Origin: Sulfurivermis fontis
GTDB lineage: Bacteria; Pseudomonadota; Gammaproteobacteria; Thiohalomonadales; Thiohalomonadaceae
DNA: 64,000 nucleotides
Reading direction: 5' to 3'
NCBI RefSeq assembly: GCF_004001245.1
Contig: NZ_AP018724.1
Location: 1 to 64,000 of the forward strand
Positions 1-64,000 of this stretch are shown one piece after another. The notes under the pieces were generated by a model. It saw nothing but the letters and a program-made list of their open reading frames with translations. It had not been told where the DNA came from and made no database searches. Every line of letters begins with the position of its first letter. The first letter of the stretch is position 1. Both the position numbers and the translations under genes were made by a program.

Positions 1-90
1 CTGTCTTACCGAACAACGCGGGGTGTGGATAACTTTCCGCTTCGGGTATAGACTGCCCCTCTTTTCCGTACTCCACCCAGAGAATACTTC
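1..90. promoter_or_regulatory. dnaA upstream region with a DnaA box
   Basis: Short non-coding leader in front of dnaA. It carries a perfect DnaA box on the minus strand (TGTGGATAA at 24-32). A box this close to the start codon suggests DnaA autoregulation, which is an inference. The window begins here, so any promoter or rpmH gene further upstream cannot be seen. Confidence 0.6.
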
Positions 91-1449
91 GTGGCCGAAT
101 CCCTGTGGCAGCACTGTCTTGAGCGTCTGGAAGACGAGCTGCCTGCGCAACAGTTCAATACCTGGATCCGACCGCTGCATGCGGAACGGGACGGGGATAC
201 GCTGCGTCTGCTGGCACCCAACCGTTTCGTGCTCGACTGGGTGAAGGATCGCTACAGCGAGCAGATCATCGCATACGCACGCCAGGCAAGCGGCAATAAC
301 GCCTTGCAGTTGGTGCTGGAAATCGGCAGCCGCAGAAAGTCCGAATCCGGCCAGTCGTCACAGCCGACGACGGCAACACCCGCCAGCCGGGTGGCAGAAC
401 CTGCGGCGCGCAGCGGAACCGGCTCCCGACGCAACAATCTGAACAGCAGTTTCACCTTCGACAATTTCGTCGAGGGCAAGTCCAACCAGCTGGCGCGGGC
501 TGCCTCGGTACAGGTCGCCCTGAACCCTGGAGTAGCCTATAACCCGTTGTTTTTGTACGGTGGTGTCGGTCTGGGCAAGACCCATCTGATGCATGCGATC
601 GGCAACATGATCCTACAACAGAAACCGGGTGCCAATGTAGTCTACCTGCATTCCGAACGGTTTGTAGCCGATATGGTCAAGGCGCTGCAACACAACGCCA
701 TCAACGAGTTCAAACGTCACTACCGATCGGTCGATGCCCTGCTCATTGACGATATCCAGTTTTTCGCCGGCAAGGAGCGGTCCCAGGAAGAGTTTTTCCA
801 TACCTTCAATGCCCTGCTCGAAGGCCAGCAACAGGTCATCCTGACCTGCGATCGCTATCCCAAGGAGGTCGAGGGGCTGGAAGAGCGCCTCAAGTCGCGC
901 TTCGGTTGGGGTCTGACTGTGGCCATCGAGCCGCCGGAACTGGAAACACGCGTCGCCATATTGATGAGCAAGGCCCAGCAGATAGGCGCCGCCCTGCCGC
1001 CGGAAGTAGCGTTTTTGATCGCCAAGCGGATCCGCTCCAACATCCGTGAGCTGGAAGGCGCACTGCGCCGTGTCATTGCCAATGCCCATTTCACCGCACG
1101 GCCCATCACTCTGGATTTTGCCAAGGAGGCCTTGAGCGACCTCCTCGCACTGCAGGAAAAACTGGTCACTATCGAAAACATTCAAAAGACGGTGGCTGAA
1201 TATTATAAGATTCGTGTAGCGGATCTCCTTTCCAAGCGGCGCAGCCGCTCCGTGGCACGACCCCGGCAAGTGGCGATGGCGCTGGCAAAGGAACTGACCA
1301 GTCACAGCCTGCCGGAGATCGGCGATGCTTTCGGCGGTCGGGATCATACGACCGTGATACACGCTTGCCGCAAGATCCAGGAGCTGCGTGAAACAGAACC
1401 ACGTATAGGGGAAGACTACGCCAATTTGTTGAGAAGCCTGTCGACTTGA
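91..1449 (+). CDS. dnaA: Chromosomal replication initiator protein DnaA
   Basis: DnaA binds 9-mer boxes at oriC, oligomerises with ATP and melts the AT-rich element to load DnaB. The 452 aa length is typical. An N-terminal DnaB/DiaA interaction domain is followed by a variable linker (about residues 85-115, rich in S/T/A). The AAA+ core has Walker [10 protein letters not shown] near 157 and Walker [10 protein letters not shown] near 217. Domain IV carries the signature [16 protein letters not shown] near 413. The start is GTG at 91, which gives the usual MAESLWQ-type N-terminus; an upstream ATG lies in another frame. It is first in the classic dnaA-dnaN-recF-gyrB order. A DnaA box lies directly upstream. 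Confidence 0.98.
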
Positions 1450-1676
1450 TGGGGGGAAGCTGTGGATAGATTTTCTCGATTTCAATCTGTGGATAAATAC
1501 TCGATTAATCCACAGCTAATACAAAGTTGCACACGGCTTGATGGTATGTATTTTATCTCAACAACAAATTGATTTTAAAATACTTTTTGTGTTTATCCAC
1601 AAGATTTTCCGCTGTAATTGCTGTTACAAGAGCTTTAAATATTCAAAACCAATAAATAAATGATGGGACAAAGGAC
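1450..1676. other. Probable oriC (dnaA-dnaN intergenic)
   Basis: This 227 bp gap holds several DnaA-box matches: TGTGGATAG 1461-1469, TGTGGATAA 1488-1496, TAATCCACA 1506-1514 (one mismatch) and TTATCCACA 1593-1601. Between them, about 1541-1590 is strongly AT-rich and could be the DNA-unwinding element. In many Gammaproteobacteria (e.g. Pseudomonas) the origin lies beside dnaA, so I infer oriC here. The dnaN promoter should also be in this gap, and the ribosome binding site AAGGA sits just before the dnaN ATG. Confidence 0.75.
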
Positions 1677-2780
1677 ATGAAATTCACCATCTCACGCGAA
1701 GCGTTGCTCAAGCCCTTGCAGGTTATCGGTGGAGTCGTCGAAAAGCGGCAGACATTGCCCATCCTGGCCAATGTATTGGTACAGGTCGATAAAGGTAAAC
1801 TCACCCTGACCGGCACCGATTTGGAAGTAGAGCTGACTGCCACGGCTGAAGTCGAGAAAGGTGGCAGTGATGGTGAGATTACCATGCCGGCTCGCAAATT
1901 CAGCGATATTTGTCGTGCCCTGCCCGATCAGGCCGTCATAGAAGTCTCCGTTGAAAACGACAAGGCACAGATTCGATCCGGCAAGAGCCGATTCACGTTG
2001 AGCACCCTCCCTGCAACAGAATATCCGGCAGCGGAAGCTGTGGCGGGTTCCTTTCGTTTGGCCGTCTCCCAAGAGGTACTCAAGGGCTTGTTGGAACAAA
2101 CACATTTCTGTATGGCCAATCAGGATGTGCGCTATTACCTCAACGGCATGTTGCTGGAGATCAAAGGTGGACAATTGCGTACGGTTGCCACCGACGGGCA
2201 TCGTTTGGCCATCAGCGAAGTCGCTTGCCCTGAAGCGGCTGGTGAGGAACGTCAGGTAATCATCCCGCGTAAAGGCGTGATGGAACTCAGCCGTCTGCTC
2301 GGCGAGGGCGAAACGCAATGTGAGCTGACGCTAGGCAGTAACCATATTCGTGTAGCGTTGGGAAATGTAGTGATGACCTCCAAGCTGATCGACGGTCGTT
2401 TTCCTGACTATGAGCGCGTGGTCCCGAAGGCGGGGGAACGTGTCGTCAGCGCAGATCGCCATCTTTTGCGCCAGGCCTTGCAACGCACTTCGATACTCTC
2501 CAACGAAAAATATCGTGGTATCCGGTTGCAGTTTGAGCAGGACCTGCTGAAGGCAACGGTCAACAATCCTGAACAGGAGGAGGCGGAGGAAGAGGTTGAA
2601 GTCAGCTACAGTGGTACGGAATTCGAGATAGGTTTCAATGTTTCCTATCTACTGGATGCACTGAATGTGGTAAAGCAGGATCAGGTGGTGCTGAATATGA
2701 CCGATGCCAACAGCAGTTGCCTGATATATGGACAGGGCGATCAATCATCACGCTATGTGGTCATGCCCATGCGTCTCTAA
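1677..2780 (+). CDS. dnaN: DNA polymerase III beta subunit (sliding clamp)
   Basis: The clamp encircles DNA as a dimer and tethers polymerase III and many repair factors. The 367 aa protein starts MKFTISREALLKPLQ and contains the three tandem clamp folds; it ends in the typical PMRL that forms part of the partner-binding cleft. The ATG at 1677 follows an AAGGA ribosome binding site. It lies 27 bp upstream of recF, and the two are probably cotranscribed. Nothing unusual was seen. Confidence 0.98.
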   Translation: MKFTISREALLKPLQVIGGVVEKRQTLPILANVLVQVDKGKLTLTGTDLEVELTATAEVEKGGSDGEITMPARKFSDICRALPDQAVIEVSVENDKAQIRSGKSRFTLSTLPATEYPAAEAVAGSFRLAVSQEVLKGLLEQTHFCMANQDVRYYLNGMLLEIKGGQLRTVATDGHRLAISEVACPEAAGEERQVIIPRKGVMELSRLLGEGETQCELTLGSNHIRVALGNVVMTSKLIDGRFPDYERVVPKAGERVVSADRHLLRQALQRTSILSNEKYRGIRLQFEQDLLKATVNNPEQEEAEEEVEVSYSGTEFEIGFNVSYLLDALNVVKQDQVVLNMTDANSSCLIYGQGDQSSRYVVMPMRL

Positions 2781-2807
2781 TCCTTCCAAGGCAACGCCAC
2801 TTTACCC

Positions 2808-3890
2808 ATGGCGCTAATACATTTCGAGGTCAGGGGGCTACGCAACCTGACCACTGCTTCTTTTTCCCCCTCCCCTTCTATCACTTTACTGTTCGGTCCC
2901 AATGGCAGTGGCAAGACCACTGTGCTCGAGGGTGTGTATCTTCTTGGCATGGCACGATCCTTTCGTACTCAGCAGACACGTAAACTCATCCAATATGGAA
3001 TGACTGTCGCGACCGTGTTTGGCCGGGTGGATACGGGCCATGCACAGTATGGACTGGGTGTACAAAAACAGAACGGCGATGTGACCCTGATACGTGTCAA
3101 CGGAGAACGTCAGGAAACGGCCTCTGTACTGGCCGGCCTACTGCCGCTGCAACTCATTACACCGGAATCGCATACCCTGCTGAAAGGTGAACCCCGGGAG
3201 CGACGGTCCTATATGGACTGGGGATTGTTCCACGTGGAACATGAATTCCTCGACTTGTGGAAGCGTTATCGTCGTTATCTTGAGCAACGCAATGCTGCAT
3301 TACGTGGTCGGGTGCATGCTGGTGAAATGTCACACTGGGAGCAGGGTTTGGCCGATTGTGGAGAGGCTTTGGCTGCGATGCGTGAACGCTATATACAAGA
3401 GATTTCACCACTATTCGCAAAAATATTCACTGTACTGCTCGAAGAGGAAGCTCCACGACTCATTTACCGCCGCGGGTGGCCAAAGGATCACGCATTGATC
3501 GAGGTGCTGGAGCGCAATCGTGCCAGTGAGAGGGTAAGCGGATATACGATGGCTGGCCCGCATCGGGCTGATCTCCGTCTGGTGACTGCCGAGGGACTCG
3601 ATGCGGCCGACAGTTTTTCGCGTGGACAACAGAAACTGGCGGTTTGCGCGCTGCGTCTGGCGCAAATGCAGTATCTGCAGAATGTCGCTGGTCGGCGTTG
3701 TACACTCTTACTCGATGATTTACCGGCAGAGTTGGATCAAAGGCGACGGCATCTCTTGATGCAGTCTGTGGCCAGTTCCGGTGCGCAATGCCTGGTGACG
3801 GCAACGGACCGTAATCTGTTGGACCTGTCACCTTGGAACGAGGCCGCAGTGTTCCACGTGGAACATGGTGTAGTGACGGAAGTGGTATAA
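2808..3890 (+). CDS. recF: DNA replication and repair protein RecF
   Basis: RecF is an SMC-like ATPase that with RecO and RecR loads RecA at ssDNA gaps. The 360 aa protein has Walker A FGPNGSGKTT near residues 29-38, ABC signature FSRGQQKLAV near 267 and Walker B LLLDDLPAEL near 303. The gene body carries two perfect 16-bp parS-like palindromes (3226-3241 and 3850-3865), both read as FHVEH in the protein. Its last codons overlap a TATAAT box that may drive gyrB. Confidence 0.97.
   Translation: MALIHFEVRGLRNLTTASFSPSPSITLLFGPNGSGKTTVLEGVYLLGMARSFRTQQTRKLIQYGMTVATVFGRVDTGHAQYGLGVQKQNGDVTLIRVNGERQETASVLAGLLPLQLITPESHTLLKGEPRERRSYMDWGLFHVEHEFLDLWKRYRRYLEQRNAALRGRVHAGEMSHWEQGLADCGEALAAMRERYIQEISPLFAKIFTVLLEEEAPRLIYRRGWPKDHALIEVLERNRASERVSGYTMAGPHRADLRLVTAEGLDAADSFSRGQQKLAVCALRLAQMQYLQNVAGRRCTLLLDDLPAELDQRRRHLLMQSVASSGAQCLVTATDRNLLDLSPWNEAAVFHVEHGVVTEVV
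3226..3241. promoter_or_regulatory. parS centromere site, copy 1
   Basis: TGTTCCACGTGGAACA is a perfect 16-bp palindrome and equals the Pseudomonas-type parS consensus bound by chromosomal ParB. It lies inside recF, close to the origin, where gammaproteobacterial parS sites usually cluster. parA and parB are not in this window. The site identity is read from sequence; function is inferred. Confidence 0.85.
3850..3865. promoter_or_regulatory. parS centromere site, copy 2, beside the gyrB promoter
   Basis: Second exact copy of TGTTCCACGTGGAACA, 624 bp after the first, near the 3' end of recF. It overlaps the place where a -35 element for the TATAAT at 3886-3891 would lie, so ParB binding might affect gyrB transcription. 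That regulatory link is an inference. Confidence 0.82.
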
Positions 3891-3891
3891 T
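3883..3891 (+). promoter_or_regulatory. Extended -10 promoter for gyrB
   Basis: TGGTATAAT is a perfect TATAAT hexamer with an upstream TG, an extended -10 element. It overlaps the recF stop codon. The predicted start of transcription is about 3898, leaving a ~19 nt leader before the gyrB ATG at 3917 with ribosome binding site AAGGGAG. No good -35 is seen, which fits an extended -10 promoter. Confidence 0.55.
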
Positions 3892-3916
3892 GCGCGCCTT
3901 ACAAGGGAGTTGATGA

Positions 3917-6331
<2,415 letters not shown>

Positions 6332-6354
6332 TACGGTATAAGCCGGGCAGTAAA

Positions 6355-6381
6355 AAGGGGAAGGTGTGACACCTTCCCCTT
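6355..6381. terminator. Bidirectional terminator between gyrB and fbp
   Basis: Arms AAGGGGAAGGTGT (6355-6367) and its complement (6369-6381) form a 13-bp stem, flanked by A-rich sequence on the gyrB side and T/C on the other. It sits between two convergent genes and probably ends both transcripts. Confidence 0.7.
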
Positions 6382-6406
6382 GTGCTGTCCGTAAGCCAGA
6401 AAACGC

Positions 6407-7426
6407 CTACTGCATTTCCTGGTGATACTTGGCGATGAGCTCCACTTCGTTCTTCGAGCCGAGGATCACCGGAACACGCTGGTGCAGGTGGCTCGGCTGG
6501 ATGTCGAGGATGCGGTGCTGGCCGGTGATGGCCGCGCCGCCGGCCTGCTCTACGATGAAGGCCATGGGGTTGGCCTCGTACATCAGGCGCAGTTTACCCT
6601 CGGTGCCCTTCTCCTTCATCTTGCTGTCCAGCGGATACATGAATACACCACCGCGAGTCAGGATGCGGTGCACCTCGGCCACCATGGAGGCAATCCAGCG
6701 CATGTTGAAATCCTTGCCGCGCGGACCTTCCTTGCCGGCCAGGCACTCGTCCACGTAACGCTTCACTGGGGTTTCCCAGAAACGCATGTTGGAGGCGTTG
6801 ATGGCGAACTCCTTGGTGTCGGCCGGAATGGTCATGTTGGGGTGAGTGAGGACAAACTCACCGATATTCTGGTCCAGGGTGAAGCCGTTCACGCCGCGGC
6901 CGGTGGTCAGCACCATCATGGTGGACGGGCCGTACAGGGCGTAGCCGGCGCAGACCTGCTCGGTGCCGCGCTGTAGGAAATCCTCGGCCGTCGGGTTCAC
7001 GCAATTACCCTTGCAGCGCAGGATGGAGAAGATGGTGCCCACGGAGACGTTGACGTCGATGTTGGACGAGCCGTCCAGCGGGTCAAAGGTCATCAGATAT
7101 TTGCCGCGCGGGTACTGGCTGGGGATCTGGTAGACCTCTTCCATCTCCTCCGAGGCCATGGCGGCCAGATGGCCGGCCCACTCGTTGGTCTTGAGGAACA
7201 CCTCGTTGGAAATAACGTCCAGCTTCTTCTGATCCTCGCCCTGCACATTCTCGGTGCCGGCGGCGCCCAGTACGCCGACCAGGGCGCCGTGGTTGACCAG
7301 ATTGGAGATTACCTTGCAGGCGGTGACGACGTCATTGAGCAGGGAGGTGAAGTCGCCGGTGGCGCCGGGGATGTGGCGCTGTTCCTCGATGATAAATTGT
7401 GTAATGGTAGTGCGGTGGTTGTGCAT
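6407..7426 (-). CDS. fbp: Class 1 fructose-1,6-bisphosphatase
   Basis: Hydrolyses fructose 1,6-bisphosphate to fructose 6-phosphate in gluconeogenesis, and in the Calvin cycle of autotrophs. From the start [16 protein letters not shown] the protein is 339 aa, normal for class 1. The metal and substrate motif [20 protein letters not shown] is present, and the C-terminus has [19 protein letters not shown] chose the ATG at 7426 because AGGAAG lies upstream; the open frame extends to 7537 without homology. It is transcribed alone, converging on gyrB. Confidence 0.96.
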
Positions 7427-7559
7427 GTCGATGCTTCCTGAAGTTTGAAAAGAAAACCTGCTCCCGGGACATGTCCGGTCCCGTGCCCTTAATAGCCCGG
7501 AGGCTGGGTCTGGAGTTCGCGGCAGAGGCGCCGCCAAAAACTTGAGTTATGTCAGTATA

Positions 7560-8303
7560 TCACGGACTGATGACCGAACCAGCGGGTGCCGGGAGGGTGG
7601 AAATACGGGTCATGGTATCCTCAATCCAGTTTTCCACCATGGCATTGATTTCGCCGGTGTCCTTGCCCTGCGGATCGATGACCGGGCCGACGACCACGTC
7701 GATGGTGCCGGGATATTTCAGGACGCTGTTGCGGCGCCAGAACTCGCCGGCATTGTGTGCCACAGGCACGATGGGATAGCCGCTTTTCTTCGCCAGCATG
7801 GCGCCGCCGATGTTGTATTTGCCCCGGACACCCGGCGCCGTACGTGTGCCCTCGGGGAAGATCACCACCCAAATCCCCCTGCGCAGGCGATCAGTGCCCT
7901 GCTCGACCACTTGTTGCAGGGCCTTGCGCCCGGCACGACGATCGATACCAATGGCTTCGAGCAGAGCCAGTCCCCAGCCGAAGATAGGAATGAAAAGCAG
8001 TGAGCGCTTCAGTACCCAAGTCTGTGGCGGAAAGATACGCTGCAAGGCCAGGGTCTCCCAGGCCGATTGGTGTTTGGACAGAATGATGGCCGGTCCGGTG
8101 GGAATGTGTTCCCGTCCGCTCACCCGGTAGCGCAGATTGCAGGTCAGCGCCAGCCACCAGATTACGAACTGGCCCCAGCGGGTCATCACCCAATAGCGGG
8201 TGCGGTAGGAAAACGGAAACACCAACGGCATGAAAGGCAGCAACACCACCAGCCCGCCGATCATACCGACGTAAAACAGCAGGGAGCGCAGCCAGAGCAT
8301 CAT
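7560..8303 (-). CDS. 1-acyl-sn-glycerol-3-phosphate acyltransferase family protein
   Basis: Membrane-associated acyltransferase of the PlsC family, predicted to acylate lysophosphatidate or a related lysolipid. The 247 aa protein has one or two hydrophobic helices at the N-terminus (residues 1-30 and about 45-60), motif I SKHQSAWETL, motif III VIFPEGTR and YPIVPVAHNAG. Motif I is HX4E rather than the textbook HX4D; I recall this as usual for PlsC homologues next to gmhB, so I do not read it as loss of function. The start overlaps the gmhB stop by 4 bp (ATGA), so it is translationally coupled and last in the glyQ-led operon. Confidence 0.9.
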   Translation of the reverse strand: MMLWLRSLLFYVGMIGGLVVLLPFMPLVFPFSYRTRYWVMTRWGQFVIWWLALTCNLRYRVSGREHIPTGPAIILSKHQSAWETLALQRIFPPQTWVLKRSLLFIPIFGWGLALLEAIGIDRRAGRKALQQVVEQGTDRLRRGIWVVIFPEGTRTAPGVRGKYNIGGAMLAKKSGYPIVPVAHNAGEFWRRNSVLKYPGTIDVVVGPVIDPQGKDTGEINAMVENWIEDTMTRISTLPAPAGSVISP

Positions 8304-8836
8304 TGCAGCAGCGCGTCCACGGCGGCGGCCAGATCCGCATACACCGGTATGCCGTCGAGTCCCTTGCCCTTCGCCAGGGTGCGCTCCCCCTTACCAGTAC
8401 GCACCAGGATGGGCTGGGCTCCTACAGCTTGCGCGGCCTCAAGGTCGCGCAGGGAATCGCCAATGGCCGGCACGCCTTGCAGCGATACTTGCAGACGCGC
8501 CCCGATGTCACGAAACAGCCCGGGCTTGGGCTTGCGGCAATCGCACTGATCGTCAGGACCATGGGGGCAATAGAAGATGGCCTCGATCTGGCCGCCGAGC
8601 GGAGCCAACAGACGGTGTAATTTGTCATGGATGCGCTGCAGGGTGGTGAGGTCGTAGTAGCCCCGTGCCACCCCCGACTGATTGGTCGCCACCACTACCC
8701 GCCAGCCGGCCTGGGTCAGGCGGGCGATGGCCTCCAGGCTGCCGGGGATAGGAATGAACTCTTCCGGCGACTTGATGTAGTCGTCGGAGTCTTCGTTGAT
8801 GACACCGTCGCGGTCGAGGACGATCAGCTTGAGCAT
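8300..8836 (-). CDS. gmhB: D-glycero-beta-D-manno-heptose 1,7-bisphosphate 7-phosphatase
   Basis: HAD-family phosphatase that removes the 7-phosphate in ADP-heptose synthesis for lipopolysaccharide inner core. The 178 aa protein has the nucleophile motif LDRDGVINEDS at residues 6-16, motif II ATNQSG, and a zinc-binding cluster CPHGPDDQCDCRKPKPG typical of GmhB. The ATG shares a base with the stop of the upstream MazG-like gene (TGATG), and its 3' end overlaps the acyltransferase gene. The glyQS-gmhB-plsC order is conserved in Pseudomonas and relatives. Confidence 0.95.
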   Translation of the reverse strand: MLKLIVLDRDGVINEDSDDYIKSPEEFIPIPGSLEAIARLTQAGWRVVVATNQSGVARGYYDLTTLQRIHDKLHRLLAPLGGQIEAIFYCPHGPDDQCDCRKPKPGLFRDIGARLQVSLQGVPAIGDSLRDLEAAQAVGAQPILVRTGKGERTLAKGKGLDGIPVYADLAAAVDALLQ

Positions 8837-9174
8837 CAGTCGCGGAACTCCGAGACGCGGACGCGGCCGTTCACCATGCGTGACTTACGCTGCATGATCT
8901 TGTCCATCTTCTGCCAGAACGCTCGTTTCAGATCGAAGTCGGCGGCGATGGCGGTGCCGATGAGCAGGATGAACAGATCGGCCACCTCTTCGGCCAGTTG
9001 CTCCTTGGGTTTGCCCTTGGTGATGGCGGCACCGATCTCGCCCAGCTCCTCGGCCATCAGCGCCATGCGATAGGTCAACTCCTCGCCGCCGCGGTTCTTG
9101 AAGTCGTGCTTGTGGTGAAAGGCCTGGACGGCCTCCAGCATGGCGGTGTAGGAATCGGCATTGCGTTCAGTCAT
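8836..9174 (-). CDS. MazG-like nucleotide pyrophosphohydrolase
   Basis: All-alpha NTP pyrophosphatase of the MazG/dUTPase-like superfamily, probably cleaving NTPs or modified nucleotides to monophosphates. The 112 aa protein contains ALMAEELGEIGAA and LAEEVADLFILL, the EExxE and ExxD metal-binding helices of this fold. I took the ATG at 9174 (MTERNADSYTAML); the frame is open further upstream but that part overlaps glyS. It lies 14 bp after the glyS stop and overlaps gmhB, so it is within the operon. Substrate is unknown. Confidence 0.85.
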   Translation of the reverse strand: MTERNADSYTAMLEAVQAFHHKHDFKNRGGEELTYRMALMAEELGEIGAAITKGKPKEQLAEEVADLFILLIGTAIAADFDLKRAFWQKMDKIMQRKSRMVNGRVRVSEFRD

Positions 9175-9188
9175 GGCGGTGATCCTGC

Positions 9189-11270
9189 TCAGCCCTGCAA
9201 GCGTGACAGATCGGCGGCCTGGAGGAACAGGTCGGAGAGACGCTTGAGCAAGGCGAGGCGGTTGTTGCGCACGGTTTCGTCTTCGGCCATGACCATCACT
9301 TGATCGAAGAAGGCATCCACCGCGCCTCGCAGCCCGGCCAACTGGCACAAAGCCTCGGTGTAATTGCGCTGGACGAACAGCGGCGCGACCTTGCCGGCCA
9401 TGGCCTCGACCTGGTCGGCCAGGGCCTTCTCCGCCGTATCCAACAGCCGGGCCTTATCGATGCCGGCGGTGATCTCACCGCCGGCCTGACGCAGGATGTT
9501 GGCGATGCGCTTGTTGGCGGCGGCCAGCGCCTCGGCCTCAGGTAGCTTGCGGAAGGTGGTGACGGCACGCACGCGGGCATCGAAATCGCGTGGCTGCGTC
9601 GGCCGCTGCGCCAGTACGGCATCGAAGGTGTCATGGGCCACGCCGCTGTCGGCGTAATAGGCACGCAGGCGCTCGAGCATGAACTCCAGCACCTGATTCA
9701 CCGTGTCGGCGGCGAGCTTGATGCCATTGCTGCCGTAGTTGTCATAAGCCGTCCGTAACAAGGTCTGCAGATCCAGATCGAGATTGTTCTCGATGATGGT
9801 ACGCAGCACGCCGAGCGCGGCGCGGCGTAGGGCAAAGGGGTCCTTGTCGCCGGTAGGCGGCTGGCCGATACCGAAGATGCCCACCAGGGTATCGATGCGA
9901 TCGGCAATGGCAAGGGCCTGGCCGGTGCGCGTCTCGGGCAGCCGGTCGCCGGCGAAGCGTGGCATGTACTGCTCGTCCAGTGCTGCGGCCACTTCGGCGT
10001 CTTCGCCGTCATGGGCGGCATAATAGCGCCCCATGATGCCCTGCAATTCCGGGAATTCACCCACCATGTTGGTGAGCAGGTCGCATTTGGACAGTTCGCC
10101 GGCACGGGTCGCCAGTTTGGCATCGCCGCCGATGTGATAGGCCACGGCGGCGGCCAGTTTGGCGACGCGCGCGCTCTTGTCGGCCAGGGTGCCCAGCTTG
10201 TTCTGGAACACTACGCTCCGAAGCGCCGCACTGCGGGCGGCCAGTTTCTGCTTGCGGTCCTGGTTCCAGAAGAAATCGGCGTCGGTGAGGCGTGGCCTGA
10301 CTACGCGCTCGTTGCCCTCGCGCACGTGGCGCACATCGTGGCTTTCGATGTTGCTCAGGGTGATGAAATAAGGCAGCAGCTTGCCGTCCTTGTCCTGTAC
10401 CGGGAAGTACTTCTGATTGCCCTTCATGGTGGAGATCAGCGCCTCGGCCGGTACCTCCAGGAAGCGCTCCTCGAACTTGCCGGTGACGGCCACCGGCCAT
10501 TCCACCAGGCCGGCCACTTCATCCAGCAGGTCCTCGTCGATGAGGGCCTCGCCGTTCACAGCGGCGGCGGCCTCCAGTACCTGTGCCCGCACCGCCTCGC
10601 GGCGCGCCTCGAAATCGGCCACCACCTTGCCCTCGGTTTCCAGCAGCGGGGCGTAGGCCGCGGGTTCGCCCAGGTACAGCTTGCCCGGGCTCATGAAACG
10701 GTGACCGCGGGTTTCACGCCCGCTGCGGGTGGCGAGGATCTCGCAGTCGATGACGTCGGTACCGAACAGCATCACCACCCAGTGCACCGGACGCACGAAC
10801 TCCGCGTCCAGGCTGCCCCAGCGCATGCGTTTGGGGATCGGCAGCTTGTCGAGGGAGGCCTGCACGATCTCCGGCAGCAGTTCGGCGGTGGGGCGGCCTT
10901 GCAGCCGTGTGCGATGCACCAGCCAGGCGCCCTTGTCGGTCTTGAGGTGGTCGAGCTGATCGACCTCCACGCCGCAGGAGGCCGCGAAGCCCCTGGCGGC
11001 CTGGGTCGGGTTGCCCTCGCCGTCGAAGGCGGCGGTCAGCGCCGGGCCGCGGCGCTCCACTTCCTTGTCGGGTTGGGCCACGGCCAGGTCCTTGACCAGT
11101 ACCGCCAGACGGCGCGGGGTGGCGTAGAAATGTACCTCGCCGCGCACCAGATCGGCCTTGGCCAGCCCTTCCTTCACCCCCTCGCCAAAGGCGATCATCA
11201 GGCGCCTGAGGGCCTTGGGCGGCAGCTCTTCGGTACCGATCTCGACGAGAAAATCCTTGAACGTGCTCAT
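9189..11270 (-). CDS. glyS: Glycine--tRNA ligase beta subunit
   Basis: Beta subunit of the bacterial alpha2beta2 glycyl-tRNA synthetase; it binds and positions tRNA-Gly. The 693 aa length matches the family. The N-terminus DFLVEIGTEELPPKAL is diagnostic, as are PIPKRMRWG and the HD-like region, and the C-terminus has the anticodon-binding fold (FFDQVMVMAEDE, RNNRLALLKRL). Its ATG directly abuts the glyQ stop codon with no gap, giving coupled translation of the two subunits. Confidence 0.97.
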   Translation of the reverse strand: MSTFKDFLVEIGTEELPPKALRRLMIAFGEGVKEGLAKADLVRGEVHFYATPRRLAVLVKDLAVAQPDKEVERRGPALTAAFDGEGNPTQAARGFAASCGVEVDQLDHLKTDKGAWLVHRTRLQGRPTAELLPEIVQASLDKLPIPKRMRWGSLDAEFVRPVHWVVMLFGTDVIDCEILATRSGRETRGHRFMSPGKLYLGEPAAYAPLLETEGKVVADFEARREAVRAQVLEAAAAVNGEALIDEDLLDEVAGLVEWPVAVTGKFEERFLEVPAEALISTMKGNQKYFPVQDKDGKLLPYFITLSNIESHDVRHVREGNERVVRPRLTDADFFWNQDRKQKLAARSAALRSVVFQNKLGTLADKSARVAKLAAAVAYHIGGDAKLATRAGELSKCDLLTNMVGEFPELQGIMGRYYAAHDGEDAEVAAALDEQYMPRFAGDRLPETRTGQALAIADRIDTLVGIFGIGQPPTGDKDPFALRRAALGVLRTIIENNLDLDLQTLLRTAYDNYGSNGIKLAADTVNQVLEFMLERLRAYYADSGVAHDTFDAVLAQRPTQPRDFDARVRAVTTFRKLPEAEALAAANKRIANILRQAGGEITAGIDKARLLDTAEKALADQVEAMAGKVAPLFVQRNYTEALCQLAGLRGAVDAFFDQVMVMAEDETVRNNRLALLKRLSDLFLQAADLSRLQG

Positions 11271-12191
<921 letters not shown>

Positions 12192-12331
12192 GACATCCCC
12201 GCAAAATCCGTTGGGTACAAAAGCGGCGGATTATAGCGCGCCCCTGTCGGGGCAGTTAAGCACTATTAGGGGCGATGGCGGCGCATTTGCGGTAAAATGC
12301 GCCGCCTTATCCCCGCCATACCGAAGGTTTC

Positions 12332-13378
12332 ATGTCACAGATTCAGCGCAAGGCCGTCGCCCTGGTTTCCGGCGGGCTGGACTCCATGCTCGCCGTCCGC
12401 GTCATCCAGGAACAGGGCATCCACGTCGAGGGCATCAATTTCTACACCGGTTTCTGTGTGGAAGGGCACACCCATGCCATCCGCAAGAGGGACCAGGGCA
12501 AGGACAAGCGCAACAATGCCCTGTGGGTGGCCGAACAGCTCGGGATCAAGCTGCACATCATCGACATCGTCGAGGAGTACAAGGATGTGCTGCTGAATCC
12601 CAAACACGGCTACGGCGCCAACATGAATCCGTGCCTGGATTGCAAGATCTTCATGGTGCACAAGGCGCTGGAGTGGGCAGAGCAGCACGGCTTCGACTTC
12701 ATCATCACCGGCGAGGTGATCGGCCAGCGCCCGATGTCGCAGCGCAAGGACACCCTGCCGGTGGTGGCGCGCGAGTCCGGCGCCCACGATCGCCTGCTGC
12801 GCCCGCTGTGCGCGAAGAACCTGCCGCCCACCCTGCCCGAGCGCGAGGGCTGGGTGGAGCGGGAAAAACTGTATGACTTTTCCGGCCGCACCCGCAAGCC
12901 GCAGATGGCCCTGGCCGCCAGGCTCGGCTTCAGTGATTACGCCTCCCCCGCCGGGGGTTGCTGCTTCCTTACCGACGAGGCCTATTCGCGCAAGCTGGTG
13001 GACCTGTGGCAGGCGCGCGGCAGGCGTGAATATGAAATGGACGACATCATGCTGCTCAAGGTGGGGCGCCACATCCGCCCCGCGCCGCACTACAAGCTGA
13101 TCGTCGGCCGCGAAGAAGGCGAGAACAATTTCCTCGAAGGCTACCGCAAGCAGTTCGTCCACCTGCGCTGCACCAGTCACACCGGACCGCTGGTGTTGCT
13201 GGATGGCGAGGCGAACGAGGACGACCTGTTGCTGGCGGCGCGTATCACCGCGCGCTATTCCAAGGGCCACACCGCCGAACAGGTCACCGTGCAGGTGACC
13301 GGTCTGGACGGCGTGAGCCGGGAACTCGCGGTGGCGCCCCTGCCGCCGGACGAACTCAAGCCGGAGTGGCACCTGTAA
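12332..13378 (+). CDS. PP-loop thiolation enzyme, MnmA-like N-terminal domain
   Basis: ATP-pyrophosphatase-fold protein of 348 aa resembling the N-terminal half of tRNA 2-thiouridylase MnmA and ThiI. The P-loop SGGLDS is at residues 13-18. A CxxC pair (NPCLDCK, C101 and C104) and a second Cys pair (GGCCF, C209-C210) are candidate catalytic or persulfide-carrying residues. The rest of the C-terminal part is not a classical MnmA tRNA-binding domain. The stop overlaps the start of a TusA-like gene by 1 bp (TAATG), suggesting that the small protein delivers sulfur to this enzyme. A tRNA or small-molecule thiolation role is inferred; the substrate is not known. Confidence 0.8.
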   Translation: MSQIQRKAVALVSGGLDSMLAVRVIQEQGIHVEGINFYTGFCVEGHTHAIRKRDQGKDKRNNALWVAEQLGIKLHIIDIVEEYKDVLLNPKHGYGANMNPCLDCKIFMVHKALEWAEQHGFDFIITGEVIGQRPMSQRKDTLPVVARESGAHDRLLRPLCAKNLPPTLPEREGWVEREKLYDFSGRTRKPQMALAARLGFSDYASPAGGCCFLTDEAYSRKLVDLWQARGRREYEMDDIMLLKVGRHIRPAPHYKLIVGREEGENNFLEGYRKQFVHLRCTSHTGPLVLLDGEANEDDLLLAARITARYSKGHTAEQVTVQVTGLDGVSRELAVAPLPPDELKPEWHL

Positions 13379-13611
13379 TGGCCAGGTATCAACTCGACGC
13401 CCGCCGTCTGTTCTGCCCGATGCCGGTGATCCGCACGCAAAACAAGGTGGCGGAACTGCAACCCGGCGATGTGCTGGAGGTGACCTGCACCGATCCGGGG
13501 GCGCTCAACGATATCCCGGCCTGGTGCCGCATCAACGGCCACAGGGTGCTGGGCAGTCGGCGCGAGGGGAACGAAGTAGTCATCGAAGTCGAGGTGGGTG
13601 ATGGGGCATAG
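13378..13611 (+). CDS. TusA/SirA-family sulfur carrier protein
   Basis: Small (77 aa) sulfurtransferase-like protein with the conserved CPMP motif at residues 13-16; Cys13 would carry the persulfide. The fold family includes TusA, YedF and DsrE partners. Its ATG overlaps the stop of the PP-loop gene and its 3' end overlaps the CDF transporter start, so the three genes are one operon. I infer it feeds sulfur to the upstream enzyme. Whether this is the cell's main TusA cannot be decided here. Confidence 0.85.
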   Translation: MARYQLDARRLFCPMPVIRTQNKVAELQPGDVLEVTCTDPGALNDIPAWCRINGHRVLGSRREGNEVVIEVEVGDGA

Positions 13612-14776
13612 TCACGCGCATACGCCGCTGCCGGCGGGGAACAGGGGCGACGAACGCTATCTGGCGACGCGCCGGGTGACCATCGTCGGTGCGGTGGTGA
13701 ATCTGCTGCTGTCCATCGGCAAGGTGGTTGTCGGTGTGATCGGCGGGTCTCCTGCCCTGGTGGCGGACGGTATCCACTCCCTGTCGGACCTGCTTACCGA
13801 CATCTTGGTGATGTGGGCGGCCAAGCACGGCAGCAAGGACGCCGACGAGGACCACCCCTATGGCCATGGCCGCATCGAAACCGTGTCCACCGTAATCCTC
13901 GGTCTGGTGCTGCTGCTCGTGGCCGCCGGCATCATCTACGACGCCGCCTCGCGGCTGTTCCACCCCGAGCGCCTGACCCATCCCGGCATGCTGGCCCTGG
14001 TCATGGCTGCGATCTCGGTGCTGTCCAAGGAGGCGCTCTATCTGTATACCCTGCGTGTCGCCAAACGCATCCGCTCCAATCTGCTCAAGGCCAACGCCTG
14101 GCATCACCGCAGCGACGCCATTTCGTCCATCGTGGTCATCGTCGGCATCGCCGGCACCATGGCCGGTCTGCCCTATCTGGACGCCATCGCAGCGGCGGCG
14201 GTGGGCCTGATGATCGCCAGGATCGCCTGGGACCTGGGTTGGCACGCCGTGCACGAGCTGGTGGATACCGCCCTGGAGGCCGAGCGGGTGGAGGCGATCC
14301 GCCGGGTGATCCAGTCCGTGGACGGCGTCAATGAACTGCATACCCTGCGCACCCGGCGCATGGGCGCCGATGCCCTGGTGGATGTGCACATCCAGGTCGA
14401 CCCCCTGCTCAGTGTGTCCGAGGGGCATCACATCAGTGAGCGGGTGCGGCAGAAGGTGATCCGCGAGATCGACGAAGTGCAGGATGTGCTGGTGCACATC
14501 GATCCGGAGGATGACGAACAGATCGCCCTGAGCGCCCACCTGCCGTCGCGGCAGGTGCTGCTGGCGAGGCTGCGGGAGTTCTGGCAGGATAGCCCCGCCG
14601 CCGCCCGGATCCGCCGCGTGACGCTACACTATCTCGACGGCAAGCTGCGGGTGGAGGTGTACCTGCCGCTGGAGTTGGCCCGCGACGAGGCGGAACGGCA
14701 ACAGCTGACGGCGACCCTGCAGCAGCCGGTGCGCGACATGCCGGAAATCGAATCGCTGACGGTCCATTACAACTAA
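13601..14776 (+). CDS. Cation diffusion facilitator transporter
   Basis: CDF/FieF-type divalent metal/proton antiporter of the inner membrane exporting Zn2+, Fe2+ or similar. About 391 aa: six predicted helices, the metal site HSLSDLLTD in TM2, HHRSDAISS in TM5, and a C-terminal ferredoxin-like cytoplasmic domain. A long extra C-terminal part (about residues 300-391) extends beyond the usual FieF length. GTG at 13598 is an alternative start one codon earlier. It overlaps the TusA-like gene, so it is third in the operon. Specificity is not readable from sequence. Confidence 0.9.
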   Translation: MGHSHAHTPLPAGNRGDERYLATRRVTIVGAVVNLLLSIGKVVVGVIGGSPALVADGIHSLSDLLTDILVMWAAKHGSKDADEDHPYGHGRIETVSTVILGLVLLLVAAGIIYDAASRLFHPERLTHPGMLALVMAAISVLSKEALYLYTLRVAKRIRSNLLKANAWHHRSDAISSIVVIVGIAGTMAGLPYLDAIAAAAVGLMIARIAWDLGWHAVHELVDTALEAERVEAIRRVIQSVDGVNELHTLRTRRMGADALVDVHIQVDPLLSVSEGHHISERVRQKVIREIDEVQDVLVHIDPEDDEQIALSAHLPSRQVLLARLREFWQDSPAAARIRRVTLHYLDGKLRVEVYLPLELARDEAERQQLTATLQQPVRDMPEIESLTVHYN

Positions 14777-15031
14777 CGCGCCTGACTGAGCCCGGACGGC
14801 GAAGGAGCCCCCGGTAGCCGGGCCTTGGCGGGCGGAGCAGCCAAGGTGTGTCGGCGTAGAGTCATTTGTGGCCAGGGCCTCAACGAGGCCCGTGGGACGC
14901 AGGACGTGCCGGGGCCGCGCGAAGCGCATGTTTGTCCTGAATCCGAATGTTGCCAGGGTGACTTGGATGTCCCGTGGCGATGTGATGAGGGTCAGGACAC
15001 GCTTGAGTTTGGTGCGTTTTGCTATTTATAC
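14777..15031. other. Non-coding stretch upstream of the glnA control region
   Basis: About 250 bp without a credible gene. One short hairpin GGGCCTC-AAC-GAGGCCC (14875-14891) is present and could be a weak terminator for the CDF operon, although no T-run follows. Nothing else was recognised. Confidence 0.4.
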
Positions 15032-15046
15032 GCACCACAACGGTGC
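15032..15046. promoter_or_regulatory. NtrC binding site upstream of glnA
   Basis: GCACCA-CAA-CGGTGC matches the NtrC consensus GCACCA-N3-TGGTGC with one mismatch. It lies about 90 bp upstream of the predicted sigma-54 transcription start, a normal enhancer distance. A further GGTGCG at 15011-15016 pairs with CGCACC at 15031-15036 and may form a weaker second site. Confidence 0.75.
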
Positions 15047-15109
15047 AATACGGCTCCGTCCGCCACCCGGCGCAAGAATTAACAGCTTTGAAATCATGCA
15101 GTTGCTTAA

Positions 15110-15125
15110 TGGCATGGTTCATGCA
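15110..15125 (+). promoter_or_regulatory. Sigma-54 promoter of glnA
   Basis: TGGCATGGTTCATGCA carries the invariant GG-N10-GC of -24/-12 promoters and differs from the consensus TGGCACG-N4-TTGC at two bases. Transcription should start near 15136, about 60 nt before the glnA ATG. With the NtrC site upstream it makes a standard nitrogen-limitation-induced glnA promoter. Confidence 0.8.
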
Positions 15126-15194
15126 CTTATTTGGACACAAATTTCCGGCCGCTAACCCGGCCAGCCTGTTGAGCGCTAACCTGGAGGCAGTGAG

Positions 15195-16604
15195 ATGTCT
15201 GGTGAAAATGTTCTGAACATGATCAAAGAAAAGGGCGCGAAGTTCGTCGACTTCCGCTTCACCGATACCATCGGCAAAGAGCAGCATGTGACCTACCCGG
15301 TCAGCAAGATTGACGCTGACACCTTCACCGACGGCGTGATGTTCGACGGCTCCTCCATCTCCGGCTGGAAGCACATCAACGAATCCGACATGATCCTGAT
15401 GCCGGACGCCTCCACCGCCTACCTGGACCCGTTCGCCGACGAGCCGATGATCAACATCACCTGCAACATCGTCGAACCCTCCACCATGCAGGGTTACGAG
15501 CGCGACCCGCGTTCCATCGCCATGCGTGCCGAGGAATACCTGAAGTCCACCGGCATCGCGGATACCGCCTTCTTTGGTCCCGAGCCCGAATTCTTCATTT
15601 TCGACGACATCCGTTGGGGCGCCGACATGTCCGGCTGCTTCGTCAAGATCGATTCCGAAGAGGCCGACTGGAACTCCGAGCGCGTCTACCCCAACGGCAA
15701 CATGGGTCATCGCCCGGGCGTCAAGGGCGGCTACTTCCCGGTTCCCCCGGTCGACTCCCTGCACGACATCCGCGCCGCCATGTGCCTGGCGATGGAAGAG
15801 ATTGGCCTGAAGGTCGAGGTGCACCACCACGAAGTGGCCACCGCCGGCCAGTGCGAAATCGGTGTTGCCTTCAACACCCTGGTGAAGAAGGCCGACGAAG
15901 TGCAGAAGCTGAAGTACGTGGTGCACAACGTGGCCCACGCCTACGGCAAGACCGCCACCTTCATGCCCAAGCCGATGGTGGGTGACAACGGTTCCGGCAT
16001 GCACGTGCACCAGTCCCTGGCCAAGGGCGGCACCAACCTGTTCTCCGGCAACCTGTACGGCGGCCTGTCCGAGACCGCGCTGTACTACATCGGCGGCATC
16101 ATCAAGCACGCCCGTGCCCTGAACGCCATCACCAACCCGGGCACCAACAGCTACAAGCGTCTGGTCCCCGGCTTCGAAGCCCCGGTCATGCTGGCCTACT
16201 CCGCCCGCAACCGTTCCGCCTCGATCCGCATCCCCTTCGTTGCCAACCCGAAGGCCCGCCGCATCGAGACCCGTTTCCCGGATCCGACCGCCAACCCCTA
16301 CCTGGCCTTCGCGGCGCTGATGATGGCCGGCCTGGACGGCATCATGAACAAGATCCACCCGGGCGATGCCATGGACAAGGACCTGTATGACCTGCCGCCG
16401 GAAGAGGCCAAGGCCATTCCGACCGTGTGTCATGCCCTGGACCAGGCGCTGGACTACCTGGACAAGGACCGCGAGTTCCTGACCCGTGGCGGCGTGTTCA
16501 CCGACGACGTGATCGATGCCTACATCAAGCTGAAGATGGATGACGTCACGCGCATGCGCATGACCACCCACCCCATCGAGTTCGACATGTACTACAGCCT
16601 CTAA
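15195..16604 (+). CDS. glnA: Type I glutamine synthetase (GS-I beta)
   Basis: Makes glutamine from glutamate, ammonia and ATP; the central nitrogen assimilation enzyme, a dodecamer. 469 aa, equal to the E. coli enzyme. Visible motifs: [12 protein letters not shown], the active-site loop [22 protein letters not shown]-site [27 protein letters not shown], and the adenylylation loop [12 protein letters not shown] whose Tyr is modified by GlnE. The ATG follows GGAGGCAG. It is controlled by sigma-54/NtrC sites upstream and ended by a strong terminator. Confidence 0.98.
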
Positions 16605-16629
16605 ATACATACCGTTGTGAGCTCGAATG

Positions 16630-16658
16630 GAACGCCCCCGCAAGGGGGCGTTCTGTTT
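16630..16658 (+). terminator. Rho-independent terminator of glnA
   Basis: Stem GAACGCCCCC / GGGGGCGTTC with loop GCAA (16630-16653), followed by TGTTTTG. The location just after the glnA stop supports intrinsic termination. Confidence 0.85.
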
Positions 16659-16706
16659 TGTGGACGGCTTGCGCGTGCCGTGGGCAAGCCTGCTATAGTT
16701 CAGCGC

Positions 16707-17300
16707 ATGATGCGTCGCCTGCCATTACTGCTACTTCTTGTTGCCCTCAGTCTGGGTGTGCATGCCGAGGAAAAGGGCTACAAGATCGTACGCCCGGACG
16801 GTAGCATTGAATTCACCGACCAGCCGGCGCCTGGGGCGCAGGAAATCCCCCTGCCCAGGACCCCGGGCTACCAGGCGCCCCCGTCCCGTCCCTTGACGCC
16901 CCCTGTCGCCCCTGTCGCCCCCAAAGGGCCGCCATACAGCCAGTTGGCCATCACCGCCCCCGTGCCGGAACAGACGCTTCAGGACGGTGAAACCAGTGTG
17001 ACGGTTCACATCGCGCTGGAACCGGGACTGAAGCTGGGGCACCGCATGGTGGTGCTGCTCGACGGCGAGGTGGTAAGCGAGGGGGCCGGCAACAGCGTTG
17101 TCCTCAGTGATCTCGAGCGAGGGGCGCATACGGTCGTCGCCGAGGTGCGTGATGGCGCCGGCAATGTGGTCCAAACCGCGGCTCCCGTCACTTTCCATGT
17201 CCGACAGTATTCCAAGTTCTTCCAGCCGCAACCGCAGAATGGTGCGCCCTCGGCCGTGGGGCCGGCACCGATGATGCCCAAAGCACCGCGCGCACCCTGA
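16707..17300 (+). CDS. DUF4124 domain-containing secreted protein
   Basis: 197 aa exported protein of unknown function. A signal peptide (MMRRLPLLLLLVALSLGVHA) is followed by a DUF4124-type segment (YKIVRPDGSIEFTDQP), a proline-rich linker, and a C-terminal beta-rich part (VTVHIALEPGLKLGHRMVVL...) resembling Ig-like or PapD-like folds. Proteins of this kind sit between glnA and ntrBC in several Gammaproteobacteria. I took the ATG at 16707; ATG 16710 is equally possible. A 39-bp palindrome follows its stop and may end the transcript. Confidence 0.75.
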   Translation: MMRRLPLLLLLVALSLGVHAEEKGYKIVRPDGSIEFTDQPAPGAQEIPLPRTPGYQAPPSRPLTPPVAPVAPKGPPYSQLAITAPVPEQTLQDGETSVTVHIALEPGLKLGHRMVVLLDGEVVSEGAGNSVVLSDLERGAHTVVAEVRDGAGNVVQTAAPVTFHVRQYSKFFQPQPQNGAPSAVGPAPMMPKAPRAP

Positions 17301-17321
17301 AGCCAGCCCCGTTTTCATCAG

Positions 17322-17360
17322 CACGGGCAAACGCACCAAATTGGTGCGTTTGCCCGTGCG
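17322..17360. promoter_or_regulatory. 39-bp perfect palindrome centred on an ideal NtrC site
   Basis: Two 19-bp perfect arms around a single A. The centre, GCACCA-AAT-TGGTGC (17334-17348), matches the NtrC consensus exactly. It lies about 175 bp upstream of ntrB and just after the DUF4124 stop. It may be an NtrC operator, autoregulating ntrBC as at E. coli glnL, and may also fold in RNA as a terminator-like hairpin. There is no T-run after it, which argues for the DNA-site role. Confidence 0.7.
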
Positions 17361-17534
17361 GTCGTCTATCCTCATGTCCATAACAGTGCATCCTTGCATC
17401 GGGCTGTCATCGGGTCGCCCGCCAATCGTATTTTCATCTATTTGTTTTGATGGAAAAAATCATCTTGGACAGCGGTCCGTGGGGCATTGGGGGCCGAGTC
17501 GTAAAGATGGTTTGTTTCTTGCTTGACTTTGGAC

Positions 17535-18632
17535 ATGGAAATCCCAGGCATGCCTCCAGCCAGCCTCTACCAGGGCGTGATCGAGAACCTGCACACCGCC
17601 GTGCTGCTGTTCGATGACACCCTGCACCTGCGCTACCTCAATCCCGCTGCGGAGATGTTGCTGGCCGCCAGCTCCGGGCGCCTGCTCGGCAGCGGCGCGC
17701 AGCAGCTGTTGCCGAGCAGGACGCTGCACGCGGCACTGGAAGAGGCCCTCGCCAGCGGCCACCCGTTCACCGAACGAGAGTTGGTGCTGGAACTGGGGCT
17801 CGAGCGGCGTGTGACGGTGGACGTGACCGCGACTCCGCTCACCGATCCGGGGCGGCGCGAACTGCTGGTGGAAATGAACCAGGTCGATCGCCAGCTGCGC
17901 ATCACCCGCGAGGAAGGCCTGCTGGCGCAGACCGCCACGACCCGCGTGCTGGTGCGCGGCCTGGCCCATGAAATCAACAACCCCCTCGGCGGCCTGCGCG
18001 GCGCCGCACAGTTGCTGGAGCGCGAGCTGCCCGACGAGGCGTTGAAGGAATACACCCGCATCATCATCAGCGAGGCGGACCGGTTACAGAATCTGGTCAA
18101 CCGCATGCTCGGCCCCAATGCCCTGCCCAAGCGCCAGGCGGTGAACATCCACGAAGTGCTGGAGCGGGTGCGGCAGCTGGTGCAGACCGCGGTGCCGGAA
18201 GGCGTGCGCATCGAGCGCGATTACGATCCCAGTATTCCCGAACTGATGGGCGATCAGGATCAGCTCATCCAGGCGATCCTCAATCTGGTGCGCAATGCCG
18301 CCCAGGCGGTGGGCGAGCGCGGAGAGATCATCCTGCGCACGCGCACCCTGCGTCAGTACACCATCGGCCATACGCGCCACAAGCTGGTGATCCGCGTCGA
18401 TGTCATCGACAACGGTCCGGGCATACCGCCGGAGGTGATGGAGGCCATCTTCCTGCCCATGGTCACCGGCCGGCCGGAAGGCACCGGCCTCGGCCTGCCC
18501 ATCGCCCAATCCCTGATCAATCAGCATGGCGGTCTCATCGAATGCGACAGTCAGCCCGGCCTGACCATGTTTACGGTGTTGCTGCCCATCAATCCGGAAG
18601 GCGGCAGGAACGAATCCCGCAGCCGCCCCTAG
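17535..18632 (+). CDS. glnL: Nitrogen regulation sensor histidine kinase NtrB
   Basis: Cytoplasmic PAS-containing histidine kinase/phosphatase that, under PII control, sets NtrC phosphorylation. 365 aa from the ATG at 17535 (a TTG at 17523 is in frame). Residues about 12-120 form the PAS domain; the H-box is GLAHEINNPLGG with His145; the ATPase has NLVRNAAQA (N-box), DNGPGIPP (G1) and GTGLGLPIAQ (G2). It is immediately upstream of ntrC and preceded by the NtrC palindrome at 17322-17360. Confidence 0.95.
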   Translation: MEIPGMPPASLYQGVIENLHTAVLLFDDTLHLRYLNPAAEMLLAASSGRLLGSGAQQLLPSRTLHAALEEALASGHPFTERELVLELGLERRVTVDVTATPLTDPGRRELLVEMNQVDRQLRITREEGLLAQTATTRVLVRGLAHEINNPLGGLRGAAQLLERELPDEALKEYTRIIISEADRLQNLVNRMLGPNALPKRQAVNIHEVLERVRQLVQTAVPEGVRIERDYDPSIPELMGDQDQLIQAILNLVRNAAQAVGERGEIILRTRTLRQYTIGHTRHKLVIRVDVIDNGPGIPPEVMEAIFLPMVTGRPEGTGLGLPIAQSLINQHGGLIECDSQPGLTMFTVLLPINPEGGRNESRSRP

Positions 18633-18661
18633 CGGGGAAGGCCAGCCAAGAGAGCCACGAA

Positions 18662-20074
<1,413 letters not shown>

Positions 20075-21041
20075 CCCGGATATTTCACGAGTCTCCCGCT
20101 GACAGACCGTAATGGCCTCGGAAGGACAAAAAGACGGTTGGGAGGCTGGACCTGCCCAGGAAATGGGCAATGGGGTGCCCTGTGGGCAAACCTCCCCCTT
20201 ACCCCTATGGTTTGTCATCGTGCCGGGGGTGGCACTCGGTGAAGGTTATGGGGCGAGTGCTTGAGCGGCGGTCAGGAACACCGCTCGCAGCGGATGGTGG
20301 GAAGCCAGCAGGAGGCGGATACGGCGGGTATGGCGGACGATGGCGGCGCCGAACTTGAGCGGCCGCACGCGGATCGTGCTGGCCGTGGCCTGGGCCAGTT
20401 CGGTGCCGGCGAGCTCGCGCAGGCGCTGCATCAGTGTGTAGGCGAGCGCGGCGAACATCAGGCGCAGCCCGTTGGCCAGGAAGGTGTGGCAACTGGCGCG
20501 GGTGCCAAACAGATCGAGCTGGGCTTCCTTGATGCGGTTCTCCGCTTCGCCCCTCTGGCAATAGAGAGCGTCGTAGAGCACGTCGGCGCGCGTGGCGCGC
20601 GTCTCCAGCCGCGAGAGGGTCGGAGAGCTGGCCAGTGTCACGACTCTGCCCACCGCCGTCTGCTATCTGCGGGTCATGGCGCAGTACATCATGGTCGTTC
20701 AAGTCCTCGTAGCCGCAGCACAGACCATACAGGCGTTGGGCGACCAAATCGCGCAGGCTGTGGGTGATGCGTTCGGGATTTCGGGGGTCGAGGAGCGCCG
20801 CCGCCACTGCCCGGGACAGACCCAGCTTGCGATCCACCTGCCGCAAAAGCATCAGGCCGCCATCGGAACTGAGGGCGCCACCTGCAAGTGGCTTCGATCA
20901 CCCGACGTCCGAGACGCCCAAAATCCATCCCATCTGCGGTACACTTTGGCATCGGCGCAGCCCCCCCACAAAATCTTCTCGCACGCTGATTTTATGCGGG
21001 TTTCAGGGCTGTGCCGACCTCATGTTGATGAAATATCCGGG
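20075..21041. mobile_element. Degenerate IS1380-family-like element
   Basis: A 967-bp block bounded by 13-bp perfect inverted repeats, CCCGGATATTTCA (20075-20087) and TGAAATATCCGGG (21029-21041). It contains a broken transposase gene. Intact members of this family are usually about 1.6-1.7 kb, so some 0.7 kb has been lost. No clear target duplication is visible (flanks CTAG and TTAA). It occupies most of the gap between ntrC and the next gene. The family is assigned from the transposase fragments. Confidence 0.75.
20246..20952 (-). pseudogene. IS1380-type transposase, frameshifted and internally deleted
   Basis: Three fragments of one transposase lie in order on the minus strand. The N-terminus CTADGMDFGRLGRRVIEA ends near 20890. 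After a frameshift comes DGGLMLLRQVDRKLGLS to ALLDPRNPERITHSLRDLV and LYGLCCGYEDLNDHDVLRHDP, up to about 20680. The C-terminal part, YDALYCQRGEAENRIKEAQL to the stop at 20246, is in a third arrangement. The middle, which would hold the catalytic DDE residues, is missing, so the protein cannot be active. Confidence 0.8.
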
Positions 21042-21118
21042 TTAATTGTCCAACTATTGCTATAAACCTTTACTTATGGGGTAGAATCGCCCAGTCAATA
21101 ATTGCTACGCCAAACGTC

Positions 21119-22294
21119 ATGTCTGGAAAGAATAATAAAAATTCCCGGCATGCACTCGACCCACATCGAGTGGGATGTATCCGGCTGGCCCGTGTCCTGG
21201 AGCTGCGCCCTCGGGTGTTTGAGCGAATGGTGCGGGAAATGGAAGATTCGCCGGCATTTACGGCAGTGAGGCCCTATGTGCATGTGGGACAGGTGATGGA
21301 GACAACCCTTGCCGCCAATGGCCGGGCCGGTCGTGGGCGCGCGTTGCCCGTAGCCTGGTCCGACGGGGCCGCGGCGTTCCAGTTCACCTCAGCGTTTTAT
21401 ACCCGCCATTACGGCTTCCAGACGGAGGTACTAACCAGTCTCGATCCATCTGCGGCGGGGCTCCTGCAACAGATGCGGGCGATAAACAGCCGCAATCTGC
21501 TCACCGTCAGTCTGCTACGCACCCTGGGGAGGCTACAGCGAGCGTTTCTGGAGACCCGTGATCCGCTCACACTCAATGCGCTGGCACTGGATGAACTCGC
21601 TGTGGGTATCAACGCCGATCCGCGGTGCCCAATCATGGCCGATGCCAGCCGCCTGTCGCGCCTGATGCGCCACCTGGCGCTTGGCTTGGCGGACGGCGAG
21701 GTGGTGATGGCCTCCGCCTTATGTCCGCGCCCGCGGGAACTGCACCGCCGCTATGTGGACAGTGTGGTGCGTACCGAGCAGACGGCGCTGCTCGAACATG
21801 TCGGCACGTCCGCACTTAGCGATGATGCAATCGCAATGGCTGTGCTGGAACGCTTTGGCATGGCGCTGTCGCGGCGCACTGTGGCCAACGTCCGCCGTGA
21901 TTTGGGTATCCCGTGCAGCCGCCAGCGGGGGGCAAATGATGGCTATCTGGGGGCGACCCATGGGTTCAGCCCATTGCACCCGCTGGCGCGCGAGGTGGTG
22001 CACACGGCGGCGCCGACAGTGGGCGGCGTCTACGAGTTGCATGCCCGCGGTCCCGATGCCCGGCGGGCCGGCGTCATCTACATCGGCAGCGCCGGTGATC
22101 TGCGCAAGCGGCTGATGGACCATCTGCGCGGTGCCGGTACCAATACCTGCCTAGCGGCCCATATCGCCGATGGCCGGGTGTGGTTCCGCTACCGGCAGGT
22201 GGTCCATCGTTGGCGCGAGACTGAACGGCAGGTGTACCGGGCATTTAGGGAAAGTTTCGGCGACCGTCCGGCCTGTAACCGGATGAGCCCCTGA
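21119..22294 (+). CDS. Sigma-54-like protein fused to a GIY-YIG nuclease domain
   Basis: 391 aa, no family name known to me. Residues 13-46 (LDPHRVGCIRLARVLELR and following) resemble the sigma-54 activator-interacting helix. Residues 115-190 (LLQQMRAINSRNLLTVSLL, then PLTLNALALDELAVGI) follow the RpoN core-binding/HTH region. Residues 233-270 contain ALSDDAIAMAVLERFG and SRRTVANVRRDLGIP, close to the RpoN box ARRTVAKYR. The acidic middle of true sigma-54 is missing. After a linker, residues 303-388 are GIY-YIG: GVY 303-305, YIG 321-323, Arg329/331, Glu369, Asn387. The start has no clear ribosome binding site. It lies 13 bp before a GGDEF-EAL gene and near ntrBC. Roles as a decoy sigma factor, DNA-targeted nuclease or mobile-element protein are speculation. 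Confidence 0.7.
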   Translation: MSGKNNKNSRHALDPHRVGCIRLARVLELRPRVFERMVREMEDSPAFTAVRPYVHVGQVMETTLAANGRAGRGRALPVAWSDGAAAFQFTSAFYTRHYGFQTEVLTSLDPSAAGLLQQMRAINSRNLLTVSLLRTLGRLQRAFLETRDPLTLNALALDELAVGINADPRCPIMADASRLSRLMRHLALGLADGEVVMASALCPRPRELHRRYVDSVVRTEQTALLEHVGTSALSDDAIAMAVLERFGMALSRRTVANVRRDLGIPCSRQRGANDGYLGATHGFSPLHPLAREVVHTAAPTVGGVYELHARGPDARRAGVIYIGSAGDLRKRLMDHLRGAGTNTCLAAHIADGRVWFRYRQVVHRWRETERQVYRAFRESFGDRPACNRMSP

Positions 22295-22307
22295 CAGGGA
22301 GGGGAAG

Positions 22308-24431
22308 ATGACAGCGATGGACCCGATGGACTCAGTGCCGCTGCGGCTGCAGGATTTCAAGGAATACGCCGAGCGCGTATTCGCAAATATTCCCAGTGGA
22401 CTGGTCATCTTATCGGCCAGGCTGCGGATTCTGACCGTCAATCGCGCCTTTCTGCAGATGTTCGGCGTCACCCAGGGGGACGTCGAGGGACGCTTTTCGC
22501 ATGAAGTGATCTCGGCGGATGGGTTGGCCGACCAGTTGGCCACGGTATTGGGCGGGAGCGTACCGCGAGCTGATGGCATACTGCTGATGCGGGTGTGCGG
22601 AGGTGAAGAGCGTCTGATGCGCTACGCCGTTACTGGTATGTACCTTGCAGAAGAAGAAGAAGAAGAAGCACGTTTGCTCGTCGCGCTGGAGGATATCACC
22701 GAACAGGAGCGTGCTTTTCAGGCCCTGGCTCGCTCCGAGGCCCGCCTGGCCGAGGCCCAGCGCATCGCGCGTCTGGGGCATTGGGAGTGGAATGTCGCTA
22801 CCGGTGAGCTGTGGTGGTCCGACGAGGTGTACAACATTTTCGAGCGGGAGAAAGGGCGCTTCGTCCCCGGCTACGAATCTTTCCTGGCCTGCCTTCACCC
22901 AGATGACCGAGCACGGATAGAGTCCGCCGTGCGAAAGTCGATCGACGACGGCAGCGACTATCGTCTCGATCACCGCATCGTGTTGCCTAGTGGTGGCGTG
23001 CGCTATGTACATGAACAGGCAAGCTGTGTGCTTGGTGCGGACGGTATTGTCGAGCGGATGGTGGGTACGGTGCAGGACATCACCGAACGCAAGGAGACGG
23101 AGGCACGCCTGGCCCACCTGGCGCACCACGATCCGCTGACCTGCCTGCCCAACCGCATGCTGCTGCGTGACCGCATCAGCCAGGCTATTACCTATGGACG
23201 TCGGCACGATCGGTTGGTAGCCGTGCTGTTTATCGACCTGGATCGCTTCAAGCGTATCAACGATAGCTTGGGGCATGACGTGGGCGATCGATTGTTGCAG
23301 GCCATCGCGGAACGTCTGCGCAAGTCGGTGCGCGATGGCGATACGGTGGCCCGGCTTGGCGGCGACGAATTTGCCATCGCCCTGACCGATGTCGCCGATG
23401 CGGACGACGTGGCCAAGCTGGCACGCAAGCTGCTAAATGCCATCAATCAGTCTATTCTCCTCAATGGGCGCGAGTATTACGCCACTGCGAGCATTGGTAT
23501 TAGCCTATTTCCCCACGATGGCGGTGACGTGGAAACTTTACTGAAGAACGCCGATACTGCCATGTACGAGGCGAAGGAGGCGGGTCGCAACGCCTATCGG
23601 TTCTTCCGCGAGGAAATGGATTTCAACATCCGTGCCCACCTTGAGCTGGAGCAATCGCTACGTGGCGCCCTGGAGCGGGGTGAATTCGAGGTGCACTACC
23701 AGCCCCAAATACGCCTGCAGGACGGTGTGGTGACCGGTGTGGAGGCGCTACTGCGCTGGAACCGGCCCGATGGCAAGTTCGTCGGACCGGATATATTCAT
23801 CCCTGTTTTGGAAGAAACCGGCCTGATTGTGGAGGTGGGTGCCTGGGTGATGCACCGAGCCTGTGTCGATGTCGTGCATTGGAACAGGCTCCTTGGACGC
23901 GAACTGCTCGTGGCCGTCAATCTGTCCCGGCGTCAGTTCGATGACAAGCACCTGGCGGAGACCGTGGCGGAGGTATTGCGGGAATCGGGGCTTCCGCCGG
24001 CGCTTCTCGAACTGGAAGTCACCGAAAGCATCGTAATGTCGGATGCGGCCCGGGCCGGGCATGTCATGGAAACCTTGCGAGGTACCGGAGTGCATCTGGC
24101 GATGGACGACTTCGGCACTGGTTATTCCTCCCTGGTTTATCTCAAGCGATTTCCCCTGGACCGCCTCAAAATCGACAAGGAGTTTGTGCGTGACATCGGT
24201 GTCGACGCCAATGATGACGCGATCGTGCGGACGATAATTGCCTTGGCGGAGAATCTTGGTCTTGAGGCCGTGGCCGAGGGGGTGGAGACGGAGGTTCAGC
24301 GTGACTTCCTTCAGCGCCATGGCTGCCAGCTTGCCCAAGGGTACCTTTACAGCCGGCCGCTACCCGTGGCGGATCTGGAGCACTATTTCGTCAAATGCAG
24401 AAGTTCGCGACGAAGTTCGGGGTCAGAATAA
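22308..24431 (+). CDS. PAS-PAS-GGDEF-EAL bifunctional c-di-GMP protein
   Basis: 707 aa cytoplasmic sensor that may both make and degrade c-di-GMP. Two PAS domains (about 20-130 and 145-260) are followed by GGDEF with intact RLGGDEF (near 350) and EAL with VEALLRW (near 478), VNLSRRQF, DDFGTGYSS, LKIDKEFV and AEGVETE, so both sites look active. A (GAA)6 tract at 22650-22667 encodes six Glu in the first PAS. Ribosome binding site AGGGAGGGGA precedes the ATG. It is likely cotranscribed with the sigma-54-like gene. The last codons (SSGSE, stop) come from the downstream repeat, so the native C-terminus may have been replaced. Confidence 0.92.
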   Translation: MTAMDPMDSVPLRLQDFKEYAERVFANIPSGLVILSARLRILTVNRAFLQMFGVTQGDVEGRFSHEVISADGLADQLATVLGGSVPRADGILLMRVCGGEERLMRYAVTGMYLAEEEEEEARLLVALEDITEQERAFQALARSEARLAEAQRIARLGHWEWNVATGELWWSDEVYNIFEREKGRFVPGYESFLACLHPDDRARIESAVRKSIDDGSDYRLDHRIVLPSGGVRYVHEQASCVLGADGIVERMVGTVQDITERKETEARLAHLAHHDPLTCLPNRMLLRDRISQAITYGRRHDRLVAVLFIDLDRFKRINDSLGHDVGDRLLQAIAERLRKSVRDGDTVARLGGDEFAIALTDVADADDVAKLARKLLNAINQSILLNGREYYATASIGISLFPHDGGDVETLLKNADTAMYEAKEAGRNAYRFFREEMDFNIRAHLELEQSLRGALERGEFEVHYQPQIRLQDGVVTGVEALLRWNRPDGKFVGPDIFIPVLEETGLIVEVGAWVMHRACVDVVHWNRLLGRELLVAVNLSRRQFDDKHLAETVAEVLRESGLPPALLELEVTESIVMSDAARAGHVMETLRGTGVHLAMDDFGTGYSSLVYLKRFPLDRLKIDKEFVRDIGVDANDDAIVRTIIALAENLGLEAVAEGVETEVQRDFLQRHGCQLAQGYLYSRPLPVADLEHYFVKCRSSRRSSGSE

Positions 24432-24655
24432 CAATTGGGTGATTGTTACTCGAAGAGTCCGGGGAGTTTTACTCGGGAGTTTTACTCTGACCCCGAACTA
24501 CGCGATTGGGTGATTGTTACTCGAAGAGTCCGGGGAGTTTTACTCGGGAGTTTTACTCTGACCCCGAACTACGCGTTACTCTGACCCCGAACTACGCGCG
24601 TTACTCGGGAGTTTGACCTTACTCTGACCCCGAACTACGTGACCCCGAACTTCGG
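24410..24655. repeat. REP-like GGGGTCAGAGTAA repeat cluster with a 71-bp tandem duplication
   Basis: Many copies of the core TTACTCTGACCCCGAACTA (complement TAGTTCGGGGTCAGAGTAA). Two perfect 71-bp direct repeats run 24434-24504 and 24505-24575, followed by partial units. The same core recurs at 59250-59370. I recall this core as common beside REP-associated (TnpA-REP/RAYT) elements in Gammaproteobacteria; no transposase is present here. The unit is open toward both flanking genes and gives each the ending SSGSE-stop. Confidence 0.8.
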
Positions 24656-24774
24656 GACGGCGGACCACCGGGATTTTCCCTGGACAGGCAGGAGGAGCAG
24701 AAATTGATGCGGCAGTGCTCACAGGCCCAGCGCGCGGTGCGCTGGGGGTGATATTTGCACATTACCTTGGCCAT
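24619..24774 (-). pseudogene. Truncated B-box/zinc-ribbon-like protein
   Basis: A 51-codon frame downstream of pilU on the same strand. Residues 6-29 show a metal-binding pattern, CKYHP then WACEHC then FCSSC, as in the N-terminal zinc ribbon of longer Gammaproteobacterial proteins. After about residue 40 the sequence is repeat-derived (SRSSGSRSSGSE, stop). I read it as the 5' end of a larger gene cut by the repeat cluster. Expression is unknown. Confidence 0.6.
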
Positions 24775-24848
24775 GATGTCAGCACATCCCCTGCCTCAGG
24801 GCGCGCCATACGATCGCATGCGTTGGCGGCACACCGCCGGCATGCCGG

Positions 24849-26006
24849 CTAGTAACGAAGTTTCGGTCCGCCGGGGATTTTCTCGTCTTCCGATACCTCC
24901 AGTGACAGCCCTTCCAGCCCGGAGGTGAGTTCTTCGGGGGTTTCGATATCGCCCAGTTTGATCATCAGGCGCACCTCGTTGGCCGAGTCGGCATTGCGCA
25001 GCGCATCCTCCATGGTGATATGGCCCTCCCGGTACAGCTCGTACAGGGCCTGATCGAAGGTGCGCATGCCGACTTGACCTCCCTTCTTCATCTGTTCCTT
25101 CAGGTTGTGCACCTCGCCCTTCAGGATCAGGTCGGCGATCAGCGGCGTATTGAGCATGATCTCCACCGCCACGCGGCGGCCCTGGCCATCGGCGCGCGGG
25201 ATGAGGCGCTGCGCGACTACCGCCTTCAGGTTGAGGGACAGGTCCATCAGCAGCTGAGAGCGGCGATCTTCAGGGAAGAAGTTGATGATGCGATCCATTG
25301 CCTGATTGGCGTTGTTGGCATGCAGGGTAGCCAAACAGAGGTGGCCAGTTTCGGCGAAGGCAATGGCATGTTCCATGGTCTCGCGGTGACGAATTTCGCC
25401 GATCAGGATGACGTCCGGCGCCTGACGCAGGGTATTGACCAGGGCATCCTCGAAGCTGTCGGTATCGATGCCTACCTCGCGCTGAGTGACGATGCAGCCG
25501 GCGTGCTGATGGACGTATTCGATGGGATCTTCAATGGTGATGATGTGACCGTGGCTGTTCTTGTTGCGGTAGTCGACCATTGCCGCCAGCGAGGTGGACT
25601 TACCGGAACCGGTACCGCCGACGAACAGCACGATACCACGTTTGGTCATGGCGATCTCGGCCAGTATCGGCGGTAGGTTGAGATCTTCAAAGGTAGGGAT
25701 CTTGGTCTCGATCTTTCGCAGCACCATGCCTACCTGGTTGCGCTGCTGAAACACGTTGACGCGGAAGCGGCCGATGCCGGAGCGGGACAGTGCGAAATTG
25801 CATTCGTGTGTGCGCTCGAAGGTCTCGCGCTGCTCATCGTTCATGATGGAGTACACGATCTGCTTGGCCTGATCCGGCGTCAGGCTGGCCTTGGCCACCG
25901 GTGCGATCTGGCCGTTGACCTTCATGCTGGGTGGGATGCCGGCGGTGATGAACAGGTCGGAGCCGTTCTTGTGCACCATCAGTTTGAGCAGCTGATCGAA
26001 GTCCAT
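24849..26006 (-). CDS. pilU: Type IV pilus retraction ATPase PilU
   Basis: PilT-dependent accessory retraction ATPase at the inner-membrane base of the type IV pilus. 385 aa with an N-terminal PAS-like domain (GSDLFITAGIPPSMKVNG), Walker A GGTGSGKST, Asp box, Walker B VILIGEIRHRETMEHAI and His box (TLHANNANQAMDRI). It is longer than PilT at the C-terminus (ISLE-like tail GLEGLSLEV). It follows pilT by 20 bp, so it is a two-gene unit. Confidence 0.95.
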   Translation of the reverse strand: MDFDQLLKLMVHKNGSDLFITAGIPPSMKVNGQIAPVAKASLTPDQAKQIVYSIMNDEQRETFERTHECNFALSRSGIGRFRVNVFQQRNQVGMVLRKIETKIPTFEDLNLPPILAEIAMTKRGIVLFVGGTGSGKSTSLAAMVDYRNKNSHGHIITIEDPIEYVHQHAGCIVTQREVGIDTDSFEDALVNTLRQAPDVILIGEIRHRETMEHAIAFAETGHLCLATLHANNANQAMDRIINFFPEDRRSQLLMDLSLNLKAVVAQRLIPRADGQGRRVAVEIMLNTPLIADLILKGEVHNLKEQMKKGGQVGMRTFDQALYELYREGHITMEDALRNADSANEVRLMIKLGDIETPEELTSGLEGLSLEVSEDEKIPGGPKLRY

Positions 26007-26026
26007 GACTGAGGTATCCCCGCGAA

Positions 26027-27064
26027 TTATTTGAAGGCGTCTTTGTTGGCAGCCTTGTGGGCGGCTTCCTGCTTGCTGACGATGCCGCGCTGCACCAGTT
26101 CAATCAGGTTCTGATCCAGCGTCTGCATACCGTATTGCTGGCCGGTCTGGATGGCCGAGTACATCTGCGCAATCTTGGATTCGCGGATGAGGTTGCGAAT
26201 GGCCGGTGTGCCGATCATGATTTCGTGGGCCGCCACACGGCCACCGCCGATCTTCTTCAGCAGCGTCTGTGAGATAACCGCGCGCAGGGATTCGGACAGC
26301 ATCGAACGTACCATGTCCTTTTCCGCCGCCGGGAAAACGTCGATGATACGGTCGATGGTCTTGGCAGCCGAGCTGGTGTGCAGGGTGCCGAATACCAGAT
26401 GGCCGGTTTCGGCTGCGGTCAGGGCCAGACGGATGGTTTCCAGGTCACGCATTTCGCCGACGAGGATGATGTCGGGATCTTCGCGCAGCGCCGAACGCAG
26501 GGCTTCGTTGAAGCCGAGGGTATCGCGGTGCACCTCGCGCTGGTTGATGAGACATTTCTTGGATTCGTGCACGAATTCGATGGGGTCCTCGACGGTGAGA
26601 ATGTGACCGTATTCGGTGTTGTTCTTGTAGTCGATCATTGCCGCCAGGGTGGTGGACTTGCCGGAGCCGGTCGGGCCGGTGACCAGCACGATGCCGCGCG
26701 GGTTGTCGGAAATTTCCTTGAAGATCGGCGGCGCGTTCAGTTCTTCCAGGCTGAGGATCTTGGAGGGAATGGTACGGAACACCGCACCGGCACCACGGTT
26801 CTGGTTGAAGGCGTTGACGCGGAAACGGGCCAGTCCCTTGATCTCGAACGAGAAGTCGGTCTCGAGGAATTCCTCGAAGTCCTTGCGTTGCTTGTCGTTC
26901 ATGATGTCGTACACCATGCCGTGCACCTGTTTGTGCTCCAGCGGCGGTACGTTGATGCGGCGCACGTCGCCGTCGACGCGGATCATCGGCGGCAGGCCGG
27001 CGGAGAGATGCAGGTCTGACGCGCCGTTCTTGACCCCGAAGGCGAGAAGTTCGGTAATATCCAT
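26027..27064 (-). CDS. pilT: Type IV pilus retraction ATPase PilT
   Basis: Hexameric ATPase that depolymerises pili for twitching motility and DNA uptake. 345 aa from MDITELLAFGVKNGASDLHLS; Walker A GPTGSGKSTT, Walker B IILVGEMRDLETIRLAL, and the C-terminal AIRNLIRESK motif needed for retraction. The open frame extends upstream to 27175, but the chosen ATG gives the canonical N-terminus. It is divergent from yggS with a 91-bp gap for both promoters. Confidence 0.97.
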   Translation of the reverse strand: MDITELLAFGVKNGASDLHLSAGLPPMIRVDGDVRRINVPPLEHKQVHGMVYDIMNDKQRKDFEEFLETDFSFEIKGLARFRVNAFNQNRGAGAVFRTIPSKILSLEELNAPPIFKEISDNPRGIVLVTGPTGSGKSTTLAAMIDYKNNTEYGHILTVEDPIEFVHESKKCLINQREVHRDTLGFNEALRSALREDPDIILVGEMRDLETIRLALTAAETGHLVFGTLHTSSAAKTIDRIIDVFPAAEKDMVRSMLSESLRAVISQTLLKKIGGGRVAAHEIMIGTPAIRNLIRESKIAQMYSAIQTGQQYGMQTLDQNLIELVQRGIVSKQEAAHKAANKDAFK

Positions 27065-27155
27065 AGCGGCCACCACCAGAAATATATAGTCGTTATTTGC
27101 CTGCGGCCCGTTGTGGTTCGGGACAGTGGATGTGACTAAAGTATAACGCCCGCGC

Positions 27156-27860
27156 ATGACACACAACCTTGACAATCTTCACGCCCGTTTGGCGAGCGTT
27201 CGGCAATCCATCCAGCAGGCCGCAGAACGCCACCAGCGCATGCCGGAAACGGTCGCCCTGCTGGCGGTGAGCAAGACCCAGCCGGCGGTCGCCATTCGTA
27301 TGGCAGCCGCGGCCGGTCAGCGCCGTTTCGGTGAAAACTATCTGCAGGAGGCCCTGGCCAAGATGGCGGAGCTGGGTGACCTGGAGCTGGAATGGCATTT
27401 CATCGGTCCCCTGCAGAGCAACAAGACGCGGCCGGTGGCGGAACATTTCGCCTGGGTACACAGCGTCGACCGGCTCAAACTGGCTGAACGGCTGTCGGCC
27501 CAGCGGCCGGATGCCCTGCCGCCGCTCAACGTCTGCCTGCAGGTGAACATTAGCGCCGAGGCGAGCAAGTCCGGCTGCTCCTTGGCCGAGCTGCCTGAAC
27601 TGGCCCGTGCCGTCGCCACCCTGCCGCGGCTCAGGCTGCGGGGGCTGATGGCGATACCGGCACCGGCCGAGGGCCTGGCGCAGCAACGTCAGCCGTTTCG
27701 GCGCCTGCGCGAGGCCCTGGAACAGTTGAACGCGACCGGGCTGCAGCTCGATACCCTGTCCATGGGCATGAGCGACGATCTGGAGGCGGCCATCGCCGAA
27801 GGGGCTACCCTGGTGCGTGTCGGCAGCGCCATCTTCGGCGCGCGGCCGCCCAGGGCATAG
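27156..27860 (+). CDS. yggS: PLP homeostasis protein YggS/PLPBP
   Basis: Pyridoxal-phosphate-binding TIM-barrel protein that buffers PLP and affects amino acid metabolism; it has no known catalytic reaction. 234 aa with VALLAVSKTQPA (Lys that binds PLP), RFGENYLQEA, WHFIGPLQSNK, and the phosphate site SMGMSDDLEAAI near the C-terminus. First gene of yggS-proC-yggT-yggU, a conserved cluster next to pilT in Gammaproteobacteria. Confidence 0.95.
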   Translation: MTHNLDNLHARLASVRQSIQQAAERHQRMPETVALLAVSKTQPAVAIRMAAAAGQRRFGENYLQEALAKMAELGDLELEWHFIGPLQSNKTRPVAEHFAWVHSVDRLKLAERLSAQRPDALPPLNVCLQVNISAEASKSGCSLAELPELARAVATLPRLRLRGLMAIPAPAEGLAQQRQPFRRLREALEQLNATGLQLDTLSMGMSDDLEAAIAEGATLVRVGSAIFGARPPRA

Positions 27861-27904
27861 CGGTATACTCTTGGGCCTCGCGGCCCGGTACGGATTTTCC
27901 CATC

Positions 27905-28735
27905 ATGATCGACACGAATATCGGATTCATCGGCGGCGGCAACATGGCGCGCAGCCTCATCGGCGGACTGGTGGCCGACGGCGTGGCCCCGCAACGGCTG
28001 TGGGTGGCGGAGCCGGACGCCGGACGGCGCGCCGGCCTGGCGGCCCAGTTCGGCGTCAAGGTCACCGCCGACAACAATGCACTGGCAACCGCGGTGGACG
28101 CCCTGGTGCTGGCGGTGAAGCCGCAGCAGATGCAGGCCGTGTGCGGCGGCATTGCGGCGGTGGTGCAGCAGCGCAAGCCGTTGGTCATTTCCATCGCCGC
28201 CGGTCTACGTCTGGAGGCCCTGCAGCGCTGGCTGGGAGGCGAGCTGGCCCTGGTGCGCACCATGCCCAACACCCCGGCCCTGGTGCAGAGCGGGGCCACC
28301 GCCCTGTTTGCGACCCCGCAGGTGAACAACGTGCAGCGCGAGCTGGCCGAGGGGATCATGCGCGCGGTGGGGCTGACCCTGTGGTTGGAGGACGAAGGCC
28401 AGATGGACGCCGTCACCGCCCTGTCCGGGAGCGGTCCGGCCTATTTCTTCCTGGTGATGGAGGCCATGCAGCAGGCCGGCGTCCAGCTCGGCCTGACCGC
28501 CGACATGGCGCGCCTGCTCACCCTGCAGACCGCTTTCGGCGCCGCCAAGATGGCGCTGGAGTCGCGCGAGGATGCTGCCGTTCTGCGGCGCCAGGTCACC
28601 TCGCCCGGTGGCACCACCGAACGGGCCATCGGCATCCTGCAACAGGGCGGGTTGGAAGAACTGTTTGCCCGGGCACTCGCCGGCGCCCGTGACCGCTCAC
28701 AGGAACTGGCCACCCTGCTGGGAGGTGGCCAATGA
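27905..28735 (+). CDS. proC: Pyrroline-5-carboxylate reductase
   Basis: Last step of proline synthesis: reduces pyrroline-5-carboxylate with NAD(P)H. 276 aa with the Rossmann motif IGFIGGGNMARSLIGG at residues 5-20 and the C-terminal signature DAVTALSGSGPAYFFLVMEAM, plus VTSPGGTTERAI. Its stop overlaps the yggT start (ATGA). Confidence 0.97.
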   Translation: MIDTNIGFIGGGNMARSLIGGLVADGVAPQRLWVAEPDAGRRAGLAAQFGVKVTADNNALATAVDALVLAVKPQQMQAVCGGIAAVVQQRKPLVISIAAGLRLEALQRWLGGELALVRTMPNTPALVQSGATALFATPQVNNVQRELAEGIMRAVGLTLWLEDEGQMDAVTALSGSGPAYFFLVMEAMQQAGVQLGLTADMARLLTLQTAFGAAKMALESREDAAVLRRQVTSPGGTTERAIGILQQGGLEELFARALAGARDRSQELATLLGGGQ

Positions 28736-29313
28736 ACGGTTATCTCGCCTCACCGTTGACCTTTCTGATCTCGACGGTGATCAGCCTGTACATCCTGGCG
28801 GTGATGCTGCGCTTCCTGTTCCAGCTCACCCGGGCCGATTTCTACAATCCGCTGACCCAGTTCATCGTCAAGATCACCAGCCCGGCCCTGCGACCCCTGC
28901 GCCGTATCATTCCCGGCTGGGGCGGCATGGATATCGCCGCCCTGGTATTGATGCTATTGCTGCAGATGCTGTCGGTCTGGCTGGTGTTCCTGCTCGCCGG
29001 CCGGCCCATCGATCCCCCCAACCTGTTGATCGTCTCCGTGGCGCAACTGGTGGACCTGGCCTTCAGCGTGTTCATCTTCGCCATCCTGATCCAGGCCATC
29101 CTGAGCTGGATCACCCCCGGCACCTACAACCCGGTGACCTCGGTGCTGTTCAGTCTGACCGAACCGGTGTTGCGGCGGGTACGCCGTGTGATCCCCCCCA
29201 TCAGCGGCTTCGATCTGTCGCCATTGGTTGCGATCCTCGGGCTTCAGGTGGTGCGTATGCTGGTAATGCCGCTGTTCGGGGTTCTTGCCGGGGCCGGGCC
29301 GCTGGTACGATGA
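28732..29313 (+). CDS. yggT: YggT family membrane protein
   Basis: 193 aa integral inner-membrane protein with two tandem YggT units, each with paired hydrophobic helices (for example LRFLFQLTRADFYNPLTQFIVKIT split across helix and loop, and the parallel AILIQAILSWITPGTYNPV). A role in osmotic tolerance or cell-division-related assembly has been suggested for the family; exact function is uncertain. It overlaps proC and yggU. Confidence 0.9.
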   Translation: MNGYLASPLTFLISTVISLYILAVMLRFLFQLTRADFYNPLTQFIVKITSPALRPLRRIIPGWGGMDIAALVLMLLLQMLSVWLVFLLAGRPIDPPNLLIVSVAQLVDLAFSVFIFAILIQAILSWITPGTYNPVTSVLFSLTEPVLRRVRRVIPPISGFDLSPLVAILGLQVVRMLVMPLFGVLAGAGPLVR

Positions 29314-29603
29314 GCTGGTATCGTTGGCAGGGGCCGGACCTGCTGCTCACGATCCGTCTGCAGCCACGCGCCAGCCGGGACGAGATCGTCGGCCCCCATG
29401 GCGATGCCCTGAAAATCCGCATTACCGCCCCGCCGGTGGAGGGGCAGGCCAATGCCCACCTGATCAAATTCCTCGCCGCCGCCTTCGATGTCGGTCGCAG
29501 CCAGGTCAGTCTGGTCAGCGGCGATACCGCACGCAGCAAACAGCTGCGCATCAGTGCCCCCGGCCGCCTCCCCCCCGAAGCTATGATTCAACCTGCAATT
29601 TGA
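29310..29603 (+). CDS. yggU: DUF167 family protein YggU
   Basis: 97 aa soluble protein of unknown function with the family motifs LQPRASRDEIVGPHGD, KIRITAPPVEGQAN and SGDTARSKQLRI. The ATG overlaps the yggT stop, so it is the last gene of the operon. Confidence 0.9.
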   Translation: MSWYRWQGPDLLLTIRLQPRASRDEIVGPHGDALKIRITAPPVEGQANAHLIKFLAAAFDVGRSQVSLVSGDTARSKQLRISAPGRLPPEAMIQPAI

Positions 29604-29723
29604 GCTACTACTCATTGTCATGGCTAGAATTTTCTATATATTGGTCATACGATGACTATCTACAGCGCCTGACTCGGACAAGGCGCGCGCCGCCAGGCAG
29701 ACAATAAGGACAGAAGGCGAATC

Positions 29724-31694
29724 ATGGCGAATCAACGCTTCGACCGACAAATGCAGGCCTATGGCCAGTGGAAAACCGCGCTGCTCGACGGTATCCAGCG
29801 CTATCAGCGCTGGTTGGACAGCAACAAGATGGGTGAGGCCGAGGACGAGCTGCGCATCTACGAAGTGCTGGAGGCTCTGCGCGCCGATCGGCTGACCATT
29901 GCCTTTGTGGCGGAGTTTGCCCGCGGCAAGACCGAACTCATCAACGCCATCTTCTTCTCCGAATACGATCGCCGTCTGCTGCCTTCCGAGGCCGGACGTA
30001 CCACCATGTGTCCCACCGAGCTGTTCTGGGACAACAGCGTCGACAAGGCCTATGTGCGTCTGCTGCCCATCGAGACGCGTCTTACCGATACACCGATCGC
30101 CGAATACAAGCTGGAGCCGGTGAACTGGACCCATATCGAACTGGATCTGACCTCGCCGGACAATATGGCGGAGGCCTTCCAGGAGATCGTCAAGGTCAAA
30201 CAGGTGCCGCTGGATGAGGCGCGCAAGCTGGGTCTGTACAGCGACGCCGATGCCCACATGCACATGAAGAACGGCAAGATGCCGGACAAGATCGACATCC
30301 CCATGTGGCGCCATGCCCTGATCAGTTTCCCCCACCCGCTGCTCAAGCAGGGACTGGTGATCCTCGACACCCCCGGCCTCAACGCCCTCGGCTCCGAGCC
30401 GGAACTGACCCTCAACATGCTGCCCAATGCCCAGGCGGTGGTATTCGTACTGGCGGCCGATACCGGTGTCACCAAGTCGGATCTGGAGATGTGGCAGCAC
30501 AATGTGAAGCCTTTGCGCAGTGGCCACAAGAAGGGCCTTTTCGTCGTCCTCAACAAGGTCGATACCCTGTGGGACGAACTGAAGACTCCTGAACACATTG
30601 CCAAGACGGTCGCCGACCAGTGTCAGCGTGCAGCGCAGACCTTGGGTATCGAAGCGGATCAGATCTATCCGGCTTCGGCGCAGAAGGGCCTGCTGGCCAA
30701 GATCCGCCACGACAAGGATCTGCTGGCGCGCAGCAATATCCTGGCACTGGAAAACATCCTCGCCGGCGAGGTGCTACCCTACAAGCAGAGTCTGGTGCGC
30801 GAGCACATTCTCACCAGTATCGGCAGCATGGTGAAGGAGTCGCATGACATCCTTGCCACCCGCCTCGCCTCGGCGCGCAAGCAGCTGGAAGAGTTGAAGG
30901 GGTTGTCGGGCAAGAACAACGAAGTCATCGAGCTGCTGATGAAGAAGACGCGCGATGAGCAGGTGGCCTACTACAAGAACGTGGAAAGCTTTCAGGCCAA
31001 CAAACGCATCATCCAGGAACAGTCCAAGAAACTGAGTGACACCATCAACCTGGCCTCGCTGGACCAACTGGTCGCCGAAACCCGCAAGGCGATGTCCGAC
31101 AGTTGGACCACCCACGGCCTCAAGACCGGCATGAAAACCTTTTTCGACGGTGTCAACGCCCGCCTGTCCGAAGTCTCGGACTTCGCCGATCAGCTCAATC
31201 GCCTGGTGATCACCATCTACCGCACCTTCCACCAGGAACACGGCATCGCCGAGATCAAGCCGGCGCTGTATTCGCTCACCAAGTACAAGCAGGAATTCCA
31301 GCAGCTGTATCAGGAGGCCGAGGCCTTCCGCACCAGTCCTTTGACGACGATGACCGAGCAGCACTACGTCATCAAGAAGTTCTTCATCTCCCTGGTCAGT
31401 CACGCACGCAACATCTTCTTCAAGGCGCAGCGCGATGCCGAGTCCTGGAGCAAGGCGGTGATGTCGCCTCTGGTCAAGCAGATCAAGGAGCACAAGGAGA
31501 CGATGGAGCAGCGCCTGGAGAACCTGCGCAAGATCAACGAGTCGCGCGACACCCTGCAGGCGCGCATCGAGGAGCTGGAAAAATCCAATGCCTCGCTGAT
31601 GAAGCAATATGCCGAGGTACGCGCCATCCTCAACACCATCAACCAGCCGCTGGAAGTGTTCGAAGACGTGGAACCGACGGCCAAGGCCAGTTGA
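29724..31694 (+). CDS. Dynamin-like large GTPase
   Basis: 656 aa dynamin-superfamily protein, presumably acting on membranes. The G1 loop is FVAEFARGKTEL (GKT 68-70): the first Gly of the usual G-x4-GK[ST] is Ala here, while GKT is kept. G3 is DTPGLNALG near 213 and G4 is LNKVD near 275. The rest (about 360-640) is helical and coiled-coil rich, ending in a long heptad-like segment (LRKINESRDTLQARIEELEK). There is no clear transmembrane helix. It stands alone; the partner, if any, is not obvious. Confidence 0.85.
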   Translation: MANQRFDRQMQAYGQWKTALLDGIQRYQRWLDSNKMGEAEDELRIYEVLEALRADRLTIAFVAEFARGKTELINAIFFSEYDRRLLPSEAGRTTMCPTELFWDNSVDKAYVRLLPIETRLTDTPIAEYKLEPVNWTHIELDLTSPDNMAEAFQEIVKVKQVPLDEARKLGLYSDADAHMHMKNGKMPDKIDIPMWRHALISFPHPLLKQGLVILDTPGLNALGSEPELTLNMLPNAQAVVFVLAADTGVTKSDLEMWQHNVKPLRSGHKKGLFVVLNKVDTLWDELKTPEHIAKTVADQCQRAAQTLGIEADQIYPASAQKGLLAKIRHDKDLLARSNILALENILAGEVLPYKQSLVREHILTSIGSMVKESHDILATRLASARKQLEELKGLSGKNNEVIELLMKKTRDEQVAYYKNVESFQANKRIIQEQSKKLSDTINLASLDQLVAETRKAMSDSWTTHGLKTGMKTFFDGVNARLSEVSDFADQLNRLVITIYRTFHQEHGIAEIKPALYSLTKYKQEFQQLYQEAEAFRTSPLTTMTEQHYVIKKFFISLVSHARNIFFKAQRDAESWSKAVMSPLVKQIKEHKETMEQRLENLRKINESRDTLQARIEELEKSNASLMKQYAEVRAILNTINQPLEVFEDVEPTAKAS

Positions 31695-31729
31695 CTATCC
31701 CCGTCTGCACCAGGGTAGGGTGCGGACCT

Positions 31730-32416
31730 TCAGAGCAGGGCGGCCTCTGTCAGCATGTAGAGGCCGAAGCCCAGCACCACCACGCCGGCCGTCCGGCGCA
31801 CCCACAACAGGCGCAGCCACGCCGCCAGCTTGCCGGCCACCAGGCCCATGGTGAGCAGGTTGGGCAACGTGCCGATACCGAACGCCAGCATCAGCAGGGC
31901 GCCGTCCAGCGGGCTGCCGGATGAGATGGACCAGATCAGGGTGCTGTAGACCAGACCGCAGGGCAGCCAGCCCCATACCAGGCCGAGGGCCAGGGCGTTC
32001 AGGGGCGAGCGTACCGGGATGAAGCGGCGTCCGATGGGTTCGAGAAAGCGCCACACCCGATGGCCGAGGCGTTCGACCCGGGCCAGGCCAAACCACCAGC
32101 CGCCCAGATACAGCCCCATTGCCACCAGGAACAGGCCGGCCAGCACCAGCATGCCGACGCGTATTTCATGCAGGGCGCCCATGTTGGCGGCCAGCATGCC
32201 GAGGCCCCCCATCAGGGCGCCGGCGAAGGCATAGCTGAGGAGCCGCCCGCCGTTGTAGCCGAACAGGTAAGGAAGGAACTGCATGGGCCGGCCGCGCACC
32301 GCCTCGGGCAGACCGAAGGACAGGGCGCCGACGATGCCGCCGCACATGCCGACGCAATGTACGCCACCGAACAGGCCCACAAAGAGGGCGGCGATATAGG
32401 AAATCTCGGCATGCAT
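31730..32416 (-). CDS. Sulfite exporter TauE/SafE-like (DsbD_2-type) membrane protein
   Basis: 228 aa polytopic membrane protein with about six helices. The first helix has HCVGMCGG (C21 and C25), repeated in spirit by WLPCGLVYS in the second half, as in proteins linked to copper handling and cytochrome oxidase biogenesis. No cco genes are visible nearby. It is divergent from the MFS gene at 32486 and convergent with the dynamin-like gene. Substrate unknown. Confidence 0.8.
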   Translation of the reverse strand: MHAEISYIAALFVGLFGGVHCVGMCGGIVGALSFGLPEAVRGRPMQFLPYLFGYNGGRLLSYAFAGALMGGLGMLAANMGALHEIRVGMLVLAGLFLVAMGLYLGGWWFGLARVERLGHRVWRFLEPIGRRFIPVRSPLNALALGLVWGWLPCGLVYSTLIWSISSGSPLDGALLMLAFGIGTLPNLLTMGLVAGKLAAWLRLLWVRRTAGVVVLGFGLYMLTEAALL

Positions 32417-32485
32417 GGGCAGGTATCCGGCAACGGTGGGGTGTGGCGTGTATCATAGCCGCTTCGCCATCCTTGCCCCAACACC

Positions 32486-33958
32486 ATGCCCGCGGAAAAC
32501 AGATCCTCCGTCCTGAAATCCAAGCTGTTCTGGGTGGGCATTCTCTATTTTGCCGAAGGTTTTCCCCTCGGCATGTTCTTCGATGTATTTCCGGTGCATT
32601 TCCGGCAGCAGGGCGTGAACCTGTCCGAGATAGGTTTTCTCAGCCTGCTCGGCCTGGCGTGGACCCTGAAGTTTCTCTGGGCGCCGGCGGTGGATCACTA
32701 CCGGCATCATCGGCGCTGGATGGGTATCGTCGATCTGGGCATGGGCGCCGTCATGCTGGCGCTGGCGATTCATGCCGGCTTCGGGCCCTGGACCTGGGTC
32801 GCCATTGGCGTGTTCACCCTGCTTTCCGCCACCAACGATATCGCCATCGACGGCTACACCATCGAGTTGCTGGACAAACGTGAATTGGGACTGGCCAACG
32901 GCCTGCGCATCGGTTTTTACCGTGTCGGCATGCTGACCGCCGGTTTCGTGCTGATCCTGAGCGACTACCTCGGCTGGGCCGGAACCTATCTCGCGGCCGC
33001 CCTGCTGTTCTTTCTCCTGGCCTTCGTCTGCCAGCGCGCGCCGCAGGAGCGCGCGCCCGGGCGGGTGCATGGTCTCACCCTGCGCGCAGAACTGCGTGGC
33101 CTGCTGGTCCATCCCCTGCCCTTCGGCGGGGTGTTGTTGTTCCTGCTGGGCACACTGTGGCTGGTCAATCGCGCTACGCACTGGTCGCAAGACCATGAGC
33201 AATTCTGGTTTTATGCCGGCACCGTGGCTGGGCTGGCCTGGCTTGTCAGCGTGCTGCGGCATCGCCGCAACGGCGACGCCCGCGCACTCACCGAAGGCCC
33301 GATGTTCGGCACCCTGCTGTCGATGCTGACACGGCCCTACATGTTGCCGGTCATCGGTTTCATCCTGATCTTCAAGCTGGGTGATGCCGCCATGGGGTTC
33401 ATGGTCAAGCCGTTCTGGGTGGATGCAGGCTTTTCCGCCAGCCAGATCGGCCTGGTATCGGTCAACCTGGGGCTGGTGTTGTCCATTGCCGGCGGCGTCG
33501 CCGGCGGTTGGTATACCGATCGGGTCGGCATCTTGCGCGCCCTGTGGGTGCTGGGGCTGATGCAAATCGTTTCCAATCTGGGCTACGTCTGGGCGGCGGC
33601 CGTGCTGCCTCTGGGTGTCGACCAGGCCCTGATCCCGCTGCAGCATCAGGTGCTGATGTATGCCGCCAGCGGCCTGGAGTCCTTCACCGGCGGGCTGGGT
33701 ACCGCCGCCTTCCTCGCCTTTCTGATGGCCATCGTCGATCAGCGTCACTCCGCTACCGAATATGCCCTGCTGTCATCGGTGTTTGCCCTCAGCCGGTCGC
33801 TGGCGGGCTGGGCCGGTGGCTTTGGCGCCGAGGCCATGGGGTATGCCGACTATTTCCTGCTTACGGTATTCCTGGGCTTCCCCGCCTTCCTGCTGCTGCC
33901 CTGGGTGGCGCGCATGCTCGTCCAGGCAACGGGGAAAAATTGCGATAACACAAATTAG
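32486..33958 (+). CDS. MFS transporter, AmpG-like
   Basis: 490 aa major facilitator with about 12-14 helices; N-terminus FWVGILYFAEGFPLGMFFDVFP and DIAIDGYTIELL resemble AmpG/PAT-type permeases (muropeptide or acetyl-CoA-related uptake). Family membership is clear; the substrate is inferred only by resemblance. The ATG at 32486 follows a short divergent promoter region. Confidence 0.8.
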   Translation: MPAENRSSVLKSKLFWVGILYFAEGFPLGMFFDVFPVHFRQQGVNLSEIGFLSLLGLAWTLKFLWAPAVDHYRHHRRWMGIVDLGMGAVMLALAIHAGFGPWTWVAIGVFTLLSATNDIAIDGYTIELLDKRELGLANGLRIGFYRVGMLTAGFVLILSDYLGWAGTYLAAALLFFLLAFVCQRAPQERAPGRVHGLTLRAELRGLLVHPLPFGGVLLFLLGTLWLVNRATHWSQDHEQFWFYAGTVAGLAWLVSVLRHRRNGDARALTEGPMFGTLLSMLTRPYMLPVIGFILIFKLGDAAMGFMVKPFWVDAGFSASQIGLVSVNLGLVLSIAGGVAGGWYTDRVGILRALWVLGLMQIVSNLGYVWAAAVLPLGVDQALIPLQHQVLMYAASGLESFTGGLGTAAFLAFLMAIVDQRHSATEYALLSSVFALSRSLAGWAGGFGAEAMGYADYFLLTVFLGFPAFLLLPWVARMLVQATGKNCDNTN

Positions 33959-34046
33959 CCCCTGTTTATAGCATTTTCGCGCGTTTTGGCTGGCGTTCGC
34001 CCCGGAGCAGGCTAATATCTGGATCGGTAACCGTGAGGAGCTGACC

Positions 34047-34676
34047 ATGCCCATCCTGACCGCCGGTCGCTACTGCCTGCAGCATCCCACCCAAGCCCTG
34101 CGCGCTTACGGCGCCGGGATATTCTTTGCCGCCCTGGTGCAGCAGAAGGCCAGCCTGCTGCAACTGCTCACCGGACATTTCGCCACCCATGGCTATCCCA
34201 TGCCGGGTGAGTTGGGACGCGCCTACCGTCTGGCGGCGTTGCTGGAAGCGCGCATGGCACGCTTCTATGCCGCCCTCGCCGAGCGGTTTGCCGACGTGCC
34301 CGAGGCGGCCGCCCTGTTCCGGGAGCTGAGCGAGGAGGAGGAAGAGCACGGGCGCCTGATGCAGTTGTGCCGCTATACGGTCATGCTCAGCCCGGCCATC
34401 CATTTCGTGCCGCGCCTGCAGGACGCGGATATCAAGGTTTTGCTGCATCGCCTGCGCCACTTGCGGGCCGGGGTTAATGAACTATCGTTGGATCAGGCAC
34501 TGTCCCTGACGGTGGAACTGGAGCGCAGCGAGATCAACACCATCTTCGCCATGTTGCTGCAGCAGGCGCAGGGTGAAGCTGTCGCGCCGTTTGCCGAGGC
34601 CCTGTACCGTGCCGGTGAGCACGCCACCTCGGTGCCACGGCGCATTGCGCAACTGCGCCAGCGCGCTGCCGTCTGA
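34047..34676 (+). CDS. Ferritin-like diiron domain protein (rubrerythrin-like)
   Basis: 209 aa four-helix protein. Candidate metal ligands: Glu67 in LLEARMARFY, the ExxH of SEEEEEHGRL (His101), and Glu residues in TVELERSEINTIF in the second helix pair. It has no rubredoxin domain and no signal peptide. A role in peroxide or iron handling is inferred. It stands alone, ended by a strong hairpin. Confidence 0.7.
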   Translation: MPILTAGRYCLQHPTQALRAYGAGIFFAALVQQKASLLQLLTGHFATHGYPMPGELGRAYRLAALLEARMARFYAALAERFADVPEAAALFRELSEEEEEHGRLMQLCRYTVMLSPAIHFVPRLQDADIKVLLHRLRHLRAGVNELSLDQALSLTVELERSEINTIFAMLLQQAQGEAVAPFAEALYRAGEHATSVPRRIAQLRQRAAV

Positions 34677-34727
34677 ACCGTTGACTACGTCCCCTGCGGA
34701 CGTCTCGTGAAGGCCCCTCAGGCCTTC

Positions 34728-34762
34728 CAGCCCCCGCCCGCCGGCCAGCGGCGCGGGGGCTG
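34728..34762. terminator. Bidirectional terminator
   Basis: Arms CAGCCCCCGC (34728-34737) and GCGGGGGCTG (34753-34762) flank a 15-nt loop and are followed by ATTATTTTC. It lies between the convergent ferritin-like gene and xthA. Confidence 0.75.
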
Positions 34763-34777
34763 ATTATTTTCGGGGCG

Positions 34778-35557
34778 TCAGAATGCGAGGTCGTAATCGA
34801 TGGTCAGCGGCGCATGGTCGGAAAAGCGCTGTGCCTTGTAGATGGCGGCGGCCTGCACCTTGTCGCGCAGCCCCGGCGTGATCACCTGATAGTCGATGCG
34901 CCAGCCGACGTTCTTGGCCCAGGCCTGGCCGCGGTTGGACCACCAGGTATATTGCTCCGGGCGTGGGTCGACCACGCGGAAGGCATCGACGTAATCCCAC
35001 GGCCCGAACAGCTGATCCAGCCAGGCGCGTTCTTCCGGCAGGCAGCCGGAGTTCTTCTGGTTGCCCTTCCAGTTCTTGATGTCGATCTCCTTGTGCACGA
35101 TGTTGAAGTCGCCGCAGATGATCCATTCGCGCGGTTCCTGCCGCATCTGCTGCAGGCGCTTCCCGAAGCGTTCGAGAAAGCTGAACTTTACTTGCTGCCG
35201 TTCCTCGCCCGATGAGCCGGAGGGCAGATAAAGGGAAACGATGCTCAGGGGGCCGAAGTCGGCCTGGATGTAGCGGCCTTCGGCATCCATGTCCTCGAAG
35301 CCGTCTCCCAGGGCGGTAATCACCCGGTCCGGTTCGCGCCGGCTGTAGATGGCCACACCGCTGTAGCCCTTCTTCTCGGCATCGACGAAGAAGGCGTGGT
35401 AGCCCACCGGATAATGGGCCGCCACGTCGAGCTGGTGTTCCTGCGCCTTGGTTTCCTGTACGCAGACCACATCGGGCTGCTGTGCCGTCATCCATTCGAA
35501 GAAGCCCTTGCTGCTGGCGGAGCGGATGCCGTTCAGGTTGGCGGTGATGATGCGCAT
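34778..35557 (-). CDS. xthA: Exodeoxyribonuclease III
   Basis: AP endonuclease and 3'-5' exonuclease of base-excision repair, EEP fold. 259 aa from [18 protein letters not shown]; motifs [10 protein letters not shown] (metal Glu), [21 protein letters not shown] (active-site Asp/Asn), WRIDYQVIT and the C-terminal [11 protein letters not shown] (catalytic His). It is divergent from pyrE with 94 bp between. Confidence 0.96.
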
Positions 35558-35651
35558 GGTGTTTCTCGGCAAAAAACAGGGGGGGGTGAGCATAACCCGA
35601 AGCGGCCGGGTTACGGTAAAATACGCGCCCCCACTCCTTCCGGTGAGCGTC

Positions 35652-36296
35652 ATGCAGGATTACAAGCGCGAATTCATTCAGTTTGCCATCGACAACCAGG
35701 TGCTGCGCTTCGGCCAGTTCACCCTCAAGTCCGGCCGCATCAGCCCCTATTTCTTCAACGCCGGCCTGTTCAATACCGGCGCCCAGCTGGCCCGCCTCGG
35801 CCGCTATTACGCCGCAGCGATCCAGGATTCCGGCATCGCCTTCGACACCCTGTTCGGCCCCGCCTACAAGGGCATCCCGCTGGCCAGCGCCGCCGCCATC
35901 GCCCTGGCCGAACACCACGATCGCAACGTGCCCTGGTGCTTCAACCGCAAGGAGGCCAAGGACCACGGCGAGGGTGGCAACATCGTCGGTGCACCGCTCC
36001 AGGGCCGCATCCTGATCATCGACGACGTGATCACCGCCGGCACCGCCATCCGCGAGTCCATGGAGATCATCGACAAGGCCGGCGCCCGGGCCGCCGGCGT
36101 GGTCATCGCCCTGGACCGCCAGGAGCGCGGCAAGGGCGAGCTGTCGGCCATCCAGGAGGTGGAGCAGAACTTCGGCATGCAGGTGGTGAGCATCATCACC
36201 CTGGCCGACCTGATGCAGTTCCTGGAAGGCGATGCGACCCTCGGCCAGCATCTCGATGCGGTGCGTGCCTATCGCGCCGAATACGGCGTGAAGTAA
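35652..36296 (+). CDS. pyrE: Orotate phosphoribosyltransferase
   Basis: Pyrimidine synthesis: orotate plus PRPP gives OMP. 214 aa from [57 protein letters not shown] (catalytic loop) and PRPP motif [17 protein letters not shown] YkgJ-type gene starts 4 bp after its stop. Confidence 0.97.
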
Positions 36297-36299
36297 GAC

Positions 36300-36551
36300 G
36301 TGGACTGTCGTCCCGGCTGCGGTGCCTGCTGCATCGCACCGTCCATCTCCTCGCCTATCCCCGGCATGCCCGGCGGCAAGCCCGCCGGGGTGCGCTGCAT
36401 CCAGCTCGATGATCACAACCGCTGCCGCCTGTTCGGCTCGCCCCTGCGGCCCGCCGTGTGCGGCGGCTTTCCTCCCCGTCCCGACAGCTGCGGCACCAGC
36501 AACGACGCGGCGTTGCGCCTGCTCGGCGAACTGGAACGGCTCACGGCCTGA
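36300..36551 (+). CDS. YkgJ family cysteine cluster protein
   Basis: 83 aa with the metal-binding cysteine pattern [32 protein letters not shown] and SCG, typical of the zinc/iron chelatase YkgJ family. The start is GTG at 36300, 3 bp past the pyrE stop, so it is coupled to pyrE. Function unknown. Confidence 0.88.
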
Positions 36552-36580
36552 ATCGGCCTTGTAGCTGCCTGATTTGCGTC

Positions 36581-36608
36581 CATTCGCGTTCATTTGCGGA
36601 CGCGAATG
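36581..36608. repeat. GCGAAT/CGCAAAT hairpin repeat
   Basis: CATTCGCGT (36581-36589) and ACGCGAATG (36600-36608) form a 9-bp stem followed by GTTTTCTG. The wider sequence (TTTGCGTCCATTCGCG, CATTTGCGG) resembles the inverted arms at 50610-50733. It may serve as the pyrE-ykgJ terminator. Confidence 0.55.
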
Positions 36609-36620
36609 GTTTTCTGACGT

Positions 36621-36833
36621 TTAAGGAAGCTCTGAATAAGTTCAGAGCTTCCGCGGCACAGGGATGTGCCGCCATTTTTCAACGACGATAAGTCGTTGAA
36701 AAATGAAGCCGAGCGAAAATCACACTTTTCGCTTGGCGTGGTTTTGTCCACGGATGGACTTATGTCGCGCAGCCCAGGGAGGGGCGGGAGCGACCTGAGA
36801 AGTCCAGGATGGACTTATTCAGACCTTCCTTAA
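36621..36833. repeat. MITE-like element with 21-bp terminal inverted repeats
   Basis: A 213-bp non-coding element. Left end TTAAGGAAGCTCTGAATAAG (36621-36640) and right end CTTATTCAGACCTTCCTTAA (36814-36833) are inverted repeats with one mismatch; including one more base pair each arm is 21 bp. Inside are an 11-bp hairpin next to the left end and a 14-bp hairpin (36673-36686 with 36692-36705). A second copy begins at 63959. The right end TTAA contains the stop codon of the TSUP gene. No transposase is present, so it would depend on one elsewhere. Confidence 0.8.
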
Positions 36834-37597
36834 CCGATCAGCAGCTTCCCCCCCACCAGCACGGTCACCACCTCGAAGGCGCGCTTGATCCAGCGGTTGC
36901 CCTTGGCGATGGCCAGATGGGCGCCCAGATAACCACCCAGCAGCGAACCGAGCAGCAGCGCCGGCAGCCAGTCCCAGCGCACCTCGCCGAGGGTGCCGAG
37001 CACGGCGGCACCAGTGCCGTTCCAGAACAGGCCGACCAGCACCAGCGTGTAGGCCACGGCGCGCTGGTAGTCGAGGCCGAACCAGCGCACCAGCCACAGC
37101 GTCACGAACAGACCGGTGCCGGAGGTGAGCGAGCCGTTGATCACGCCGATGGCGAACAGGCCCAGACCGCCCAGCCAGAGCCCCGTGCCGCTGCGGTGTT
37201 GCGGCGCATATTCCTGCCCCAGTTGCCCTTTGTGGGCGGAATACACGCCCAGGCCGATGGTCAGCAGCCCGAGGGCGATCTCGGCGCCGCGTCCCGGCAC
37301 GTGCAGGATCAGGCTGGCGCCGATGGCCACGCCGGGCAGGCCGCAGGCGAGGATGAACAGCACGAAGCGCCGTTCCAGATGCGAGCTTTTCAGGTGGCGC
37401 ACCGTGGCGCCCACGCCCAGCGCCACGCTGGCAATCTTGTGGGTGGCCAGGGCAATGGCGAAGGGCAGGCCGAGAAAGATCAGCACCGGCAGCTGCAGCA
37501 GTCCCGCGCCGCCGCCGGCAAAGGCGGAGAAGGCGTTGGCGATGAGGGAAACGGCAAACAGCAGCAGATGTTGTGGCAGATCCACGATGGAGTTCAA
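36830..37597 (-). CDS. TSUP/TauE-SafE family anion permease
   Basis: 255 aa membrane protein with about eight helices and the two TSUP repeats (FSAFAGGGAGLLQLP and GVINGSLTSGTGLFVT), the family exporting sulfite, sulfoacetate or similar organosulfur anions. Substrate not known. The TAA stop (36830-36832 on the minus strand) is made by the end of the MITE-like element, so the original C-terminus might differ slightly. Confidence 0.85.
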   Translation of the reverse strand: MNSIVDLPQHLLLFAVSLIANAFSAFAGGGAGLLQLPVLIFLGLPFAIALATHKIASVALGVGATVRHLKSSHLERRFVLFILACGLPGVAIGASLILHVPGRGAEIALGLLTIGLGVYSAHKGQLGQEYAPQHRSGTGLWLGGLGLFAIGVINGSLTSGTGLFVTLWLVRWFGLDYQRAVAYTLVLVGLFWNGTGAAVLGTLGEVRWDWLPALLLGSLLGGYLGAHLAIAKGNRWIKRAFEVVTVLVGGKLLIG

Positions 37598-37665
37598 CTG
37601 ACGCTAGGGTGAGTGGCAGTATACTGTAGCCATTGCCATCCGCGACCCGTGGGAGATTGTCTGTC

Positions 37666-38307
37666 ATGAGTATCCAGTTTTTGCGCCTGCCGACGCTGTT
37701 CATTGCCCTGAGCCTGGCGCTGCCGGGCAGCGCCTTTGCCGCCATCAAGTGCTGGACCAACAAGGAAGGGGTACGCGAGTGCGGCAACGTGGTGCCGCCG
37801 GAATATGCCCAGAAGGAAACCCGCACCCTCAACGAACGCGGCATTACCGTCGAGGTGAAGGAGCGCGCCAAGACGGCGGAGGAGCTGGAGCAGGAACGCC
37901 TTGCCAAGGAGGCGGAGGAGGCGCGTGCGCGGGAGGAGAAAAGGCGCCAGGAGGAGCAGGCGGCTTACGATCGCATGCTGTTGTCCACCTTCACCACCGA
38001 GGCGGATGTGCTGGCCTCGCGTGATCGCGCCACCGGTTCCATCGATGCCACCATCGAGATCTCCGGTGCCACCATCACACAGTTGACCCGCAAGCTGGAT
38101 GACCTGAAAAAGCGTGCGGCAGGGCTGGAACGCGCCGGCAATCCGCTGCCTGCCGATCTGAAGGAGGACATGGCCTCGCTGGAGCGGCAGATCGCGGACA
38201 AGCACGAATACATCGACAACAAGAAGCAGGAAAAGGCGCGGATACTGGAGAAGTACGAAGCCGACCTGCGGCGCTACCGCGAACTGAAAGGCATCAAGCC
38301 GCAGTAA
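37666..38307 (+). CDS. Secreted coiled-coil protein with DUF4124-like N-terminus
   Basis: 213 aa. Signal peptide (LPTLFIALSLALPGSAFA), then a DUF4124-like start (AIKCWTNKEGVRECGNVVPP), then a long charged coiled coil (ELEQERLAKEAEEARAREEK, and again about 140-205). Function unknown; probably periplasmic. ATG at 37666 after GGGAGATTG. Confidence 0.75.
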   Translation: MSIQFLRLPTLFIALSLALPGSAFAAIKCWTNKEGVRECGNVVPPEYAQKETRTLNERGITVEVKERAKTAEELEQERLAKEAEEARAREEKRRQEEQAAYDRMLLSTFTTEADVLASRDRATGSIDATIEISGATITQLTRKLDDLKKRAAGLERAGNPLPADLKEDMASLERQIADKHEYIDNKKQEKARILEKYEADLRRYRELKGIKPQ

Positions 38308-38332
38308 GGGATATCAATCCCCGGCTCGCCGG

Positions 38333-38917
38333 TCAGAACAGGCCGCGCGCCAGCAGCGGCCACTGCTGTTCCCACATCTCCACCGGCGAGCGCTTGAAGC
38401 CGCTGCGCACGAACTGCGCCATGCGGCCGTGGGCTGCCGCGACCAGCAGCCCGGCCATTGCCGCTACCGGCGCACCGGCAGGCAGGCGTCCGGCCAGTTC
38501 CCCTTCGCGCAATACCTGCTTGAACTGCGTTTCGATGCGGTCGTAGAACTGACCGACACGCACCCGCAGGCGTTCCGTTTCACCCACCAGGGCGTCACCC
38601 ACCAGGATGCGGGTAATGCCGGGATTGCGCGCGGAAAAGCCAAGCAGCACCGCCATGATCTTTTCGCAGCGCGCCACAACGTCTTTCTCATCGGCCAGGA
38701 TGCGGTTGATGAGGCCGAACACCGTGTCCTCCAGAAACTCGATCAGGCCCTCGAACATCTTGGCCTTGCTGGGGAAGTGACGATACAGCGCCGCTTCCGA
38801 CACGCCGACGGCACGGGCCAGGCTGGCGGTGGTGATGCGCTCGCCGGGGCTGGTTTCCAGCTCGTGAGCCAGCGCCTCGAGGATCTGCTGGCGGCGCGAG
38901 GGTTTGTCGTTGCTCAT
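38333..38917 (-). CDS. slmA: Nucleoid occlusion factor SlmA
   Basis: TetR-fold protein that binds SBS sites and blocks FtsZ assembly over the nucleoid. 194 aa: RRQQILEALAHELE, HTH ITTASLARAVGVSEAALYRH, FPSKAKMFEGLIEF. It is 2 bp downstream of argB on the same strand. The dut/coaBC/slmA neighbourhood matches E. coli and relatives. Confidence 0.93.
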   Translation of the reverse strand: MSNDKPSRRQQILEALAHELETSPGERITTASLARAVGVSEAALYRHFPSKAKMFEGLIEFLEDTVFGLINRILADEKDVVARCEKIMAVLLGFSARNPGITRILVGDALVGETERLRVRVGQFYDRIETQFKQVLREGELAGRLPAGAPVAAMAGLLVAAAHGRMAQFVRSGFKRSPVEMWEQQWPLLARGLF

Positions 38918-38919
38918 GA

Positions 38920-39888
<969 letters not shown>

Positions 39889-41142
39889 TTATTTGGATTT
39901 GTCGTCGGGTTTGCCGCCGCCCAGACGGGTGGCCAAGGCACCCAGCTCTTCCACCTGCACGGCGTCCTGGGCCATGAACATCAGGGAAGAAGGCATGTCG
40001 TCACCTTCCGGCGGCTCATCGACGATGATGCCCTGCTCCTGCTGCTGCATCGCCGCCGCCCTGGCGGCATCGGGGTGGACCGCCCTGGGCTGCTGGGTCG
40101 CCAGATGCTGCTCCAGTGCGTTGAGCACCTCCAGCGACTCGGCCAGCTTTACGTCGAAATTGTGCTGGCGGCGGCCGCTCCACATCTCCACCGCCTGCTT
40201 TACCACGGCTACCAGATCGCCGCGCACGATGCGGCCGGCAAGGGTGGTAAACAGTACAAAGGCGACGATCAGTACCACCAGTGCCACGCCGAATACGGTA
40301 AGCAGGCCCACCTGCTCGGCAGTGCTGACGGTCGCCACGCTGCCCGGCGCCCAATAGACGAGGCTCCAGGCAGTACCGGCGACAGGTGCCGCATAGGTGG
40401 CCGGTGTGGCCTGCAGCCCGGCATCGCCCAGCGCCGCCAGCATCAGATGCTTGTCCCCGGTGCCCTGGCGCAACTCCACGTAACCCCCCCCTCCGTTCAG
40501 CAGCGGCCGCAGCCATTCGCGCAGCACGGCGACGTCCAGCGTGACCAGCAGGCTGCCCACGATCTCTTTATCTCCCACCACCGGCCGCAGCAGATCCACA
40601 TGCTGTACCTTGGTGCCATAGAGATGGGCCTCCACCGGCGGTTCCTGCCCGGCCTCGGCGGTGCGGGCCAGCTCCAGGCAGGCATAACTCAGCGGCGGGA
40701 CTGCGTTTTCATCCAGCCGGTCATCGCCGCGGGCGATGAAGCGGATACGCAGCACCGAAGGAAACAGGACGCGCAGGCGCGCAACGTGCTCGTCCAATGC
40801 CGTCTGGTCGCCGGCCTTCAAGGCCGCGACGACCGCCGGCGCGCGTCCGGCCGCGGCGATGACATCGGTATAGCCGCGCAGTCGGCCGGCCAGGACAGCG
40901 GCCAAGCGATCCGTCTCGGCGTGGGTGATGGCGTCGCGTCGCTCCAGACCCACCAGAGAGAACTGCAGGTAGACCAGCGCCGCCACGACCACCAGAGTTA
41001 TCAGGCTGGTCAGCAGCAGGGGCATGACCAGGACACGGATGGTCAGGCCCCGTGAGGGCTTTTTCTGCTCCGGCGCCGCGGCGGCGGCCGGTGCAGGTTC
41101 CTCGTCGGAGTTTTTGCGGAATTTGCTGAAGAGAGATTTCAC
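39889..41142 (-). CDS. Orphan AlgC-type N-terminal sensor module without a mutase domain
   Basis: 417 aa membrane protein: short cytoplasmic N-terminus, TM helix (about 36-60), extracytoplasmic region with a Cache-like fold (about 60-265), second TM (about 278-300), HAMP-like or linker part and a disordered acidic C-terminus. I recall the same architecture as the N-terminal half of long phosphomannomutase/phosphoglucomutase (AlgC) proteins, which sit between dut and argB in many relatives. Here the catalytic half is absent: the frame stops and argB follows 81 bp later with no mutase remnant. A split or lost fusion is the likeliest reading; identity rests on resemblance from memory. Confidence 0.65.
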   Translation of the reverse strand: MKSLFSKFRKNSDEEPAPAAAAAPEQKKPSRGLTIRVLVMPLLLTSLITLVVVAALVYLQFSLVGLERRDAITHAETDRLAAVLAGRLRGYTDVIAAAGRAPAVVAALKAGDQTALDEHVARLRVLFPSVLRIRFIARGDDRLDENAVPPLSYACLELARTAEAGQEPPVEAHLYGTKVQHVDLLRPVVGDKEIVGSLLVTLDVAVLREWLRPLLNGGGGYVELRQGTGDKHLMLAALGDAGLQATPATYAAPVAGTAWSLVYWAPGSVATVSTAEQVGLLTVFGVALVVLIVAFVLFTTLAGRIVRGDLVAVVKQAVEMWSGRRQHNFDVKLAESLEVLNALEQHLATQQPRAVHPDAARAAAMQQQEQGIIVDEPPEGDDMPSSLMFMAQDAVQVEELGALATRLGGGKPDDKSK

Positions 41143-41167
41143 GGCATCACTTCCTGGTTATGCCGAG

Positions 41168-41623
41168 CTAGTTGTGGCCAGTGTGGCCGAAACCGCCACT
41201 GCCGCGTGCGCTCGCCTCGAAATCGTCCACCACCTCGAAATCCGCCTGGACCACGGGGATGAACACCATTTGTGCAATACGCTCACCGGCGTTGATGGTA
41301 AAGGAATCGCCGGAGCGGTTCCAACAGGAGACGAAGATCTGGCCCTGATAGTCGCTGTCGATGAGACCGACCAGGTTGCCCAGCACGATACCTTTCTTGT
41401 GGCCCAGGCCGGAACGCGGCAGCAGGACTGCCGCCAGTGACGGATCGCCGATATGGATGGCGATGCCGGTGGGGATCAGGTGGGACTCGCCCGGCTTGAC
41501 CTCCAGCGGGGCGTCGATACAGGCGCGCAGGTCGAGGCCGGCGGAGCCGCGGGTGGCGTAGGCCGGCAGGGGAAACTCGCTGCCGATGCGGGAATCGAGG
41601 ATTTTCAATTCAATTTTGCGCAT
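41168..41623 (-). CDS. dut: dUTP diphosphatase
   Basis: Hydrolyses dUTP to dUMP, keeping uracil out of DNA and feeding thymidylate synthesis. 151 aa trimeric dUTPase: [15 protein letters not shown] (motif 1), [11 protein letters not shown] (motif 2), [14 protein letters not shown] (motif 3), [14 protein letters not shown] and C-terminal GSGGFGHTG (motif 5). 31 bp after coaBC on the same strand. Confidence 0.97.
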
Positions 41624-41654
41624 ATAGCCTTCCTGTTGCGGCGTTTGTGCGTTT

Positions 41655-42854
41655 TTACGTTTGGCTGGCCGCGGCGTAGCGTGCGCCGATGAGTGCCACC
41701 AGTTGCCGCGCCAGTTCGGTTTTGGGCGCTTCTTCCAGCGTGGCTCCTCCATCCGCCCAGAAGACCTGCAGGGCGTTGTGCTCGGTTTCGAAGCCCCGCC
41801 CCGCGCCGACCCAATTGGCGGCGATCATGTCCAAGCCCTTCTGCGCCAGCTTGCCGCGCGCGTAACGCTCCAGGTCGTCGGTTTCGGCGGCAAAGCCCAC
41901 GGTGAAGACCTCCGGCCGCGTTGCACTGACTGTTGCCAGGATATCCGGATTGCGCGTCATATCCAGCGTCATGCCGGCCTGTTCCTTCTTTAGCTTCGTG
42001 TCGGCGACGGTGGCGGGGCGGTAGTCGGCCACCGCTGCCGCCGCCACCAGCAGATCGAACCGTTCCGCCTCCACCGCCGCCAGCATCTCCGCCGCGCTTT
42101 CCACGTCGATGCGCCGCACCCCCGCCGGTGTGGGCAGGGCCACGGGACCGGCCACCAGAACAACCTCCGCGCCGGCCACCGCCAGCGCCGCGGCCACGGC
42201 GAAGCCCATCTTGCCGGAACTGCGGTTGCTGATGAAGCGCACCGGATCGATGGCCTCCCGCGTCGGGCCGGCGGTGACCAGGGCGCGCACGCCGGCCAGG
42301 GGACCACTGGCAAACAGCTCGCCGGCCAGGCGCAGCAGCTCGGCGGGCTCCAGCATGCGGCCCGGCCCGACCTCGCCGCAGGCCTGCTCGCCGCAGGCGG
42401 GACCGAAGAGGTGCACACCGCGGGCCGCCAGGCGCTGCACGTTGTCCTGCGTCGCCTGCGCCTGCCACATCTGCTGGTTCATGGCCGGGGCCACGGCGAT
42501 GGGTGCGCCGCTCGCCAGGCACAGGGTGGCGAGCAGGTCATCGGCACGGCCGCCGGCCAGGCGGGCGAGGAAATCGGCGCTGGCCGGGGCCACCAGGATC
42601 AGGTCGGCCCAGCGCGCCAGTTCGATGTGATCCATGCCCGCCTCGGCGGCGGCATCGAACAGCTCGGTGCGCACCGGATGGCCGGACAGGGCCTGGAAGG
42701 TCAGTGGGGTGACGAACTCGGTGGCGCCGCGGGTCATCACCACCCGCACCTCCGCCCCGGCGCGGCGCAGCAGCCGCACCAGTTCGGCGGCCTTGTAGGC
42801 GGCGATGCCGCCGGTGACGCCGAGGAGTATGTGTCTGTTCACTAACCCGTTCAT
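41655..42854 (-). CDS. coaBC: Bifunctional CoaB/CoaC (phosphopantothenoylcysteine synthetase/decarboxylase)
   Basis: Two steps of coenzyme A synthesis in one protein. 399 aa: N-terminal flavin decarboxylase half with [23 protein letters not shown] and a Cys-containing lid, C-terminal ligase half with [20 protein letters not shown] and KMGFAVA. Start ATG 42854; a GTG four codons in is possible. Convergent with nothing; divergent from radC. Confidence 0.96.
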
Positions 42855-43010
42855 GGCCGTGAAGTATAAAGAAGGCAGGTACGAGGTGCGAGGGGAAAGG
42901 GGCGGGAAGATGAGCGCGCAGCGCACTTCATCCTCGCAATTCGCCCTTTTCCCGGTTGTATCCGTATTTCGTATCCCGTACCCTCTTAGCCTCACACAAG
43001 GAGGTGAACC

Positions 43011-43685
43011 ATGGCCATCAGGGACTGGCCGGCAGCGGAACGGCCGCGGGAGAAATTGTTGCAGCGGGGCGCTGCGGCCCTGTCCGACGCCGAGCTGCTG
43101 GCGATCTTCCTGCGCACCGGAGTGGCGGGCCTGAGTGCGGTGGACCTGGCGCGGCAGCTCATCGGCGACTTCGGCGGGCTGCGTCCACTGCTCGAGGCCG
43201 ACTGCAAAAACTTCTGCCGCCACAAGGGCTTGGGCGCGGCCAAGTATGTCCAGTTGCAGGCCACCCTGGAGCTGGGACGGCGCCACCTGCTCGCCACCCT
43301 GCAACGCGGCGACGCCCTGACCTCACCGGACGACACCCGCCGCTTCCTCGCCGCCCGTCTGCGCGGCTATGGCCACGAGGTGTTCGCCGCCCTGTTCCTG
43401 GACAACCGCCACCGCGTCATCGCCTTCGAGGAGCTGTTCAGCGGTACCATCGACGGCGCCTCGGTGCACCCGCGCGAGGTGGTCAAGCGCGCCCTGGGCC
43501 ATAATGCCGCGGCCCTGATCCTGGCCCACAACCACCCCTCCGGCGTGGCGGAGCCGAGCCGGGCCGACGAATCCATCACCCGCCGCCTCAAGGAGGCGCT
43601 GGCCCTGGTGGAGATCCGGGTGCTGGATCACCTCGTCGTCGGCGACGGCGAAATCGTCTCCCTGGCGGAGCGGGGTTTGATCTGA
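43011..43685 (+). CDS. radC: RadC/JAB-domain protein
   Basis: 224 aa protein with an N-terminal helix-hairpin-helix part and a C-terminal MPN/JAB metalloprotease-like fold ([15 protein letters not shown], His-x-His...Asp). Despite the name, its role in repair is doubtful; precise function is unknown. A strong ribosome binding site AAGGAGGTGA precedes the ATG. It is upstream of rpmB, a common gammaproteobacterial neighbour. Confidence 0.95.
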
Positions 43686-43757
43686 GGGGCGGTATCTGGT
43701 ATAAAACGCGGCTCCTCGCCGGGAGGCGGGAAAGAATTCCCTTCGGAGGCAAGAATC

Positions 43758-43994
43758 ATGTCCAGAGTATGTAAGGTTACGGGCAAGGGCCCGATGACCG
43801 GTAACAACGTATCGCACGCCAACAACAAGACGCGCCGTCGCTTCCTGCCCAACCTGCAGAGCCACCGCTTCTGGGTCGAGAGCGAAAACCGCTTCGTCCG
43901 CCTGCGTGTTTCCACCAAGGCCATGCGCACCATCGACAAGAAGGGCATCGACGCCGTTCTGGCCGAACTGCGTGCCGCCGGCGAGAAGGTCTGA
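43758..43994 (+). CDS. rpmB: 50S ribosomal protein L28
   Basis: 78 aa with the family start [29 protein letters not shown] (positions split across residues 1-29). Part of the 50S subunit. First of rpmB-rpmG, with rpmG 11 bp downstream. Confidence 0.98.
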
Positions 43995-44005
43995 GGAGAT
44001 AAGCC

Positions 44006-44173
44006 ATGGCCAAGGGCGCACGTGACAAGATCAAGCTGGTGTCCACTGCCGACACCGGTCATTTCTACACCACTACCAAGAACAAGCGCACCATGCCCGA
44101 GAAGATGGAGATCAAGAAGTTCGATCCCGTCGCCCGCAAGCATGTGGTGTACAAGGAAGCGAAGATCAAATAA
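44006..44173 (+). CDS. rpmG: 50S ribosomal protein L33
   Basis: 55 aa ([20 protein letters not shown] at the start, [19 protein letters not shown] at the end). It has no CxxC pairs, i.e. the C- form of L33. Ribosome binding site GAGGAGA overlaps the rpmB stop region. It ends at an intrinsic terminator. Confidence 0.98.
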
Positions 44174-44199
44174 ACGCTTCCTCGCCTCCGAAACGAAAG

Positions 44200-44225
44200 G
44201 CCCGGCACAAGCCGGGCTTTTCGTT
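44200..44225 (+). terminator. Terminator of rpmBG
   Basis: Stem GCCCGGC / GCCGGGC with loop ACAA (44200-44217), followed by TTTTCGTTTT. Confidence 0.88.
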
Positions 44226-44412
44226 TTCGGGACCGCAGGGTGGCAATAACCGCCGTGAAATGGAAAAGCGCCGTCCACCCGCCAGATCCCCTTTGCCGAT
44301 CATGGTTTCTGCACGATTTGTATCCATGCCGGGGAAGTGACTATAGTCTCCTTCCGCCGCCTGGCCACCAGTGGCACAATGACCAGGCAGGGCTGCAAGG
44401 ACGGTCAGGACC

Positions 44413-45651
44413 ATGGATGAAATATTCGTCGGGCGCCAGCCCATCTACAACCGCAAACTGGAAGTCGTCGGTTACGAACTCCTTTACCGCAGCAGCCTGC
44501 ACAACCAGGCGCAATTCCTCGACGGCGATCAGGCCACCGGCGAGGTGATCCTCAATGCCTTCCTCGAACTGGGGCTGGAGAATATTTCCGGCCGCTATCC
44601 CGCCTTCATCAATCTCAGCCGCAGCTTTCTCGTCGGCGACAAGCCGCTGCCGTTTTCCCACAAGCGTGTGGTGCTGGAAGTTCTGGAGGACATCGAACCC
44701 GATGCGGCGGTGATCGAAGCGCTGCGCCGGCTGGCGCGGAACGGCTACATCATCGCGCTGGATGATTTCGTCTACCGCCCGGAACTGGAGCCACTGGCGG
44801 AGCTCGCCCACATCATCAAGGTCGATGTGCTCGGCGTCGACCCCGATGCGCTGACGGAGCGGGTGGCACAGCTGAAGCGCCACAAGGTGCGCCTGCTGGC
44901 CGAAAAGGTGGAAAGCCACGACGAGTTCGAGCGCTGCAAGCAGCTCGGCTTCGATTACTTCCAGGGCTACTTCTTCTGCAAACCGAACATCGTGCGCGGC
45001 CGCAGCCGGCCGGTGAATCGCCTGGTGCTGATGAATCTGCTGGCGGAGCTGCAACGCCCCGAGACCGACATCAATAAATTGGAAAAACTGGTGGCGCAGG
45101 ACGCCGCGCTCACCTATCGCCTGCTGCGCTATGTCAACTCGCCCTGCGTCGCCATCCGCCGCAAGGTGGAGTCGTTGCGCCGCGCCCTGGTGATCATCGG
45201 CGCCAACACCATCAAGAACTGGATCACCCTGATCCTGTTCACCCGCATCGACGACAAGCCGCGTGAGCTGGTGGTGACGGCGCTGGTGCGCGCACGCATG
45301 TGCGAACTGCTCGGTGCTGCATACCGCCACGAAGGACTGGATCGCTTCTTCACCGTCGGCCTGCTGTCGGCCATGGATGCGCTGATGGATCAGCCGATGG
45401 AGGAAGTCTTGAACGAGCTACCCCTGGTAGAGGAAGTGAAGGCGGCACTGCGCACGCGCGACGGCCACCTCGGCCACGTGTTGGAGCAGGTATTGCTGTA
45501 CGAGTGGGGCGCCTGGGACAAGCTGTGCCAAAGCCTGGACAGCCTGACCTACCGCCAGGCTTACCTTGATGCCGTGCGCTGGGCCGGCGACAGTCTCGCC
45601 ACCGTCATGGGCAGCGGGGGCCCCAGTCTGGATACTGCCCGTACCGCCTAA
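44413..45651 (+). CDS. EAL-HDOD (YuxH-type) signalling protein
   Basis: 412 aa. The N-terminal EAL-like domain (FVGRQPIYNRKLEVVGYELLYR) has the fold but lacks the canonical EAL catalytic residues (YELLYR in place of EALLR; DDF kept), so it probably binds rather than cleaves c-di-GMP. The C-terminal HDOD domain (LEKLVAQDAALTYRLLRYVNSP) is a degenerate HD scaffold. It overlaps the convergent HyuA-like gene by 4 bp at the stops. The target is unknown. Confidence 0.88.
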   Translation: MDEIFVGRQPIYNRKLEVVGYELLYRSSLHNQAQFLDGDQATGEVILNAFLELGLENISGRYPAFINLSRSFLVGDKPLPFSHKRVVLEVLEDIEPDAAVIEALRRLARNGYIIALDDFVYRPELEPLAELAHIIKVDVLGVDPDALTERVAQLKRHKVRLLAEKVESHDEFERCKQLGFDYFQGYFFCKPNIVRGRSRPVNRLVLMNLLAELQRPETDINKLEKLVAQDAALTYRLLRYVNSPCVAIRRKVESLRRALVIIGANTIKNWITLILFTRIDDKPRELVVTALVRARMCELLGAAYRHEGLDRFFTVGLLSAMDALMDQPMEEVLNELPLVEEVKAALRTRDGHLGHVLEQVLLYEWGAWDKLCQSLDSLTYRQAYLDAVRWAGDSLATVMGSGGPSLDTARTA

Positions 45652-47609
45652 GCCCGATAATCCAGTATCAGATTACCCACCGGATCCACCCGGCAGCGCC
45701 AACCCGGCGCCAGATAGGTGGTCGACACCCGCTCGGTGATCAGGGCCGGGCCGTCGATGACCTGGCCCATGGCCAGGGCCTCCCGCTGCCAGATGCTCGC
45801 CTCCTCCCTTACCCCGTATAGCGTGGCATGACCCGCGCACTCTGCCGCACTTCGCGGTGCGGCTGCCAGCTGCAGCGGCAAGGCCGGCGCGGCGAGCGCC
45901 AGGCGCACGTTCACCAGTTCCACCGGCAGGGCGAGGCGATGGCCGAAGCGGCCCTGGTGGGCAATGTGGAAGGCCTCGCTGGCGGAGGCGACATCGCTCC
46001 ACGGGATATTGAGGGTGTAGGACTGGCCGCGGTAACGCAGGTCGAGGCTGCGGCGCGCCTGCACGGTGGCGGGGTCCACCCCCTCGGCCGCCAGCGCGCG
46101 GCCGCCCTCCGCCATCAGCTCCGCGTAATGCTGCTCCAGCGTCGGGCCCAGGTCGGCCAGCAGGCCGGTGACGGTGCGCGACAGCTGGCGTCCCGGGGGC
46201 GCCGCCAGCATTCCCAGGGCCGACAGCACGCCGGCATGCACCGGCACCAGGGCCTGGCGCATGCCGAGGCTCTCGGCCAGGGCGCAGACATGCAGGCCGC
46301 CGGCGCCGCCGAAGGACACCAGGGTCAGGCTGCGCGGGTCGACGCCGCGCTGCACCGACATCACGCGCAGCGCCCGCGCCATGTGCTCGTCGGCCAGGCG
46401 CACGATCCCGGCGGCGGTCTCCTCCACCCCCAGCCCCAGCGACTCGCCCAGCCGCGCCACGGCGGCGCGCGCCGCCGCCGCATCGAGGCGCAGGCCGCCG
46501 CCGAGAAAGGCGCCGGGCAACAGCCGGCCCAGCACCAGGTTGGCGTCGGTGACGGTGGCCTGGGTGCCGCCGTGGCCGTAACAGGCCGGTCCCGGCGCCG
46601 CTCCCGCGGACTGCGGCCCCACCTGCAGCAGGCCGCCGCCGTCGATCCAGGCCAGCGAGCCGCCGCCCGCGCCGATGGTGTGCATGTCCACCTGTGCCAC
46701 CGCCACCGGCCAGGGGCCGATGCGCCCCTCGCTGGTGAGACGCAGCTCGCCGTCGATGAGGGCGACGTCGGTGGAGGTGCCCCCCATGTCGAAGGTGAGC
46801 AGTTGCCGGCGGTCGGCCTGCGCCGCCACGAAGCGCGCCCCCACCAGGCCGCCGGCCGGTCCCGACAGCAGCATGCGCACCGCCTGTCGGCCGGCCTGCG
46901 CCGCGTCCGCCGTCTCGCCCGAACTCTGCATCACCGCCACCCGCGCACACGGCAGGGCGTGCTTCAGGCGATGCAGATAGCCTTCCACCAGCGGCCCCAC
47001 CCAGGCATTGAGCCAGGTGGCGATGCCGCGCTCGTATTCGCGGATCTCGGGCAGCACGGCGGAGGAGCGGGAGATGAACAGGTTTTCGGTCAGGGCCTGC
47101 TCGATGGCGCGCTCGAAGCGGTCGTCGCGCCAGGAGTAGAGCAGGTTGATGGCCACGGCGCGCGGCGCCAGCCGCTCGATGGTGCGGCGCAGGGCGGCCA
47201 GATCGTCATCGGTCAGGTCTTCCACTACGCTGCCGTCCGCGCCCAGGCGACCGCCGGTTTCCACGCACAGCTCGGGCGGCACCGGCGGCGGCACAGGTGT
47301 AGGTTGCAGGTTGTACAGTTCGGCGCGCGCCTGGCGGCCGAGGGTGAGCAGATCCCGGAGGCCGCGGTTGCCGATGTAGACGGTGCGCACGCCCTTGCCT
47401 TCCAGGGCGGCGTTGGTGGCGACGGTGGAGCCATGCACCAGGTGCAGCTCGTGCAGCCGCTCCATCAGGCCGAGCTCGCCGATGCCTTGCAGGATGGCGC
47501 GCTCCGGCGCCTCCGGGGTGGACAGCACCTTGTGGATGCGCAGTGCACCGTCTTCGTACAGCACGAAGTCGGTGAAGGTGCCGCCGGTGTCGACGCCGAG
47601 AAACAGCAT
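45648..47609 (-). CDS. HyuA-like hydantoinase/5-oxoprolinase ATPase subunit
   Basis: 653 aa ASKHA-like ATPase subunit of the hydantoinase/oxoprolinase/acetone-carboxylase family. Motifs: FLGVDTGGTFTDFVLY at the start, TLGRQARAELYNL, FDMGGTSTDVALI in the middle and VSFGGAGGLHVCALAE. The HyuB partner, usually adjacent or fused, is not in this window. Substrate cannot be read; 5-oxoproline or hydantoin-type ring opening is the family role. Confidence 0.88.
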   Translation of the reverse strand: MLFLGVDTGGTFTDFVLYEDGALRIHKVLSTPEAPERAILQGIGELGLMERLHELHLVHGSTVATNAALEGKGVRTVYIGNRGLRDLLTLGRQARAELYNLQPTPVPPPVPPELCVETGGRLGADGSVVEDLTDDDLAALRRTIERLAPRAVAINLLYSWRDDRFERAIEQALTENLFISRSSAVLPEIREYERGIATWLNAWVGPLVEGYLHRLKHALPCARVAVMQSSGETADAAQAGRQAVRMLLSGPAGGLVGARFVAAQADRRQLLTFDMGGTSTDVALIDGELRLTSEGRIGPWPVAVAQVDMHTIGAGGGSLAWIDGGGLLQVGPQSAGAAPGPACYGHGGTQATVTDANLVLGRLLPGAFLGGGLRLDAAAARAAVARLGESLGLGVEETAAGIVRLADEHMARALRVMSVQRGVDPRSLTLVSFGGAGGLHVCALAESLGMRQALVPVHAGVLSALGMLAAPPGRQLSRTVTGLLADLGPTLEQHYAELMAEGGRALAAEGVDPATVQARRSLDLRYRGQSYTLNIPWSDVASASEAFHIAHQGRFGHRLALPVELVNVRLALAAPALPLQLAAAPRSAAECAGHATLYGVREEASIWQREALAMGQVIDGPALITERVSTTYLAPGWRCRVDPVGNLILDYRA

Positions 47610-47671
47610 GATCAGGGAGGGTCCGTACGAAAGCGTGGCGGCTATTGTACGGTCTCAACGCAGATTTGGCG

Positions 47672-48754
47672 TCAGATCACCACCACGCGGTTGCGGCCCT
47701 CCTCCTTGGCCTGATACAGGGCATCGTCGGCGCGGCGGATCAGGCCGCGCACGTCGTCGCGTGCCGTCGCCCGGGTCAGGCCCAGACTGATGGTGAGGCG
47801 GATGTTCTGCTCATCGCACTGCACCAGCTCCTGCTCGACGCCGCGGCGCAGGCGTTCGGCCACCTTGCGCGCAACCTCCAGCGGGGTGTCATCCAGCACG
47901 ATGATGAACTCCTCACCGCCGAAGCGGCCGACGATGTCGAACTCGCGCAGCAGCTGTTGCAGCTTGGCGGCGACGCATTGCAACACCTTGTCGCCGGTGA
48001 GGTGGCCGTAGGTGTCGTTGATCTGCTTGAAGTGATCCACATCGGACATGATCAGGCACAGCTGGGTGTTGCGTTTCCCTACCGTGGCCAGCGCGGCTTC
48101 CAGTTCGTTCAGCGCCGATTCGCGGTTGGCCAGCCCGGTGAGGGTATCGCGGCCAACCTTTTCGTGCAGACGCCAGTGTTCGCTTTGCAGGTTGTCCACC
48201 GTCTCGCGCAGGTCCGCCATCCGCACCGAATGATAGGTCTCGATGGCCAGGGTCATGTCGAGGGCGGTGATCTTGCTGATGAAGCCGCACAGTGCCAGGT
48301 GCTCGGCGCTGCCCGGCGGGATGGCGGCGGGAATGGCCTCGACCAGCAGTTGTTGCAGGTGGCGGTAGGAGGCCTGGTACAGGCTGAGGGGGATGTTGCG
48401 CTGGGCATGGATCTCGCCGATGCGCAGGCGCTCGCCGAAATAGTCCTCGCCGGAGAAGTCGTGTCCCAGGCTGAGCAGGTAGCGGCGCTGGGTGTTTTTG
48501 AGGTGCGCGAGATTGTCGCGGTTACCGATGGCGCGCATGATCTCGGGGAAGCGCTGCTGGAAGTCGTAGAAGCGTTCCACCAGCGCGTCCACCTGCGGCG
48601 CAATCACCTCCTGTTGCAGGCGCTGCGCCCAGTGCTGGTCGGCATCGCCGAGTTCCAGCAGTTCGAGTCGATGGCGGCGCGCCGCGGCATCGAAACCATA
48701 GCGTGCGCAGACCCTTCCCGCCCCCTCCGCGGTGTGTACGGTCTCTTGTTTCAT
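47672..48754 (-). CDS. Globin-coupled diguanylate cyclase
   Basis: 360 aa oxygen-sensing c-di-GMP synthase, DosC-like. The N-terminal sensor globin (about 20-175) has His116 in IGEIHAQRNIPLSLYQASY as proximal heme ligand. After a short middle helix region the GGDEF domain (about 200-360) carries RDTLTGLANR, DVDHFKQINDTYGH and RFGGEEF. No obvious I-site RxxD immediately before GGEEF is seen. It is divergent from the ABC transporter operon. Confidence 0.9.
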   Translation of the reverse strand: MKQETVHTAEGAGRVCARYGFDAAARRHRLELLELGDADQHWAQRLQQEVIAPQVDALVERFYDFQQRFPEIMRAIGNRDNLAHLKNTQRRYLLSLGHDFSGEDYFGERLRIGEIHAQRNIPLSLYQASYRHLQQLLVEAIPAAIPPGSAEHLALCGFISKITALDMTLAIETYHSVRMADLRETVDNLQSEHWRLHEKVGRDTLTGLANRESALNELEAALATVGKRNTQLCLIMSDVDHFKQINDTYGHLTGDKVLQCVAAKLQQLLREFDIVGRFGGEEFIIVLDDTPLEVARKVAERLRRGVEQELVQCDEQNIRLTISLGLTRATARDDVRGLIRRADDALYQAKEEGRNRVVVI

Positions 48755-48844
48755 GGCGTATTGTGGTGTGCTGAACTTACGGCCCGTTTATAGTGTCTTT
48801 GGCGGCGGATGCCGCTGCCTGTGTCTGGCCGGACCGAATAACCC

Positions 48845-48869
48845 CGCGGGATGATAAACTAATCCCGCG
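48845..48869. other. Hairpin in the leader of the ABC transporter operon
   Basis: CGCGGGAT (48845-48852) and ATCCCGCG (48862-48869) pair around a 9-nt AT-rich loop, 27 nt before the ATG. It may be an operator or leader hairpin; no known motif recognised. Confidence 0.35.
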
Positions 48870-48895
48870 ATAAATCAATAAATAACCCGAGCATC

Positions 48896-49840
48896 ATGGA
48901 TACGGATACCCTCATCGACGTACAACACCTGACCCGCTATTACGGCACCCACCGCGCCGTGCACGACCTCAGCTTCCAGGTCCGCCGCGGCGAGGTGCTC
49001 GGTTTCCTCGGTCCCAACGGGGCCGGCAAATCCACCACCATGCAGATGATCACCGGCAACCTCGCCCCCAGCGAAGGCCGCGTGCTGATCAACGGCGTCG
49101 ACCTGCTCGACGAGCCGCTGCGCGCCAAGGCGGCGCTGGGCTACCTGCCGGAGCAGCCGCCGGTGTACCGCGAGCTGACGGTGGACGAATACCTCACCTA
49201 CTGCGCGCGCCTCAACCGCATCCCGGGTGCGCGGGTGCGCGCCGCGGTGGCGACGGCGCGCGAGCGTTGCGGCCTGGCCGACGTCGGCCGCCGCCTCATC
49301 GGCAACCTGTCCAAGGGCTACCAGCAGCGCGTCGGCATCGCCCAGGCGATCATCCACGCCCCGGCGGTGGTGATCCTGGACGAGCCCACCGTCGGCCTCG
49401 ACCCGATCCAGATCCGCGAGATCCGCAGCCTCATCCGCGAGCTGTCGGCGGAGCACAGCGTGATCCTCTCCACCCACATCCTGCCCGAGGTGCAGGCCAC
49501 CTGCGACCGCGTGCAGATCATCAACAAGGGCGAGCTGGTGCTCACCGACAGCATCGATGGCCTCACCCGGCGCATGCAACATGCGGCACTGCGCGTGGTG
49601 CTGCGCTTCCCGCCCGAGGCGGCGCGGCTGCACGCCATCGACGGCGTGCAGGAGGTCGAGCTGCTGGAGGAGGGGCGCTTCCGCCTGCATCACGCGCCGG
49701 AGGTGAACCCGGCCGAGGCGGTGGCGGCGGCGGCGGTGCAGCACGGCTGGGGCCTGCTGGAGCTGACCCCGGAACATGCCTCGCTGGAGGACATCTTCGT
49801 GCAGCTCACGCGCAATGACGTGGCGGAGGAGGCGGCATGA
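48896..49840 (+). CDS. ABC transporter ATP-binding protein (GldA-type)
   Basis: 314 aa ATPase: Walker A GFLGPNGAGKSTTMQ, signature NLSKGYQQRVGIAQA, Walker B VVILDEPTVGLDP, H-loop STHILPEV. The C-terminal ~80 residues resemble those of GldA/NosF-like exporters. The stop overlaps the permease start (ATGA). With the next three genes it forms the set found in gliding-motility-like Gld export systems, widespread outside gliders. Confidence 0.9.
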   Translation: MDTDTLIDVQHLTRYYGTHRAVHDLSFQVRRGEVLGFLGPNGAGKSTTMQMITGNLAPSEGRVLINGVDLLDEPLRAKAALGYLPEQPPVYRELTVDEYLTYCARLNRIPGARVRAAVATARERCGLADVGRRLIGNLSKGYQQRVGIAQAIIHAPAVVILDEPTVGLDPIQIREIRSLIRELSAEHSVILSTHILPEVQATCDRVQIINKGELVLTDSIDGLTRRMQHAALRVVLRFPPEAARLHAIDGVQEVELLEEGRFRLHHAPEVNPAEAVAAAAVQHGWGLLELTPEHASLEDIFVQLTRNDVAEEAA

Positions 49841-50598
49841 TGATCGGCCATATCGCCATGCGCGAATTGCGCACCCTGTTCCTCTCGCCGCTGGCCTGGA
49901 GCATCCTGGCCGTGGTGCAGTTCATCCTCGCCTGGCTGTTCCTGTCGCAACTGGATCAGTACATCCGCCTGCAGCCGCAGATTGCGCTGATGCAGTCGCC
50001 GCCGGGCCTGGCCGAGGTGATCGTCGCGCCGCTGTTCGGCAGCGCCGGCATCGTCATGCTGCTGGTGGTCCCGCTGATCACCATGCGCCTGGTGAGCGAC
50101 GAGCGCCGCGCGCGCACCCTGCCGCTGCTGTTCTCGGCGCCGGTGTCGATGAGCGAGATCATCCTCGGCAAGTATCTCGGCGTGATGGCGTTTCTCTCGA
50201 TCATGCTCGGCCTCATCGCGCTGATGCCGCTGTCGCTGCTCGTCGCCGGCAGTCTCGACCTCGGCCAGTTCGCCAGCGGCCTGCTCGGCCTGTTCCTGAT
50301 GCTGGCCGCCTTCGCCGCGCTGGGTCTGTACATCTCGACGCTGACCGCGCAGCCGACGGTGGCGGCGGTGGCCAGCTTCGGCGCGCTGCTGCTGCTGTGG
50401 GTGATCAATCTGGCCGGCAATGCGGTGGACGATTCCGGCTCGCGCGGCATCTTCGCCTGGCTGTCGCTGCAGCAGCACTACGAAGCCCTGCTGCGCGGCA
50501 TCTTCGACAGCAGCGACCTGGTGTACTACCTGCTGTTCATCGCCGTGTTCCTGGTCTTCGCGGTGCGCCGTCTCGACGCCGACCGCCTGCAACATTGA
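49837..50598 (+). CDS. ABC transporter permease (GldF-type)
   Basis: 253 aa with six predicted helices (LAWSILAVVQFILAWLFLSQ at 17-36; IVMLLVVPLITMRLVSDERR; and others). The motif DERRARTLPLLFSAPVSMSEI is typical of ABC-2 permeases. Coupled to the ATPase gene. A 155-bp gap with inverted repeats separates it from the next gene. Confidence 0.9.
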   Translation: MMIGHIAMRELRTLFLSPLAWSILAVVQFILAWLFLSQLDQYIRLQPQIALMQSPPGLAEVIVAPLFGSAGIVMLLVVPLITMRLVSDERRARTLPLLFSAPVSMSEIILGKYLGVMAFLSIMLGLIALMPLSLLVAGSLDLGQFASGLLGLFLMLAAFAALGLYISTLTAQPTVAAVASFGALLLLWVINLAGNAVDDSGSRGIFAWLSLQQHYEALLRGIFDSSDLVYYLLFIAVFLVFAVRRLDADRLQH

Positions 50599-50609
50599 CA
50601 GCAACCACT

Positions 50610-50733
50610 TTCCGCGAATGAACGCAAATGCACGTGAATGTTGGCCGTATGGCCATGGGCAGTGGTGTCACCCGAGTCGCAGTCCAGTGAACAGTTCCAA
50701 GGATTCGCGTCTATTTGCGTTTATTTGCGGACA
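50610..50733. repeat. Inverted repeat pair in the GldF-GldG gap
   Basis: Imperfect ~30-bp inverted arms: CCGCGAATGAACGCAAATG (from 50614) and its counterpart ATTCGCGTCTATTTGCG, TTATTTGCGG (50704-50730). The unit resembles the repeat at 36571-36608. It splits an otherwise overlapping operon and could form a large RNA hairpin. Confidence 0.6.
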
Positions 50734-50753
50734 CAACGGTCTTTAACAACACC

Positions 50754-52166
50754 ATGGAAGCGAACAAGAAAAACCGCCGTCTCCTGCGCCTGCAAGGCGC
50801 CTCGTTTGCCGTGCTGTTCCTCGCCGCCGTCGGCCTCGTCGCCTGGCTCAGCACGCGCTACCACTTCCAGGCCGACTGGACCGCCGCCGGCCGCCATACC
50901 CTGGCGCCGGCCAGTGTGGCACTGCTCGCCGAGCTGCAGGACCCGATCCGCATCACCGCCTTTGCGCGCCAGAGCGAACTGGTGGCGACGCGGCGCCAGA
51001 TCAGCGACCTGGTCGGGCGCTATCAGCGCCACAAGCCGGACCTGACGCTGAATTTCGTCGACCCGGACATGGCGCCCGATCGCGTGCGCGACGAAGGGAT
51101 CAGCATGGATGGCGAGATGGTGGTGGAGTATCAGGGCCGCAAGCTGCACGTGCAGCAGCTGACCGAGCAGGCGCTGACCAACACCCTGCACAAGCTGGCG
51201 CGCAGCGCCGAGCGCAAGGTGCTGTTCCTGGAGGGGCACGGCGAGCGCAACCCGGAAGGCGGCGCCAATCACGACTACGGCGCCTTCGGCGAGCAGTTGC
51301 GCAACAAGGGTTTTCATCTCGCCCGTCTCAATCTCACCGCCACGCCGGAGATCCCCGCCGACGCCTCGCTGCTGGTGATCGCCAGTCCGCAGGTGGATCT
51401 GTTCCCCGGCGAGGTGCGCCTGATACAGGACTATGTCGAACGCGGCGGCAACCTGCTGTGGCTGGCCGAACCGGAGGGACGCCACCAGCTCGATCCGCTG
51501 GCGGCGCAACTGGGGCTCGCCTTCCATCCCGGCACCGTGGTCGACCCGACCACGCAACTGCTCGGTATCGACAACGCCGCGTTCTCGGTGGTGGTGGAAT
51601 ATCCGCAGCACGCCATCGTGCGCGACCTCGCCAGCGTGACCCTGTTCCCCTTCGCCGCCGCCATCGATGCCGGCAAGGCGGGCGAGACGTGGCAGGCGAC
51701 GCCGTTCCTGCGCACCGTGCCGCGCGCCTGGGCGGAGACCGGCGTGATGCAGGGGGCGATCAGCTACGACGCCGGCAGCGACGTCGCCGGCCCGCTCACG
51801 CTGGCCGTTGCGCTGGAGCGGACGCGTCCGGCGGCGGAAATGGACACGCAAGACAACAAGGAACCCGCGGCGGATGATCACGACGCAGCCGGACCGCAGC
51901 AGCGTGTGGTGGTGATCGGCGACGGCGATTTCCTCGCCAACGCCTATCTCGGCAACGGCGCCAATCTGGAGCTGGGCGAGCGTCTGATCAACTGGCTGAG
52001 CCATGACGATGCGCTGATGCACATCCCGCCCAAGGCCGCCGTCGACACGCGCCTGGAGCTGTCGCCGTTGCTGTCCGGCATCATCGGCGTCAGCTTCCTG
52101 TTCCTCATCCCCGGCGGTCTGGTGATCGCCGGTGTGGTGATCTGGCTGAAGCGTCGCAAGCGTTAA
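50754..52166 (+). CDS. GldG-type ABC auxiliary protein
   Basis: 470 aa. TM helix near the N-terminus (about 14-34), then a large extracytoplasmic part with IRITAFARQSELVATRRQI, FLEGHGERNPEGGANHDYG and LVIASPQVDLFPGEVRLIQDYV (GATase-like fold), and a C-terminal TM (about 446-466, IIGVSFLFLIPGGLVIAGVV). ATG at 50754 chosen; the frame extends to 50715. The function is as scaffold of the exporter, inferred. Confidence 0.85.
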   Translation: MEANKKNRRLLRLQGASFAVLFLAAVGLVAWLSTRYHFQADWTAAGRHTLAPASVALLAELQDPIRITAFARQSELVATRRQISDLVGRYQRHKPDLTLNFVDPDMAPDRVRDEGISMDGEMVVEYQGRKLHVQQLTEQALTNTLHKLARSAERKVLFLEGHGERNPEGGANHDYGAFGEQLRNKGFHLARLNLTATPEIPADASLLVIASPQVDLFPGEVRLIQDYVERGGNLLWLAEPEGRHQLDPLAAQLGLAFHPGTVVDPTTQLLGIDNAAFSVVVEYPQHAIVRDLASVTLFPFAAAIDAGKAGETWQATPFLRTVPRAWAETGVMQGAISYDAGSDVAGPLTLAVALERTRPAAEMDTQDNKEPAADDHDAAGPQQRVVVIGDGDFLANAYLGNGANLELGERLINWLSHDDALMHIPPKAAVDTRLELSPLLSGIIGVSFLFLIPGGLVIAGVVIWLKRRKR

Positions 52167-52179
52167 TCGGCGGGGCAGC

Positions 52180-53037
52180 ATGAACAAGCGCAATCTGCTC
52201 AATCTGGTGTTGTTGCTGGTGGTGGCGGGGCTCGGCCTGCTGGCCTGGCTGGAGCCGGGGCGCAGTCCCGAGCCGCAGGCGGTGAAGATCACCGGGCTCG
52301 ACCCCGCGGCCATCGAGCATATCCGCATCGAACGTCCGGCCGGGTTGCTGGAAATGGTGCGCCGCGATGGCCGCTGGCAGCTGACCGCGCCGCAGGCGGC
52401 ACCGGCCAATACCGTCCGTACCGATGCCATCGTCAGCGTCGCCGCCATCGACAGCCTCAACCAGCAGCCCATCACCGGTCTCGACCTCGCCACCTACGGC
52501 CTGGACGAACCGAAGGCGCGGTTGCAGCTCAACGATGTCACCATCGACTTCGGCGCCGCCGCACCGCTGGACAACCGCCGCTATGTCCGTGTCGGCGATA
52601 CCCTGCATCTGATCCCCGATCTGCGCTACTACCAGCTCATCGGCCACTGGAGCGGCTACGTCAGCCTGCGCCTGCTGGAGGACGGCACGCAGCTGGAGCG
52701 CATCGAGCTGCCGCAGCGCGTGCTGGTCAACGACAACGGCAGCTGGGTGCCGGAGCCGAAACCGGAACAGTGGTCGGCCGACGCCGCCACCGCACTGGCG
52801 CAGCGCTGGCAGACCGTGCAGGCGATGGAGGTGCGCGAATACAAGGGCGCCGCAACGGGTGCTGAGGTGCGGCTGCACCTGCGCGGACAGGAGCGGCCGC
52901 TGCGCCTCGTGATCGCGGCGCGCGAGCCGGAGCTGGTGCTGGTGCGGCCCGATCTCGGTCTGGCCTATCATCTGGTCGCCAGCCAGGCGCAGGAGCTGCT
53001 GGAGCTGTCCGCCCCGCAACAGGATCAAGAACCGTAG
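52180..53037 (+). CDS. DUF4340 domain-containing protein
   Basis: 285 aa with an N-terminal membrane anchor ([22 protein letters not shown]) and a periplasmic DUF4340 repeat domain ([26 protein letters not shown]-type strands). DUF4340 proteins regularly follow GldG, completing the four-gene ATPase-permease-GldG-DUF4340 set. It is 13 bp after the GldG-type gene. Confidence 0.85.
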
Positions 53038-53068
53038 GAGCGTTGTTCAGCCCGGTTTGAATTTATCC

Positions 53069-53884
53069 ATGCCCGAACTCCCGGAAGTCGAAACCACCCG
53101 CCGCGGTATCGCGCCCCACCTCACCGGGCATGCCGTGGTCGATGTCATCGTGCGTCATCCGCAACTGCGCTGGCCGGTGCCGCGCGGGCTTGCCGGCAAG
53201 CTGCGCGGCTGCGTGGTGCAGGCGGTGGAGCGGCGCGCCAAGTATCTCCTGCTGCGCTTTGCACACGGCACGCTGATCCTGCACCTGGGCATGTCCGGCA
53301 GCCTGCGCCTGGTCGATGCCAACGCCCCCGCCGGCAAGCACGAGCATTTCGATCTGGTGCTCGACTCCGGCCGCGCCCTGCGCCTGACCGATCCGCGCCG
53401 CTTCGGCGCCGTGCTGTGGACGAAGGATGAACCGACGCAGCATGAACTGCTGCGCGACCTCGGTCCCGAGCCGCTGGGCGATGAGTTCGATGCCGCGTAT
53501 CTGTATCGCGCCACGCGCAAGCGCAAGGCCGCGATCAAGCAGTTCATCATGGACAGCAAGATCGTCGTTGGCGTCGGCAACATCTACGCCAGCGAGGCGC
53601 TGTTCCGCGCCGGCATCCATCCCTCGCGCGCGGCCGGTACGCTGTCGCAGGAGCGCTGTGCACGCCTCGTTGTCGCCATCAAGGAGGTGCTGCGCGAGGC
53701 CATCCGGCAGGGCGGCACCACGCTGCGCGATTTTACCGGCGGTGACGGCAAGCCCGGTTATTTCGCCCAGCAACTGCGCGTGTATGGCCGCGCCGGTGAG
53801 CCGTGCCCGGCATGTGGTGCTACGATCAAGCAGATGCGCCACGGCCAGCGCTCCACCTATTACTGTCCGCGCTGCCAGCGCTGA
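53069..53884 (+). CDS. mutM: Formamidopyrimidine-DNA glycosylase
   Basis: Removes 8-oxoguanine and formamidopyrimidines. 271 aa: [14 protein letters not shown] (Pro2 is the Schiff-base nucleophile, so the ATG at 53069 rather than the upstream TTG is right), [24 protein letters not shown] (split), and the C-terminal zinc finger [11 protein letters not shown]...YYCPRCQ. Confidence 0.97.
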
Positions 53885-53906
53885 GGCACAGTTCGCCCAC
53901 GGAGTG

Positions 53907-53938
53907 GGCTCCTACATGGTGGTCGTCGTGTAGGAGCC
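53907..53938. repeat. GTAGGAGC hairpin repeat
   Basis: GGCTCCTACA (53907-53916) and TGTAGGAGCC (53929-53938) form a perfect 10-bp stem after mutM. The family, GTAGGAGC arms, recurs at 57221-57286. It may act as the mutM terminator. Confidence 0.6.
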
Positions 53939-54020
53939 GAGTCCCCCCGGCAAACAGTTGTTTACTGGTGCGCACCGCGCACCACACCGCATGATTTCTC
54001 ACAACCAGAACGACAGCCCC

Positions 54021-56681
54021 ATGACCGATACACGCGGCGACGACACCGCAGTCTGGCACGCGCTGAGCAGCGCGCAGGCCCTCGCGCAACTGGGCAGTGA
54101 TGCCGCGCGCGGCCTGAGTGCGGATGAGGCGGCGGCACGTTTGGCGCAGTACGGTCCCAACCGCTTGGCGGAACAGCCAAGGCCGGGGCCGCTGGCCCTG
54201 TTCCTCGCGCAATTCAAAAACCTGCTCGCGGCGGTGCTGTTCGGTGCCGCTGTGCTGGCGGCGACGGTGGGCGACGTGGTCGATGCGGTGGTGATCCTCA
54301 TCGTGCTGCTGCTCAACGGCCTGCTCGGCTTCTATCAGGAATACCGCGCCGAACAGACGCTGGACGCGCTGCGTCGGATGTTGTCGCGCCGGGCGGTGGT
54401 GCGCCGCGCTGGGCAGACCACAGAGATCGACGCCGAACACCTGGTGCCCGGCGATGTGGTGCTGCTGGAGGCCGGCGATCAGGTGCCGGCGGACGGCCGC
54501 GTGCTGCGGGCGCACAGCGCCGAGGTGGGCGAGGCGGCACTGACCGGCGAATCGCTGCCGGTGGGTAAGTCCGCGGCGGCACTGGCGCAAGCAGAGGTGC
54601 CGCTGGCCGAGCGCAGCAACATGGCCTACATGAACACGGTGGTGACGCGTGGCCGCATCGAACTGCTGGTGACCGCCACCGGAATGCAGACCGAGATGGG
54701 CCGCCTCACCGGCCTGCTGGAAACGGCGCAGGAGCATCCGACGCCGTTGCAGATGCAGCTCGACCAGGTGGGCAAGAAGCTGGCGCTCATCGCCGGTGTG
54801 GTGGTGACGCTGATCTTCATCCTCGGCCTGCTGCGCGATCAGCCGTTGGTGGAAAGCATCCTCACCGCCATCGCGCTGGCAGTGGCGGCGATCCCGGAAG
54901 GATTGCCGGCGGTGGTGACGGTCACGCTGGCGGTGGGCATGCACCGCATGGCGAAGAAGCGCGCCATCGTCAAACGCCTTGCCGCGGTGGAGACGCTGGG
55001 CTGCACCACGGTGATCTGCTCCGACAAGACCGGCACGCTCACGCTCAACCAGATGCGCGCCCGCGCGCTGTATTTCCGCGGTCGCCGCATCACGCTGAAC
55101 GAACAGGACCCCAGCCACGGCCTCGATGCGTTGCTGGTGCCGGCGGTGCTGTGCAACGACGCGCGGCTGGAACACGGCCGCGTCATCGGCGACCCCACCG
55201 AGGGCGCGCTGATCCGTCTCGCCAGCGAACAGGGCATCGATATCGATGGGCTGGCGCGGCGCTTTCCGCGCGTGGCGGAAATACCGTTCGATTCCGCGCA
55301 CAAGTTCATGGCTACCTTCCACCTGGAAGGCGATCAGGTGAGCATCTGGATCAAGGGCGCGCCGGACGTGCTACTGGAGCTGTGCAGCAGTGTGCTGGGC
55401 GATGACGGTACCTATGCGATCAATTCCGAGCGGCGCGCGGCGCTGGCGCAGGAAAACGAGGCCCTGGCCGATGCCGCGATGCGCGTCCTCGCGGTGGCCG
55501 CGGGCCGCGTGCCGGCGGCACGCTTCGATGCCGGCGGCGATCTCAGGGAATACATCCGCGACCTCACCTTCATCGGCCTCATCGGCATCATCGATCCGCC
55601 GCGCCCGGAGGCGCGCGAGGCGATCGCGCTGTGCGCCTCCGCCGGTATCGAGGTGAAGATGATCACCGGCGACCACCGCATCACCGCCCGCGCCGTGGCG
55701 CGCGAACTGGGGCTGCACGGCGAGGTGATCACCGGCGCCGAGCTGGACCGGCTGGAGGGCGCGGCGCTGAACGAAGCGATATGCCGCGCCGCGGTGTTCG
55801 CCCGCGTGGCGCCGGAACACAAGGTGCGGATCGTGCGCGTGCTGAAGGGCGAGGGCCATGTGGTGGCGATGACCGGCGACGGCGTCAACGACGCGCCGGC
55901 GATCAAGAACGCCGACATCGGCGTGGCCATGGGCCAGAGCGGCACCGAGGTCACCAGGGAGGCCGCCGACATGGTGCTCACCGACGACAACTTCGCCACC
56001 CTGGTCGGCGCGGTGCAGGAAGGGCGCACCATCTACGACAACATCGTCAAGTTCGTGCGCTTCCAGCTCTCCACCAACATCGGCGCCATCCTCACCGTGT
56101 TCAGCGCGCCGCTGGCCGGCCTGCCGGTGCCGTTCACGCCGATCCAGATCCTGTTCATCAACATCATCATGGACGGCCCGCCGGCGATGACCCTCGGCCT
56201 GGAACCGGCGCGTCCCGGCCTGATGCAGGAAACGCCGCGCCCGCGCGACGAACGCATCCTGAGCGCCGGCCGCATCGGCCGCCTACTGGTCTACGGCCTC
56301 ACCATGACCGTCGGCACCCTCGGCGTGTTGTACTGGGCGTTGCAACACCACGCGCTGCCCTACGCCCTCACCCTGGGCTTTACCACCTTCGTGTTCTTCC
56401 AGTTGTTCAACGTATTCAATGCCCGCGCCGAATACGGCAGCGCCTTCAACGGCAACTTCTTCCGTAACGGCAAACTGTGGCTGGCCCTGCTCGGCGTGGC
56501 CCTGATGCAGGTGCTGGTGGTGCACTGGGCGCCGCTGCAGCGCGTGTTCCATACCACCGACCTGACAGCGCCGCACTGGCTGCTCGCCATCGCCGTCGCC
56601 TCCTCCATCCTGCTGCTCGACGAGGCGCGCAAGCTGCTGCAACGGCTGCTGTTCCCTGCGCCGAAATCGAACCATGCGTAG
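54021..56681 (+). CDS. Calcium-type cation-translocating P-type ATPase
   Basis: 886 aa P2-type ATPase, likely exporting Ca2+ or Mn2+. Motifs: LTGESLPVGK (A-domain), AIPEGLPAVVTVTLA in M4, phosphorylation site CSDKTGTLT, KGAPDVLLELC (nucleotide domain), and TGDGVNDAPAIKNADIGVAMG. Ten helices predicted. The start could also be ATG 53991; both lack a clear ribosome binding site. It stands alone after mutM. Confidence 0.9.
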   Translation: MTDTRGDDTAVWHALSSAQALAQLGSDAARGLSADEAAARLAQYGPNRLAEQPRPGPLALFLAQFKNLLAAVLFGAAVLAATVGDVVDAVVILIVLLLNGLLGFYQEYRAEQTLDALRRMLSRRAVVRRAGQTTEIDAEHLVPGDVVLLEAGDQVPADGRVLRAHSAEVGEAALTGESLPVGKSAAALAQAEVPLAERSNMAYMNTVVTRGRIELLVTATGMQTEMGRLTGLLETAQEHPTPLQMQLDQVGKKLALIAGVVVTLIFILGLLRDQPLVESILTAIALAVAAIPEGLPAVVTVTLAVGMHRMAKKRAIVKRLAAVETLGCTTVICSDKTGTLTLNQMRARALYFRGRRITLNEQDPSHGLDALLVPAVLCNDARLEHGRVIGDPTEGALIRLASEQGIDIDGLARRFPRVAEIPFDSAHKFMATFHLEGDQVSIWIKGAPDVLLELCSSVLGDDGTYAINSERRAALAQENEALADAAMRVLAVAAGRVPAARFDAGGDLREYIRDLTFIGLIGIIDPPRPEAREAIALCASAGIEVKMITGDHRITARAVARELGLHGEVITGAELDRLEGAALNEAICRAAVFARVAPEHKVRIVRVLKGEGHVVAMTGDGVNDAPAIKNADIGVAMGQSGTEVTREAADMVLTDDNFATLVGAVQEGRTIYDNIVKFVRFQLSTNIGAILTVFSAPLAGLPVPFTPIQILFINIIMDGPPAMTLGLEPARPGLMQETPRPRDERILSAGRIGRLLVYGLTMTVGTLGVLYWALQHHALPYALTLGFTTFVFFQLFNVFNARAEYGSAFNGNFFRNGKLWLALLGVALMQVLVVHWAPLQRVFHTTDLTAPHWLLAIAVASSILLLDEARKLLQRLLFPAPKSNHA

Positions 56682-56698
56682 GGGCCGCAGCGGCCGCC

Positions 56699-56929
56699 AT
56701 GGCAAGTCCCGGGGCGGCCACCAGGCAGCGTCAGGATCGCGCCGTCATTCGGGATGCGTGGATACAGCACGTTATCCAGCATCCGGAAATGGAAGAGACA
56801 CAGGATGATGGGCGAATCCGCCGTTGGGCAAGGATAGCTGCGATGGATAATCGCTATCTGAGAGTCATTCTGCCGCCGGATGGCGAAACCGTGCACAATG
56901 CATTCTTCGACAGAGGAGTCAGGCCATGA
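56699..56929 (+). CDS. Small hypothetical protein paired with DUF2283
   Basis: 76 aa. The C-terminal two thirds (IRDAWIQHVIQHPEMEETQ, RIRRWARI, RYLRVILPPDGETVHNAFFD) resemble a small family commonly encoded just before DUF2283 genes, of unknown function but toxin-antitoxin-like in layout. The start at 56699 is the first ATG; a later start is possible. The stop overlaps the next ATG (ATGA), giving coupled translation. Confidence 0.7.
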   Translation: MASPGAATRQRQDRAVIRDAWIQHVIQHPEMEETQDDGRIRRWARIAAMDNRYLRVILPPDGETVHNAFFDRGVRP

Positions 56930-57315
56930 AAGTACAGTACTTTGCAGATACAGATACGCTGTACATCGAATTCAAGGCCGGTGATATCGCCGAGTCAAAA
57001 GACCTCGACGAAAATACCGTCATGGATGTTGATACTCAGGGAAACATTTGCGCCATCACCTTTGAACATGCCAGCCGCCAGACGGATGTGCGGCATCTGA
57101 CGGTTGAAGGTATAGCGGCATGGCACTGTTCATCTCCGTTGCAGGCCCGCGGCATCTCTTCGGTGCGCAGTGCGCACCCTGCATCGTGGGAGCGGCTCTG
57201 CCGCGATAAGCCCCCCACTCGTAGGAGCGAATCGTATTCGCTGATTTTGGCGACATCACGAATCCATCGCGAATACGATTCGCTCCCACCAGGCGGTAGC
57301 CGGCCTTGTGCCTGA
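56926..57315 (+). CDS. DUF2283 protein with a repeat-derived C-terminal extension
   Basis: 129 aa as read. Residues 1-65 (MKVQYFADTDTLYIEF, DENTVMDVDTQGN, ITFEHASRQTD) are DUF2283, which normally ends about here. Residues after ~66 (WHCSSPLQARGISSVRSAHP and on) come from intergenic repeats, including the GTAGGAGCGAATCG hairpin. Either a repeat insertion removed the original stop, or the tail is made but non-functional. Function of DUF2283 is unknown. Confidence 0.7.
   Translation: MKVQYFADTDTLYIEFKAGDIAESKDLDENTVMDVDTQGNICAITFEHASRQTDVRHLTVEGIAAWHCSSPLQARGISSVRSAHPASWERLCRDKPPTRRSESYSLILATSRIHREYDSLPPGGSRPCA
57224..57286. repeat. 18-bp inverted repeat inside the DUF2283 reading frame
   Basis: GGAGCGAATCGTATTCGC (57224-57241) and GCGAATACGATTCGCTCC (57269-57286) are perfect inverted arms around a 27-nt loop. 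A related unit, TGGGAGCGGCTCTGCCGCGA, lies just before at 57187-57206. These resemble the short palindromic intergenic repeats common in pseudomonads and relatives. Confidence 0.75.
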
Positions 57316-57432
57316 TTGGCATCGGCTATCGGGTCAATCCAATCAAACCATTGGCCGGCACGACACCGCCCTGCTGCAATTACCTCTAACGAACCCGGCC
57401 CACCGCGGGCCGGCAAGACCCGGAGGTGCAGC

Positions 57433-57564
57433 ATGAACACCGACATCCGCCGCTGCTGGAAGGCCGCCGTGACCCACGCCCTCGCCCTGTTTGGCATCGG
57501 CCTCGCTGGCGTCTCGGTGGGCGGCGACTACGACGACTACGAGGACTGGCTGGGCATCGGCTGA
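57433..57564 (+). CDS. 43-aa small membrane-like peptide
   Basis: Short frame with a strong ribosome binding site (GGAGGTG, 6 nt before the ATG). A basic N-terminus (MNTDIRRCWKAAVTH) is followed by one hydrophobic stretch (ALALFGIGLAGVSVGG) and an acidic tail (DYDDYEDWLGIG). No family recognised. The good start signal and coherent composition make expression plausible, but I cannot assign a role. Confidence 0.5.
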   Translation: MNTDIRRCWKAAVTHALALFGIGLAGVSVGGDYDDYEDWLGIG

Positions 57565-57676
57565 TCCCGGCGGTGTTGTGGGGTTACCAGCAGGACTTCT
57601 GAAAAAGTGGTTTGGCGTGGCACGGCAAGCCCGGTAAAATCGCGCGCTTTTGCCGCACCGCATTCAGGAGATTCCC

Positions 57677-58102
57677 ATGTACGACACTTTCAAACCCGAG
57701 CAGCCCGTCGGCCTGATGGACTTCGTCCGCGCCGCCAAGTCCTGCATAAAGGAGATCACCCCGCAGGAACTGAAGAACAAAATCGACGCCAACGAAGACA
57801 TGCTGCTCATCGACGTGCGCGAGCACTCCGAGAACGAGCAGGGCCACATCAAGGGTGCCGTCGTCGTGCCGCGCGGCATCCTCGAAGCCGCCGCCGATCC
57901 CGCCTACCCCAAGCACTTCCCGGAACTGTGCAACGCCCGCGAACGCCAGGTCGTCGTCTATTGCGCCACCGGCGGCCGCTCCGCCATGGCCGCCGCCGTG
58001 CTGCAGATGATGGGCTTCAAGAACGTCCTCAGCCTCGACGGCGGCTTCACCCGCTGGGAAACCGACGGCATGCCGCTGGTGCGCGAGGCGCGCTTCGTTT
58101 AA
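57677..58102 (+). CDS. Rhodanese-like domain protein
   Basis: 141 aa single rhodanese: LLIDVREHSENEQGHIKGAV, active-site loop CATGGRSAM with Cys96, VLSLDGGFTRWE. Predicted sulfurtransferase, cytoplasmic (no signal peptide). Start at 57677 chosen (MYDTFKPEQ) after AGGAGA. Confidence 0.9.
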   Translation: MYDTFKPEQPVGLMDFVRAAKSCIKEITPQELKNKIDANEDMLLIDVREHSENEQGHIKGAVVVPRGILEAAADPAYPKHFPELCNARERQVVVYCATGGRSAMAAAVLQMMGFKNVLSLDGGFTRWETDGMPLVREARFV

Positions 58103-58120
58103 TTCCCCGCGCAAGCCCCC

Positions 58121-58191
58121 TCTCCCCCAGGGAGACGACTACAGGGATGTAGTCGGTTAGAAACGCAGGGAGCACGTTTCTCAGGGCCAGG
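58121..58191. repeat. Long inverted repeat, left copy
   Basis: About 71 bp (TCTCCCCCAGGGAGACGACT, then GTAGTCGGTTAGAAACGCAG, ending TTTCTCAGGGCCAGG) that recurs in inverted orientation at 59648-59718 with few differences. The pair encloses the toxin-antitoxin genes and the repeat-rich gap. Confidence 0.7.
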
Positions 58192-58272
58192 GTGGGGTGA
58201 ACCAAGGCGCTCGTTGTGCAAGGACCGTAAAAGGACTATATTCAGTCCGTTGCATGTACAGAGGAATTTGCG

Positions 58273-58548
58273 ATGCGCTACTCCGCCCAAGTCAAACCCA
58301 TCAGTTATCTCAAGGCAAATGCCGCCGAGGTCTTGACCCAATTGGCCGAGAGGCGGGAGCCGCTGGTGATCACCCAGAACGGGGAAGCCAAGGCCGTCAT
58401 CCAGGATGTGGCCTCCTACGAAGAAACACAGGAAACATTGGCACTGCTGAAAATCCTCGCGCTGGGTAACGCCGAGATCGAAGCGGGCAAGGTGAGGCCC
58501 GCGGGAGAGGTTGTCGCAAGGTTACGGGCCAAACAGGCCGCCAGGTAA
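58273..58548 (+). CDS. Phd/YefM family antitoxin
   Basis: 91 aa: ISYLKANAAEVLTQLAERRE and LVITQNGEAKAVIQDVASYE, the Phd/YefM DNA-binding N-terminus that also autoregulates the operon, followed by a toxin-binding C-terminal part. The stop shares a base with the toxin start (TAATG). Confidence 0.9.
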   Translation: MRYSAQVKPISYLKANAAEVLTQLAERREPLVITQNGEAKAVIQDVASYEETQETLALLKILALGNAEIEAGKVRPAGEVVARLRAKQAAR

Positions 58549-58883
58549 TGCCAGGTCAAAAATACGAGGTACTGCTCACCCTGGGTGCCGAGCAGGACCT
58601 GGAGTCGATCTACGACTACGTCGCCGCATTCGACAGCAAAGCAAACGCCGACTACGTCCTCGATCGTTTGCTGGAGATCGTCGAAAACCTGGGCACCTTC
58701 CCCGAGCGTGGCACCTATCCCAAGGAACTGGTTGCCCTCGGCATCAGGGACTATCGGCAGACCACCTTCAAGCCCTATCGAGTGATCTACCGCGTCATCA
58801 GCCAGAAGGTCTACATCTACGTCATCGCCGATGGCCGGCGCGACATGCAATCCCTCCTGGCGCGCCGCCTGCTCGGAGTTTGA
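58548..58883 (+). CDS. RelE/ParE family toxin
   Basis: 111 aa: AEQDLESIYDYVA, FPERGTYPKEL, RQTTFKPYRVIYRV and YIYVIADGRRDMQSLLARRLL, the RelE/ParE fold. Whether it cleaves mRNA or inhibits gyrase cannot be told. Coupled to the antitoxin; followed by an intrinsic terminator. Confidence 0.9.
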   Translation: MPGQKYEVLLTLGAEQDLESIYDYVAAFDSKANADYVLDRLLEIVENLGTFPERGTYPKELVALGIRDYRQTTFKPYRVIYRVISQKVYIYVIADGRRDMQSLLARRLLGV

Positions 58884-58934
58884 TTGGGAAACGGGGAGTG
58901 AGGGATCAACAATTTCCGCTCCACCCCAAAACAA

Positions 58935-58964
58935 AAGGGCCCATCAGGGCCCTTCTGTTTTCCA
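58935..58964 (+). terminator. Terminator of the toxin-antitoxin operon
   Basis: Stem AAGGGCCC / GGGCCCTT with loop ATCA (58935-58954), followed by CTGTTTTCC. Confidence 0.8.
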
Positions 58965-58969
58965 CAAGA

Positions 58970-62117
<3,148 letters not shown>

Positions 62118-62131
62118 CGGCAATAACACGG

Positions 62132-62173
62132 GGGCGGCGTTTCCGCGCGATGGAAACGCCGCCCTTGTCGTTT
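62132..62173 (+). terminator. Terminator of katG
   Basis: 13-bp perfect stem GGGCGGCGTTTCC / GGAAACGCCGCCC (62132-62144, 62152-62164) followed by TTGTCGTTT. Confidence 0.88.
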
Positions 62174-62338
62174 CCCGGCGCCAGCGGTGCGCCATCCCAC
62201 CGGGCGGGCTGAATCCCGCCCGGCAAGACAGCACACGACATACCTGCGACCGACAGTAAATTTTGCGCGGCGGATGGATGTCTCCTCGTGGCGGGCGTGG
62301 CAACATAGGGCCTGAATGGATCGAGCCGGAGGAAAAAA

Positions 62339-62851
62339 ATGGCCAACAAGCAGGTAGTAAACGGGATACTGGGCAGCTTCGGAGCCGGTGTGTTGGCACT
62401 GTTGCTGACATTTGCACAGGCGGTACAGGCCGCGCCGGCGGAAAAGGTGATCTCCACCAGGACGGCCACGCCGAAAGCCGAAGTCATCACCAGCCTGACC
62501 AAGGCGCAACTGCACGACCTGATGAAAGCCGAGGGGTATGCGGTGAGTTTTGATGAAGACGGCGATCTGCTGTGGAAGATCGACGGTCTGCGCACCTTCC
62601 TGTTTGCCGTGGGCGAAGGGGATTCCCTGCAGTTCCATGTGGCCTTCTCCGACGGCAATGCCACGCTGGAGAAGGTGAATGCCTGGAACCGGGACATGCG
62701 CTATTCGCGCAATTACCTCGATGAATCCGGCGACCCGCATCTGGAGCTGGACCTCGACCTCGCCGGCGGCGTGACCCAGGCCCGCGTGCTCGATTTCATC
62801 AAGACCTGCCAGATCTCCCTGCAGCAGTGGATCGATGCGGTGGTACGCTGA
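62339..62851 (+). CDS. Secreted YbjN domain-containing protein
   Basis: 170 aa with a signal peptide (about residues 1-31, hydrophobic core GVLALLLTFAQAVQA) and a YbjN-like domain (LHDLMKAEGYAVSFDEDGDL, FHVAFSDGNATLEKVNAWNR, SRNYLDESGDPHLELDLDLA). The fold is shared with type III secretion chaperone-like proteins; function unknown. Ribosome binding site GGAGGAAA. Confidence 0.8.
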   Translation: MANKQVVNGILGSFGAGVLALLLTFAQAVQAAPAEKVISTRTATPKAEVITSLTKAQLHDLMKAEGYAVSFDEDGDLLWKIDGLRTFLFAVGEGDSLQFHVAFSDGNATLEKVNAWNRDMRYSRNYLDESGDPHLELDLDLAGGVTQARVLDFIKTCQISLQQWIDAVVR

Positions 62852-62957
62852 ACAGCATTCAGCGCCCCGGAGAGGGTGATGGCAGAAACCCGCTAGAGTC
62901 TGTGTCTGCCACGCCGGCCTCATCCTGAACACCAGTCTATCGACGACAGAGGAAGCC

Positions 62958-63962
62958 ATGTCTGTATTGCGCACAAAGATTGAGTCGTGGATCCCCGAGG
63001 GTGTCGCGGCGGTGGCGGGTCTGCTGGTTCTGCTGCTGCTGTTGGCGCTCATGGTCACCACCTTCGTGGTCAGCAACGAGCCGAAGGCCTTTGCCGTGCA
63101 GGCGGCGCGGCGCGGTGACCAGGCCGTCGTCGGCAGTGCCACGGTCGACACGGCGATCACCCTGGGCGAGACGTTACTGGACAAGACTGGCGGCTATATC
63201 TCCAACGACGTGTTGCCGCCCTTCGTGTTTCTCGACGACATGCCCAACTGGGAATTCGGCGCCCTGGTGGCGCTGCGCGATGTGTCGGCGGTGATGCGCA
63301 ATCACTATGCCCGCTCGCAGTCGCAGTCGGTGGAGGACGAGGACCTCGCCCGCGCCGAGCCGCAGTTCAATTTCCAGAACGATTCCTGGATCCTGCCGGC
63401 CACCGAATCGGAATATCGCGACGGCCTGGCCTATCTGCACAACTTCCGTCGCCGGCTACTCGATGACAATGACGCCGATGCGCAGTTCTTCGCCCGCGCC
63501 GACAATCTGGCCGCCTGGCTGCAGGTGGTGGAGAAGCGCCTCGGCAGTCTGTCGCAGCGTCTCTCCGCCAGCGTCGGCCAGGTGCGCAGCAACACCAACC
63601 TGGCCAACGACCCGGCGGCGCAGCAGAGCACGCCGACGCCGAGCGTGGTGTACGAGAGCACGCCATGGCTGGAAGTGGACGACGTGTTCTACGAGGCACG
63701 CGGTCATGTCTGGGCGCTGCTGCACCTGTTCCGCGCCGTGGAGATCGATTTCCGCAACAGTCTGGAGCGCAAGAATGCCGTCGCCTCCCTGCACCAGATC
63801 ATCCGCGAGCTGGAAGAGGCGCAGCGGCCGGTGTCCAGCCCGCTGGTGCTGAACGGCAACGGCTTCGGCTGGGTGGCCAATTATTCGCTGACCATGGCCA
63901 ATTACATTTCCCGCGCCAATGCAGCGGTCATCGACCTGCGTGCCCTGCTGGAGCGGGGTTAG
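62958..63962 (+). CDS. DUF2333 family membrane protein
   Basis: 334 aa with one N-terminal TM helix (about 15-40, VAAVAGLLVLLLLLALMVTT) and a soluble, mostly helical periplasmic part, matching the DUF2333 family (DDMPNWEFGALVALRD, SEYRDGLAYLHNF). Function unknown. Its TAG stop at 63960-63962 lies in the first bases of a MITE-like element, so the C-terminus ends at the insertion point. Confidence 0.85.
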   Translation: MSVLRTKIESWIPEGVAAVAGLLVLLLLLALMVTTFVVSNEPKAFAVQAARRGDQAVVGSATVDTAITLGETLLDKTGGYISNDVLPPFVFLDDMPNWEFGALVALRDVSAVMRNHYARSQSQSVEDEDLARAEPQFNFQNDSWILPATESEYRDGLAYLHNFRRRLLDDNDADAQFFARADNLAAWLQVVEKRLGSLSQRLSASVGQVRSNTNLANDPAAQQSTPTPSVVYESTPWLEVDDVFYEARGHVWALLHLFRAVEIDFRNSLERKNAVASLHQIIRELEEAQRPVSSPLVLNGNGFGWVANYSLTMANYISRANAAVIDLRALLERG

Positions 63963-64000
63963 GGAAGCTCTGAATAAGTTCAGAGCTTCCGCGGCACAGG
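63959..64000. repeat. MITE-like element, second copy (cut by window end)
   Basis: TTAGGGAAGCTCTGAATAAG (63959-63978) and the bases following to 64000 match the left end of the element at 36621 with one difference (TTAGGG for TTAAGG). It begins exactly at the stop codon of the DUF2333 gene. The rest is outside the window. Confidence 0.8.

Follow-up and report, generated by a model that had tools for sequence, protein, structure and literature searches.

What would a bacterium do with a protein in which a DNA-binding domain of the sigma-54 (RpoN) type is joined to a GIY-YIG nuclease fold, and where on the chromosome would such a protein act? The question is raised by an open reading frame, here called gene A, in a 64,000-nucleotide stretch of the Sulfurivermis fontis genome (the window). 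Its relatives, the gene that follows it (gene B) and the simple repeats within that gene suggest an answer; the features concerned are listed in Table 1.

Table 1. Features of the gene A–gene B cassette in the window.
Feature	Position	Strand	Basis or remark
Two-gene cassette, stretch shared with L007 and L008	21043..24397	+	blastn; includes ~76 nt before gene A
Gene A, sigma-54 DNA-binding domain and GIY-YIG nuclease fusion	21119..22294	+	391 aa
Gene A, Sigma54_DBD homology (residues 120–270), with HTH and RpoN box (251–260)	21476..21928	+	Pfam, hhalign
Gene A, GIY-YIG domain (residues 303–388)	22025..22282	+	GVY, YIG, R329, R331, E369 and N387 invariant
Gene B, PAS-PAS-GGDEF-EAL sensor	22308..24431	+	Pfam; 707 aa; starts 13 nt after gene A
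Sigma-54-type element TGGTATGTACCTTGC	22634..22648	+	TGG-N8-TTGC, GG-N10-GC spacing; beside (GAA)6
(GAA)6 run, poly-Glu in first PAS domain of gene B	22650..22667	+	one base after the element

Domain organization of gene A

The frame of gene A is open, as had been claimed, and its resemblance to sigma-54 is clear across the DNA-binding domain. Pfam Sigma54_DBD matches residues 120–270 with an E-value of 2.9e-8 (34 bits against a curated cut-off of 22.8), hhalign against 10 RpoN proteins gives 3.4e-8 across the same domain, and a PDB search with a profile of the eight intact homologues finds A. aeolicus RpoN (5ui5, E 7.5e-11). All eight intact members match Sigma54_DBD at E ≤ 0.1 (best 4.8e-10). 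The segment at 251–260 had been correctly recognized as an RpoN box, with Arg252, Arg253, Ala256 and Arg259 all invariant, and Arg181 of the helix-turn-helix is also invariant in the family.

The original prediction had extended the resemblance to the first ~270 residues and described a compact sigma-54-like protein. This does not hold for residues 1–119, in which hhalign detects no similarity to the 10 RpoN proteins (probability 0.1, E 0.53) and Pfam has no match; the supposed activator-interacting helix at 21–37 lies in this part. The supposed core-binding segment at 115–190 is mostly part of the DNA-binding domain in the Pfam and hhalign alignments. There is no Pfam match to a core RNA polymerase binding domain in gene A, and the PDB profile alignment extends upstream of the DNA-binding domain in A. 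aeolicus RpoN (profile 78–278 on residues 151–341). With region I undetectable in residues 1–119, the idea of a compact sigma factor is rejected, and gene A is by homology a sigma-54-type DNA reader, now joined to a nuclease fold, and not a sigma factor.

The GIY-YIG assignment is borne out: the key residues GVY, YIG, Arg329, Arg331, Glu369 and Asn387 are identical in all eight intact homologues, and all eight match the Pfam GIY-YIG family at E ≤ 0.1 (best 1.1e-5), with the window protein alone falling below the cut-off (16.2 bits against 22.6). PDB matches of this part are weak (endonuclease II, 0.52; UvrC, 0.89), and an AlphaFold2 model of gene A built from three input sequences is unusable (pLDDT 35). 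The joining of the two domains is confirmed, and the fusion is conserved across homologues.

Distribution of gene A and selection on it

A search for the same fusion finds it at full length in eight intact members, at the window locus and at L007, L008, L009, L010, L028, L029 and L030. Two of these homologues are in a metagenome-assembled genome of the same genus, HGW-Gammaproteobacteria-1 (L007, 87%; L008, 85%), two are on the plasmids pDCB1 of Diaphorobacter and pSTJ2 of Sulfuricystis (37–38%), and three further full-length carriers belong to the order of Sulfuricystis (G852, G1041 and G831). A third plasmid match, in Rhodococcus, covers the GIY-YIG part only. There are also damaged relatives: G893 lacks the N-terminal part of gene A, a second locus of G831 contains a remnant, and in the distant G431 the gene is frameshifted, with its two halves in different frames.

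Gene A is rare among the genomes sampled. It is present in one of 369 genomes sampled from the class, namely the window's own, and 398 genomes of the phylum yield four matches, which are the window's genome, Sulfuricystis, G431 and one ordinary RpoN. In the order of Sulfuricystis, for which the sample was centred on G666, there are five matches among 399 genomes, two of which are Sulfuricystis and G893 with its shortened gene A. Another order, of 33 genomes and reached through a 23S probe target, has none. Several candidate relatives proved to be RpoN itself. Nine of 48 genomes in the class of G431 matched, comprising G431 and eight matches restricted to the RpoN tail, of which seven loci were checked and are RpoN, as is the eighth (G450); five further matches in the order and one from the homologue search are likewise RpoN. 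A phage origin was also considered and rejected, as searches of 50,697 phage records and of viral contigs gave no match to gene A.

The gene is under purifying selection. The ratio dN/dS for the whole of gene A is 0.17–0.31 in five pairs, and for the GIY-YIG part it is 0.07–0.16 in three close pairs, the lowest of the three parts compared.

Gene A and gene B form a cassette

A PAS gene directly follows gene A at all eight loci with an intact gene A. PAS, GGDEF and EAL domains are found by Pfam in all four of the gene B products scanned (the window, L009, L028 and L029), with a protoglobin domain preceding PAS in the last three, and gene B of L010 is annotated as an EAL protein. The gene A stop codon overlaps an ATG in L009, L010 and L028. 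In G431 the gene downstream of the frameshifted gene A encodes a PAS hybrid histidine kinase.

Some copies of gene B are altered. That of L030, cut short by the contig end, appears as two overlapping ORFs in different frames (L030 2–2481, minus strand), apparently owing to a frameshift, or else an assembly error, at the end of the protoglobin domain. Within the two-cassette metagenome-assembled genome, gene B of L007 (9187–11236) is split into two overlapping frames in the GGDEF region, and that of L008 (9189–11258) has an apparent small in-frame deletion in the same region.

The cassettes of L007 and L008 are at chromosomal sites unrelated to that of the window. The suggestion that gene A is a mobile-element protein is partly borne out by these locations and by the two full-length homologues on plasmids, but no transposase was seen in the shared stretch. 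A transposase remnant does lie directly upstream of the cassette in the window, between ntrC and gene A (20205–20852, minus strand; Pfam DDE_Tnp_1_4, 3.1e-38), with only the C-terminal part present.

The wider surroundings differ among the loci. In the window, glnA, ntrB and ntrC (15195–20074; named by eye) lie just before the cassette, and pilU/pilT-like genes follow it; the ntrC product has a Sigma54_activat domain (Pfam). Although these three genes themselves belong to sigma-54 regulation, the position of the cassette beside them is probably due to chance, because other loci have different neighbors. Near the cassettes of L008 (5535–7826) and L028 (11489–13783), which are in unrelated genomes, there are metE-like and LysR-type genes (by eye), with a Fic-like gene (by eye) intervening in L028; this could reflect chance or a favored site. 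Near the cassettes of L028 (16622–17347, minus strand) and L029 (642–1400, plus strand) are genes whose products, judged by eye, belong to one small protein family; they are without a Pfam match, and we take them to resemble proteins of integrative conjugative elements. Finally, two distant tandem repeats in the window (24434–24598 and 59242–59363) share the core TTTTACTCTGACCCCGAACT; the first lies immediately beyond gene B on its 3′ side, and the last codons of gene B differ from those of L008.

Repeat tracts within gene B

There are two types of repeats in gene B. The first is a pure (GAA)n tract in the first PAS domain, present at all eight loci with an intact gene A and differing in length among them: 6 units in the window, 7 in L007, 9 in L008, 8 in L009, 7 in L010, 12 in L028, 8 in L029 and 9 in L030. 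The tract consists solely of GAA codons, whereas GAA and GAG are mixed elsewhere in gene B. Such runs are uncommon. The (GAA)6 of the window is the only exact copy found in its genome. Of 41 genomes scanned, the carriers have exact (GAA)6 only at these cassettes (G893, in which both genes are truncated, has none), and two of the 33 without gene A have one, in neither case within a PAS gene. Exact (GAA)7 is present in only seven of 398 genomes of the phylum, including the carriers Sulfuricystis and G431. The tract of G431 has nine or ten units and is at a different place in PAS than in the other cassettes; the two numbers come from overlapping contig ends of the assembly that differ by one GAA unit, which suggests that tract lengths are mixed within that sample.

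The second type is an additional (GCAA)n tract, with n from 3 to 32, which the beta-type loci have close to the 5′ end of gene B (that of L028 is interrupted by an assembly gap of 100 N); there is none in the window or the HGW loci. In L009, L010 and L030 every third GCAA number joins an upstream start to gene B, so that reading frame depends on repeat number at these three loci, and the numbers sequenced (5, 6 and 32) are all out of frame. At the L029-type loci a stop codon follows the tract. This frame-setting does not apply to the window, which has only the in-frame GAA tract.

Other observations concern the tie between tracts and gene A. At L065 the two tracts have stayed long although the adjacent gene A has decayed; an intact copy exists elsewhere in that genome. 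The tracts on contig 9 of G831, considered as a target acted upon in trans, proved to belong to a cassette in decay, in which a remnant of gene A is left. In G632 (L093 3665–6682, minus strand) a CheB-CheR-PAS-like protein (by eye) has a (GAA)9 poly-Glu run in a PAS-like loop, and gene A was not found in this genome, which is 70% complete. A length-variable PAS may thus have arisen independently in G632; because of this genome a fixed link between poly-Glu PAS domains in general and gene A is rejected, since such runs can arise without gene A.

A sigma-54-type element abuts the tracts

At the upstream edge of the GAA tract is a candidate sigma-54-type element. The RpoN promoter consensus is TGGCAC-N5-TTGC (PMC3538637, PMC9977809), and the spacing of the candidate element is exactly the same (GG-N10-GC). 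There are several features of note. First, the strict motif TGGNAN6TTGC has a single match on both strands of the 64-kb window, at 22634. Second, it is present at the edge of 15 of the 16 readable gamma and beta cassette tracts (12 of 13 beside an intact gene A, and all three at L031 and L065, where gene A is truncated or decayed), ending one base before GAA tracts and zero bases before GCAA tracts. Third, it is absent from all seven control GAA tracts, in genomes (some incomplete) without a gene A found; the difference has a Fisher probability of 3.3e-5, for rows that are not phylogenetically independent. Fourth, the 19 loci contain 27 matches in 589,098 strand-bases, 15 of them at tracts, and viral contigs contain no element-plus-tract pattern. 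The strict motif was worded after the tracts had been inspected, and the GG/GC spacing is independent of them. The one exception among the 16 is L008, in which the GC of the element is replaced by a GAA unit. Left out of the count are an L028 half-tract that starts in the assembly gap and the tract of G431 (two contig ends), where there is GG-N10-GT only and no strict match.

As the element is within coding DNA, its codons can be examined for constraint. Its Leu codon is CTT in nine of nine sequences, though CTT accounts for only 5–18% of Leu codons in these genes, and its Thr codon is ACT in eight of eight, the ninth sequence having Ser (TCT). Among 64 conserved-residue columns across five lineages, these two are the least likely to have identical codons, with probabilities of 7e-6 and 2e-5 (uncorrected for the 64 columns). 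Identity this improbable indicates that the DNA sequence of the element, and not just its translation, appears to be constrained.

Sigma-54 promoters had been proposed as targets of a −24/−12-recognizing protein with a nuclease attached. Matching elements do exist, but in place of ordinary RpoN promoters the protein probably targets −24/−12-type elements inside the neighboring sensor gene, set against simple repeats. Separately, L029 has a TGG-N8-TTGCA element (5171, minus strand) ~50 nt upstream of gene A that may serve RpoN as a genuine promoter or gene A in autoregulation.

The sequence of the elements, and the full rpoN in the genome, would also be compatible with promoters used by RpoN itself, with transcripts starting in the repeats and gene A antagonizing RpoN there. 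We regard this as very improbable, since it would presumably call for two promoters at the edges of different repeats, kept across families without clear purpose.

A simpler role in local regulation is somewhat easier to entertain, though we consider it unlikely. The sigma-54-type domain would bind the element in gene B so as to stop or modulate transcription of the sensor gene, or to keep RpoN holoenzyme away, with the GIY-YIG fold serving DNA binding or a minor function, and the repeats would slip passively, as at contingency loci in general, altering spacing or protein length. The exact RpoN spacing and the adjacency of the two genes (including the stop codon overlapping an upstream ATG in L009, L010 and L028) are as this explanation would have them, and simple repeats can phase-vary without a dedicated enzyme. 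Against it count the GIY-YIG residues, invariant in all eight proteins, the purifying selection on that domain, stronger than on the two other parts with which it was compared, the elements at the edges of both repeat types, which differ in sequence and in position within the gene, and the rarity of long pure (GAA)n elsewhere.

The cassette occupies three mutually unrelated sites in two related genomes and is also on two plasmids, which raises the further idea of a selfish unit, in which a homing-type nuclease spreads the two genes into relatives, the sites in gene B marking the copy that serves as donor. GIY-YIG domains are common among homing endonucleases (PMC1564403). Homing elements interrupt their own target, but here the candidate site, the presumed target, is intact in gene B, so that insertion gives the element no protection, and such targets abut 15 of the 16 readable tracts. 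We judge this explanation improbable.

A proposed role in repeat instability

We favor a reading of gene A as a site-directed repeat-instability nuclease. The sigma-54-type domain would recognize TGGNA-N6-TTGC at the upstream edge of a repeat in the sensor gene, the tethered GIY-YIG domain would nick or cut the repeat or DNA close to it, and units would be gained or lost when the break is repaired. Changes in (GAA)n would alter poly-Glu length in PAS in frame and so tune the sensor, and changes in (GCAA)n would switch its reading frame ON or OFF; either would regulate c-di-GMP or kinase output. Recognition of the element, taken alone, is quite probable in view of the domain, the spacing and the codon constraint. 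Cutting is suggested by the invariant nuclease residues, and repeat mutagenesis by the position of the elements and the differing lengths of the tracts; for the complete chain of binding, cutting and repeat change we lean modestly in favor. Whether the whole amounts to a programmed local mutator, with a domesticated sigma-54 reader steering its own nuclease to the repeats of a neighboring sensor such that the cell or plasmid controls where and how fast the sensor evolves, we see as evenly balanced.

Several observations count against an instability nuclease. These are the loss of the GC of the element in L008, the GG-N10-GT of G431, the lack of GCAA in the window and HGW loci, the run in G632, the tracts beside a decayed gene A in L065, and the broken gene B at two of the eight loci. 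Ordinary slippage likewise changes repeat length.

Relation to known systems

Gene A is like RpoN in its homologous DNA-binding domain, including the helix-turn-helix and RpoN box, and in the GG-N10-GC spacing of its candidate sites. It is unlike RpoN in having no detectable activator-interacting region and no Pfam core-binding match, in the fused nuclease fold, and in that its candidate sites adjoin repeats within a coding gene. Like I-TevI, UvrC/Cho and T4 endonuclease II, it has the GIY-YIG residues and a nuclease joined to a separate DNA reader, but unlike in modular GIY-YIG endonucleases the nuclease is C-terminal and the reader is a sigma-54 domain. A C-terminal Asn has been proposed as a mark of the UvrC/homing lineage of GIY-YIG endonucleases (PMC1564403), and gene A has such a residue.

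Among simple-sequence-repeat phase-variable loci, of which the tetranucleotide tracts of Haemophilus are an example, the cassettes are similar in that the frame depends on a (GCAA)n tract close to the 5′ end. They differ in the neighboring nuclease fold and the element at the tract edge, and in that the gene under control encodes a c-di-GMP enzyme or a kinase. The phosphodiesterases PdcB and PdcC of Clostridioides difficile are phase-variable and act on c-di-GMP, being switched by promoter inversion (PMC11868660); phase variation of the cassette would similarly reach c-di-GMP turnover, through repeats and a linked nuclease and not through promoter inversion.

The main text of a GIY-YIG survey (PMC1564403) contains neither 'sigma' nor 'RpoN'. 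The statement that no described family joins sigma-54 and GIY-YIG agrees with the literature, in which we found none among the matches listed. Nor was there, among the matches listed, a description of GIY-YIG with phase variation, of repeat tracts with RpoN and an endonuclease, or of repeat-based phase variation of c-di-GMP. We know of no system with a nuclease dedicated to the repeats of its neighbor, and if the mechanism holds the system would be new in kind.

Phase variation at simple repeats is usually seen as passive polymerase slippage, at a rate set by repeat length and general repair. If the proposed mechanism is true, repeat mutation in bacteria would be an encoded and targetable activity, carried out by a sequence-guided nuclease, and the promoter reader of a sigma factor would have been turned to a wholly different use. 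The site and the nuclease would together provide a two-part tool for studies of repeat expansion, GAA repeats included. For the organisms that carry these cassettes, it would mean that repeat variation is linked to c-di-GMP signaling on mobile DNA.
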